Shown here: positions 1-64,000 of the stretch, in pieces | Layout of the letters: the number at the start of each line of letters is the position of its first letter | How positions within the stretch are numbered: position 1 is the first letter of the stretch | Origin: Diphasiastrum complanatum | Lineage: Eukaryota; Streptophyta; Lycopodiopsida; Lycopodiales; Lycopodiaceae | Length of the DNA: 64,000 nt | Assembly: GCA_029204225.1 (NCBI GenBank) | Contig: CM055099.1 | Span: 62,790,642-62,854,641 of the forward strand | Reading direction: 5' to 3' | The notes under the pieces: model-generated | What the model was told of the DNA's origin: nothing | The model's input: the letters and a program-made list of their open reading frames with translations, nothing else | Database searches by the model: none | Program-made: the position numbers and the translations under genes

Positions 1-618
1 GATCAAAGATGATCAAGAGAGCAACAATCATATAAAACATTTTCCAATAGAACGCAAAATAACTGAATTAGAGCAAGCCAAGTAATGGACAATGTTGCTG
101 CGTGAAGCTTCAGCAGACATGATGGTACAGCAAAAAATTTCAGGCATGGCAGTGCATCACGCTAACAGACAGCAACATTAAGACTTGTAAGAGTTGGATG
201 CTCTCTAGTTGCATGAGTGAAGGGTTAAGGAGCAATTTACTGCCATACTGCAATGATAGCTTTGATGAAAGGTCACTGATTTCCAGCCAGGCATTGAAAT
301 AAGTCATGGACAGATTAAATAGAGCCTGATCTTTAAAGATCCCAAGGGAAACCACATAGATTATGTGCCAAAATCGACTGGAGCATCTTCGGAGGTTTTG
401 ATCAACCTTTTAGGCCTCCTAAAATGGCATTGGATGCAATTGATGTATTAGTTTCTACTTTTCTCCAACATATGTCAAAAGGGATGTGCTATGTTTCAAA
501 CTTTCGAGCAACAGGCATCTAGAGCTTTACAACGTGGTCTATGTAATGGTTCAGACTGTCGTTGTTGCAAAAATCGCCTAGCCAGGGCAAAAGGGTCAAA
601 TCTAGTTTTTGTATGAGA
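1..618. other. MCM5 downstream flank / probable 3' UTR
   Basis: No coding region is recognisable here. The stretch lies directly downstream of the MCM5 stop codon on the minus strand and presumably holds its 3' UTR and polyadenylation region. Short open frames show no family resemblance and are not called. Confidence 0.4.
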
Positions 619-9640
<9,022 letters not shown>

Positions 9641-9799
9641 GACGCCTTTCTTTCTCTGAATCTCAGATCAAGAACTGGGTTCTTTTGACTGGATCGCGTG
9701 GAGGATCAGAAGCTAAAACCAAACTCCAGAAGATCTGAAAAGAAAACATAAATTCTCGCGTGGGTGCGTGCTTTGATCGAGCAAAGGATCAATGCGATG

Positions 9800-9801
<2 letters not shown>

Positions 9802-9837
<36 letters not shown>
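9802..9837. repeat. (GA)n microsatellite upstream of MCM5
   Basis: About 17 GA dinucleotides lie 160-200 bp upstream of the MCM5 ATG. On the coding strand this is a (CT)n tract, common in plant 5' UTRs and core promoters. Confidence 0.9.
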
Positions 9838-9839
<2 letters not shown>

Positions 9840-9859
9840 TAGATGGTGGGTGCGGAAGA

Positions 9860-9867
9860 GCGGGAAA
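9860..9867 (-). promoter_or_regulatory. E2F site, MCM5 promoter (proximal)
   Basis: GCGGGAAA on the plus strand reads TTTCCCGC on the MCM5 sense strand, an exact match to the E2F consensus TTTSSCGC. It lies about 220 bp before the ATG. Plant MCM genes are established E2F targets activated at G1/S; that this site is used is inference. Confidence 0.75.
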
Positions 9868-9873
9868 TTTATC

Positions 9874-9881
9874 GCGGGAAA
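9874..9881 (-). promoter_or_regulatory. E2F site, MCM5 promoter (distal)
   Basis: A second perfect GCGGGAAA (TTTCCCGC on the MCM5 sense strand) starts 14 bp from the first. The pair in one orientation resembles the tandem E2F arrangement of replication-gene promoters. Confidence 0.75.
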
Positions 9882-9896
9882 CCACGTCAGCACTTT

Positions 9897-9970
9897 GTTT
9901 CTGACGTGGACTGTCTCTCTCAAAGGTTGCTCTTTCTGACGTGGACTCCGTCTCTCAAAGGTTGCTCTTT
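9897..9970. repeat. Tandem ~37-bp repeat in the MCM5 upstream region
   Basis: TTTCTGACGTGGACT..GTCTCTCAAAGGTTGCTC occurs twice in tandem. Each copy contains TGACGTGG, an ACGT-core bZIP/TGA-type sequence, so the duplication doubles a potential regulatory element between MCM5 and the divergent gene. Confidence 0.65.
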
Positions 9971-10072
9971 CTGGACCACGCACGGTCTCTCTCTCAACTG
10001 CTAATCGCTTAAGCTGTCTTGCTATATCTTCTTCTTCTATTAATAATTCGAGCATTTCTTGCAAACACGGAG

Positions 10073-10690
10073 ATGGCGATCGTTGCTTCTTCTTCACCCT
10101 CCTCTGCTGTCGCGCTACCCATTTCTCTCGATCGACAATGCCGTCCCTGTCAGGCCACTGCGCCTTTCTCCTTCCATCATCCCAACACTGTTTTGCTGCT
10201 CTCTTTTTGGAGCACAACTGTGGCTTTGCAATGTAGTGTGCAAGGGTTTGCTGATACTGGATTTGGACCTTCCGTATTAGAATGGATCATTGGTGTAGAA
10301 AACCCACGAAGTTCAGATCTTAGGAAATTTTGGTAGAAAGACTAGGCTATCGTCCAGTCATTGAGGAAAGTCCTTAGATAGATAGTCAGTCTGCTAGAAA
10401 ATTGTTGGAAGCATTGTTCAGGATGCAGATGTAACAAAAAAGCGTAGACTTCAAAAAGCTGGGGGTGCTGGAAAGAGGTTGATCAGATTACAATTCTGGT
10501 TCATATCCGAAGCTATGGATGCCGAGATTGATGCAACAGTTCGTGAAGTCTCAACAAAAGGTGTGCAGGCTTTGACTGCTAAGATTCTGGAACGTTATCA
10601 AAGCTGATATTGCAGAACAACACGACGATGTTGAAAGTGCTGATGTTGAAATGGAAGAAGACATAGAAGGAGAATCACAGGTCAGAGAAA
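10073..10690 (+). pseudogene. Decayed gene divergent from MCM5, possible plastid-targeted protein
   Basis: ATG at 10073 opens MAIVASSSPSSAVALP.., rich in Ser, Ala and basic residues and poor in acids, as in a chloroplast transit peptide. The first frame stops at 10336 after ..SSDLRKFW. Reading then has to hop frames: ERLGYRPVIEE in one, KKRRLQKAGGAGKRLIRLQF then FWFISEAMDAEIDATVREV up to about 10605 in another, and an acidic tail (DVESADVEMEEDIEGE) to about 10690. Several frameshifts and stops within 350 bp indicate a broken gene, unless unseen introns explain them. The family is not recognised. It starts 433 bp from the MCM5 ATG on the opposite strand, so the two would share a bidirectional promoter. 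Confidence 0.5.
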
Positions 10691-11229
10691 CAAGAGGAAA
10701 GAGGTTCGAAGACTAGATTCTATGCAGGAGTGAACAGTACTTATTTTATTAAAACTGAGATGGAGAGCATTTGTTAACTGAATAGGTAGCAATAACTATC
10801 TCAAAGCAAGTAATGGTGACCAAATGCTGAGGGAGGCCGAAGCCAAAATAGCGACCCTGCGTGAAGACTGGCAAAAGAGAAAGAAAAGCACCAAGCTGCA
10901 TCTGTGGAGTGTGGCAAGGCTGTTGCATGACAAAATAGAAGTGCTTACCAGCTTCCACGCAGCCTTGAAAGAAAGAGGAAGGTCTGTAAACATCTGCGTA
11001 TTTGCTGCTTTTGGAGGATGATGCCCTACGCATCTGTTATAGTGGAGGATAGCAAATGTAGATCCTGTTGAGGGATCTTATATGCATTTTTGTGTATTAA
11101 AAAAAGAATCAGGCTAAGCAATGTGCTAGCATATAGAAAAGGAACCTTGAGAACATGCCTGATGATGCTTCAGATTCTGGGGACTTCGATGGCAATTATC
11201 ATCGATTTTGGAGTGACTGTTGCTGTACC

Positions 11230-11400
11230 CTCTGGCCTGTGATCAAAGGGTAGAAAGAGATATGTATATGAAACCACGTTGTCAAATAGCCTGGCTTTCC
11301 TCCTTGCATATGCAAAACCCATAAAAGGGAACCTGCTCTGAGTCTGGATAATCTCAAACAGGAACTCGTAATACAACAGCAGGATGAAGATGAATACAAA
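11230..11400. repeat. Dispersed repeat, copy 1
   Basis: About 170 bp (CACGTTGTCAAATAGCC.., then GGATAATCTCAAAC.GGAAC) is repeated directly at 12440-12590 with moderate divergence. No coding content is recognised. Confidence 0.65.
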
Positions 11401-11853
11401 ACCTTCATCTTTCTCAAAATTATAAAAGCTATTGTTCTGGAAATTTGTTAATATGTTCGGTCCTTGATGATGGTTTTTGTAACTGTGCTATCAGACATTT
11501 AGTGATGATTAAAATTGCAATATTGCAACGAATCTCATTGCAGAGAGTGGAGCTGTAAGTGAGCTTTGGAAGAGTGGAGGTCTAAACCTTATTCTTTGAC
11601 AGTGCCATTGAAGACTGTAGGTCTTCGAGGCTCAGTGCCTCCAATCTGCCTTAAGGTAGAGCATTGATGCACTATCATACACTGCTGAGCAACATTGTTA
11701 GCTAGAATGTATTTCTAAAACCCATTTAGATGCACTGAATTTACCCTGATGCTGCAAATCACATTTTTCTCCTTATTGCTCCTAAGAATCTAATTTTCCC
11801 TATAGAGTCATTTACAATTTTGTCCTTCAAACTCTTCAAGCACTAAACGTATT

Positions 11854-12034
11854 ATGGAAGGAGCCGGGCAGAGGCCATTTTGCCCGGTTCGGATTTCCAA
11901 AATTTTTTAGGCTCGGCCCCTCCCCGGGCAGAGGCCATTCTGCTCGGTAAAGATTTTCAGAATTTTTTTAGGAGAGCCTAAAATTTTTTGGAAATCCGAA
12001 CCGGGCAGAATGGCATCTGCCCGACCCCTTCCAT
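11854..12034. mobile_element. Foldback/MITE-like inverted repeat (~58-bp arms)
   Basis: ATGGAAGGAGCCGGGCAGAG.. at the left end is mirrored by the right arm over about 58 bp with few mismatches. The arms nearly meet, so the 180-bp unit would fold into one long hairpin. There is no ORF. It is a probable non-autonomous element or small-RNA-type hairpin; the superfamily is not assigned. Confidence 0.7.
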
Positions 12035-12037
12035 TGC

Positions 12038-12249
12038 GTAATGGATTTTTGGATCCTTTTTAAACCAATCCTTTGTTGCCACATGGCAGGTCAAGCAGAA
12101 TCAGCACTAAAAAAATTTGAGACCAATCCAATGCTGCCACATGGCAGATGCAGTCAGAAGCTGCACTAATTTTTAAAATAAAAACAGGTGACTATTCTAC
12201 TTTTTAATCTGTTCAGAAATGGGCAGAATAGTCACCAAAAATCCATTAC
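12038..12249. mobile_element. MITE-like element with perfect 15-bp terminal inverted repeats
   Basis: The unit begins GTAATGGATTTTTGG and ends with its exact reverse complement. Inside are a direct repeat containing CTGCCACATGGCAG-like or TTGCCACATGGCAG-like sequence and a subterminal inverted pair (GGTGACTATTCT / AGAATAGTCACC). It directly abuts the foldback unit and is non-coding. No clear target duplication was identified. Confidence 0.7.
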
Positions 12250-12439
12250 ATAAATATATTTTGAATGAGTTTGAATGTTATTCATGACAATAGCAAAATG
12301 GCTCAAGTTGTCATATGGCTTTCTCATACATAGTTCACAAAAAGAAACTCATTGTTCATGTGTGTTTGTCCTATGTCATCAATGTGAAATATGATGGCTT
12401 TAATATTGTACGTTCTTTTTTAGTGGACATGAACAAGCG

Positions 12440-12590
12440 TGATCTGTGATCGCAGGGTGGAAAGAAATATCTATATGATGCCACGTTGTCAAATAGCCTC
12501 GCTTTCTTCCTTGTATGTTCAAAACCATAAAAGCAAATTCGGAGTTTGGATAATCTCAAACCGGAACCCTTAACAGAACAACATAATGAA
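12440..12590. repeat. Dispersed repeat, copy 2
   Basis: Second copy of the repeat at 11230-11400, including CCACGTTGTCAAATAGCC and GGATAATCTCAAACCGGAAC. Confidence 0.65.
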
Positions 12591-12599
12591 GATTTAAAA

Positions 12600-13714
12600 C
12601 TTCAATAGATAATAACAAAGTTTGGTACAAGCAATATAAACTTCAATATCTTATGATACAACTTTCATCTTTTTGACCTTTAGTCTTGCCTATTCCTTTC
12701 TTCTATAATACATCTCAATTTTTTTTTTTTCTAAATCATGTGGAGGTACTATAATTTCTCTAGAATTTATAATTCCATTTAAATGTCATTGTAATCACAT
12801 AAGATTTGCAAGAGAAAACCAAATAAAAAAATTAAATGTATTATACAATCATATTCAAATAACAAATAAAGTGCAATTGTTGTCAATATCAATAACAATC
12901 TTTACCACCTTGTTATTGAGTTCACATCTACCATGATAATTTTTTTTGATGATTATTATCTCGTTGTTGTATTAGACAACACAATTAACCAAACAAAGTT
13001 GTCCTAAAAAAGAGCTTTTCAATCTAACACCTATTAGATGAAAGTGGAAACTTCCGTAGATCTATGAGATCAACAAAGGCTATAGGATAAGTATTTAGCT
13101 TGGCAATATGCACTGTGGTGGTTGTAAAAATAATAACAAGATGTGCATGCGGATGATTGATTCTCAAATTTTACATTCAAAAGTACCAGATGTTGCTATG
13201 TAAGTTAAATAGCATGAGAAGATAAATAGGACATAATGCACTTGTTAGATGATTCATATCCAAATTTTTTATATTGTTGTATATTTTGAATCTGAAACAT
13301 ATATATGTTTTTGATAAGTTTGTGTTTTATAATAACAAATTTGATATTAGTTTGTTTCAATGTTTGAAGTTGGAAGCAACAATTTACCTATAGATTTGGA
13401 GTTCGGACAAATGCATTTATGAGCTATATCTGTAAGTTAAATTATCGTAATGATTCATTTGTTTTTCTTTAACAATATAAATTGCAAGAGCTTACACTAT
13501 CATAATCACTACCACAGAAGTAGTTAAAGGTTTTACAATCATAGAATTAAGATTGCAAACTGAGATTTAATTAAGAATTCTGTATGAAATGATTTTGTCA
13601 ACAAATAGGTGATCTTCATTTGATGATAGTTTTTTACAATGGATTTAATATTTTGATCACAAAATATGTCTATCGTTTTGCAATTTTAAAATTGGCAAGA
13701 ATCTAAGAATATTC
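12600..13714. other. AT-rich intergenic DNA, nothing recognised
   Basis: Low-complexity AT-rich sequence with no credible coding region, RNA gene or element boundary on either strand. Confidence 0.5.
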
Positions 13715-13915
13715 ACGATCAATATTCACAATAATCATGATCAGTATTTAGAATATTTCAATATTTATGATCAATATTCACGATTAGTATTCACAATAAT
13801 CATGACCAGTGTTCACAACAATCATGAGTATTCTAAATAATCATGATCAATATTCACAATAATCATGGTCAGTATTCACGATCAATATTCACAATAATCA
13901 CAATCAATATTCAAA
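13715..13915. repeat. AATATTCACRATYA minisatellite
   Basis: Degenerate tandem copies of units such as GATCAATATTCACAATAATC and CATGATCAGTATTCA fill about 200 bp. The unit is 14-30 bp with higher-order irregularity and is not coding. Confidence 0.8.
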
Positions 13916-14700
13916 ATATTCGCTTTTCAATGGAACACGTTTTTTATACTCTACTAAAGAAAACACTATTATAAACAATAAAAATATATTGTCAAAGAAA
14001 TTACCAAAATATATATTTACGCTTGTCCTATATCTTCATTCGAGCATGCGAGACACAATAAGAGAAGAAGAAACTGCACATTCTCACATATGTGATTGTT
14101 ATAATCTACATGTTCACAATCAAGCATGCAATAGCCAAATAATTCGTTTTCTTTTTTCTCCTTCTATGCATGCAGACTATGCATGCCAATTTTTGGCCAT
14201 TCGCCAAATGTCGTTTGCTATTTTCCATGCACACTTGATCAATTCCATGCTGGGTAGTTGGGCTAAAAAAGTTGAGTTTACTGTCATAGTTTGTTTTTTT
14301 ACTTTTGACTTTATTTCAAACTCCATTGATCAACCTGAACACATTGTATTGCCTTTGCAAGGCAACGCCAGTAGTGGAAGGATGGTTACCTACGAGTCAA
14401 ACAATAGCTCAAGTCAGAAAATAGCTCCTTCGGCTTTAGTCTTATCAAAGTTTGATTTAATAGCTCAAAGAAAATGGTCAGAGGAATTTCTCAAACCTAG
14501 GCAAGGAAACCTGTTGTGGCAAAGCACTACTTGAAGCATCAATTGGATGCATGTTATATATTTTGCTTGAGAGACAAATGCGAAGTGCATGTGCCATCTC
14601 TCCATTAACCATCACCTATCGGTCACCAAAGTAGGGCTTTTTAAATATCCTAAACAATGATGTGGACCAACCATCCTTGAATTGATATGTTTTGCCTATT
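13916..14700. other. No supported gene
   Basis: One longer open frame on the plus strand (about 13989-14534) begins at a TTG, not an ATG, and has no family resemblance or sensible composition. It is left uncalled. Confidence 0.4.
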
Positions 14701-14717
14701 GTTGTTGTTGTTGTTGT

Positions 14718-14783
<66 letters not shown>
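14701..14783. repeat. (GTT)6-(CT)n compound microsatellite
   Basis: Six GTT repeats are followed directly by about 32 CT repeats. Apparent Leu-Ser-repeat reading frames through here are artefacts of the repeat. Confidence 0.95.
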
Positions 14784-14785
<2 letters not shown>

Positions 14786-15836
14786 GGATGCTTCTTCGTT
14801 CAAAGGCACCTCACTATGCTATGGTACGCTGAACAACAACAAACTATCGGAACTTCAAAATTAAGCTTAGCCATGACGAAGGGACAAGATTTGTTGCTTC
14901 TCTCTCTCGAGGCAATATGCCATCTTTCAGGAAACCTCACTGCACACCACCATATATCATGCAGTTTCGGCTACTTTTTTTCACAACACTTTGTGAGGAG
15001 AGTTCATCATCTCCCTCCTCTTGTGAATGCGCCCTACCAAGCTATCTTCCTTTGGTTTCAATCTTATGGTAAGAGATTTATCCCATTCGTTATATGTAAA
15101 GACTATAAGTATGGTTGTGTTCTAAAGAAAACAAACTGCTCATGGGAATAGCATGGCATCCTCTCAAGAAACCATGTCTACGATCATCCAGGTATGACTT
15201 CTTTTAGCAAATTTCGGGTTATATACGAACCACATACATCATGGACACGGTTTTGTTACATGCTCTAAATAACAAATACTCAGGATATGGTTCTTACATT
15301 CTTCTTACATATCTAACTTTCGTTGCCGGCCTTTTGCTTCATTCAAACTTAAACCTGACTAATATGCCTTCTATTCTTATTACAAATCAGTTTAACAACT
15401 CTTTCTCACTACTCATGAATAGTCTATACCTTTATCCAAACTAGAGTTTTTAACATAATGTTCTTAGTCAGCATGGATATGCGTGAGCTTTTTACAGAAG
15501 GATTAGAATGGCACGGATCTACCTTAATACTTGGTAAAAAATCTTGGAAATCCTTGGGAAGCAATAAACCAAACCCATCCATAACGAAGTCCTATATATC
15601 ATGGGTTAAATCTAACATTCTCAAGCATGGATTTGCTCAGAACTAAATATAGCGATAGAAAACCAGTTTTTGCATAGGCAAGATAGGTACAAGGATTAGC
15701 ATGGCACGGACGACACCATTCAACCATGGTAATAATTTGTTATGGGCTCAAGAAATGGTGGGTAAGTAATCTACATGAAATCAAGCACGATATTTAAAGC
15801 ACAAAGGAGAGCAGACCTAGCAACGCATGCCTTTTA
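14784..15836. other. No supported gene
   Basis: Only short open frames without recognisable domains. ACACGGATCTACC-like and CAAGCATGG-like short motifs recur, but no element structure could be drawn. Confidence 0.4.
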
Positions 15837-16615
15837 ATGAAAACCATTTCGAGTTTCAACGAGACATGGCTAAAGGAAGTGACAAGTTACGCTCATATAA
15901 ATGAATCACAAGCGACAATACTCGTCTTAAAACTCGGCTTGGAAACTGGAGCCAGTAATCATAGAAAAGTTTATCTAGCTTCAGGAGCGAGGTTGGAGAC
16001 TTGGAACGTGAAATTGCCACAAATCTCCCAGTTTTGATACAAGAACATAGAGAGTTAGTTTTCATGTTTTAGACCTAGCTCATACTGATTTAATTTTTGG
16101 ATATGAATGGCTATTTAATAAATGCCTTCTCTGATTATTGATTTTGAGAAGCATGTTCTCACTTTCAAGGAAAGAGATAAGGTAGTTACTTTATTTGGCA
16201 ATAATTTTGTACATCCATCAGATGGGATTTCTACAATTAATGCAATCGATGGGATTTCTACAGTTAATACAATTTTGAACCCAATAAGTTTAGATCGTGA
16301 ACAAGCAATGAAAAATCAGATCATAAGTGAATTTAAAAATGTTTTTCCATCAAAATTACCTCATGGTTTATCACCATCTAGGTCAGTAGACCACATGATA
16401 GAGTTAATTCCAGGAAGTCATCCTATCTCTAGACAACCTTATAGGTTCTCTCAAAAAGAGGAGATAGAGATTTCAAATCAAATAGAAAATTATTTGAGGA
16501 TGGGACAAATACAATCTAGTAAATCACCATGGGGCGCTCATGTTCTTCTGAAAGCGAAGAAAGATGGAGGTTTACGGATGTGCGTGGATTACAAGAGGTT
16601 AATCCTCTAGTTCCA
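15837..16615 (+). pseudogene. Ty3/gypsy pol fragment (protease to start of reverse transcriptase)
   Basis: The first part (15837-16037) carries LGLETGASNHRKVYLASG-like sequence where the protease should be, with stops after it. The 16122-16610 part is diagnostic: a pre-RT spacer, then LPHGLSPSRSVDHMIELIPG, then the RT entry motif SPWGAHVLLKAKKDGG and MCVDYKRL, where the frame ends. The RT palm with the YxDD box, RNase H, integrase and LTRs are all absent, so this is a truncated relic. Confidence 0.8.
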
Positions 16616-18540
16616 ATAGTGAGAATGCTCCAATATTAGAGTGGGATAGATGGCTATTTTGGATCAATAGAAAATGTCATGTTGGTGTAATATTGAAAAT
16701 CAATGATCAAACTCGCGAGGAGTTTTTTTTGACTTTGTGCATCCAAGGAGCTAGATAATGCTAATGTACTTTTAATATGGAAAGAAATCAAACTTTAAAT
16801 GTTTTTCTTCTACTTCTTTTTTTCTCTTGCACTTACCAAGCAAGTGCAGTCATGGAGGTCATTAGAGCATAAAAAGAAACATATAAAGCTAAGTATTATC
16901 AAAACATAAAAAAGAGAAGATGAGAGGAATAGAGAGGTGAACTGGCCTTCATTTTTGAAAAAGATGAATCAATTTTCCAAATACCAAAATTTAGCATGCA
17001 TAAAGAGAAGGTGGGCCCCAATGTGGTGGCATGCTATTATTGTCTTTTTACTTTAAGATCAAGCCAAGTTTGATAGTAAATGAGTAAATTGATTTATAAA
17101 ATATTTTCAGTTTTTAACTAAGGTATTCACCTAGATCATAAAATTGATGTTATTAGTTTGAAATCACATTGGTAAATGTCTATACGTCTCTTATTTGTAG
17201 TGAGAAATTGTTCTATACAAATGAATCTACTTGCAACCTGCCCATAGAATGATAACAAAAAATCATTAAGGCAAACATTACAAAGTTGTACTTGGTTTCA
17301 AAAGTTTACATGAGAAGCTTGTGCTTGTACCAAATACAACGTACCTCTAAGAAGTATGAGCAATAACACAACTCACTAGTTGTACCAAAGCTTTAGATGA
17401 GGATGCAAATTACATTCGACATCCAATACAACACGTTTCCCACAAATCTTATTAGGTTGTGGCTCTCCTCTTCCTTGGTTGGAAATTATCTTCAAAAAAA
17501 CAAATTGATACATCAAAAAATGTATTTTTTCCCTCTATGTCAATCACGTTAGTTGTTCATCATGCACATGAAAGAGCACATAGTGTACATTTTACTTTGA
17601 TTTTGTAAGATAGCAATAACAATGATATTACTTTGGCTTATATGAGATTCATTTCATGATGTATGGGATGTGAGTTGGAGATTATGGTTGAATTTATGTT
17701 GAAAGATGTAGTGCTCAATCTCCTTATAAATTATAGATAGACAAGAACAAAGATAGACAAATATGTTTTTGAAAGGGTGGATGCTTGTGATAAGATCATT
17801 TTTGTTTTAATCTTGACCCAGACCCATATTGAGGATGTAGGCTCAAGATTGGCTCTTATAGAAAATTGTATTGAAAAGAGATTCATTGTATATGTACATG
17901 TGTTGGGAATAGCTAAACAAGATCTTAATTTATGAACAAATCATCAAGAAGTGATAGAATTTGCATGTTCAGTTATCAATAACAACGCTAATTGCATCAA
18001 GCAACTAGCAACTAGTTAACATTGGCAATAACTTTCAAAGGCATCAAGATTCAAGATTACTTGTAGATATGATTTTCACCATCTCATAAGACCTATAAAA
18101 CAAGTGGATAAGCACTTAAGAATAGCAAGCTAAAATCTAGAAAGCAAGAAAACACAAACTACTACTTGGCCTCCTAAGACAATGTAGTTATAGCACCAAA
18201 ACACAACTTTTGCATTAACTTGTCAAAGAGGCTACATAAAAATATATATAACACTTGTCCTGATATGAGGTTTCCAATAGCTCTTTGTACCCCTAGCCCT
18301 AAGTTTTTAATCGATATCTAAGCTCTCCCTAGGCAACTACCCATCATAGGGTTTACATTAAAAAATGACCATTTCTCTACTTTCTAAGCACGTTGTCCAT
18401 ATTAAATTTTGTGCTTGGCCTAGACTTGAGTTTTTAGGTGCTCCACCTTTACAAATTATTTTACTACAATTTATTTGAAGATATTACAAAGTGGCTTGAG
18501 AGGCCACGCGACCATCCTCGAGAGCCAAGCATAATACATG
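16616..18540. other. AT-rich intergenic DNA, nothing recognised
   Basis: About 1.9 kb with no credible ORF, RNA gene or element termini on either strand. Confidence 0.5.
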
Positions 18541-18544
18541 GGAC

Positions 18545-18730
18545 TTGGTGAAGCCACTAGCTGGTAAAAAACCCATTGATTGTAAATGGATATACAGGAC
18601 TGAGTACTATGCAGTTGAGAGCATACCAAAACATAAGGCGATATTGGTGATTAAAGGCTATGCACAAAGTAAGGGCATCGACTACGCTCAAATACACAAC
18701 ACAATTCAAGTGAAACAAACAAAACCTTGA
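18545..18730 (+). pseudogene. Ty1/copia reverse transcriptase fragment
   Basis: VKPLAGKKPIDCKWIYRTEY.., KHKAILVIKGYAQSKGID matches the conserved N-terminal part of copia RT (GKKPIGCKWVYK.., ARLVAKGYSQ..GIDY). The expected Arg of KARLV is Ile here. The frame stops after 60 codons and no other copia domain follows, so it is a short relic. Confidence 0.75.
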
Positions 18731-20149
18731 TGGTCTAGCAACGTGGCTCAAGGAGTGCCTGAGCGTGAAGGTATTCATTGCATCTCAAGATAAAAGGATC
18801 CCTTTTATCAAATCTTGCTCTCTTGAGAAGAAAAAGAAGATTCATAAATGTCTTTTGGGGATCCAAAATTCTGGGACTTTATGCTAATAAGGGCAGAAAA
18901 AATGTCCTGGACAGCATGTGGGAGCAATATGCATACAAATTATCCTGAAAAAACATTATAGAATAACACATTATGATCAATCTAGAGCTAATGCTATAAA
19001 ATGGGGGAGTAAATTCAAAAAAGAAGATTCCAGAGGAGTCATTTTACTGTTCGTCTGTGTGCGCATCCCTGAAACTGTAGCTCCATTTTCTGGGCATGTA
19101 ATCATCAAGTTTCAAGTACTATAGCAAGTTAGCAGTGGAAAATCCAAGAATTACTACATTCTTACCGTCTGAGTTCATGAATAAGCAAACTCAAGGACCA
19201 AAATTTCCCCCATCATTGGGTCCAAAGAGCGAGCTAAAAAGGGCCAGAGACACCAACAACTCTGGCACCACTGGCAGCTGTTAAGATAGGGGGTTACAGC
19301 CCCCAATCATTGTGTACATTTTTTCTGATATTTCAAGCTGAAAATACCCTTGTTGCATGATTGAAATTTCCACTGGAAATTTTTGTACATCCTGATCACT
19401 CGAAGCTCCTAAGATGATGGAACTGCCATCAGACTGTATGAAAGCAGGAAATTGCATCCTCAAATGCTGTTAATGGTCAAATATGGGCTTCTTACTAACC
19501 CGCTGAAACAAGTAGTTAGCCCCTCCCCTGTTTAGGCCCCAAGAGTAGGAGTTCAGAACTGCATAAGGTTAGTGTAAAGCCCCATGGTTCTCCTTCGAAA
19601 GACAAAAAGTACCAGCAGGCATAAGAATAGAGTTTGAGTTGTAAATGCTATCTATAGGTAGCTTCTGCTACCCAATATGAGTGTGACATCTTCATTGCGT
19701 ACAATCTTCGCACTTTAATACTCACCAAGTTATCCTCAATGTCAAATTGGACTTACCTTGCTTTTTGCCACCTACTTTCTCATCTTTGAACAAAACAAAT
19801 TCCTTTCGAGGCAAAATGATTAGAAACACCTTCGTAGTCCCCAATATTTGTCATCTCTGAGTCAGAATTCTTTCAACCCATCACCTAAATGCAATCTTCT
19901 TTCCCTTGACAAATCATGATTAAGCCAAATCTGTGCTACGCCTATGGTCAGACTCCACATATCACACCATAAAAACAGCAGCAGTACAGCTAATAAGAGG
20001 TAATATTATACATAAGAAATAGATAACCAAGAGAAATTCTCCTTTACATCTATATACACAATGTCAAATTCAAAAGTACTGTAATTTGCATAGAAGTTTG
20101 AAACCATAACCAAATAATGTGTACACAAGACTCTGGGCTCTGCAAATAA
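18731..20149. other. Intergenic or possible 3' part of the 20-kb minus-strand gene
   Basis: A minus-strand frame at 19463-19281 (MRMQFPAFIQSDGSSIILG..) follows an AG acceptor-like site and could be a downstream exon or UTR of the gene at 20.15-20.70 kb, but the join cannot be proven. Nothing else is recognised. Confidence 0.3.
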
Positions 20150-20703
20150 TCACATAAAATGCCAAAACAGACTCTCAAAAGACAATTTTCTCACCATCTT
20201 GCCTCTTGGAAACTCTTCACGCCAATATTTTGATGCCAAAAAAGTTGTATTGTACATCAAGTCGTGTGACCGCCATTTTCTGTAAAATTACACTAATGAA
20301 GAGTAAGATGATAATATCTGAAAACCTATTTCATCTGCAAGATACCCAGCTTAAACGTCCAAGTATGAAAACCTTGAAAGATTGAGAAGCTTTCAAGAAC
20401 CAACAATTATCGTATTTCAGTGATATGAAAGCATTTGATATTAAAAAGGAGACCATTCAAGATCTAGCAGCAATGCATAAGCCTGTGACTCAATTATTAT
20501 GTTGGTACAGCCATGACTTACTCAAGGTCTTGCACAACAATCTCTGAACCATCCTCTTCATCAGCATTAATGTGGCCCCACACAGTGCTCCGAAAAGCCC
20601 GATATGTCCATTTGGTTATGTCCAACATCTCCCTTGCAGAAGACTCCTTTACTGCTTCACCCAGAAATTTCTTTTCAAAGACTTCCTGCTCATAAGAAGC
20701 CAT
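20150..20703 (-). CDS. Candidate small two-exon gene, unrecognised
   Basis: Exon 1 (20703-20522) starts at ATG with MASYEQEVFEKKFLGEAVKE and ends at a consensus donor GA|GTAAGT. Exon 2 begins after TTTTACAG at 20279; the split Glu codon (GA|A) restores frame and gives KWRSHDLMYNTTFLASKYWR. It can end at a donor-like ATG|GTGAG at 20195, or read on to a TGA ending at 20150, giving about 103 aa. The product is charged and helical (an acidic NADEEDGSE stretch precedes the junction), with no signal peptide or clear membrane segment. The clean splice pair with frame continuity is the main support. I do not recognise the family, and further exons could lie at 19-20 kb. Confidence 0.5.
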
Positions 20704-21060
20704 GATTAAATAGCATGCCGCTCAAACTATAAGTACATATGTGAATAACAGCTTGTTTTGTGAATAGAGAACTAAATAGCCAGCGAATAAAAGCATGAAT
20801 GCTGGCTTACCGCTTCACTTGCTATTTACTCAGCTGAAAGTATTTTGCAAAATCTGTATGGGTATTAGAGAACTCATGGAGATACGTTAACATAGAGATT
20901 ACATAACAATATACCTTGAGTTATTCTAAATGGCTCTTGAATGCTTGTATATGCTACTTCGATTGTGGTTGCATTAATTCAATTAAGTTGTCTATCTCCA
21001 TTGAATCAATGCTGAATAATTTGAATCAAGAGCATATCCACCCCAATCTTCAACATTTAA

Positions 21061-21445
21061 ATTACACGCTAAGATTCTCTAGCTATGCTAGAAAGCAGGA
21101 CTTAGGCTTAGGCTAGAAAGCATGAAAGAGAGAATATTTAAAAAGAGGCTTAAGAAGAGCAATCATCATCAACCGAGTAAAAGACTACAATGATGCCCTA
21201 TATATACACCCTACCAATGAACCCCAAAGTAGGAATTTAAAAGTAGAGGGAGGCAAAAGATTTGGAGGGAAAATAGTGCACCCCCCAATAGGAGACCCCC
21301 ACTTCAAATCAATATGACCAAGTCCTAAAAATGTGACCAAATAGGGCCCCAAGGCCAATACATGAATAAAAATGGCGCATAGGTCTGCTTATGCATAATA
21401 AAGAACACGGCGAATGTAATGAGCCGAGTTCATAACTCTCTCCTG
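21061..21445 (-). repeat. Gypsy-family LTR remnant (minus orientation)
   Basis: Its reverse complement matches the plus-strand LTR at 41060-41437, sharing CTCGGCTCATTACATTCG, the CAATCATCATCAAC / GTTGATGATGATTG block and CTAGCTATGCTAGAAAGCAGGACTTA. No protein-coding part adjoins it on this side. The copia element at 21544 is inserted about 100 bp from it, and related internal sequence reappears on the far side of the copia element at 31909. Confidence 0.75.
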
Positions 21446-21543
21446 CAGAAAAACAAAGCCCTCCACAGAAGCATAATGACTATCTCAAAAACAATAATGT
21501 AAAGTATGCTAAATATTGAAAAAGTATGAACTAATGAAAATAT

Positions 21544-21610
21544 TGTAGGAAAGCAAGAGTCAAGTCACCAAGATCTAGTTATCAATCAATCTCCACAAGA
21601 AACAAGAGAG
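21544..21610 (-). repeat. Copia 3' LTR, distal 67 bp (separated part)
   Basis: TGTAGGAAAGCAAGAGTCAA.. to ..AACAAGAGAG matches 31459-31525 with one or two differences. The remaining LTR continues at 26101, after the inserted segment. Confidence 0.93.
21606..21610. other. Putative 5-bp target duplication (GAGAG), left copy
   Basis: GAGAG is the last LTR sequence before the insertion and is found again at 26096-26100, just before the LTR resumes with GCTGGGCGCC. The intact LTR has GAGAGAAGAGGCTGGG here, so the pre-insertion allele must have differed slightly, or the duplication is fortuitous in this purine-rich stretch. Confidence 0.6.
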
Positions 21611-21612
21611 TT

Positions 21613-21630
21613 CACTAATCATGATTAGTG
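21613..21630. repeat. 18-bp perfect palindrome at the insertion's left end
   Basis: CACTAATCATGATTAGTG is its own reverse complement and begins 2 bp inside the insertion border. A related inverted copy lies near the right end at 26004-26023. Confidence 0.8.
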
Positions 21631-21834
21631 TTAATGACGACACGTGTGCCAATAAAAGAATGGCAATTGAGCAGCAATGGCCCATATGACATGGCAAATT
21701 GTATGGTGTAGATTAAATTAAGTGTGGGACCACTAAGTACACCTCTAGCATTAACCCTACATTAACTCTACATTACTATTTTTGAACAATCGAGAGATCT
21801 TTTTGGAATGCTTGCTATAATTGGAATGGCACAC

Positions 21835-21841
21835 TATATAA
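21835..21841 (+). promoter_or_regulatory. TATA box candidate of the H3-like gene
   Basis: TATATAA (in CACTATATAAGGGTG) lies 167 bp upstream of the ATG at 22008 and within the insertion. A transcript starting about 30 bp downstream would have a roughly 140-nt leader. Confidence 0.55.
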
Positions 21842-21992
21842 GGGTGTGTGGGTCCCCATTTCGCCATTTCATCCTTAGAGTGAGAGAGTTTCCTTTATTT
21901 TTCATAGGTTGATATCATCCTTCTATGCTCACACAAGTGCAAATTAGTGTCATTATTGCAATTCCTATACATTAGTACTCTATTATATCCGC

Positions 21993-22004
21993 ATGGCGAC
22001 CTAG
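21993..22004 (+). promoter_or_regulatory. Minimal upstream ORF (Met-Ala-Thr-stop)
   Basis: ATGGCGACCTAG ends 3 nt before the ATG of the H3-like ORF. If transcribed, this four-codon uORF sits where it would force reinitiation or leaky scanning. Significance is inferred only. Confidence 0.4.
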
Positions 22005-22007
22005 TTT

Positions 22008-23369
22008 ATGGCACGTACGAAACAAACAGCCAGGAGGAATCCAAGGGAAACAGCGTTATTGCACCAAGCTGCTTTAGAAGCAATAGAAGCTCGGGAAAGG
22101 CGCTCGAGGACTAGGAGTAGGAGCAGAAGTAGCAGCATTGAACCTGTGGTGGTGGAAATGGACAGGAGTCAGGATGAGCAGGCAACAATAGATGATCCTG
22201 GGGAAGTTCCCATGGATTGTGAGCAGGTGCAGGGGCAGCAGCAGGTGGCAATGGAAGAGCTTGGGCAACAGCAAGCGGCAATGGATGAGCAGGGGCAGGA
22301 GCAGGGGCAGCAACAAACACCTCTGGATGAGCAGCATATGGCCAGAGCAGCAGAGGATGTCCTGCTGCATGATTTTGGTGTGAGGTCAGTGCTGGGAAGC
22401 CCCTCTCCAACACAGAGCCAGCGCGACGCCACTCAGGCTTTTCTAGACAGTGAGGTAGCTGCTTCCGGGCCGATTCCCAATGATTTCCTTGGGATCTTCG
22501 ACAATCACGGTCCTCAGGAACAGGTGCCTCTTGATGGCTTTGCAGTTGGTTCGTCAAGAGTCGGAGCAGCTTCAGGGGACTCCACTCCGACACAATCACT
22601 CGGACATGTGCAAGGGCCTGTAATGGGGCCCATGATGTCCTTGCTCGTCGGCTCGGACCAGACACCCCACGCAGAAGCCGTTGGGGAGGCTTCTCAGCAT
22701 GTCACACCCACATCACGGCCGAAAGCTAAAGCTGTTCATTGAAAGAGAGGTCGCTCGAAGCCTCGACGCCTTCCGCGGACCATTTCTCAAGCACAGCCGC
22801 AGCCGGAAGCTCCCCAGGTGCCTCGAGATCAATCAGCACCAGAGGTGCCGCAGGACCCCCCGCAGGACCCTCCCACGCAAGATGAGGCAGGACCTAGCCA
22901 GCCAGCAACACGGAAAAGGGCAGCCACACCACCAGCACCCTGCCAAGGCAAGGTCCTCAGAAGGATGCAGCCTCCGCAACCACGCCGCCGAAGGAAGAGC
23001 CGAATTCCGAACTGGTATAAGGAGATTCAAAAATACCAGAAATCCACGGAATTCCTCATACCGAGAGCTCCATTTGTCCGAACGATCAAGGAGATCATGG
23101 AAGAATTCTCCCTTGGGCTCAGAATTACGGGCGAGGCTGCTTCGGCTATCCAAGAGGCGGCAAAGATGTATCTAACAAATTTGTTTGAAGACTCATTTTT
23201 GTGTGTTGTCCATTGTAAGAGAGTTACTATACTTCCAAAGGACAAGTTGTTGGCAAAGAGGCTGAGACGTGAGAGGAATCAAAAACAATGTACTCCAAAT
23301 TTCGAGATAATAGTATTAGATCATTTTTGTCATCCAACTGTTGAATTATTGTGTGAATTCATTTTATGA
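22008..23369 (+). CDS. Histone H3-like protein with a very long tail; one in-frame TGA
   Basis: ATG at 22008 encodes MARTKQTAR, identical to the start of canonical H3, then RNPRE, so the K9 and S10 positions are lost. An RS-rich patch follows (RRSRTRSRSRSSS, near residue 35), then Gln/Glu-rich repeats (GQQQ.AM.E, residues 80-110), and Ser/Pro/Thr-Gln motifs. Codon 245 (22740-22742) is TGA; the same frame then stays open for 208 more codons, through basic patches (KRGRSKPRR, RKRAA, RRRRKSR) and a complete histone fold. The fold spans about residues 336-423: WYKEIQKYQKSTEFLI, APFVRTIKEI, EAASAIQEAAKMYL, NLFEDSFLC, HCKRVTILPKD. A 30-residue C-terminal extension ends at a TGA at 23367. Loop 1 has canonical H3 length, whereas LLIPRAPF resembles plant CENH3. 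The ORF is intronless. It is a divergent H3 variant, a mobile-element-captured H3, or a recent pseudogene. Confidence 0.72.
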
Positions 23370-23437
23370 TGAAATACAGTTTTCTGTGAATGTTTTTGGT
23401 TCACTAAATTTTCTATCAGAGTGTATATCAAATGCTG

Positions 23438-23690
23438 ATTTTCACGCAAGGGCGCGGACAGAGGCCGTTTGACTGGGTCAAACGGCCCTCCTCCGCGCCC
23501 TTGCGTGAAAATCACGCAAGGGCGCGGACAGAGGGAGTTTGACTGGGTCAACCGGCCCCCCTCCGCGCCCTTGCACACAAGGGCGCGGACAGAGGGCGTT
23601 TGAACAGGTCAAACGGCCCCCCTCCGCGCCCTTGCGTGCAAATCACGCCAGGGTGCGGAGGGGGGCCATTTGAAGTTCAAAATGGCACTT
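23438..23690. repeat. GC-rich array of three hairpins between convergent genes
   Basis: Three tandem units (about 23438-23522, 23521-23574, 23574-23642) each have arms AAGGGCGCGGA / TCCGCGCCCTT enclosing a second inverted pair (GTTTGAC..GTCAAAC-like). In unit 1 the outer arms extend to 21 bp. A degenerate fourth piece with a small stem (GCCATTT..AAATGGC) follows. GC content contrasts sharply with the AT-rich flanks. The array begins about 70 bp after the H3-like stop and lies near the end of the convergent gene, where it could act in termination, small-RNA production, or as a nested foldback element. Confidence 0.8.
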
Positions 23691-23889
23691 TAATGCCCTT
23701 AAATTTAGATGATTGGTAAAAATTTTCATAACCTACCATAATGAATGAAATTTTCGAACGCATGCAGTTTGAACTGAAATATTTTTGAAAAAAGATCACA
23801 TTTTCCTTTAAAATTCTTTTCCATTAGCCAGTGCTTCCAGTAGTGACTCTGATCTATTTTCTAGTCCTACTGTTGGCTTCATTAACTCC

Positions 23890-25708
23890 GATGCTAACTT
23901 AGCAGCATCAGCATGCTCCTCATATGGTCCAACCGCTGAGGCCAGAAGTAATCTGGACTCAAACCCCGGGCAGAAGTCTTGCAAGATAGCGCTCCTTCAT
24001 ACACAGTAGGCCTTTGGTGCAGTCTGTGGAAGTGGAGCATCTGCAAGATGCTTTGATAATGCTTTGCACTTGACCAGCTCAGTGGGCCCATCAGGACTAT
24101 ACTCATTGCTGAAACAGAAGATATAGTTGTCAGGGAATTGTCCAATGTAGTATGCCAGGGATGCATCTGACCTTCGCTCTGTTCGGTCCTCACGAGAACC
24201 TCCGCTCCTCATTGCAAAACTGTCAATCTATAAAACCACTGAAATATCTCTACCAAGGCATTGCTAAGACCTTTACCTCCACCATGTCTTGAATTTTTGA
24301 AATACGCAGCCTTGGCCCTGTAATGACTCTTCTCCATCCCTTGGGTATTCCAAATAGCCAATGATCCATATGTCTTAGAAAATCAAGGTCCATGAGCGTA
24401 CAAAATGTGCTGTTTGCAAAAGAATCTAATTAGTACATTTCACTTGGATAGAACTTACAAAGAAAAAATAAAGACAAAACACTGACCATATAATGAGTGA
24501 TGTGTGTTTCTCCCCATGCATCAATCATCAATCGAGTAAATGCTTGTACTTCCGTCTGATATCTATCGTAATCTTCCTCCCTCAAGTCTTTTTTTATTGA
24601 TAGTCAGTGACAAAGCATCAAATGCTTGCCACACCTTTGCACGTGTGGCAGCCATACAGGGATCCGAGCCAATATTTGTTGTGCATTCACACACTCTCTT
24701 CCAATACTCCCATATTATAATGAAAACGAACAATAGATCCCTTTTGCTTGCTGGATATTTTAAAAGTATCCTGAATATGGAAGAATCCACCTAATTCATT
24801 TTCTATAAATGAATTGCATTCTTGCTTTGTAGTTTGAAGCAATTTGTAAGCAGGTAATATTTGATGTCGTTTCAATCCGTTTTGGTCAGATTTTTTCATA
24901 AATTTTTTCAATGCTCTATATCCCTTTCGACTCACACCTCTTTGATCATATGCATAAACTATTTCGGTTGAAACCTAGTAGCAAGTCTTCTTGCAATATT
25001 TAAACGAAATGAATCACTCGTTTCATTTTCCACAATCTGCATCAAATATTTACCCTTCATGAATTGCTTCATATGTTTGGTGCTTTGGAAATGATCTCCG
25101 ACCATGTTATTCAAAAATTCTTTCGTCAATCTCTTGCATCTTTTACTAGCACTACCACCTGGTGTCAGAACATCTAGTTTGCGCCTTTTAGTATTGTCTT
25201 TTGATTGGTCATCCGTTGAGACTCGACACTTTCGCTGAAATCCATATAATATCTTTTGAAGACTAATGTTTAAAGATTGCAATTCTTCAAACTTTGTCAC
25301 AGATGTGGTGAGCTCTAATTTTGAATTTGTTATCTCTTTAGCCAATGTCTGATTTGTTTGTTGCAATGATTTTAATTGCTCATTCATGTATGTAATATGA
25401 ATGTTTGCACTATTCTCTAGCATTTCAGCTTGGATTCTTTGAGAATCCATAACTTGACAGCAGCCAAGAAGTCCGTTGGCACCATCACCAACGAACCTTA
25501 ACAAACTATGTACATCACAAAATTGAGGAGAAATATTGGTCGATGGATTAGGTGGATAAAAATCACCTTTTACCCATAGATCGATATTTTTCATTCCTTT
25601 TAACCTCCAACAATGCATTTCGTATGAGTTCAGATTAACACCCCATGCAGCTTTGATTGTGAAATACTCCTTCTCTAAGTTCACATGCAAGTGACATTTT
25701 GTTCCCAT
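23890..25708 (-). pseudogene. Unrecognised gene of the insertion: coiled-coil basic protein, frameshifted
   Basis: The first ATG at 25708 (MGTKCHLHVNLEKEYFTIKA) opens a frame to 24959. It contains a coiled coil (about 25430-25230, EQLKSLQQTNQTLAKEITNS) and a basic NLS-like patch (KRRKLDV, SKRCKRL). Apparent one-base slips continue the protein in other frames: VYAYDQRGVSRKGYRALKKF near 24950-24880, then MAATRAKVWQAFDALSL near 24650, then after an A-run DLREEDYDRYQTEVQAF and THITHYM to about 24490. A possible exon follows (LDFLRHMDHWLFGIPKGWRR, 24410-24290; donor-like GAG|GTAAAG), then ASLAYYIGQFPDNYIFCFSN (24150-24090). It may be a transposon-encoded or captured gene. I do not recognise the family, and frame damage suggests decay unless some gaps are introns. 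Confidence 0.5.
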
Positions 25709-26003
25709 CTTGAAAAAGTCCAAGGTCCAAGAAGATCTTCAAAAACGAATTTGGCTTAATGTTAGTTTGAAGTATGCATTTGAAATGAGCTAGACATGGA
25801 GTATTGTGTCATGCCTAGGTCCTATGTGTTGTACTTTTGGGATGACACTCAATGATAGGTTTTGTCCTACTCTAAGGTTACCCTAGTATAGTCTATGTAA
25901 CAAACCTACTAAAGTCTATGAAAATAGATCTTAGAGATAGCTCTTAACTCATGCTCACTCTATGTGGTAACCCATGGTAAAGGTGCCACGTAAAATGGAT
26001 TAG

Positions 26004-26023
26004 CATTACACTAATTATGATTA
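26004..26023. repeat. Inverted match to the left end of the insertion (TIR-like)
   Basis: CATTACACTAATTATGATTA reverse-complements to a near-match of 21616-21636. The stretch beyond it (26024-26095) would lie outside a TIR, so the termini are unresolved. Confidence 0.5.
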
Positions 26024-26047
26024 AGAAACTTGTTTAGGCAAGGAAGA

Positions 26048-26090
26048 GGCCCTTTTTGAGTTCAAAAACTTTTTGAGTTCAAAAAGGGCC
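26048..26090. repeat. Short hairpin at the insertion's right end
   Basis: GGCCCTTTTTGAGTTC.. and its inverse ..GAGTTCAAAAAGGGCC flank a 2-bp centre. The same stretch also holds a direct repeat TTTTTGAGTTCAAAAA. It ends 5 bp before the border. Confidence 0.7.
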
Positions 26091-26100
26091 CTAATGAGAG

Positions 26101-26480
26101 GCTGGGCGCCCAACTCTAGGAGAGGGCGAGAGAGAAAACAACAACAAGAGCAATGGAGAGCAATGCTTAGCCAAACTGTTCAAAATGGAATACACAATGA
26201 GCATCTAAGTACTCTACCTGGATGTGGCCAAATGCCACCAAACCCTAAGGTTAACCACTTACTAAATGTAGGGCACCCCCAAAAGACAAGATAGGGCCCC
26301 TAAACAAAATTAGACCTCTAAGGACCCACGAGTCAGTACATGACCAAAATTGGGTCCAGCTGAATTTAAGACAAACTTAAGATGGCCTAAATAACTAAAT
26401 ACCCTTGGTTACACAAATCTCGCCCTTTTGGGTCAAAGTAACCTATGGATTAACTTTAGCATAGTTATTTATTTCTAACA
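26101..26480 (-). repeat. Copia 3' LTR, proximal 380 bp
   Basis: GCTGGGCGCCCAACTCTAGG.. to ..TTATTTCTAACA matches 31534-31908 with roughly ten substitutions. The polypurine tract abuts it at 26481-26488. Confidence 0.93.
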
Positions 26481-26517
26481 CCCTCCTTAAATGACAATGC
26501 AAAAATTGAAATCTTCA

Positions 26518-29500
26518 CTATGTAACAAAACCAACACGTGGTATCAAATTTAAAGCTTTGCATAAAGCTTCAAATCTGACTCTAGGCAATGCCTTAGTGA
26601 AGAGGTCTTCAAGTAAACTGTCGCCATCATGAAGTCTCTCCCGAACAAAGTGATAATGGATCTCGATGTGCTTCGTCCTCACATGAAAAACAGGATTCCG
26701 TGCAATGGCAATAGCACTTTGACTATCACTCAAGATAAGAGTGGCTGAGGGCTCACCAAACTTCATGTCAACAAGTAGTCTTCTCAGCCATAAACACTCT
26801 GTTGTGGCTGAAAATATCGCTCTATATTCTGCCTCACTAGAAGAAGTAGCAACAGTGGGCTGCTTTTTTCTTGACCACGAAATTGCAGAATTTCCATAGA
26901 AAAAGCAATGTCCACTTGTAGAGCGTCTAGTGTCTTGATTTCCACCCCAATCCGATTCACTAGAACCAACTAAACATGCATCATCACAAGCAGGAAAAAC
27001 CAGTCCATGACTTCTTATTCCTTGAAAGATCCTCTTCAACGCTTTCCAATGTGATGTCATCGGGGCATGCATGAATTGACTCATGAGTGAGACACTATAA
27101 GAAATGTCCGTCTTGAATTACATAGGTGAATGAGACAACCAATAGCTTGACAATATAAAGTAGTATCAAATGGTTCACCATCACCTTGACTACTTAATTT
27201 CAATAGGTGTAGCAACCAGCTTGCAATCTTCCATCTTGAACCGCTTCAAAATCTGCCCAATGTAGCGTTCTTGAGAGATGAAAATTCCAGCCCCTTCTTG
27301 TACAAATTCAAGAACAAGATAAAAGTGCAATAGGCCTAAATTTGAGGTTTCAAAAACCATACCAAGATCAAGTATTACGGCATCAATCTGCTGCTCATTA
27401 CTTCCCGTAATAATAATATCATCAACATAAAGCAAAATAATAATGATATAATCTGAAGTATCCTTGACATAAAGAGTAGATTCGCGAGGACTATTAGTAA
27501 ACCCACGATCACAAAAGTAGGCATGTATCTTTTGATATCACATCCTCGGAGCTTGCTTCAGTCCATAAAGTGCCTTCTTGAGAAGACAAACTTTATCTTC
27601 TTGGCCTTCAACCAAAAAACCAGCAGGTTGTTGAAGGTACACTTCCTCATTGAGATCACCATTGAGGAATGCTATCTTTATGTCAAGTTGCCGCAAACGC
27701 CAACCAAAGTGGACAGCCAAAGAGGTTACTACCCTCACAGTAGTCATCCGAGCAGTAGGAGAAAAAGTCTCCTCATAATCAATCCCCTTTTGTTGAGAAT
27801 AGCCTTTGGCAACGAGCCTTGCCTTGTCCCTTTCAATGGTACCATCTACCTTATACTTGATTTTGTATACCCATTTAGAACCAATTGCCTTCTTCCCATG
27901 AGGAAGATCAACAAGAACCCAAATCGGGTTCTTCATAAGTGAGTCATACTCATCTTGCATCGCATCCTCCCAACATTTTACTCCCTTGGCCTGCTTATAA
28001 AAATCAGGTTCTTTCGCAATATCTCCATGAGATGTAAGAGCAAAATCTGAAAAATCAGCATAGTCCACTGATTTTGTAGAGGCACGTGTCTTTCCATCAT
28101 AAAATGAACTTACTTTGTTGTCCCGCAAAGTCGACAACAGCCACCGTGGCACTGTTTTGGGCTGTCCAACAGCCATGTCTCTTCTTACAATTTGCCGTCC
28201 AAGATCCTCCGACACCGCACTTGGCTGTCCAAGATCTTCCAAAACTAATCCTTGCTGTCCAACAGTTCCTGCAGGCTGATTATGAGCAACAATGGGCGGT
28301 TCTTGATGAACATTAGGCTCTAAACTTGATGAGGTGTTGGGCAGGTTGAAACTGGTTGATTGTTGCCCCTTATCTCTAGCAATAGAAGATGGTACCAAAT
28401 CTGGAAAAACTTCAACATTCACACTATGTGGGCTGTCCCCCTTCAAGATATGAGTTGGGGCCACATCCAATGAATTCTTTTCATCAAAATGCACATCACG
28501 ACTAACAATAATCTTGTTAGTGCTCAAATTGAACAGCCTATAGCCTTTGCTTTCACTACTATAGCCAACAAAAATGTGTTTAACTCCTTTATCCTCAAGT
28601 TTTTTACGAAGTTTATTTGGAACAAAAGCATAAGCCGTACAACCAAAAATGCGAAAGTGAGAGATTGTAGGCTTCTTTCCATACCAAACTTCATAAGGAG
28701 TTAATACTTTCAATGCTTTATTAGGACAACAATTGCTTATGTATGCTGCCGTTATAACCGCTTCAGCCCAAAACTTGTGAGGCAGCCCCTTTGCTTTGAG
28801 CATGCAATGGGCCATCTCCATAAGTGTGCGATTCTTTCGCTCGGCAACACCATTTTGTTGAGGCGTATAGGGAGTTGTCATTTGATGTAGAATTCCCTTT
28901 TCTCAAAGAAATGCACCGAACATATTCAAAGAATGCCCAAACTGATTTTCCACCATTGCTAGAAAATCTTTGAAACGTTGAAAAACTTTCGATTTAGCCT
29001 TCATAGGATAGATCCATGTAAAACGGGAAAAGTCATCAATAAAAGTCACAAAATAGATGCACTTTCCAATGGATTCGGTCCTCATTAGATCACAAACATC
29101 ACTATGAACCAAATCAAATTTATCAAGAACCCTTATAGTTCCATCAATTGGAAAAGGTTTCCTTTGAAACTTTCCAAGTATGCACCCCTCGCATACATGC
29201 CCTTCCGGCTGCTCAATAGTAGGAATGTCTTCTACCATATTAAATGTCTTCAGCTTCTTCAAACTTGCAAAGTTGAGATGCCCAAACCTTGCATGCCACA
29301 ATTCAACCAACTCCAATGATTGTGATGTAGAAGCAACAAGACATGTAGAGGGAATTCGTCGCTCATATGTATTCATAATGAATAAGCCAGCAGCATTGTT
29401 CCCAAAACAATAATCAAGAGTGATCTTTTAGGATCCTTGACAAGACACTTATCTTCTTTGAACTCAACTAGTCCTTGCTTCAAAATAGTTGAAACCGAAA

Positions 29501-30746
29501 GAAGATTCTTCTTGATTCCCGGAACATAAAGCACATTCTTAATGTACTTTTCTTTACCATTAGGCAGAACGATGGCTACAATTCCAATTCCATGAATAGA
29601 ATAAGATGCATCATCCGCACATTGTACCTTACTTCCATTTTGCACTTTCACTAATTTAGTGAATGCTTCTTTACGAGAAGTCATATGACGAGTAGCACCA
29701 CTATCAATCACCCATTCAATGGGCTGAAAACCAGCAACTTGCAAAACAGAATCTGAATTCCTCATAGATGTAGTAGTACTAGTAGAAGCAATATTAGACA
29801 CAAAAGCATAGTCTTGGTTGAAGAGATCACCACTAGCTTCGAGCTCTTGCTCCAAAGTAGCAAGTGAAGCACCAGTATCAATTCCTTTACTCTCCTCTTT
29901 CGCAAGCTTCTTCTTACAATCCTTGATGAAGTGCCCATACCTTTTGCAATAATGGCACTTCCCTTTCTTCTTTTGAGTGTTGACATTTTGACCTCCAACG
30001 GGCTTTTGCTCATCCTTGGAAGGAGGCTTCCCCTTTCCTTTTGACTTGCCTTTGCCCTTGCCTTTCGTGAAGAAAGCTTGATCTTGTTGAGTGTCACCCG
30101 CAAAGTTTTGCCTCCTTTGCTCCTCTTGAAGAAGCAGCCCAACAAGTTCATCAAAGGAGAGTTGTTGTCCCCTAAGAGAGATACTCAAAGATGAAACAAA
30201 TGGAAGATAAGATGAAGGTAATGAGTTGAGAGTAATGGAAGCAAATTGAGCATCCTCAATTATCTCATCAATATTGAGAAGCTCCTCACGAAGATCCTTG
30301 ATCTTCGTCAAGTGATTGGTCACTTGATCCCCTTCTTGCATCTTCAACAAAGAAAGCTGATTTCTAAGATACACCACTCTTGTTGAATTTTTTACTCTAT
30401 ACATAGTATAAAGTGTATCCCACGCACTTTTAGATGTCTTACAAGACCTAATATGAGGTAAGATAGATCTTTTCACAGCAAGAGCAACCATAGAATGTGC
30501 TTGTGCACCCCTTCTATCCCACTTCTTTTGTTCTTCCGAAGATGTAGAAGATGATGTTGATGATGATCATCCACGAGGTGTCGGAGGTGCCAAAGACGGA
30601 GGCCTTTCCTCATCACCATTGACCAAATCCCACAGCCCTTTCGCTATGAGAAGATTCTTCATCATGTAACTCCACAAGGAGTAGTTTGTGCCATCCAACC
30701 GATCTTCACTAAACAAAGAACTGATAGCTTCCGATTCTTTAGCCAT
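26518..30746 (-). pseudogene. Copia gag-pol polyprotein with several stops and one frameshift
   Basis: Start is MAKESEAISSLFSEDRLDGT at 30746. Gag includes the retrotrans_gag fold region (SAWDTLYTMYRVKNSTRVVY), a GKGK-rich linker and a CCHC knuckle CHYCKRYGHFIKDC (29957-29916). Protease motif WVIDSGATRHM follows, then the GAG-pre-integrase HARFGHLNFASLKKL, the integrase core and TPQQNGVAERKNRT (28870-28830), RT with KARLVAKGYSQQKGIDYEET and YVDDIIITGS (27430-27400), and RNase H (SSSEAEYRA, DSQSAIAIARNP, VRTKHIEIHYHFVRE), ending at 26518. Breaks: in-frame TGA at about 30567, a frameshift near 29400, and stops at about 28903, 27538 and 27190. Domain order PR-IN-RT-RH is copia. Otherwise nearly full length, so it was probably recently active but is now non-autonomous. 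Confidence 0.92.
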
Positions 30747-31446
30747 TACCTCCAACAAAATTTTAGCTTGTAGTAGATAGGAAAGAGAGCCTTTCCACAA
30801 CCAAATCTACTCAAAAATTTGCAGCAAACAAAGAGCTGAAAGTAGGAGCACAAGATGTCTTTAAATCTGCAACCAAAGTGCCCAAAGATAATGGATAGAT
30901 GGCTATCTTTCTGCACAAAAAAACCAGCTTCTTGAAAATTAGGTTAGCTTCGATTGAAGCCTACACCGATACCCAATTAGGAAGCCAAATAGTGTGATCA
31001 ACACACACTCCACTAGGGTTGTTGAAAGCGCCCTACTACTTGCTGAGAATCTGCAAATTTCCAGCCACAAGTTGACCTAACTCTGAATAGGGTTTGCTGA
31101 ATTTTGGGCGCCCTCCTACACAAATGCAAACCTGAAAACAAAAACAGCAAGATAAGGAGACACCACAACCAAAAATCAGTAGCAGATTTTTGGGCGCCCT
31201 CCTCCAAACAATACGTGCTGAAAACTGGTTGCATACAAATCAGACTTGAGATTCTAATTTTTGGGTGCCAAAAATTGCTCCTCCAAGATCTCTGATGGCC
31301 GCCCTCCTTCAACCTGAAAAGAGACAAAAAAGCTGATCCAAACTCCATTTGAAAAGATCAGCAAGATGCTGAAATTTCACAACAAAAAGCAGAGAAGCTC
31401 CTCTTCTGGTAGGGTGCCAACAAACAAGCTTGTTGCAGATCTGATA

Positions 31447-31458
31447 GCTCTGATACCA
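31447..31458 (-). other. Copia primer-binding site (initiator-Met tRNA)
   Basis: Minus-strand TGGTATCAGAGC abuts the 5' LTR with no gap and is complementary to the 3' end of plant initiator tRNA-Met, the usual copia and gypsy primer. Confidence 0.9.
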
Positions 31459-31908
31459 TGTAGGAAAGCAAGAGTCAAGTCACCAAGTTCTAGTTATCAA
31501 TCAATCTCCACAAGAAACAAGAGAGAAGAGGCTGGGCGCCCAACTCTAAGAGAGAGAGAGATAAAACAACAACAAGAGCAATGGAGAGCAATGCTTAGCC
31601 AAACTGTTCAAAATGGAATACACAATGAGCATCTAAGTACTCTACCTGGATGTGGCCAAATGCCACCAAACCCTAAGGTTAACCACTTACTAAATGTAGG
31701 GCACCCCCAAAAGACAAGATAGGGCCCCTAAACAAAATTAGACCCCTAAGGACCCACGAGTCAGTACATGACCAAAATTGGGTCCAACTGAACTTAAGAC
31801 AAACTTAAGATGGCCTAAATAACTAAATACCCATGGTTACACAAATCTCGACCTTTTGGGTCAAAGTAACCTATGGAATAACTTTAGCATAGTCATTTAT
31901 TTCTAACA
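31459..31908 (-). repeat. Copia 5' LTR (450 bp)
   Basis: TG..CA bounded in plus-strand reading (TGTAGGAAAG..TTTCTAACA). Intact, unlike its 3' partner, and retains GAGAGAAGAGGCTGGG where the partner is interrupted. Confidence 0.93.
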
Positions 31909-32219
31909 AATACTGATGGAGAGGACATAAGTCGTCACAACAGATATCCCACAAGCAGCATACAAGTCTAAAGCAACTACTACAGTAACGTGATGTAGAT
32001 GCAAAAACGAAATAGCTAGCCAACAGAACCATGAGGTAGAGGGAACATCTGCAATGATATCTGTGGTAGAGGAAATAACCAAGGCCATGAGGGCTCGAGC
32101 CTGATCTGCCAATAATGGTGTATGATAACAAGATGAATCCTTCATGGAGCCTTTCAGAGGATAAGATAATGTCAATGAACCTAGTCAACATAAATAAGGA
32201 GGAATAATAGTGTGCCCTC
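31909..32219 (-). mobile_element. Gypsy 3'-internal fragment
   Basis: The reverse complement (ACACCATTATTGGCAGATCA.., CTCGAGCCCTCATGG.., then GGGATATCTGTTGTGACGAC) matches 45570-45750 of the plus-strand copy. It is cut by the copia insertion on its left and abuts an LTR piece of the same family on its right. Confidence 0.75.
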
Positions 32220-32400
32220 CTACAAGAGGGCCCCTGCTCCAATATCATATGGCCGAGTACCTAATAAATGGGGCCAAAGGCCAGTACATGAATAAAAAGG
32301 GCCCAAGGGCCTGCTTATGCATAGCAGTAAAATAATAAAGAAGGACGCGACGAATGTAATGAGCCGAGTCCAAAACTCATTCCTGCGGAAAAACAAAGCC
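32220..32400 (-). repeat. Gypsy LTR fragment (minus orientation)
   Basis: Shares CAGTACATGAATAAAAAGGG, GCCTGCTTATGCATA and GAATGTAATGAGCCGAGT with the LTR copies at 21.1-21.4 kb and (inverted) 41.1 kb. Truncated on its left side. Confidence 0.75.
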
Positions 32401-34922
32401 CCTCAGGTTGAATGAAGATGCAACGTATAATCATGGAACAACAAGCTTTGGTGGATCAACAACTGTAGACAATTGAGCACGGGCAGCTAGAGCACAAGCC
32501 TGAACCGCAAATAACAATGTATGATAAAAAAACCATCTATAGGCTCCCATGTGGCCTCCTCAAATAAAGGAAAAAGCTTTGGATCATCTGGAAACGTAGC
32601 GTCACGAGGAGCATCATCCTCAATAGCAGCATGTAACAGACTAACATGGAGGATATCACATGCATATGTAGAAGGCGGTAGCTGTAAACAATAAGTCACT
32701 TGACTGAGACACTCCAATATGCGGTAAGGCCCATAGTAGCATGGTGAAAACTGAAGCCGAAGATTAACCAAGCTGAAACTGAACATGGCGGCGATGACGA
32801 TCTATAGAAGTTTGGTAACACTGCTGAATATGCTATAAGTGTACTAGCTAGAGTGATAAGCTTGCGGGCACCTGATAAGAATGAAGCAAGGGTAACATGT
32901 GTATCATCTAGCGGAAGAGGGCTCTTGGTAAAGAAGGAGCATAGCCATGAGCTAGTTAAAATGGGACACACCAATGCCAGTACTGACAGAGCTATTATAG
33001 CTATACTTTGCTAAACATAAATGTTGATCCCAATCCTTCTCTGCAGGAGTAACAAAATGTCGTAAATAATCCTCAAGGACCCGATTAAGGGACTCAGATT
33101 GTCCATCGGCCGTAGAATGATAAGCAGTATTCATAAAGAGTTGAACATCTAGAATACGCAATGCGCATAAGCTCTATCCAAAATAGAGAAGTAAAATTAC
33201 TATCCCAATCAGATAGTATAGAATGTGGAAACCCATGTAATTGAAAGACCTCTGATGAAAAATAAGCGTGCACACTGCTCTCTACTGTGATAGCGCTGCG
33301 GACAGGGATGAAATGTGCTTGTTTCGAGAACCGATCAACCACTATCATACATGAGTAGGTACAAGGTAGGCCAACGATAAAGTCCATAAAAATGTTTGTC
33401 CACTAGTGATGAAGAATGGGCCAACTCTGGAGCAAGCCAGCCGACTTGGCAAGGGAGTACTTATTGGGGGCATAAAAAGGGACACTGGCGGATAAGAAGT
33501 GCGAACTCAGACTTCATGGATGGCCAGTAAAAATGGTCCTTAAGACTAAGACTTCTGAGAACCAAAAGGGCCACCAACAAGAGAAAAATGGGCATCAAAC
33601 AACAACTTAGAACAAACATTAAGGGAATTGAGAATACAAAGGGAACAATGATAAAGACGATGATCAACAATGGAGTACACCTGATGAGGACGAGATGAAG
33701 GAAGCTGAGCAACATTATAAACATCAAAAAAATCAGGACAAGAAAGATAGGCAGAAGGCAATGCATCAAACCATGGGAGAATGGTAGCAACAAGGCTACA
33801 CGATAAGGATAATGATGCCACTTCTTAAGAGCATAAATAATAGCTAGGAGCTCTTTCTCATGAACAGAGCACCGTAGCTCATAAGAGCGTAGACATCGCG
33901 ACTCATAAGCAATGACACACTGGCACTGACAAAGTAAGCAATGACACGCTGACACTAACGAAGTAAGGCGCCTAAACTAATAGAACTAGCATCAATCTCA
34001 ATGAATTTATGATCAAATGGAGGTAACACATGATAGAAGCCGAAACAACAGCGTGACGAAGAGTATCAAAGGTTGTCTAACAATCAGAAGTCCACAAGAA
34101 AGAATGGGATTTCTTAAAAAGCTCATGAAGAGGTGCGGCCACAGTGGCAAAATGTGGAACAGGAAGACGAAGGTTAGTGGCTACAAAAACATATGGACAT
34201 GATGAACATCAAGAGGCACAAGCCAGTCCCAAGTAACCTGGATCTTACGAGAATCAAGACGAATACGACCATCACAAATACAAAAACCTAATAACCCTAT
34301 TGTTGAAACAAGAAAAGAGCACTTACAAATAGCTGATGAGTAACAAGTATCTAAAAATAGAAGAAACATGCTCGGAAAGATGAGAAATAAAAATGAGAAT
34401 GTCATCAAAATAAACTAAAACACAATGACCAAGAAGCCGATGAATAACATTATTCATGACCTTACACTCATCAAAAAGATGCATCCTAATCTGGTGGTAT
34501 CCGAAACAGAGGTCAACTTTGGATATCTTGGAGGTACCAAGCTGATCAAAAAGGTCATCCATATGAGGAATGGGATACTGGTGCCGGATAGTCAACTTAT
34601 TCAAGGATCTGTTTGTTGTCAATGCAAAGGATTTTGGTCTCATGAACGGGAAAAGGGAGATGAAGCAAGGGTCTTGGGATACTTATGTTGTAGTGTAGTA
34701 GCAAGTGATATAGCATCAGTAAGCATCATAGGGACCAAAATAGGTCGTAAGCTGGATCTTATCACAAAAGTCACGAGCGTAGTGTGGCTCGGGACTAGCA
34801 TGACTAGGAAATGGGTAAAACCCAGGCAGTGGAGGGGTAGGAATGATAGGACTACCAAAAGGATTGCCAATAGGAGAAGGTGATGAAGTAGCGCCAAAGC
34901 TAGGTAAAGATGTCATGGGCAC
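32401..34922 (-). pseudogene. Ty3/gypsy gag-pol, internally deleted (copy A)
   Basis: Read right to left: a gag scrap (FCDKIQLTTYFGPYDA, about 34740) runs directly into AISLATTLQHKYPKTL, so the gag middle is missing. The frame then jumps past the knuckle and protease to RT (NKLTIRHQYPIPHMDDLFDQ, about 34600). RT goes from GYHQIRMHLFDECK to VMNNVIHRLLG, losing the palm stretch, but keeps VYFDDILIF. RNase H scraps (EKELLAIIYALKKWHHY, 33850), the integrase core (MDFIVGLP.., DRFSKQAHFIPV, 33387-33094; TADGQSESLNRVLEDYL) and the C-terminal GPY-like module (YYGPYRILECLSQVTY, 32720) follow. Many stops. It complements copy B at 41-46 kb, which lacks the integrase core. Confidence 0.85.
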
Positions 34923-36250
34923 CTAGAGAGAGGCAAAGCCTATCATGATGACATCTAAAGGAAAAGAAATCCCAAAAATAACACTATCAACGACTTATTG
35001 AATGTGTTCAGCTAAGGCATCTTGACGTGTCTCACTAGTAGATGGAGATGAAGCGGCCATCGAAAAAGTAGTGATAAGGTGAAATGAAATAGACAAAACC
35101 TAAGGGACAGGACTTTTGTCGTCAACCCAACTTAGTCTTATTCAAGTACCCAAAACACGACTAGTATGGACAGCCAAAAGAAGGTAACAATGCTGATATA
35201 AAAGCTGGACAAATAATAGCAAAAAACAACATAAGGTAAAGCAATAAGAACTACCATAAATGCTACATAATAATGCTGGAAAAATACCTCCAAATGTAAT
35301 CTCGATAGTGTTGGCTGAAGATAGGCGCTCAAATTGCCAACGTAAAAGCCTCCAAATAGCTGGAAAATGGTCACCAATACAATAGCGGTAATGGCTGGAA
35401 AATTTTTCCAGAAAGAGGCGCCAAAGATAGGTATAGATGGGCACTGCAAACAATAGGTAGAATGGCGAAAAGCAAACAACAAATGGGTGAAATGATGGCT
35501 AAAAAATGGGCATCGGATATGTCCATAGATGGGCGATGGATAGCAAATGCAAATGGCTGAAAAAGCTGGTAAAATGTGCAAAATCAGCAAGGTAAACTAA
35601 AAATGAGTAATGGACTAGTCAAAAGGTAGAGACAAAAATTAGGCAGAAAAGGGGTGATGGATAGTAACAAAATGGATGCTATATGGGCTGGAAATGGGCA
35701 ATGGACTACTATGCAAAAATTGTGCAAAATGGACAGCAAGATAGGCGCTAGACAACCGGCTGGATGGGCGCTGATCCTCCTCCAATCAATGACGTAAGAC
35801 CTGCAAAATGTAGACCCGTATGCTGGAAATCCAATCTATAGATGGGCGCTCTCCTAGGAAAAAATGCTGATGAAAAACTGCCGACACCTCCTGAAAATTA
35901 GGCATTGGAAAATGCAATAGGTACCTCTGAAAAAGTCTGCCAAATAAGCTGCTAGAAAAGATAGCGGCCACTAAAATAGCCGCTGGAAATATCCTACAAA
36001 TTTTTTTTTCCAGGCTGCCAAGTAGGAACTATCCTTTGATAGCAATCCTAAAGACTATGGAGGTTCAAAGGACCCCTCAGAGGGGCCAACTGAAAACTGA
36101 GAAAAGTCCCTCCCGAAAGTGGACAATAGAGAAAGGTCCCCCTTAAAGACGGCATATCATCCCAGATAAGACATCTAGGTGGTCTTTCATGAACATCTTG
36201 AAAAGGAGCTAATCCAAGAAAAAATCTGAAAAAACTCACTGCTGTGAGCC
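34923..36250 (-). mobile_element. Gypsy copy A leader region with degenerate repeats
   Basis: The plus strand shows recurring GGGCGCT, GGCTGGAAAATGG and ATGGGC-type units; their reverse complements resemble the GCCCAT/CAGCGCCC-rich leader repeats of copy B at 41.45-42.0 kb. No ORF is supported. The 5' LTR and PBS of this copy were not found. Confidence 0.55.
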
Positions 36251-38369
36251 AAAAGGTGTAAGTGCATCCAAAAGATAAGTCATTCCTGATTAGTCACTAG
36301 ATAAGTTATGCTAAATATTGTTCCTCATGAAAAAGTACAAACCATGTTTTTCTTTGGACTAAGGGTGTCTGTCATCTAATTCAATATAAGTCCCAACAAG
36401 TAACCATAGAAAGCGATCAAACATCTCACCTTCCTAAGCAAGCAAAGACCAGTTGATCAATGACACCAAGAAAAAGATGTCATCAGAGACTTTAAGCATT
36501 GGAAGAATTATAGATTGCCAAAAAAAGACCTACCAAAATCTGATTAAATACTGCTTTTGAATTGAAGCAGTATAAGAAAGGATCCCTTAAAGCTTATGAT
36601 CAACTATGAGGAAGACCTTTTTTTCATGGTAACAATAACCTTGGGGAGAATGATTGGTGATTGATTCTTTGATTTAAAGACCTATATACATGGGAAATCC
36701 AGTCAAGATTCTGGTTGATGGAGAAATTTAATTTATTGAGTCCTGTTGGTATGAATAGAGTAATCCACTAAGATTTTTCTATCTAGGTGGGAATGACTAG
36801 GAAATTTACATCACCTAGGAATATCAACACCTTTTGGTGGCATCCTTTCAAGGGGGGCGCTCACCCTCTTCTAGGAGCACTTCTCTCAGCTGAGTTTCAC
36901 TTTGACATCAAGGGATGCTCCCAACAACCTAAATTTATCATATCAGCTCCTCCAAATAAATATAACAAACTAAATTTGACGAAGAACTAGATTGTCGCAC
37001 TTCCAAGTAGCGAGATTTGGTTGGATGGTCTTATCTACAATGAATCCAATAGTTAGTAAGTAATGTTCATGCTAGCTAATATTAGCCTTGGCAAAATATA
37101 CAAAGCGATATGGCACACATCTAATATCACAATGATGATGGATAGTTGGTGTGGATCTTATGTAATGCATGATGGATGTTGGAGGTATGATGTTGTACCT
37201 AGTGGGGGGTAGTCCTAGAATTTATTAGATTTAGAATAGGTAATAATTTGGGTATTCGTATCTATAGTGCAAATTGGTGGATGTGTGTATCTAATGAAGG
37301 TAGATCTAATGTGAAAGGATGTGATGATTTTGGTGGTGGATATAGTGAATATGAGTGAACCAGTCATGACGGGCCAAAGCAAGAAGAGGTTTAGCATTTG
37401 ATAGAGGAGAAGACTTACAATGGACAACCAATTGGGTTACAATCAAACAACCATAAAGCTCTTTACATACATTGCTCATTAAAACACACACACACACACA
37501 CACACACATTTTGAAATCCATGCCCTTCCAAAAATGCATAATTTCAAGTGGTTGCGTAAAGAGTAGCCTAACCTTTTGTAGGTCATGCATTGTTGGATCA
37601 TATAATCCTTTTGTCGAATATTTAATTACATACTGCAAACTTTCAAATGGATTGTAGTCTTGGAATATCATATCTCTGTAGATAAGTTGATTATTTGAAG
37701 CATCCATGTATTGATAATGGAACCTTCCTACAATATCAAAAAAAAATTCAATGTTATACCTCATAAATGTTATATGATCTCTACAGATGTTCTTCTAAAC
37801 TTTGGTTAGCTTAGAGAATTGATATCTTTGATGTGAATACACCACGTACAAGTAGCCTATACTGTTGGAACAACAAAAACATATTCTAAAGTAGAGTGAA
37901 TATGATTGAATTTAACATAGTACATTTTCATTGAAAAAAATTTGATAGGCAAGCCAACAAACGACCCCCAACATATTTACATAAGATTGAGAGGAAAGTA
38001 TGTTTCACAACAAAAACCCACTACCAACTACCATCAAATAGACCAACATACAATAATGCAAAATGTCAACATTAACGAAGTGCACTGCATTAATGAGAAT
38101 AGTTCTATTAGATAAATCCCCAAAATGATTAAGAATGAGTTTCACATTAGCTGCAAAATTTTCTATGAGAAATACAGAGCCAATTCTAAGTCCTTACGAT
38201 GAACATAGAATGACAGCTTGAGGTTCATTCAATAGGTTCATTGTTTGGGGCTTGTAGAGCTCTCATCTTACCTTACAATAGCTACTAGGCCACATTATTT
38301 GGTGGCAAATCATCTAAGACATACATCAGCTACAAAGGGGGATATTAGAGTAAAAGTTTTTGCCCTTGG
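36251..38369. other. Intergenic, nothing recognised apart from an (AC)n tract
   Basis: Short open frames only. A minus-strand frame at 37306-37764 runs through the (AC)n tract as a Cys-Val repeat and is not credible as a gene in full. Confidence 0.4.
37484..37508. repeat. (AC)12 microsatellite
   Basis: Twelve uninterrupted AC dinucleotides. Confidence 0.95.
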
Positions 38370-38737
38370 TTACGAGACCGTAACAGTACCGACCCAAGAG
38401 TACATCTGGGAACAGCTAACCACCAGAGGGCAGAGGACAGTGTGAGTCAAAGGCATGCATGCATACCATGCAATTGGTATGAGGACACATGGATACTCAT
38501 GCAGACACATGCGGATGCATGCATCAGGGGCCATGCAATCCTTCAGTGATGGACTGGGACCCCACATGCAACAGTAATCCATGCATGCAGCATGAAAAGT
38601 GGGTGTTGGCAGTAACTCCCACCTACCGCTCCCATGCAAATTCACACTGGGCTAGGAGGGGCATTCTATAAGAGAGTGCATTGGCTGGGTGGATCAGACT
38701 AGCTTTTGCCTTCCTCGTAGTTACGCTGTTCCTAACA
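38370..38737 (+). repeat. 5' LTR of a second gypsy family
   Basis: Shares TCACACTGGGCTAGGAGGGG.., GGGTGGATCAG and TTTGCC.. with the 3' LTR at 55377-55722. It ends CCTAACA one base before a PBS. ATGCATGCAT-type short repeats lie within. The 5' boundary is approximate. Confidence 0.7.
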
Positions 38738-38738
38738 C

Positions 38739-38750
38739 TGGTATCAGAGC
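38739..38750 (+). other. Primer-binding site (initiator-Met tRNA)
   Basis: TGGTATCAGAGC one base after the LTR end at 38737. Confidence 0.85.
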
Positions 38751-41055
38751 CATAACTATCCTTGCCTACGCTGAGCATGCTCCCATTGCTGCAAAAAAAA
38801 ATTTGGTAGCCAATAATTGATTGATTTTGCAGGATATTGGGCACCTAAGAACCCTTGTCAAAAGGAAAGTTTTTCCGTCAATCAATAGTTTGTATAATCT
38901 CCACCAAATTGGATTTTCCAGCAACCAGTTGCAGCAAGAGATTGGCTTCAGGAGCAAGGTTTTTTGTGGGCTGTAAATCGTGGTCAGAAAGGGGACTTTC
39001 AACGAGTTCCTAGCAGCAGTTTGGGCGCCCTTGAATCTGCCAAAAACTGGGATTTTGGGTAGAGTACACATTGGCCTTGAGTCTGTCCCTCAAGCAGGTG
39101 GAAGAGCACTATAAGGCAGTAGCAAACTATGCTGACTGTTGAAAAAAATCCAGCAAGTAGTTTCAGCAGAAGGCTAGCAATTCTGGAGGATAGGAGCTTA
39201 GTGTCCAGCACGCCTCTTGTAGCCATAATCTCAAGCTAAATCCTAGTTTGTCAATCAGAACAGCAGCGTTGGCTTCCCAACAAGGTTGTAGGCAGTTTTG
39301 AGCATAAAACTACCGCACTATTCTTGACCAACCATAAAATTCATTTAGCAGATGCATCTAAATGCATACCAGTAGGAGAGCTGAGGGGTGTTAGAGTAAT
39401 TATAGAGACAGAGACGTTCGCCATGAATTTCTTTGTCATAAACCCATTAGATACACCAACGTACTCAATATTATTTGGATGACCATGGTTATATCTGCAT
39501 GCAAAAATCAGTGTTTTCTGATGCTAAATAAGGCACACCAGGCTGCATGATCACCGACTGTTTTCCTTCCAATCTTGTTCCCAATTTATGCTCATTCATA
39601 GAATTTCAGCGCCTCCCTAAACATTGATTTCAGTGAGTTCTGGTTTCAAAAACTGTAAGTTCTGGAAAATTAGCAACCTGCCAGCAGGAAGTTAAAGAGC
39701 AACAAGGAGGCAGATTATTGAGGCAACCATCGAACTCTTGAGTGCCTAATTGCAACGTTATATTGAGGTGCATTCGGTGCCACAACAAAATCAGTGCATT
39801 TCTTCTGCAAATCCAAAAACCGTTTTTAACTGATTGAATAGTTCCAAAACCTAAACCTTGAATAGGTTTGAAGAATCCGACTCTATTCTAAGGAGCGAAA
39901 ACTTGAAGCTATCCATCTACCTTGCTTGTAGCTCTTGGAGTGGGATTTTCCAGATCCAGTTTGTGTCAATTCAGGATCGAAGTTGCATGCGTTGAAGTTT
40001 CCAAGTTAGAAACCATTTCCAGAGTCATTCTAACAAAGCTAACAGGTTTATCTTTCGAAATCACTTTGAACTGTCTAAATTTGCTAGCAAGTTCGAAGTC
40101 AGGTGCACACGTTTTGAGAACTTTCAGCAAACTATTCCAGCAAGCTGAAGCAAAAGCTTCAAGGGACCAGCTGAAACCGTACACATAGCTAGTGCATGTC
40201 AAGCTACAGAACAGAGTTTGCAACGCACGAAAAAAGAAATTGCAGAATGAAAGCATTTCTCATAGGTGTCGATTCGACACAAAGCTCAGGGAATTTCTTG
40301 GATAGTATTCTTGCCAATGATCCTAAGCCAAAGCTAAACTTTTATTCCTATTTCTTTCAAAGTTCAACTTTTGTTTGAATTTAGATTTTTCTTTCTACAT
40401 TTTGATATGAGGAAACTTTATTTTCTCTAGTAAGAAGCATTGATGAATTAAAAGCCCAAGCATTAACAGTCAAATGGATGTCGATGAGTAATAAGTAAAC
40501 AATATCTTCAATTAGTAATTGAAGAAGATGAATTAAAAGTAACCATAGCTGACTTGAAATCATTTGTTGATTTACAAATTAGCTTTTTGGTCTAGCCAAG
40601 GACACCATATTTAGTGTTTCTCAGTTGTCACCAGTTGTCAGCACATAGCGATTCTTAGTTACCAGTTCTTCCATAAATCTCTCAGATTTAGTTGAATGAG
40701 AATAGTCTTTCTTCGAAACATTTCAAGTATTGGGTTTATTGTCCCTTAAAAAGCATTCTTTCGATTTGTTCAAAGTTGAATGCAACCAGTTTCTTGCAAG
40801 ATTGTAGTTTGAAGTGAACAAATAGTATGTCTGAACTGAACCATTTTACAGACATTAGAATGGTTTATTAGCTCAGTTATTTTTCTCTGTCATCAAAAAA
40901 GTTAGGATCAGTTTCCAAAACTTTGATAAAATCCAAAAAGTTATACCATAGTTATTTGTTTCTTGGTACAAAAAATTGTACATAATGATAAATGCAATAT
41001 TTTACCTAAATCCACGAGGATCAGCATGTAAAGTAAAGAGACATGGGATTATGGA
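38751..41055 (+). mobile_element. Gypsy leader remnant, no coding capacity recognised
   Basis: Follows the PBS at 38739, so it is the leader of that element. No gag or pol is visible before another gypsy LTR begins near 41060. The rest of the element is deleted or displaced. Confidence 0.5.
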
Positions 41056-41059
41056 TCAC

Positions 41060-41437
41060 TTACAGTTATGGACTTGGCTCATTACATTCGCCGTGTCCAT
41101 TCTTTTATTGTTATTATGCATAGGCAGGCCTAAGGGCCCTTTTTATTCACATACTAGCCTTGGACCCTATTTGGTTATATTTTTAGGACTTGGTCACATT
41201 GATTTGGAGTGGGGGTCCTCCTATTGGGAGGGCGCACTATTTTCCCTCCAAATCCTTTTCCCTCCCTTCTTTGAATCCTCCATTTGATTCTGAGAGAGGG
41301 TATAAGTAGGGCAGCATTGTATTCCTTTATTCAGTTGATGATGATTGCTCCTCTTTAGCCTCCTTAAGCATTCTCTCTTCCTGCTTTCTCGCTTAAGTCC
41401 TGCTTTCTAGCATAGCTAGTGAATCTTAGCTTGTAAC
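41060..41437 (+). repeat. 5' LTR of gypsy copy B
   Basis: Matches the inverted LTR at 21061-21445 and the piece at 32220-32400. Contains a GTATAAGTAGGG TATA-like motif at about 41300 and ends ..CTTAGCTTGTAA directly before the PBS. The left boundary is approximate. Confidence 0.85.
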
Positions 41438-41439
41438 TT

Positions 41440-41451
41440 GGTATCAGAGCA
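41440..41451 (+). other. Gypsy copy B primer-binding site
   Basis: TTGGTATCAGAGCACT follows the LTR end; TGGTATCAGAGC is the initiator-Met-type PBS. Confidence 0.85.
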
Positions 41452-41454
41452 CTT

Positions 41455-42000
41455 TCCTGCAGATTGGTGGAGGCTGTCCAGCGCCCTACCACCCATCACT
41501 TTCATCGATTTTCTCCGTCAACTTTCCTGCAGATTGGTGGAGGCTGTCCAGCGCCCTACCACCCATCACTTTCATCGATTTTTCTCCGTCATTTTTTGCA
41601 GATTGGTGGTGGCTGTCCAGTGCCCTACTGCCCATCACTTTCGACGATTTCTTCATCATTTTTTGCAGTTTTGGTGGAGGCTGTCCAGCGCCCTGCTAAC
41701 CCATCACTTTCGTCGATCGGCAGATTTTCATTGTTTTTTCAGATTTGGTAGCTGCTGTCCAGCGCCCTACTACCTCATCATTTTCGACACTTTTTGTCAG
41801 CGATTTGCTGTCCATTTTTTATATTGATTGGAGGCTTTCCAGCGCCCTACTACCGTCTCATTTTCAGTGGTTCTCTTCACCGACTTGCTGTCTGTTTCGG
41901 CTATTGATTGGAGGCTGTTCGGCGGCTTACTTCAGCACCTTTTTCAGCCTATTCTTCAGCATATTGTGGATCTTGGTAGTTGCTACCCAGTGCCCTATTG
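41455..42000 (+). repeat. ~60-bp leader minisatellite of gypsy copy B
   Basis: Seven or so tandem, increasingly degenerate copies of a unit containing GATTGGTGGAGGCTGTCCAG and GCCCTACCACCCATCACTTT start right after the PBS. The first two copies are almost identical, with later ones diverging. Apparent ORFs across it merely read the repeat in three frames. Confidence 0.85.
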
Positions 42001-42384
42001 TCTTCAGCTTTTACCTCTCTTTGTTGGCACTACCGAGTGAACGACATATCAGCACCCACCCAGGTATTGCTTGCGCCCTTTTTGCACTTCCTTTTTGCAC
42101 CTACTTGCTGTCTTTTTTGCTCACATACTGCTCTTTTCCAGCCCCCTATTCCTGTTCATATTTGCTGCCTCACACCCTCCTCTTTCCATTTTCCATTTTG
42201 TTAGAACCCTTCTACTTCTTGGCCTTGCACATCTATTAATCTACTTTTCAGCCCCTTATTTTTTGATTATTATCCATCTTGATTGACTATTTATGTGCCA
42301 TTTTTGGTGATTTTGAAAGTTAGACTAAGTTGGGGTGACGACAAACGTCCTCTCCCTCAGGTTTTTGTCTCTTCCTCAGTCCCT

Positions 42385-43470
42385 ATGGTGACTTCTTCAT
42401 CGGAAGACCCTCCGCAGAGCTCTTTAGATGATCGTTTTACACATATTAATTCCCGCATGGATCATCTCGAGAGTCGTATTGATCGTGTTCTTTCTAGCCT
42501 TGAGACTATCCTACCACGAGGGGATACCCACCCCCCAGACATTCTTCACCGTCCTGGTAAAGCACCTTTATTTCCTATTTTGAGTACGCCTGCTCCTGCT
42601 CCATCTCCATCTTCAGAGGTGCTTTTGGTAGTACGTTTGGTCTCCCTTCATATAGTGCTAGTCCTTATGGGTCCTTTCGGGTCTTCTGTACCACTGAATT
42701 TCCCTCCGCACCACCAGGATTTCCTCCTTCTACTTTTTCAAGTAATCTTGAGCCTCATTTTGCTCGTGATTTTTTGTGATCGCATCCAGCTTACTACTTA
42801 TTCTGGTTCATCTGATGGGAATATCTTGGAAAATTGGTTCTCTAAGTTAGAGACCTATTTTCTTATGTATCCCAAAACTGAAACCTAGAAAGTGCAGTTG
42901 GCTGCGTTACATTTAGATAGTCGAGCTCAGACTTGGTGGCGTGTCTATCGCTCTAATCCTACTCGTGAGGGATTACTATATGGCCTACTTTTCGTCATGA
43001 TCTTCGTATGGCTATGATTGACCAACAGTGGTTGGTTCGCCAACATGATCTATTTCGTAGCCTTCGCCATACTAGTAATTTGACTGCTTATATTGATCAG
43101 TTTACTGAGCTTTCCTACCTTTTTACTAATCTTCATCCTACAGAGCTTATTTCACGTTTTATTGCTAGTCTTAGAGGTTCCTTACGATATGATGTTTCCT
43201 CTTTTCAACCTCCTACTCTCTCAGATGCTATCTCCTTGGCTACTACCCTGCAGCATAAGTATCCTGAGTTGTCCACTTCTTCTCGTTTTTCTCACCCTCT
43301 TTCCACTGCTTCTCCTACTTTGGCTTCTTCTACTACCGTTCCTCCTCACCCTTCTACACCTCGCCCTGCCTTTGTTCGTCGTTATTCAGCTGCAGAGTTC
43401 GCTGAGATTCAGCAAAAGCGCCTCTGTTATCGCTATAAGAGTCCAGATCATCTCGCCCGTGATTGCCGAT
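42385..43470 (+). pseudogene. Gypsy copy B gag
   Basis: ATG at 42385 (MVTSSSEDPPQSSLDDRFTH) with a coiled-coil-like HINSRMDHLESRIDRVLSSL. After frame breaks near 42650-42890 the capsid part resumes (about 43008-43470: LRHTSNLTAYIDQFTELSYL, DAISLATTLQHKYPEL), ending in a nucleocapsid knuckle CYRYKSPDHLARDC in which the second Cys of CCHC is Tyr. A stop follows at 43471. The frame breaks and the lost zinc ligand indicate a dead gag. Confidence 0.85.
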
Positions 43471-43479
43471 AGTCTCCTG

Positions 43480-45478
43480 GTCCTCCTACCGCTGATCTTT
43501 ACCATGAGGCTCTTACTCCTGATGATTCTGATGTTTATATCCAGATTCTTGATACTCCTGACCCACATTTTGTTGATGAGCCGGCTGACCCGCTTCCCGA
43601 TGATCCTGCTTCTGCCGCTTGCCATGCGCAACTTGCTTATGCTACTTGGGCTGGGCGTCCTGGTCCTCGTTCTATTCGGTTACATGTTCGCATTTTGGGG
43701 CGAGAGTATATTGCATTGGTGGATACGGGCAGTACACACTTATTTATTAGCAGTTACATTTCCACCAAGATTCGTGCTACACCTATTTCTGCTACACAGT
43801 CTCTCAGTGTCGAGGTTGCTAGCTCACATACTTTTATCAACTCTTAGATGTTTCAGGGCTTGGACTATAGCATTGGTGACTTCTCTGGATAGGCAGATTT
43901 CTATATTATTCCTTTGGAGCACTATGACATTATTCTTGGTGCAGATTGGTTATCATCACTTGGTACTGTTGTTGTGGATCTTTCTCAGCAGACATTGTCT
44001 TTTACACATGCTGGTCGGCATCATTTACTTTCTGGTATTGATTCCCAAGGTGACTATCAGTTGGTTACCCGGAAGCGGTTTATGCGTAGCCTGCCAAAGG
44101 CTCAGGGTGCAGCTATTTTTATCTTTCAGAGTACATCAGTTGCTGCTCCTCCTGCTCCATCCATGGGTCCTCTTCCTCAGGTGATTTCTGACTTATTACA
44201 TCGGTATTCTATGGTCTTTTCAGAACCTACGTCTCTGCCACCATTACGAGATGTCACCCACTATATTGATCTTATTCCTGGTGCTACCCCACCTTCTTGT
44301 GCTCCATATCGTATGTCTAAAGGTGAACGTGATGAGGCTCAGCTCCAAATTGCTTCCCTTTCACGTCAGGGCCTCATTGTTCCTAGCCATAGTCCTTTTG
44401 GTGCTCCTGTCCTCCTTGTTGCCAAAAAAGATGGAACCAAACGCCTTTGCATTGACTATCGTGCCTTAAACAAGCTGACTATCCGTACTCAGTATCCTAT
44501 ACCTCACATGGATGACCTTTTTGATCAGCTTGGCATTTCTTCCATCTTTTCCAAAATTGACCTACGTTCTGGATACTACCAAATTAGGATGCGTCCTTCT
44601 GATGAGCATAAGACTGCATTTCGTACTCATTTGGGTTTGTATGAATTTCGTGTTCTTCCATTTGGTGTTCAGAATGGTCCACCGACATTTCAAAATGCTA
44701 TGAATAATATTTTACGTCCTCTTTTAGGTGTTTGTGTCTTAGTTTATTTCGATGACATCCTTGTTTTTAGTACTTCTTTGTCTGATCATGTAAAACATCT
44801 ATCATCTGTGTTTGATTTACTTATTAAGCATCAACTGTTCGCCAAATTGTCCAAATGTTCTTTTGCCGTGGCTGAAATCGAGTTTTTGGGTTTTCTTATT
44901 TGTGGTGGACGTATTCGTCTTGATCCTCGGAAAGTTCAGGCTATTGAGAATTGGCCTGTCCCAACCGATGTTCATTCTGTTCGTATGTTTTTAGGTATGG
45001 CAACCCATCTTCGTCGTCCTGTTAAGTATTTTGCCATTGTGGCTGCTCCGCTTCATTCGTTACTAAAGAAGTCTCATACCTTTGTTTGGACTTCTGAGTG
45101 TCAAACTGCTTTTGATGCTTTACGTCATGCCAGCAACGCTATCAGACTTCTGTTGATCGTCATCACCGTCATGTTGAGTTTTAGGTTGGTGATATGGTTT
45201 ACCTCCGGTTACGCTTTGCACATCATCACTTTGTTCAGGGTCACGCTTCTACAGAGAAGCTTGCACCACGCTATTATGGGCCTTACTGTATCTTGGATCG
45301 CCTCAGCCCTTTTACATATCAGTTACAATTGCCTGATTCTACACGAGCTTGTGATATCTTTCATGTTAGCCTGTTACGAGCTGTCATTGAGGATGATGCT
45401 CCTCGCAATCTCACATTTCCTACAGAGCCAGAGCTGTTCCCTTTTTTTCCAGCTGCCATCCATCAGGTTCACCTTTAG
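43480..45478 (+). pseudogene. Gypsy copy B pol: protease and RT, RNase H and integrase core deleted
   Basis: The protease is out of frame around 43680-43740 (VDTGSTHLFIS-like) and continues to EHYDIILGADWLSSLG (43914 on). RT is intact: SPFGAPVLLVAKKDG, DYRALNKLTIRTQYPIPHMD, GYYQIRMRPSDEHKTAFRTH, LVYFDDILVFS (about 44740-44772). At about 45140 the frame leaves RNase H (FVWTSECQTAFDALRHA) and, with a shift, enters the integrase C-terminal module (GDMVYLRLRFAHHHF, KLAPRYYGPYCILDRL, ACDIFHVSLLRAVIEDD) up to 45478. RNase H and the integrase zinc finger and catalytic core are missing, a single internal deletion relative to copy A. Confidence 0.88.
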
Positions 45479-46700
45479 TATAGTCGACGTCGCAGGCAAG
45501 TTCACAGTGGGATGGTCATCCTCTTGAGGAGGCCACTTGGGAGCCTATTGATGTGTTTTATCATACACCATTATTGGCAGATCAGGCTCGAGCCCTCATG
45601 GCTTTAGCTCTTTCCTCTACTACAGATGTCATTGTAGATGTTCCCTCTGCTTCATGATTCGGCTAGCTATGACTATTCTTTATTGTAGTATTTGCTTAGT
45701 ACTTGCTTTACACAGTTATGATGCTTTTGGGGTATCTGTTGTGACAACTTATGATGGGTTAGACATAGCCTGGAGGACCACCAGAGATGTAGCTACATTG
45801 ATCATTCGCTTCACATCCTTAGCCAGTCGTAGAGAAGCTTTACAATGTAGAGTCAAACTATGCGGCACCTCCATATATGTGGATGATGATCTCACTTATA
45901 TTCCGGTTGAGGGGAGGCGTAAAGCCTTCCAGGATGCTCGACAGAATGGTAGACGGGTCATCTATCGTGATGGTCAGATACGATTTGTTGCTGGCACCCC
46001 TAGTAGCTCCTAGAGCTAGGGAATTGGAGCCCCCGGGATTGGGGGTATCCCGGGGCATTATCCATATTGTGATGGAACTCTGATGGCATTCACTCATCCT
46101 CTACAACAGGTGATCTGATTGACTTTATTACTGGACGAGACTTATTTTTTTTCATGGAGACTCACGAGAGTTAGGAGCGTGGACTACCCACTTTCCCGAG
46201 ATACATATGGGATTTAGTATATAGACCTGAGACTAGATCAGCTATTGGTTGTGGTTCTGGAGGGGTGGCTTGTCTCTATAGAGAGTCCCTCCAGGTGATT
46301 GAGTTCGTCAGGGACGAGGAGCATGTGGTATATCTGGACTCGTATTACAGGACGGGAGATTGGTTTGGACATTTTCATTGTTGCCTGCTATTTTCCTCTA
46401 GAGTCCTCTTCTTTTGTTGAGGGTGTTGGCTCACCTTAAATGGACCTCTCAATGGATACCATCAGATTTTCGGAGCGGGGGCATATTTTCCTTACTGTGC
46501 CGAACAGCTTCACGACAGACAGAGTTCCATGATTCTACAGACCAACTCCGAGTTCACGCCCTTGACAATGATAGCTTGGGGATTCAGATTACGTCATTCT
46601 TCTCTAGGAGACAACCACGCCAAGACCTCGAGTCTGATGATGACGACTACGACGATACACCACCTCACAGATATCAGAAATAGAGTATCACTCACAGTCA
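45479..46700 (+). mobile_element. Gypsy copy B 3' internal region with additional ORFs
   Basis: Follows pol. The first part (45540-45750) matches 31909-32219. Open frames at 45654-46013 (..CGTSIYVDDDLTYIPVEGRR..) and 46414-46683 (ending in an acidic DLESDDDDYDD stretch) have no recognisable family. They may belong to the element or to captured host sequence. No 3' LTR was found. Confidence 0.45.
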
Positions 46701-48076
46701 TGTGGTAGCTCGCACTACCCGCCCTGCACATCATCCTCCTACACGAGTCAGCGACGTTCCATATTACCTCCTGCTACAGCTCGTATCACATCCTTATTCA
46801 GCAACAGTGCTAGATGATATGATTCTATTCTTAGCAGTTATTTTGCTCCCACTTATGGACGGTTTGTAGTTTATAGTTATGTTGCTCATCTTTTATGCAT
46901 AGATTTTTTCTTGGAGACATTTATATACGCTCCCATGTTTACCACATAGTTGACATGTCTTATATGCTTTTTGGCATGGAAAAGACATTAATAAAGCTTC
47001 TTCTTCTTCTTCTCCCTCTCTCTCTCACGGTGTGGCGCTCTTCTTTCTATTAGAAGGGGCTCGGGCTACGTGGTGAAGGGGCTCATGGGTGGGGCTCGAG
47101 TAAGAGAGGAAGGGGCTCGTGGATGGGACCCTTTTAGAGGGAAAGTGAGAAAGGGGGGGAAGGATGATGTTTTCTAAAAATATTCCTATTAGTATTCTAA
47201 AAAGCTTACAATGTTTTTGGGTTACGTTTTAGCAAACAAAACCTTGTGTACCTCACCTAGATATCTTGGCTTGTATGACAAGGAAAGTCAATAATTGGAT
47301 GTAGTATTATCTATTATTGACATCCATTTTCCTACTCCAGATTTACTCACTCATCATGGATACCACTCTTCATTAGAAAGAACTCAAGAGCTTTCTTCTG
47401 TAACAAGAAATCCAAGTTGATATATGTCAAACGTACTTCGAATCCCTTGCCTATTGTAGATTGTAAATTGTAAATTTCAATTGTTATCACTAGCTTGTGG
47501 AGACAATTGTGAATTGCAATGTAAATATAAGTCATAGCTATAAGTGCCTAGTTCTGAGACGGCTAAGGGACATTGGGTCTCAAATAGAGTTTGTTGGAGT
47601 AACCTCAAAAAAGTAGGAGGAGAGCCAACATCCTACTATAGGTGATTTTTTGAGTGTTCAGGAGCCCATAAGATTGTAAATTTCAACAACGCCGGGTTCC
47701 TAACTCATTAGCCGATAGCATGCCCTCATCTAGATCTCTAAATTCTATTGAATGCGAACATGATGAACATGAATTTACTTCTAGATAGCTACAATTTTAA
47801 CTTCCATAATAATGTAGCATAAGTTAACACTAGGCTTTGTTTCTTTGCTCAAGAGACATATTTAGGCTCACATCAGATCTAACCATATTTGCATGTACTG
47901 CTTTCATCTTATGTAACCTTTTCTGATATCAGAAGACTTTAATAACACTTTCTTCTTTTTCTCTCTGATGAAGCGAAAGTCTTCACTACAAATCTGCTGC
48001 AAACAGATAGGTACTCTAGTGACTACCCTTCAATTCATGCGTACAGTCAATAACACGCAACTAACCAAAATCAGGG
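46701..48076. other. Intergenic, nothing recognised
   Basis: Contains a (CTT)n/(CT)n patch near 47000-47025 and short open frames only. A minus-strand frame at 47347-47535 could be an exon of the neighbouring gene but lacks support. Confidence 0.35.
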
Positions 48077-48188
48077 TCAAATTCCCCATAAATCGTGATT
48101 GTATTCCTTTTGAAAAATTGTGGCCTCAATATTACCTCTAGTTTCATGGATAGAATATTCCAAACCACAGAAAATAGCTTCCAGGCTT

Positions 48189-48365
48189 ACCATTGCATGG
48201 GATTTCAGATCTGCAAAGCGTGTCCTTTCCATAATCCAACCAATCAGTAATGCCCACTTAAGATTATTGAATGCTTCTCCCAGCTTGCAAACATTGCCAA
48301 ATGAGTTTGATATTAATCCAATTCGTGACCATTTTGTGCTCATGAAGATCTTGACAACTTGAAGC
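48189..48365 (-). CDS. Candidate exon, unrecognised host gene
   Basis: On the minus strand, after a CTTCAAG acceptor-like site, an open frame reads VKIFMSTKWSRIGLISNSFG, NVCKLGEAFNNLKWALLIGW and RTRFADLKSHAM, ending at a donor ATG|GTAAGCC. The product is amphipathic and Trp-containing, unlike retroelement proteins. Joined after the exon at 49784-50048 (one base carried over), it stays in frame, so it may belong to the same gene. Borders are approximate. Confidence 0.4.
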
Positions 48366-49783
48366 AAAAATGTTGGGCTTTTGATGCTTAAAATATGCTT
48401 TCTTAAAATTCTTTTAGAGCGGACCATTATATACCTCACAAAATTAAGTGCATGCACTCTTGATAAGCAGGCCATTGCTAGTTGATCCATGTTGTACTAA
48501 CAATAGATACTCAGAAAAACTACTGTTTTGATCTCATTAATCTCCTATAGAACTCTTGTTTCTGACAATTTTAAATCCTTGGAGGTTAAAATTCCAGAAG
48601 CTGAGCACACTTTGTTAAGTCGGAACTCCTCACTCTCAAAGTTTTCTGAATGCTTCCTTGTTCATCTAGCTCACCTGTAAGAAATGCCTAAATTTAATAG
48701 AACCTGTAAGTGCCACCATGCACAGTTTCCTTCAGCAGTTGCAGATATGGACATAAGCCCTAGTGAAAATTAGACAGACAAATTAGGCTCACAAACAGTG
48801 TGACACCTACACATTTCCCAGCAAGTCACTTACAAATGCAAAGAAAGGAAGCATTCAGCTATGACAAGATTAAGTGACGATAACTAGTTGAACTTGTGAG
48901 TCAAAACTAAAACCTATTGCTGCATGGCATAAATGATTTAGACACAAAGTCTTGAGACAGCATAATATACAAATCTTGACCCAACATGTGATAGGTGAAG
49001 CCCCAACATTAACACTACGATACACACACAAGCATAAAAAATAAGTGAGAGAGCATAAAGAAACACATATAAGGGTGGGATGGACAACCTCACTTTCAAA
49101 ACTCACTAGCATTACATCTTGACAAAATGAGAGCATTATCAAGCAATTGCTATATACGGCGATAGAGAGCTATCAGGAGCCTGAAACAAATTCCATAGAA
49201 AATGTATTGCAAAAGCGGACTTCCACAGCAACCAGCACTGCAGCATTTGCAGGTAAATTATAAGCAATCAGGCTACAAAACCTGAATGCGAACCTTTCTC
49301 AATTAGTTGTCAGGTTAATAGAAGCAACTAAACGCTAAGCTTACAACATTCCAAACAATTAAGAAGCTCACACTCTGCTGAGTCAAGAAAAAAAAAGACT
49401 GGGAAAAAAAGACAAAGCAGTTATATTGTCATCTATAGAACTTTGATAGGCCTTCATGGAGATGAAAAATATTATTCCTGTCTGAACAGCAGCACTATAA
49501 ACAATCTTAGCAAGGATGCAAAGTTTTTCTGTGAAGAGAATCACTTGCCCTCTCCTAAGAGAGTGAACCATTTATATTGTCTACATCCTTATTGTTAGAT
49601 TGATTAGCTCGCAAAAGAGTTTCAAGAGAAAGTAAGATGCAAGGCTGGAATTTAAACCTTGAACCTCCTCTAAACCATAATAAAAAACCATTATACTAAG
49701 CGCGTGCTCTGCTCAACAAGATAAAGTACCATTCTCGACTGTAGAAGATGTCAAGGATCCTCATGAAAGATAAGAAAACTTAC

Positions 49784-50048
49784 TGAGTTTTTCTTTGATG
49801 TAATCTGGAGACATCTTATCCAACTTTTCTTGGAGTTGTTGCCTTATGTCATAGAATACTTGCAATGTCCATTGTTCATACATCAATGCTTGTTTTCGCT
49901 TCCGTTTTTGGTCAGCTACGTCAACCAAGTCATTCATCTCCTTAACAATTCCTTCTTTACCCTTCATTACCTTCAAATAAGAGTGAAACACTTTATTGAA
50001 CTTAGCCTCCTGTCTCAACATGGCAACTTCTTGCTTCCTTCGAACTTG
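49784..50048 (-). CDS. Host-gene exon: highly charged helical protein
   Basis: Acceptor ATGTTACAG|CAAG and donor CTCA|GTAAGT bound a 265-nt open exon encoding QVRRKQEVAMLRQEAKFNKV, SYLKVMKGKEGIVKEMNDLV, DQKRKRKQALMYEQWTLQVF and QQLQEKLDKMSPDYIKEKL. The composition (Lys/Glu/Gln, heptad-like) suggests a long alpha helix or coiled coil. It joins in phase with the upstream exon at 63338-63472. The family is not recognised with confidence; the pattern recalls structural or axonemal coiled-coil proteins, which is speculation. Confidence 0.6.
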
Positions 50049-50066
50049 CTGTAACATGTGGGACAT

Positions 50067-51904
50067 AAATCACTAGGGAGGATAAAGTATCACAAAAACG
50101 ATAATCACATGGTTGTGTTACATTGGACCAAGAACAGAATATGAAACCAAGTATGTCAATGTGGACAATAGAAATGGATTGCCAATACACTATGACAAAC
50201 ACCTAACGCGACAAGTGTCCCATTAATCACGAATAAAACAAAAAACTTTACAAGTGAATGAAAGGACAATAGATATAAAGTTCAGGATGATTGGTTAAAA
50301 CGATGGTCTAGTTATTTGAGTTCACAAGTGATAATGGATCACAAAAAAATAACTACTAACTTTGAAAGGCAATGCATCATCTTGGTGGAGGGATCTACAA
50401 CCTAAACTAGCCTAGCCACCTGGATTGAATTTCAAGAAATATTCCATAAATCTTTTGTGATGGTTGACGATTCTAACAATTGTAAGAAATTGCTTTCATG
50501 TCCAATAGGTATATTGGAACTTGGATAAGCATAACCATTATTTATGGACTCATTATCTGCATCGAAGAATTTATCAAAAGTTCAAGTCTAGAAAGAGAAT
50601 GTTTGTTTCATCTGCAAAAATATCTAGTCAGTTGATGCAATAGTGTTCTGAACGGAAGAAGAATTATTTCATATAGAAAATGGTGGAACGACCAAGGGGA
50701 CGTACATACTCCTCACTGGGCATTGATTTGGTAGAAAACATTATTGTTGCTTTAATATAACCTCATTTGAAACAAGCAAAATGTTTCACCTTAAAAGTGA
50801 AAAATTGGCACAAAAGTTAAGAGCATTAGGTCCCTGGTTAGCCCTAATTGACCAGGCCTTGACCATGGGTACCAAAGATACATTCATGAATGGATAAGGG
50901 CCTCATGCGGTCCTAATCCCAGTAATAACCAATAATGTCGAGGCTAATATGGGTCCTGGAGGTTAATGTTATGGTTTCTGGAGATGGCACATCAAGTTTG
51001 GACATCAGATGGTGGGAATATTAAATATACTAGATTAGGGACACTTGGGATAAAACTGTAAGTAGTATGGGGGAGCCCCAGCGCCTCATTCATTCATGGA
51101 TCATGATTCTTGTCATATAAATGGTGACTTCGTATCTACTCGAAGTATGCTTGCATCTCTGTTGGATAGACTATGGTGGTATGGGCATCAGGGTTGGCAG
51201 TATATGGTAGATGGTGCCGAAGTTTAATCCCACTGCATGGGGCTGAGTGTATGATCAATTTCATATTCAATTGGATGGGCAGTTTATATGATGCCTAGCT
51301 CCTATTGGCTGATAGTCATAGCTTGTTCATATGGGTCTTCACAGTGCTGTCAGAGCTGGAATTACAATCATGCTATCAACTATCGGCTGAAGGGTATCGT
51401 TTGGCAAGCTTTTGAGGGATTTACGACAATGAAAAATGTGATTCGGTAATACCTTCTTTTAATGAAAGGTGAATCACTTCTACGCTTCATTTTTGTTGTA
51501 TGTCTCATGCATGTATAGCTCTTGTACTTCCTAAGATCTTTTATGCTAAACAATGAAAGTGATCAAAGTTTTGGAGAGTGCACAGCACAGCTGTATTTTC
51601 ATCATTTTTGTCATTTTGTGGGCTTGAAACATGGGAATAGTGAGTAGAGCTGAGCAAGACAAATTGATGCATCTTTAAGCTACTCCAATGTTCAAAACAG
51701 TGACAAGAAGGATGCATGTCAAGTTCAGGGTCAAATTTATCAGACTTCCAGATTCTAGCATAGGAAAGGCAAATTGTTAGGTTTCTATGGCTTATTTTTG
51801 TCAAACAAGGGTATGAAGAATTCAATCACTATTCTAGGAAGCTCGGCAGCTCAGAGGTGATCCAGCAAGTCAGCTGGAAAGATCCAGCCAAGCTGAGTTT
51901 AAAT
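50067..51904. other. Intron-like sequence, nothing recognised
   Basis: If the exons at 50.0 and 63.4 kb belong together, this is the 3' part of their intron. No ORF or element boundary is supported. Confidence 0.35.
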
Positions 51905-51913
51905 ATTTGTTGA

Positions 51914-54900
51914 TTGATAGCATGCCAGTGGGGTTGCCGCCTAGACAGAACACGGAGCATCGTATTGAGCGGATGCATCGGAAAGTTGGTAACCAGTCAG
52001 TTAGAGTTATGGTTGATGATGGGGAAACCCATAATTTCATCAACTACACCTTGGTTAAAAAACTTAAACTTCCAGAAGTACCTAGTCAGCATAGGTACAG
52101 AGTTTCACTAGCTAAGGGTGAAGATAAGAAAATCTGGGAAACTATATTGTTCTCGGGAGAGATTGGCTCTACAGTTTAGGACCTTCCCTCCATAGTAATT
52201 ATTAGGAGAACACCCTCAGCTTTCAGCATAAAGGCCGAGAGATCCAGTTGCATGGGGAGCATGACGTTCCCAACAGTCCTATGGTCTGCAGTCAAAGCTC
52301 TGTCACCTAATCGGAGACGACGACCATCAGGTATTCTTATGTGACTTTCAGTTTATTCCTGAAGTTTCTATTTCCAATTTTTTACAGTAGAAAATCAATA
52401 AATTAGAAACTTTATTGTCTAAATTTAAAGATGTTTTTCTTGAAGATTTGCCGCATGGTTTGCCACCTAGCAGAGAGGTAGATCATGTAATAAACCTAGT
52501 ACCAAGAACAGCATCTGTTTCTAAACCTCCGTATTGGGTCAGCCGAACAGAGGATGAAGAAATAACTAGGCAATTAACATATTATCTTGGGAAAGGCAAA
52601 TTCAGACTAGTAGTTCACCATCGGCCTCACCAGTCCTTTTGGTGAAAAAGATTACAGAGCCCTCAATAAAGTCACAATTAAGAATAAGTACCCTATGCCT
52701 CGAGCAGACGAGTTGTTTGATCAACTCGACGGGGCTAAGTTTTTCAATAAAATAGACCTCAAATCGGGATATCATCAAGTCCGTATAAAGTCGGAAGATG
52801 TCCCGAAAACAGCTTTTAGGACTCGTCACGGTCATTATGAGTTTAAGGTGATGCCATTTGGGCTCACAAATGCTCTAGCTACCTTTATGACCTTGATGAA
52901 CAGTGTCCTCAGACCATACTTGGGTAAGTTTGTAGTCGTATTTTTAGATGACATCCTCGTCTATAGTAAAACGAGGAAGGAGCATCTAAAACACCTCAAA
53001 AAGGTATTTCAACTGCTCAGAAAGCATAAGCTTTATGCTAAAGAATCCAAGTGTTAATTCTTCGTGGAAGAAGTAGCATATTTGGGTCACATTATCTCGG
53101 CAGATGGGATTAAGATGGACCCGAATAAGGTCAAAGCCATACTCAGTTGGTTGAGACCTCAAAATATTTTGGAACTTCAAATCTTTCTTGGTTTGGCGGG
53201 ATATTACAGACGATTTGTCAAGGAATATGCTCAGATAGTAGTTCCCATGACAAATCTTCTTAAGGGGAAGGGAAAGGAGTTCATTTGAGAGTCCGCACAG
53301 CAGGAGAGCTTTGATGCTCTCAAAACAGCCTTAGCCACAGCACCAGCTTTAAAAGTCGTCGACCCCAATCAGCCATTTGTGGTCGAAACAGATGCTAGCG
53401 ACTTTGCAGTTGGTGCTGTGCTAACTCAGGGTGGACGACCAGTTGCATTCAAGAGTAAAAAACTCGAGCCAGCTCAGACTAGGTACAGTGCCTATGAAAA
53501 GGAACTCTTTTCTATAGTCCATGCCCTTAAGACTTGGAGGCATTATTTGTATGGTGCCAACTTTGAGGTCCTGACAGACCATGAAAGTTTCAGATACCTT
53601 TGCAATCAACCTGAGATTAGAGGTCGGAAAGCTCGTTGGGCAGAGTTGATGCAAGAGTTTGATATGTCTATTAGATATAGACAGGGGAAATTCAATACAG
53701 TAGCAGATGCCCTTAGTAGAATGCCTATGATAAACGAGCTGAGTTTTACTCATATTCGTAATGAGTTACTCGAGTCCTTGAAAGGGAAGTGCCAGCATGA
53801 TGCATTCTTCTCTACTATCTGGAACTCAGTCCAGAGCAGACAGTTACAGACTCCAGAGCCAATTCCCGGGGCTGGTGCCAGTTCATCCAAGAATACGGCA
53901 GCTTCCGTTGAGGATGATGATGAGTCCGGGTATATGTCAGATGACATTGAGGATTCTGAGCCTGTATTACCCAAGCAAACCCTAGTGGTTGAGGGTCAGT
54001 TGACTCAAGGATTCAAATGGAAACAATATTCCATTCAGGATGAGTACTTGCTCTATAGAGATAGAGTATGTGTCCCCAATTCAGAGGATTATAGGCAGCA
54101 TGTCCTATATGAATGTCATGACAATCCTAGTGCGGGACACCCAGGCATACAGAAGACCTATGAGCTTCTTCGTAGGAAATTTTCTGGCCCAGTATGAAAA
54201 AGGACGTCCAACAATATGTAACCAGTGCCAGAAATGTCAAGTAAATAAAGCAGAGCATTTAAAGGCAGGAGGGTTGTTGCAGCCCTTAGATATACCAGCT
54301 GGTAAATGGGAGAGTATCTCCATGGATTTTATAGTAGGCCTGCCTAAAACCCAAAAGGGTAATGACGCTACATGGGTCACAATTGACCGTCTGACCAAAA
54401 TGGCTCATTTTATTCCGACCAAAACAACCGTTAGAGCTCCAGAGTTAGCGAGGTTGTTTGTAGACGGTCTATTTAAATTGTACGGTCTACCCTCCGGCAT
54501 AGTCAGCGACCGGGACAGTAAGTTTAATGGAAATTTTTGGAAGGCAGTATTCCATCATCTCCATACTAAACTTAATATGAGTACCACCAACCATCCACAG
54601 ACGGACGGTCAAACAGAGAGGGTAAATCAGGTGCTGGAGGATATGCTTCGTGCATACGTCAGCAAGAAGCAGACTAATTGGGAGGAGTATCTCTCGATAT
54701 TAGAGTTTTCTTACAACAGTACCAAACATTCAGCTACGGGATACAGCCCATTTATGCTGATGTACAGTTTTCAGCCACGCTCACCCACAGCTATAGGGTT
54801 TAAACAAGAAAAAGTTGAAGCAGCCAGAAACTTTTTTAGAAGACCTAAACCAGATGATAGAACATGCTAAGCGTAGCATTAGGCAGTCCCAGGATCGAGC

Positions 54901-55365
54901 CAGGCATTATGCAGATCCCAGTTCTCCACTGGTGAGAAAGTCTACTTGAGAGTCCCAGTTGACTCTAAAACCCTCAAATCAGGAGTGTGTGCTAAATTGT
55001 CTCCTAGGTATTGTGGTCCCTTTACTATCAATAGGAGACTAGGCGAAGTCACCTATGAACTAGAACTCCCACACAGTAGTAAGGTTTTTCCAGCCTTTCA
55101 TGTAAGTCAGTTACGAAAAGCCTTAGCCAGAGCAAAAAATCTGGTAGGGGACAGTGTTCTAGTTCTCCCATTGGATCCTCAACAACCTCCACATGAGCCA
55201 GAGGAGATTCTTAATAGTAGAGAGATGTAGACTCGTCATACTCTATATCGAGAATATCTGGTCAAGTGGAATGATCAGTCGGTTGAGAATGCCACTTGGG
55301 AAAGAGGCAACGTCCTTCGCAAGATGTTTCCAGACTTTGTCTTAGAGGACCAAGACGGTTCTTAA
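51914..55365 (+). pseudogene. Gypsy C pol (PR-RT-RH-IN-chromodomain) with stops
   Basis: PR fragment at 51920-52179, then pre-RT LPHGLPPSREVDHVINLVPR (52450). [51 protein letters not shown] (about 52950). RT connection [20 protein letters not shown] (53200). RNase H: ETDASDFAVGAVLTQGGRPV, KELFSIVHALKTWRHYLYG, TDHESFRYL. Integrase: CHDNPSAGHPGIQKTYELLR, CQKCQVNK zinc-finger half, MDFIVGLPKT, SDRDSKFNGNFW, NHPQTDGQTERVNQVLEDML. GPY module SPRYCGPFTINRRLGEVTYE (55010). Chromodomain EEILNSREM..REYLVKWNDQSVENATWERG (55200-55310). Breaks include frameshifts near 52200-52400, 52640 and 54200 and stops at about 53056, 53286 and 55228. Confidence 0.9.
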
Positions 55366-55376
55366 GGGGGAGGGAG

Positions 55377-55722
55377 TGTTACGAGCTCGTGACCAGTGCC
55401 GAACCCTGGAGAACACAGATAGGTCAGATACCACAGTCAGGGTCGTGTCCAGCGTACACGACCAACAGGGCAAGACAGTGTGAGTAGTGTGCCCTAGCAC
55501 GGTCCATAGCCTAACACAGTCTAGGGACCCTGTCAGCAGGACAGGGGCCCCAGTTGAGTCCCGACGTGCAGTCGGCCACGTCAGTGCCACGTGGCCGACA
55601 CTTGGCAGTTGCATGCTACAAGTCCTCACACTGGGCTAGGAGGGGCTTACTCTATATCAGGGAGTAGGCAAGGTTGGGTGGATCAGTTAGTGTTTGCCCT
55701 ACTGTGGTGTTAGGATCTATTA
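55377..55722 (+). repeat. Gypsy C 3' LTR
   Basis: TGTTACGAGCTCGTGACCAG begins right after the polypurine tract. The downstream part matches the LTR at 38370-38737. It breaks off at about 55722, where RT sequence of the next element begins, so the 3' end is truncated or overwritten. Confidence 0.75.
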
Positions 55723-55744
55723 CAAAAGTGGATACCATCAAATA

Positions 55745-58140
55745 CGGATTCGAGATAAAGACGGCCTTCCGAACCCGTTTTGGTCATTATGAGTTTTGGT
55801 TATGCCATTTGGGTTAACCAATGCCCCAACCACGTTCATGATGCTCATGAACGATGTCTTGCAAGACTATATGGGCAAGTTTGTCGTCAATTTTATTGAT
55901 GATATATGGGTTTTTAGTAAAGCGGACGAGGAGCATGAGGTTCATCTCAAGACCGTATTGGGCAAGTTACAAGCTTCTGTCTTGTATGCCAATGCTTAGA
56001 AGACAAAGTTGTGTAAGACTCGTGTCGAGTATTTGGATCACGTAGTAACAGCTGAGGGTATTTCAGTTGACCCAGCCAAGGTGGTTGTGGTTAAGAAGTG
56101 GCCAAGGCCTGCCGATATATGCCAATTACAATCTTTCTTAAGTTTTTGTAAGTTCTACCGGCAGTTCGTTAGGAACTATTCCAAGGTAGTTGCTCCTTTG
56201 ATGGACCAGTTACGGAAAAACAGCATTGTAGATCGGTGGGTTGCTGAAGCTCATCACATGAGACCTTGATGTAGGCGCTGGCTACGGCTCCAGTTCTCAA
56301 GTTTGTTGATACCCAGAAACCGTTTGACCTAGAGACGGATGCAAATGGCATTGCCGTAAGTACAGTGTTGAGCCAAGATGGTATACCCGCACAGGAGTAA
56401 GAGCTATATGTGAGTACATGCGCTCAAGGTGTGGAGACATTATTTATATGGTGCCAAGTTTTTTGTGTACACAGATCATTATACTTTAAAGTATTTTGCA
56501 CTCAGCCAGATTTGTAAGGCCGCCAAGCTCGGTTGGCCGAGCTGATGCAGGAATTTCATTTGGAACTTCGCTTCCGAAGAGGGAAGGAAAATGTGGTCGT
56601 TGATGCACTAGCATTGGTACTGCATCAGATGAGCCTTGCCTGTAGTTGACAGTGATCTCATGGAGGAGATCAAGAGGGCTCAGCAAAAAGGACCCACATT
56701 GTCAGTGTATGTAGCCTATGCATGCAAGTTAGTCGACCAAGCGGAAGAGTCAGCCTCGCCTGTCGCTTCCGTAGAGGAACACACCAGTACTTATTTGACA
56801 TACACCGTGAAGGAAGGTATGTAGTTGAGGAAACGGGAGTATTTGTGCCAAACGTGAAGGATCTTCATCGTAAGATACTTCATGAATGCCATGATAGTCC
56901 CTGTACAGGGCACCCTGGTATTGATAAGACTAGTGAGCTTTTAAGAAGGCATTTTTTTTGGCCACGATTGCAGCGGGATGTAAGAGAGTACGTCCAGCGT
57001 TGCACGGCTTGTCAGGTGAACAAGGTCGACAGAGTAAGTCCTCTGGGCTTGCTACATCCACTTGAGATACCTATAGGAAGGTGGGAAAGCATCTCTATGG
57101 ATTTTATTGTTAGGCTACCCAAGACCCAGAATGGATTCAATTCTGTTATGGTAGTGGTAGACAGGTTTTCCAAGATGGCTCATTTCATCACAACAACCAA
57201 GAAGGTCACAGCTCCACAAGTGGCTGAGTTGTTTATTCAAAATATTGTCAGGTTACATGGTCTTCCGAAGTCCATAGTTTTTGACAGGGATCCCAAGTTT
57301 ACGGGAAATTTTTGGATTGAGGTGTTCGCCAAGCTGGGAACACAATTGTGGATAAGTGGCTCTGAGCATCCTCAGACGGATGGTCAAACAGAGCGAGTAA
57401 ATCCGATCTTGGAAGATATGCTTAGGGCCTATGTTAGTAGTACGCAAACAGACTGGGTAAAGCATTTACCGCTATTGGAGTTCGCGTACAATGATAAGAG
57501 ACATGCGTCCACTGGATTGAGTCCATTTGAGCTCAGTTATGGTTTCAGACCATTGAGTCCTACAATCATTGGGATTCCACATAGGGTACCTAGTGTTGTA
57601 GAGTTTTTGGCTCAATTGCAGCAGAAGCTAGAGTTGGCACAAGATAACTTGTCCAAAGCTGTAGCTAGGGCAAAGAGTTATGCTCATGAGAACCGTACCT
57701 ATCGAGAATTTGAGAATGGAGATTGGGTGTATATACTACTCCCTTCGAAGTCGAAGGTGCTACGCACAGGAAAGTGCGCCGAGTTATCTCCTAGGTATTG
57801 TGGACCATGGTTGATTATTAAGAAGGTGAGCCAAGTAGCTTATAAGCTACAGCTACTTGTGGGATGCAAGGTGCATCCAGTATTTCATGTTAGCAAACTG
57901 AAGAAATGTTTGCACGATGGCGATAGCCTGGTGGAAAGTCTAGTGTCTCTAGAGGAGAAAGACACCACAGGTTATGGGCCAGATAGAATCCTAGATCAAA
58001 GGGAGCGACGAGTGCGGAATCGTCTTCTTCAAGAGTATCTAGTAACTTGAAAAGGGCATCCGTTGTCAGATGCTACCTGGGAGACGCGACAGGCGTTGTA
58101 GAAGTCTTACCTAGAGTTTGTCATCGAGGACCGATGACTT
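55745..58140 (+). pseudogene. Gypsy D pol (RT to chromodomain)
   Basis: [31 protein letters not shown] (canonical IDDILVYS altered), then RVEYLDHVVTAEGISVDPAK and [20 protein letters not shown]. RNase H is badly broken (56280-56620). Integrase is a long open stretch at about 56820-58050: HECHDSPCTGHPGIDKTSEL, CTACQVNKVD, MDFIVRLPKTQ, VVDRFSKMAHFITTTKKVTA, FDRDPKFTGNFW, HPQTDGQTERVNPILEDMLR, LSPRYCGPWLIIKKVSQVAY. The chromodomain part has stops (EYLVT-stop-KGHPLSDATWETRQAL-stop). Catalytic D, D and E are present in the integrase. Confidence 0.9.
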
Positions 58141-58158
58141 GCCAGAGGAGGGAAGGAT

Positions 58159-58600
58159 TGTTAGAGTCCAGTTACGACTCTATCATGACCTCGTCACGGC
58201 CGGTTACCAAAGGGCCTGAGGCCAAGTATTTGCAAGGGCCGGTGACCGAGGAGGACATCTGTCCCAAGTTGGGACCGGTGCGTCATGAGCAGTGACCCGG
58301 TGTGGCGGCCTGACAAGCTGTTAGAGATGCGGTGTGTCTTGACCGTCGGGACCCTAGAGATGCTAGCCGGCAAGTAGTCGAGGTGACCAAGAGGGTCACA
58401 GGTCTTTGGCGGGGCACGGGGGTGGTACATAAGTCACTCAGTATTCACAGGTCACAGAGGCCAGGCATGCCAAGTGGACTGATCACCCACAGGTGGATGC
58501 CATGTGCCAGTTGACGGGAATAGCAGGTAGCTATGGTTGGGAGGTTCATTCTACACACGGGCTTCTAGGATTCACGAGCTTGGAGAGACTGGCTTGTGAC
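58159..58600 (+). repeat. Gypsy D 3' LTR (approximate end)
   Basis: TGTTAGAGTCCAGTTACGAC follows the polypurine tract. It shares CATGCCAAGTGGACTGATCA-type and GGTTGGGAGGTTCATTC-type segments with the LTR beginning at 61203. Confidence 0.7.
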
Positions 58601-58609
58601 GGGATGAGT

Positions 58610-60715
58610 CTACAAGAGGAAGAGGAATTGCGGAAGATGTTGGAGGAATACCTCAGGTTGGGGTAAAAGGTTCGTCCTAGTTATTCACCTTTCGCCTCCC
58701 CCATTTTGTTGGTTAAGAAAAAGGATGGTAGTTTTCGGATGTGCGCGGATTACAGGGGATTGAATAAAATCACTGCAAAGCACAGATATACGATGCCCGG
58801 GAGTGATGATCTACTGGATGCGTTGCAGGGAGCAACCATTTTCAGTAAGATAAATCTCAAAAGTGGGTATTATGAGATACGGATTCGTGAGGAAGACGTC
58901 CAGAAGACGGCCTTCCAAACCCGTTTTCGACATTATGAGTTCTTGGTTATGTCGTTTGGGTTAACCAATGCACCCACCATGTTCATGATGCTCATGAACG
59001 ATATCCTGCGTGATTATATGGGCAAGTTTATGGTCAATTTTATTGACAACATACTCATCTACAGTAAGACGATGGTGGAGCATGAAGGTCATCTCCAAAC
59101 CGTATTTGGCAAGCTACAAGAAATAGTCCTCTACGCCAATGCTTAGAGGACTGAGTTGTGTAAGACTCGTGTCAAGTATTTGGGTCACGTAGTGATGGCA
59201 GAGGGTATTTATGTTGACCCCGCCAACGTGGTTGTGGTCAATAAGTGGCCAGGCCAATATTTGTCAGTTACAGTCTTTCCTAGGCTTTTGCAAGTTCTAC
59301 CGACGGTTTGTTAGGAACTATTCCAAGGTAGCTGCTCCTTTAACGGATCAGTTACAGAATAACAACAATGTGGTTTGCTGGGATGCTGAGGCTCTCAGCA
59401 TAATTTTGAAATCTTGAAGGAGGCTATTGCAACAACCCAAATACTCAAGATTGTTGATACCCAGAAAGAGAAACCTTTCAACCTTGAGACGGATGCTAGT
59501 GGCATTGCCGTGGGTGCAGTGTTGAGTCAGGAAGGTAGACCAGTAGCCTTTGAAAACAAGAAATTGACGCCAATGCAACAAAAATATCCCACACATTAGC
59601 AAGAGCTATATGCGATCATATATGTGCTCAAGGTGTGGTGACATTATCTATATGGCACCAAATTTTATATGTACACTGACCATCATACTTTGAAGTACTT
59701 ATGCAGTCAGCCAGATTTGGAGGGCCACTAGGCTCGGTGGGCCGAGCCGATGCAGGAATTTCATTTGAAAATTTGCTTCCGAAGAGGGAAGGAAAATGTG
59801 GTCGCTAATGCACTATCTTGGATACTGCATGAGATGAGCTTTACTGTAGTTGACAGTGATCTCATGGAGGAGATCAAGAGAGCTCAGCAGAGCGACAGCG
59901 TGTGTGGCCTAGTGCGCGCAAGGTAGTCAACCAAGCGGAAGAGTCAGTCGAGGCTGTCGCTTCCGTAGAGGCACACACCAATATCTAACATACACCTTGA
60001 AGGATGGTATGTTATTGAGAAACGGAAAGGTTTTCATGCTAGACGTGAAGGATCTTCTTCGTAAGATACTTCATGAATGCCATGATAGTCCCTGCGTAGG
60101 GGTTGGGCACCCGGGTATTGATAAGACTAGTGAACTAGTCGGAAGGCATTATTTCTAGCCACAATTGCAACGAGACGTCAAAGAGTACATCTAGCGTTGC
60201 ATGGTTTGTCAGGTGAACAAGGCCGAGCGGGTAAGTCCTCCGGGCTTACTGCATCCACTGGAGATTCCTGCAAGAAGGTGGGAATGAATCATTGTTGGGC
60301 TAGCCATGACCCAGATGGGATTGAACTCCCTCATCATAGTGTAGACATGTTTTCCAAGATGGCTCACTTCATCACAACGACCAAGAAGCGCAAGTTGCCG
60401 AGTTATTTATCTAGAATGTCATCAGGTTGCCATTGTGTCTGACAAAGATCCCAAGTTTACGGGAAATTTTTGGAACATAGTTGCGGATGAGTAGTTCTGA
60501 GCATCCTCAGACGGATGGCCAGACAAAGTGAGTGAACTAGATCTTGGAAGATATGCTTGGGGCATATGTTAGTAGTACACAAACAGATTGGGTAAAGCAT
60601 TTACCACTATTGGGGTTGGCATACAATGATAAGAGACATGCATCCACTGGATTGAGTCCATTTGAGCTCAATTATGGTTTCAGGCTGCTGAGTTCTACAA
60701 TCATAGGGATCTTGC
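58610..60715 (+). pseudogene. Gypsy E pol (RT, RNase H, integrase core)
   Basis: RT: SPFASPILLVKKKDGSFRMC, NKITAKHRYTMPGSDDLLDA, SGYYEIRIREEDVQKTAFQT, FIDNILIYS, where the second catalytic Asp of the xxDD box is Asn. Connection: [20 protein letters not shown]. RNase H: LETDASGIAVGAVLSQEGRP. Integrase fragments: HECHDSPC..GHPGIDKTSE, CMVCQVNKAE, MFSKMAHFITTTKKRKLPSY, then SSEHPQTDGQTK and a last piece MLGAYVSSTQTDWVKHLPLL to 60715. Stops occur at about 58664, 59146 and 59414 and in the integrase. Confidence 0.88.
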
Positions 60716-60716
60716 G

Positions 60717-61190
60717 TAAGATTGATCCTCGATGACAAACTCTGGGTAAGATTTCCACAACGCCTGGCGAGTCTCCCAGGTAGCATCAGATAAAGGATGC
60801 TCTTTCCAAGCCATTAGATACTCCTGGAGGAGACGATTCCTCAATCGTCGCTGCCTCCAATCTAGGACTCTCTCTGGCCCATAACCCGTGGTGTCTTTCT
60901 CCTCCAAAGATACTAGACCTTCCACCAGGCTCTTAAGTATGCTAACATGAAACACCGGATGCACCTTGCATCCCACAGGTAGTTGTAGCTTATAAGCTAC
61001 TTGGCTAACCTTCTTAATAATCAACCATGGTCCACAATACCTAGGAGATAACTTGGCGCACTTTCTTGTGCGTAGCCCTTTCGACTTTGAAGGGAGTATA
61101 ACCCTCTACCCTAGCCATAGCCCTGAACAAGTTATCTCGTGCCGTCTCTAGCTTCTACTGCATCTGAGTTAGAAACTCTACAATGCTAAA
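60717..61190 (-). pseudogene. Inverted integrase C-terminus/chromodomain block of gypsy E
   Basis: On the minus strand the block reads (from 61187) a segment homologous to 57590 onward, then LSPRYLGPWLIIKKVSQVAY-like sequence, KLQLPVGCKVHPVFHVSILK, SLEEKDTTGYGPERVLDWRQ, RNRLLQEYLMAWKEHPLSDA, TWETRQALWKSYPEFVIEDQ. It is exactly the part missing from the forward element, present in place but reversed. It is less damaged than the copy in element D, whose chromodomain has two stops. Confidence 0.9.
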
Positions 61191-61202
61191 AGAGGGAAGG
61201 AT

Positions 61203-61630
61203 TGTTGGGCTCTAACGTATTCCCGGCACGACCAGCAACTAGGGGCCAAGGGCCAGGGCATTGGCGAGGGCCAGTAATTGGGATGGACACCAGGTGACCC
61301 GTTGGGTTCGGTGCATCACTGACAATGACCCGATGTAACAGCCTGACAGGATGTCAGTATGCGGAGTTATGACCTAATGGACCCTAGTTGTTAGCAGCTA
61401 GCTGGCAGTATGATGGGTGACCGTGTGTGTCATGGATTTCACGCACTGATTGCAGTTAGTAGATTTCATGGAACCATGGGGACTGATCACCCCTTGCATG
61501 GCACCCATGTGTCCCTGGCCCAGAATAGTAATTAGATAAACTCAAGAGGAGGGCACCCACGGTTGGGTGGATCATTCCTCACACTGGCCATCAAAGTTTG
61601 AGAGTTCCTAGAGATTGGAGTGTGACAAAT
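61203..61630 (+). repeat. Gypsy E 3' LTR (approximate end)
   Basis: Begins TGTTGGGCTCTAACG after AGAGGGAAGGAT. Resembles LTR D, including a GGGTGGATCATTC-type segment near the end. Confidence 0.7.
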
Positions 61631-61730
61631 ATTATGGAGATAGCCTACGAATTTTTTCTTTTGCAAGAGCATGGGGAGTGAGTGATGCATGGACCTACAA
61701 AAGCATTGAACAAGTGAGAGACAATTGAGT

Positions 61731-61862
61731 CATCATTTTCTCAACGAGTACTTGGTCACATGGAATGGGCAACCTCTTAGTGAAACTACTTGGGAGACCA
61801 AGTTGCAGGTGCATGCACAACACCCCGATTTTGATATAATAGATGTTCTAGATTCAGGAGAA
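61731..61862 (+). pseudogene. Gypsy chromodomain scrap
   Basis: The open stretch reads LSHHFLNEYLVTWNGQPLSE followed by TTWETKLQVHAQHPDFDIID, a typical chromodomain end (YLVKW..xxxxTWE). It is not part of element E and comes from a more diverged family. Confidence 0.75.
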
Positions 61863-63337
61863 AGTTTGTTTGTTGTTATTAACATGCTTTGATGTGAATG
61901 CAACAAATTTGATTACAAGTTTGAAGTACAGATATTGTAAAAGGCAATGTCACATGAAAGGATTTACTTGTAAGTGGTTGAGTCGTCAACTTGCAATGAC
62001 ATGCTTGGAATTGTATGTGGGTACTGGGTTTCCAAATGAGACTCTTGAATAGATGTCTTGAAAAGTAGGAATTGACAAGTCAACATGTTGCATGTCCTAT
62101 AGTTTGTGGACCACATGCGTGGCATGCTGGTAATAGACCTTTAGCAACTCCTTTGTCATGTCTATTTGTCAAGGTACTTCCAAGTGGTGTGAGTTTCTGG
62201 CCAGTTTGTATGTACTACATATCATTGTAAGGAGGATGTCGGCTACGAGGGTGCTGTGAGAAGAATGGTGAACTCTTGGAGAGGATGCCTCAATGTTCTT
62301 ATGCGCAATTGGCTGTGGAGATACTAGCAACGTACTCTTATGTCGTTATCACTTTGATGTAATCACTTCGAGATTAGTAAAGTTATAAATTTTCTTATCT
62401 TGTAAAATTGTTGTGTGACAGATGAACACTCCATATTCCAAGGACATCAAACTGTCTAACAACCTGGGCATACCCTCAAAAGCTATCAAAATAGGTGCAT
62501 GTTACTGATCCGATCTATTATCTGTGCTTGGTCAATCACAATAGTGATAAGCAAATAATGGCAAGATAGAAATTTCTCGTGACCATTCTTTTCAATCCTA
62601 GTTGTATCTTTGGAGACCTAGTGCTGGATTTTGGACGTAGATCCACAATTTATTTCAATGATTTGGAGATATAGTTGTGAAGTGTTCTGGGAACAGTTCG
62701 AACTGGCAATTGTATACATGAAGGAGAATTTTCAATTCTAAAATAGGTTCATGGTTTTCATTTTCTGTTGGTATGTCTCTTAACAACTTGCTTGTACTAT
62801 GATCATGAACTATATGCAGATTTTGAGAGGACTCTCGAGATCCTGAAGGAACAGCTCCGGAATATTTTCTTATCTCCCACCCCAAACTTTGATTAGCACG
62901 TGAAGGGTCACAATGGATTATACATCTCTGTGTGAAATTGGAATATATCTAAGATACAGTCAGAGCTGTCAATGACTTGATATCTAGTTCTTGGTATCTA
63001 ATGCCCAATGTGAGTCAACCCATTCAGAATTAAATTCGAGGGAGACTTCCTTGTCACTCCAGAGAACACAAACACTTTAGCAAAAGCTTGCTAATGTCTG
63101 GCTTAACTCATTGCAATCAGTCCCTGCATGTCAATAACTAAGTTTGTTCCAACCTAAACAAACTTGTCAAGTGACTTCAGGGATCCATTATAATTACTAC
63201 TAACAGCAATGCATGTCATAAAGACACTTGAAAAAGATATCATGAGAGTGATACTATTAAAAACAGCCCTTTCTAAAGTAGTGAGCATTATTGGTGAAGT
63301 AAAGCATCAGTCTTCATATAGGAAAGGAAAATCAAAC
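61863..63337. other. Intron-like or intergenic sequence, nothing recognised
   Basis: About 1.5 kb upstream (on the minus strand) of the retroelement cluster. Short open frames only; none supported. Confidence 0.35.
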
Positions 63338-63472
63338 CTTTAGTTCTTCATCTGACAGGTTCAAGAAGTTTTCCATCCGCTCACATTTTGACATTAAACC
63401 CAATTGCTGACAAAGCCAGCCTCCTGCTTTCTTCTTTTTGTTTGGCCGCACAATGTTCTTCTTAACTGCATT
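63338..63472 (-). CDS. Host-gene exon upstream of a ~13.3-kb intron
   Basis: Acceptor ATTGTAG|AATG and donor CTAAAG|GTTTG bound 135 nt (45 codons, phase 0 at both ends): NAVKKNIVRPNKKKKAGGWL, then CQQLGLMSKCERMENFLNLS and DEELK. This reads straight into QVRRKQEV at 50048, giving LSDEELKQVRRKQEV. The product is basic then acidic, with no known domain recognised. The gene continues off the right edge of the window. Confidence 0.6.
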
Positions 63473-64000
63473 CTACAATAACGTTCAATGAAAGCCATAA
63501 ACATACACATATACTATTCCTTCCAGAAACCAAAGTCTGCTCCAGCTTTCTATTCTAGGTTTCTTTGAGTTATTTTGCTTCCATTTGACTCCAAAGCAGG
63601 TAAAAGCAAGCAGTTAAAACAGTCACAGCTTGAAAAAGACAGTGCAAACATTCACTTTTAGTAAAATATGGATACATAATCCTGGAAGCTCCTTTAACAA
63701 AGCAGATTGTGCTATGTAGATCTACCTTAAGCAGCTCTTTTCACAAAAATGAACAAACATGCATTTGGAATTGTGTGGCATTTGCACATATTGGCACTTC
63801 TATTGGAGCCTTAAATGCAGACTTTGACCAGAACTGAGGTTTGCAAAAACCAGCATATTGTTGCTATTCAATCAGGTCACACAATTATAAATACTATGCA
63901 TGCTCAATCTCATTGACAAGGTACAAGCTTTAATCCATTTTTAGCTCTGCAAGCAAGGCACTTGATGACAGACAATGCTTCTTTTTCTGCATCTTCTTTC
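63473..64000 (-). other. Intron and possible further exon at the window edge
   Basis: At 63999-63920 the minus strand reads KEDAEKEALSVIKCLACRAK in an open frame followed by a GTACCT donor-like site. This could be the next upstream exon, cut by the window edge. Otherwise nothing is recognised. Confidence 0.3.

Follow-up and report, generated by a model that had tools for sequence, protein, structure and literature searches.

The H3-like gene at 22008-23369 of the window (the whole 64-kb stretch of DNA analysed here) probably lies in a defunct, internally deleted member of a family of DNA transposons that has an H3 variant gene of its own. We are highly confident that this H3 is element-borne and was once under selection. 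In two anciently diverged subfamilies, here called A and B, the H3 is placed beside at least three conserved element genes, and both its fold and its tail motifs are conserved. The host genome of the H3-carrying lineage is probably that of a non-seed plant.

The broken H3 gene and its nested insertion

The frame from 22008 opens with MARTKQTARRNPRETALLHQ, and a histone fold lies about 330 residues downstream. A first, sequence-only reading of this DNA had pointed to a canonical H3 start (MARTKQTAR as the first nine residues) and, some 330 residues on in the same frame, to the ordered H3 landmarks YQKSTE, LFED..LC, HCKRVTI and PKD; both are present. The single open frame of 453 codons that it described is absent, as a TGA at 22740-22742 (codon 245) divides the sequence into 244 and 208 codons. 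In L031, an uninterrupted copy, this position holds a sense codon. An intron around the TGA was considered and rejected by eye, the region being GC-rich and L031 reading straight through it. The window copy is broken and is therefore not itself an exceptional protein. The HMM search suggested along with the first reading gave 97.5 bits against the Pfam Histone family PF00125 for the second half of the frame, 22743-23366 (cut-off 26.4, E 8.4e-28), with the match spanning residues 57-175 of that half; P0007 and P0008 score 101 and 85 bits against the same cut-off of 26.4. The best PDB matches to the second half are H3.1 chains (E about 1e-26), and the best 60 of the 176 matched PDB sequences are all named H3. 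Among first-order random sequences, open runs matching the lengths of the two halves were found in 2/2000 and 0/2000. The last 29 residues (23280-23366), after RRERN, are read-through in the window copy: a stop stands right after the RRERN position in 60 of the 66 distinct loci read, and is missing in L001 (the window copy), L016, L023, L033, L053 and L072. The parts of the gene and its surroundings are as follows.

21832..21901, plus strand: putative H3 promoter and 5' leader, with TATATAA at 21835-21841 (sequence; conservation in B copies)
22008..22739, plus strand: H3 tail, first 244 codons, start MARTKQTARR (sequence)
22740..22742, plus strand: in-frame TGA that breaks the window copy (sequence; comparison with L031)
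22743..22985, plus strand: remaining H3 tail, a P/R-rich linker (sequence)
22986..23279, plus strand: H3 histone fold with flanks, RRRKSR...RRERN, 98 codons (Pfam, PDB, alignment of copies)
23280..23369, plus strand: read-through extension including the later TGA (stop position in 60/66 loci)
23436..23673, unstranded: GC-rich tandem and inverted repeats with strong hairpins (folding; comparison of copies)

The promoter stretch is 80-81% identical in L034, L035 and L036 and falls within a 72% block in L033. The GC-rich repeats lie directly 3' of the H3, both in the window and in other copies from A and B; their hairpins are very stable (DNA z-score -15.5) and perhaps act as a terminator or a silencing trigger.

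The gene's surroundings show how it came to be at this locus. The window contains a minus-strand copia element, with gag and pol domains at 27538-30491. Its intact LTR at 31459-31908 is matched in the window self-BLAST by 21544-21610 together with 26097-26480, and because the match falls into two separated parts, the H3 gene sits in a 4486-bp insertion, at 21611-26096, within the second LTR of this copia element. The filled site reads AACAAGAGAG|...|AGAGGCTGGG and the empty site AACAAGAGAGAAGAGGCTGGG. No clear target-site duplication was seen at this insertion; AGAG stands on both sides, within a GA-rich run. The inserted copy has kept its right terminus, has lost its left terminal repeat and is internally deleted.

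21544..21610, unstranded: left fragment of the interrupted copia LTR (98.5% identity to 31459-31525)
21611..26096, unstranded: H3-carrying mobile element copy of subfamily A, 4486 bp (self-BLAST; full-length copies)
26047..26096, unstranded: palindromic repeat at the right terminus, in which one unit is duplicated, with the end GGGCCCTAATG (full-length copies)
26097..26480, unstranded: right fragment of the interrupted copia LTR (96.9% identity to 31527-31908)
31459..31908, unstranded: uninterrupted partner LTR, the empty site (self-BLAST)

Copies, ends and genes of the element family

Using the 208-residue half as query, we searched the window's own assembly (1,744,706,496 bases in 5176 contigs). 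From 6444 first-look candidates, 150 matches including the window copy were scored (E up to 5.6e-36), a figure that is not a copy number, the remaining candidates being unscored. Relatives of the window H3 element are dispersed over many contigs, and the loci read form the two subfamilies, with the window copy belonging to A. The A loci are 81-94% identical to it in blocks of at least 1 kb, and four compared pairs among the B loci L033-L036 are about 90-98% identical over long blocks.

Two B copies, each pieced together with its flanks from separate stretches (E1 from L038, L034 and L037; E2 from L040, L035 and L039), can be aligned along some 8.5 and 8.7 kb. Both terminate in inverted repeats of 36-37 bp, CATTAGGGCCCTTTTTGGACTCAAAAAGGGCCTCTT; every one of these repeats is also a palindrome, and the two ends of E1 and E2 are 97-100% identical. 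Among ten further B copies, the left end was found in seven and the right end in four. L073 diverges immediately past its terminal repeat, and the left ends of L075 and L077 have an identical flank, so these two are not independent. Terminal inverted repeats are present on independent copies, as in TIR DNA transposons. A target-site duplication was seen in none of the four copies with both ends read (E1, E2, L085/L086 and L089/L090), which is unusual for a TIR element. A T follows the right end in 5 of the 8 right ends read, the exceptions being L086, L032 and the window. The first reading had offered, as one of two explanations, an H3 reshaped after capture by a mobile segment, and this is supported by the nested insertion, the dispersed family and the defined ends; the other, a lineage-specific H3 variant of the host, is unsupported at the window locus. 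A processed retrocopy was also rejected, as no poly-A tail is visible by eye and the defined TIR ends argue against it.

Apart from the H3, E1 and E2 carry at least three unclassified genes. P0004, P0005 and P0006 are on the strand opposite the H3, P0005 and P0006 being perhaps one protein, and P0009 lies upstream on the same strand as the H3. All four are recognisable across the subfamilies at 53-83% protein identity, with pN/pS between subfamilies of 0.19-0.58 (raw ratios without a neutral control). None of the non-histone element ORFs scanned has a Pfam family above cut-off. P0005 contains EWHLAADLKTLK...CIYC, which by eye looks like part of a DDE-type transposase; the AlphaFold model of the P0005 exon (pLDDT 39.5) was too poor for a structure search. 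Two established classes were considered and rejected: for hAT, no hAT transposase domain was found in the ORFs scanned and an 8-bp target-site duplication in 0/4 copies; for Helitron, no Rep/helicase domain was found in the ORFs scanned, and the ends are CATTAG...CTAATG, not 5'-TC...CTRR-3'. In the window copy P0005 and P0006 persist as remnants.

24463..24712, minus strand: P0005 remnant, C-terminal part, with EWHLAADLKTLK and the CxxC stretch missing (tblastn, 68-83% identity)
24708..25384, minus strand: P0006 remnant, overlapping the ORF at 24959-25723 (tblastn, 54-60% identity)
24959..25723, minus strand: ORF of 254 aa without a Pfam family above cut-off (ORF list, Pfam)

The last of these probably represents the beginning of the minus-strand protein to which the P0006 remnant belongs. 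Because the EWHLAADLKTLK stretch is missing, the window copy is probably non-autonomous. The block 24230-24713 is present, absent or replaced among A copies, which suggests internal deletion or recombination between elements.

Constraint on the element H3 and its relation to other histones

A whole H3 frame, from the start to RRERN, is present in 5 of the 66 distinct loci read: L031 (420 aa), L036 (412), L045 (394), L042 (361) and L041 (358). Ahead of the 98-residue fold block these have tails of 322, 314, 296, 263 and 260 residues, respectively. The exceptional tail length claimed in the first reading therefore does not hold for the broken window copy, but is found elsewhere, in these five uninterrupted copies. 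The frame of L033 is also open but continues beyond RRERN. The full frame is absent in the other 61 loci, but a number of the 1.43-kb stretches may lack their beginning. E1 (in L034) and E2 (in L035), the only copies read end to end, both have a stop within the fold, so that both ends and a whole H3 were never seen together in one copy.

Between L031 and L036, the 98 codons of the fold show 105 differences in 294 bases and 32 in 98 residues, giving a pS of 0.871, a pN of 0.204 and a pN/pS of 0.234. None of 500 neutral simulations gave a ratio this low (mean 0.825, minimum 0.505). The same pattern appears when the stop-free folds of 18 A copies are compared with those of 29 B copies: over the 522 pairs, median pS is 0.868 and median pN 0.217. 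Within subfamilies, median omega is 0.395 for A (149 of 153 pairs) and 0.411 for B (401 of 406 pairs), values lowered by the choice of loci for high score and long frames; 16 of the 64 anchored folds, which contain stops, and L030 were left out before these counts, and L044 and L072 have no fold anchor. The pS between subfamilies (L031/L032 against L033-L036) is 0.87 for the H3 fold, higher than the 0.42-0.69 of the neighbouring element genes; the H3 module may have a greater age, change faster or pass from one element to another.

The tail is also shared between the subfamilies, which have in common the blocks ARTKQTA, PR.T.LLH..AL, FLD, TPT.S, MMSLLVG and LRRMQPP.P. With 43% identity and a pN/pS of 0.49 in the best local A/B alignment (286 codons), it is less constrained than the fold. 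Saturated synonymous sites in the fold and recurring tail motifs, both across the two subfamilies, indicate that tail and fold are one gene; a chance joining of unrelated frames, named in the first reading as what would speak against it, was not seen, since tail motifs and fold recur jointly. ARTKQTAR is retained in L031, L036 and L045, while L041 and L042, which are much alike, begin with MARMKQMAR, so the ARTK motif is not invariant. Position 9 is R (in A) or D (in B) in all five complete copies, so that none has K9, and no K27 or K36 context was found in the tail by eye. In B copies (e.g. L036:4458-5708) an in-frame ATG lies five codons upstream, giving MSEEM-ARTKQ, and ARTK may thus not be the N-terminus in these; in the A copy L031 a stop lies two codons ahead of MARTKQ.

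The fold shares 56% of its residues with Arabidopsis H3.1 (48/86) and 49% with Arabidopsis CENH3 (40/82). It contains LIPxAPFVR and RxTxEA, which resemble plant CENH3. The element folds align to H3 without a loop-1 insertion, whereas AtCENH3, ZmCENH3 and human CENP-A carry a longer loop 1. In a small tree that compared them with reference H3 and CENH3 sequences, the element H3s form a clade with support 96 and the plant CENH3s one with 97; P0001 joins the element H3s at 81, and the other deep nodes have 55-81. A host CENH3 with a long tail was rejected for the window locus on the nested insertion and the missing loop-1 insertion. The equivalents of the H3 contact residues H113, R116, D123 and R83 are kept in the complete copies by eye.

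P0001 and P0002 come from a protein search in which 8000 candidates were scored; further protein searches gave no matches. P0001 (274 aa, ENA source) starts with MARTKQTAKK and, like the element H3s, has RAPFxRTxKE, AIQEAAE, VTILPxD and RLRRxxN. Its tail of about 175 residues is shorter than theirs, and it may be a relative elsewhere. P0002 (694 aa, on a different ENA contig) begins with roughly 550 unrelated residues, followed by an H3-like fold whose loop 1 is longer by about ten residues. Scans of viral contigs with single proteins, a method limited to close relatives, gave no match for one element exon, P0001 or the window H3.

Possible roles, known systems and the rest of the window

Few proteins are as conserved as histones, which as a rule belong to the host. 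We tentatively propose an anti-silencing role for the element H3, because its tail lacks K9. Uninterrupted copies would be transcribed from their own TATA promoter, and the product would pair with host H4 through its complete fold and enter nucleosomes; the complete fold and the retained contact residues argue for this last step. With no K9 and, by eye, no K27/K36 context, the chromatin of the element could then resist heterochromatic marking. It is more doubtful that this transposon lineage has relied over a very long period on a histone of its own, with an H3 tail of ~260-320 residues making a private nucleosome beyond the reach of host K9/K27 methylation. If true, the parasite would evade silencing by bringing some of its own chromatin with it. 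A plant transposon that maintains a divergent H3 under purifying selection would represent a new counter-silencing strategy, and it would make testable whether a transposon can evade H3K9 methylation by a histone swap.

A function in transposition, for example in compacting the DNA intermediate or in recruiting the transposase to chromatin, is nearly as likely as the anti-silencing role, though we would not count on it. The H3 adjoins conserved element genes, and the conserved tail blocks MMSLLVG and LRRMQPP, which were not recognised from other H3 tails, suggest the binding of a partner; the loss of K9 is only suggestive in separating the two roles. It is improbable that the H3 is an unused passenger, i.e. 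a host H3 captured by transduplication, as happened with hAT elements in fungi, and amplified, with the copies now drifting debris. Such a history would account for the many loci without a complete frame (61/66) and for the broken H3 in both full-length elements, and the cited passages on Pseudocercospora fijiensis describe captured copies that were inactivated, the original alone remaining intact (PMC6710886). However, it is at odds with a fold pN/pS of 0.234 at a pS of 0.87 between A and B, a ratio as low as this being reached in 0/500 neutral simulations, with the tail motifs common to both subfamilies, and with uninterrupted frames of 358-420 aa in each of them.

Spread of a host H3 or CENH3-like gene by segmental duplication, with no transposon involved, is very unlikely. 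The folds of L005 and L006 are identical and those of L003 and L004 nearly so, the left flanks of L075 and L077 match, and LIPxAPFVR and RxTxEA resemble plant CENH3; yet the gene sits within an LTR whose empty partner is known, and the TIR ends shared by several copies with differing flanks largely refute such an origin, while the missing loop-1 insertion and, less clearly, the separate clades in the small tree of reference sequences speak against a CENH3-like host gene. We give as little credence to an integrated DNA virus carrying a histone: such viruses exist, and palindromic terminal repeats with no target-site duplication (0/4) would suit one, but the size of 8.5-8.7 kb, the absence of any Pfam family above cut-off in the non-histone ORFs scanned and the empty viral-contig scans for close relatives of the H3, P0001 and one element exon do not.

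For an H3 gene within a DNA transposon, the nearest known cases are fungal. The cited passages on Pyrenophora tritici-repentis describe a hAT element with TIRs that carries, besides a transposase gene and an ORF of unknown function, a gene for an H3-like protein (H3L), present in 26 nearly identical copies in elements of 5.6 and 2.3 kb; H3L fits neither H3 nor CENH3, has tail insertions and is represented by ESTs (PMC3538342). Our element is likewise a TIR DNA transposon with an H3-like gene. As far as that description goes, it differs in residing in a plant-like genome, in the absence of a detected hAT domain and of a visible target-site duplication, in its size (8.5-8.7 kb), in H3 tails of 260-322 residues, and in comprising two subfamilies of ancient divergence, in which the fold is constrained. 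In Pseudocercospora fijiensis and its relatives, according to the passages cited, a hAT element with 8-bp target-site duplications and 20-bp TIRs captured an H3, giving hundreds of intronless H3-like copies, 90% of them truncated to 71-100 aa and inactivated by RIP (PMC6710886). In contrast to what is reported there, some complete H3 frames persist in our family and no target-site duplication was seen.

Accessory genes of other kinds are also reported from DNA transposons. Fungal elements are reported to carry TET/JBP dioxygenases (PMC12730594), and Arabidopsis VANDAL elements to encode VANC anti-silencing proteins that are sequence-specific (PMC10398659, PMC5735166). The likeness would be an accessory gene with which a DNA transposon counters epigenetic silencing, as we infer for the H3; on these accounts TET/JBP is a dioxygenase and VANC a sequence-specific protein, whereas the accessory gene here is a core histone variant. 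No plant case of a transposon-borne H3 appeared in the open-licence literature among the matches listed, and a recurrence apart from the fungal hAT/H3 cases would point to convergence.

Elsewhere in the window, a reverse transcriptase frame of 537 codons at 43914-45527 (RVT_1, 2.1e-34) is probably a LINE, and tandem arrays of units of about 69-80 bp lie upstream of it at 41458-41918. Gypsy-like frames occur at 53379-54870, and the segments 55723-57575 and 58858-60710 are 76% identical to each other, the first overlapping a gypsy-like integrase frame at 56722-58050.
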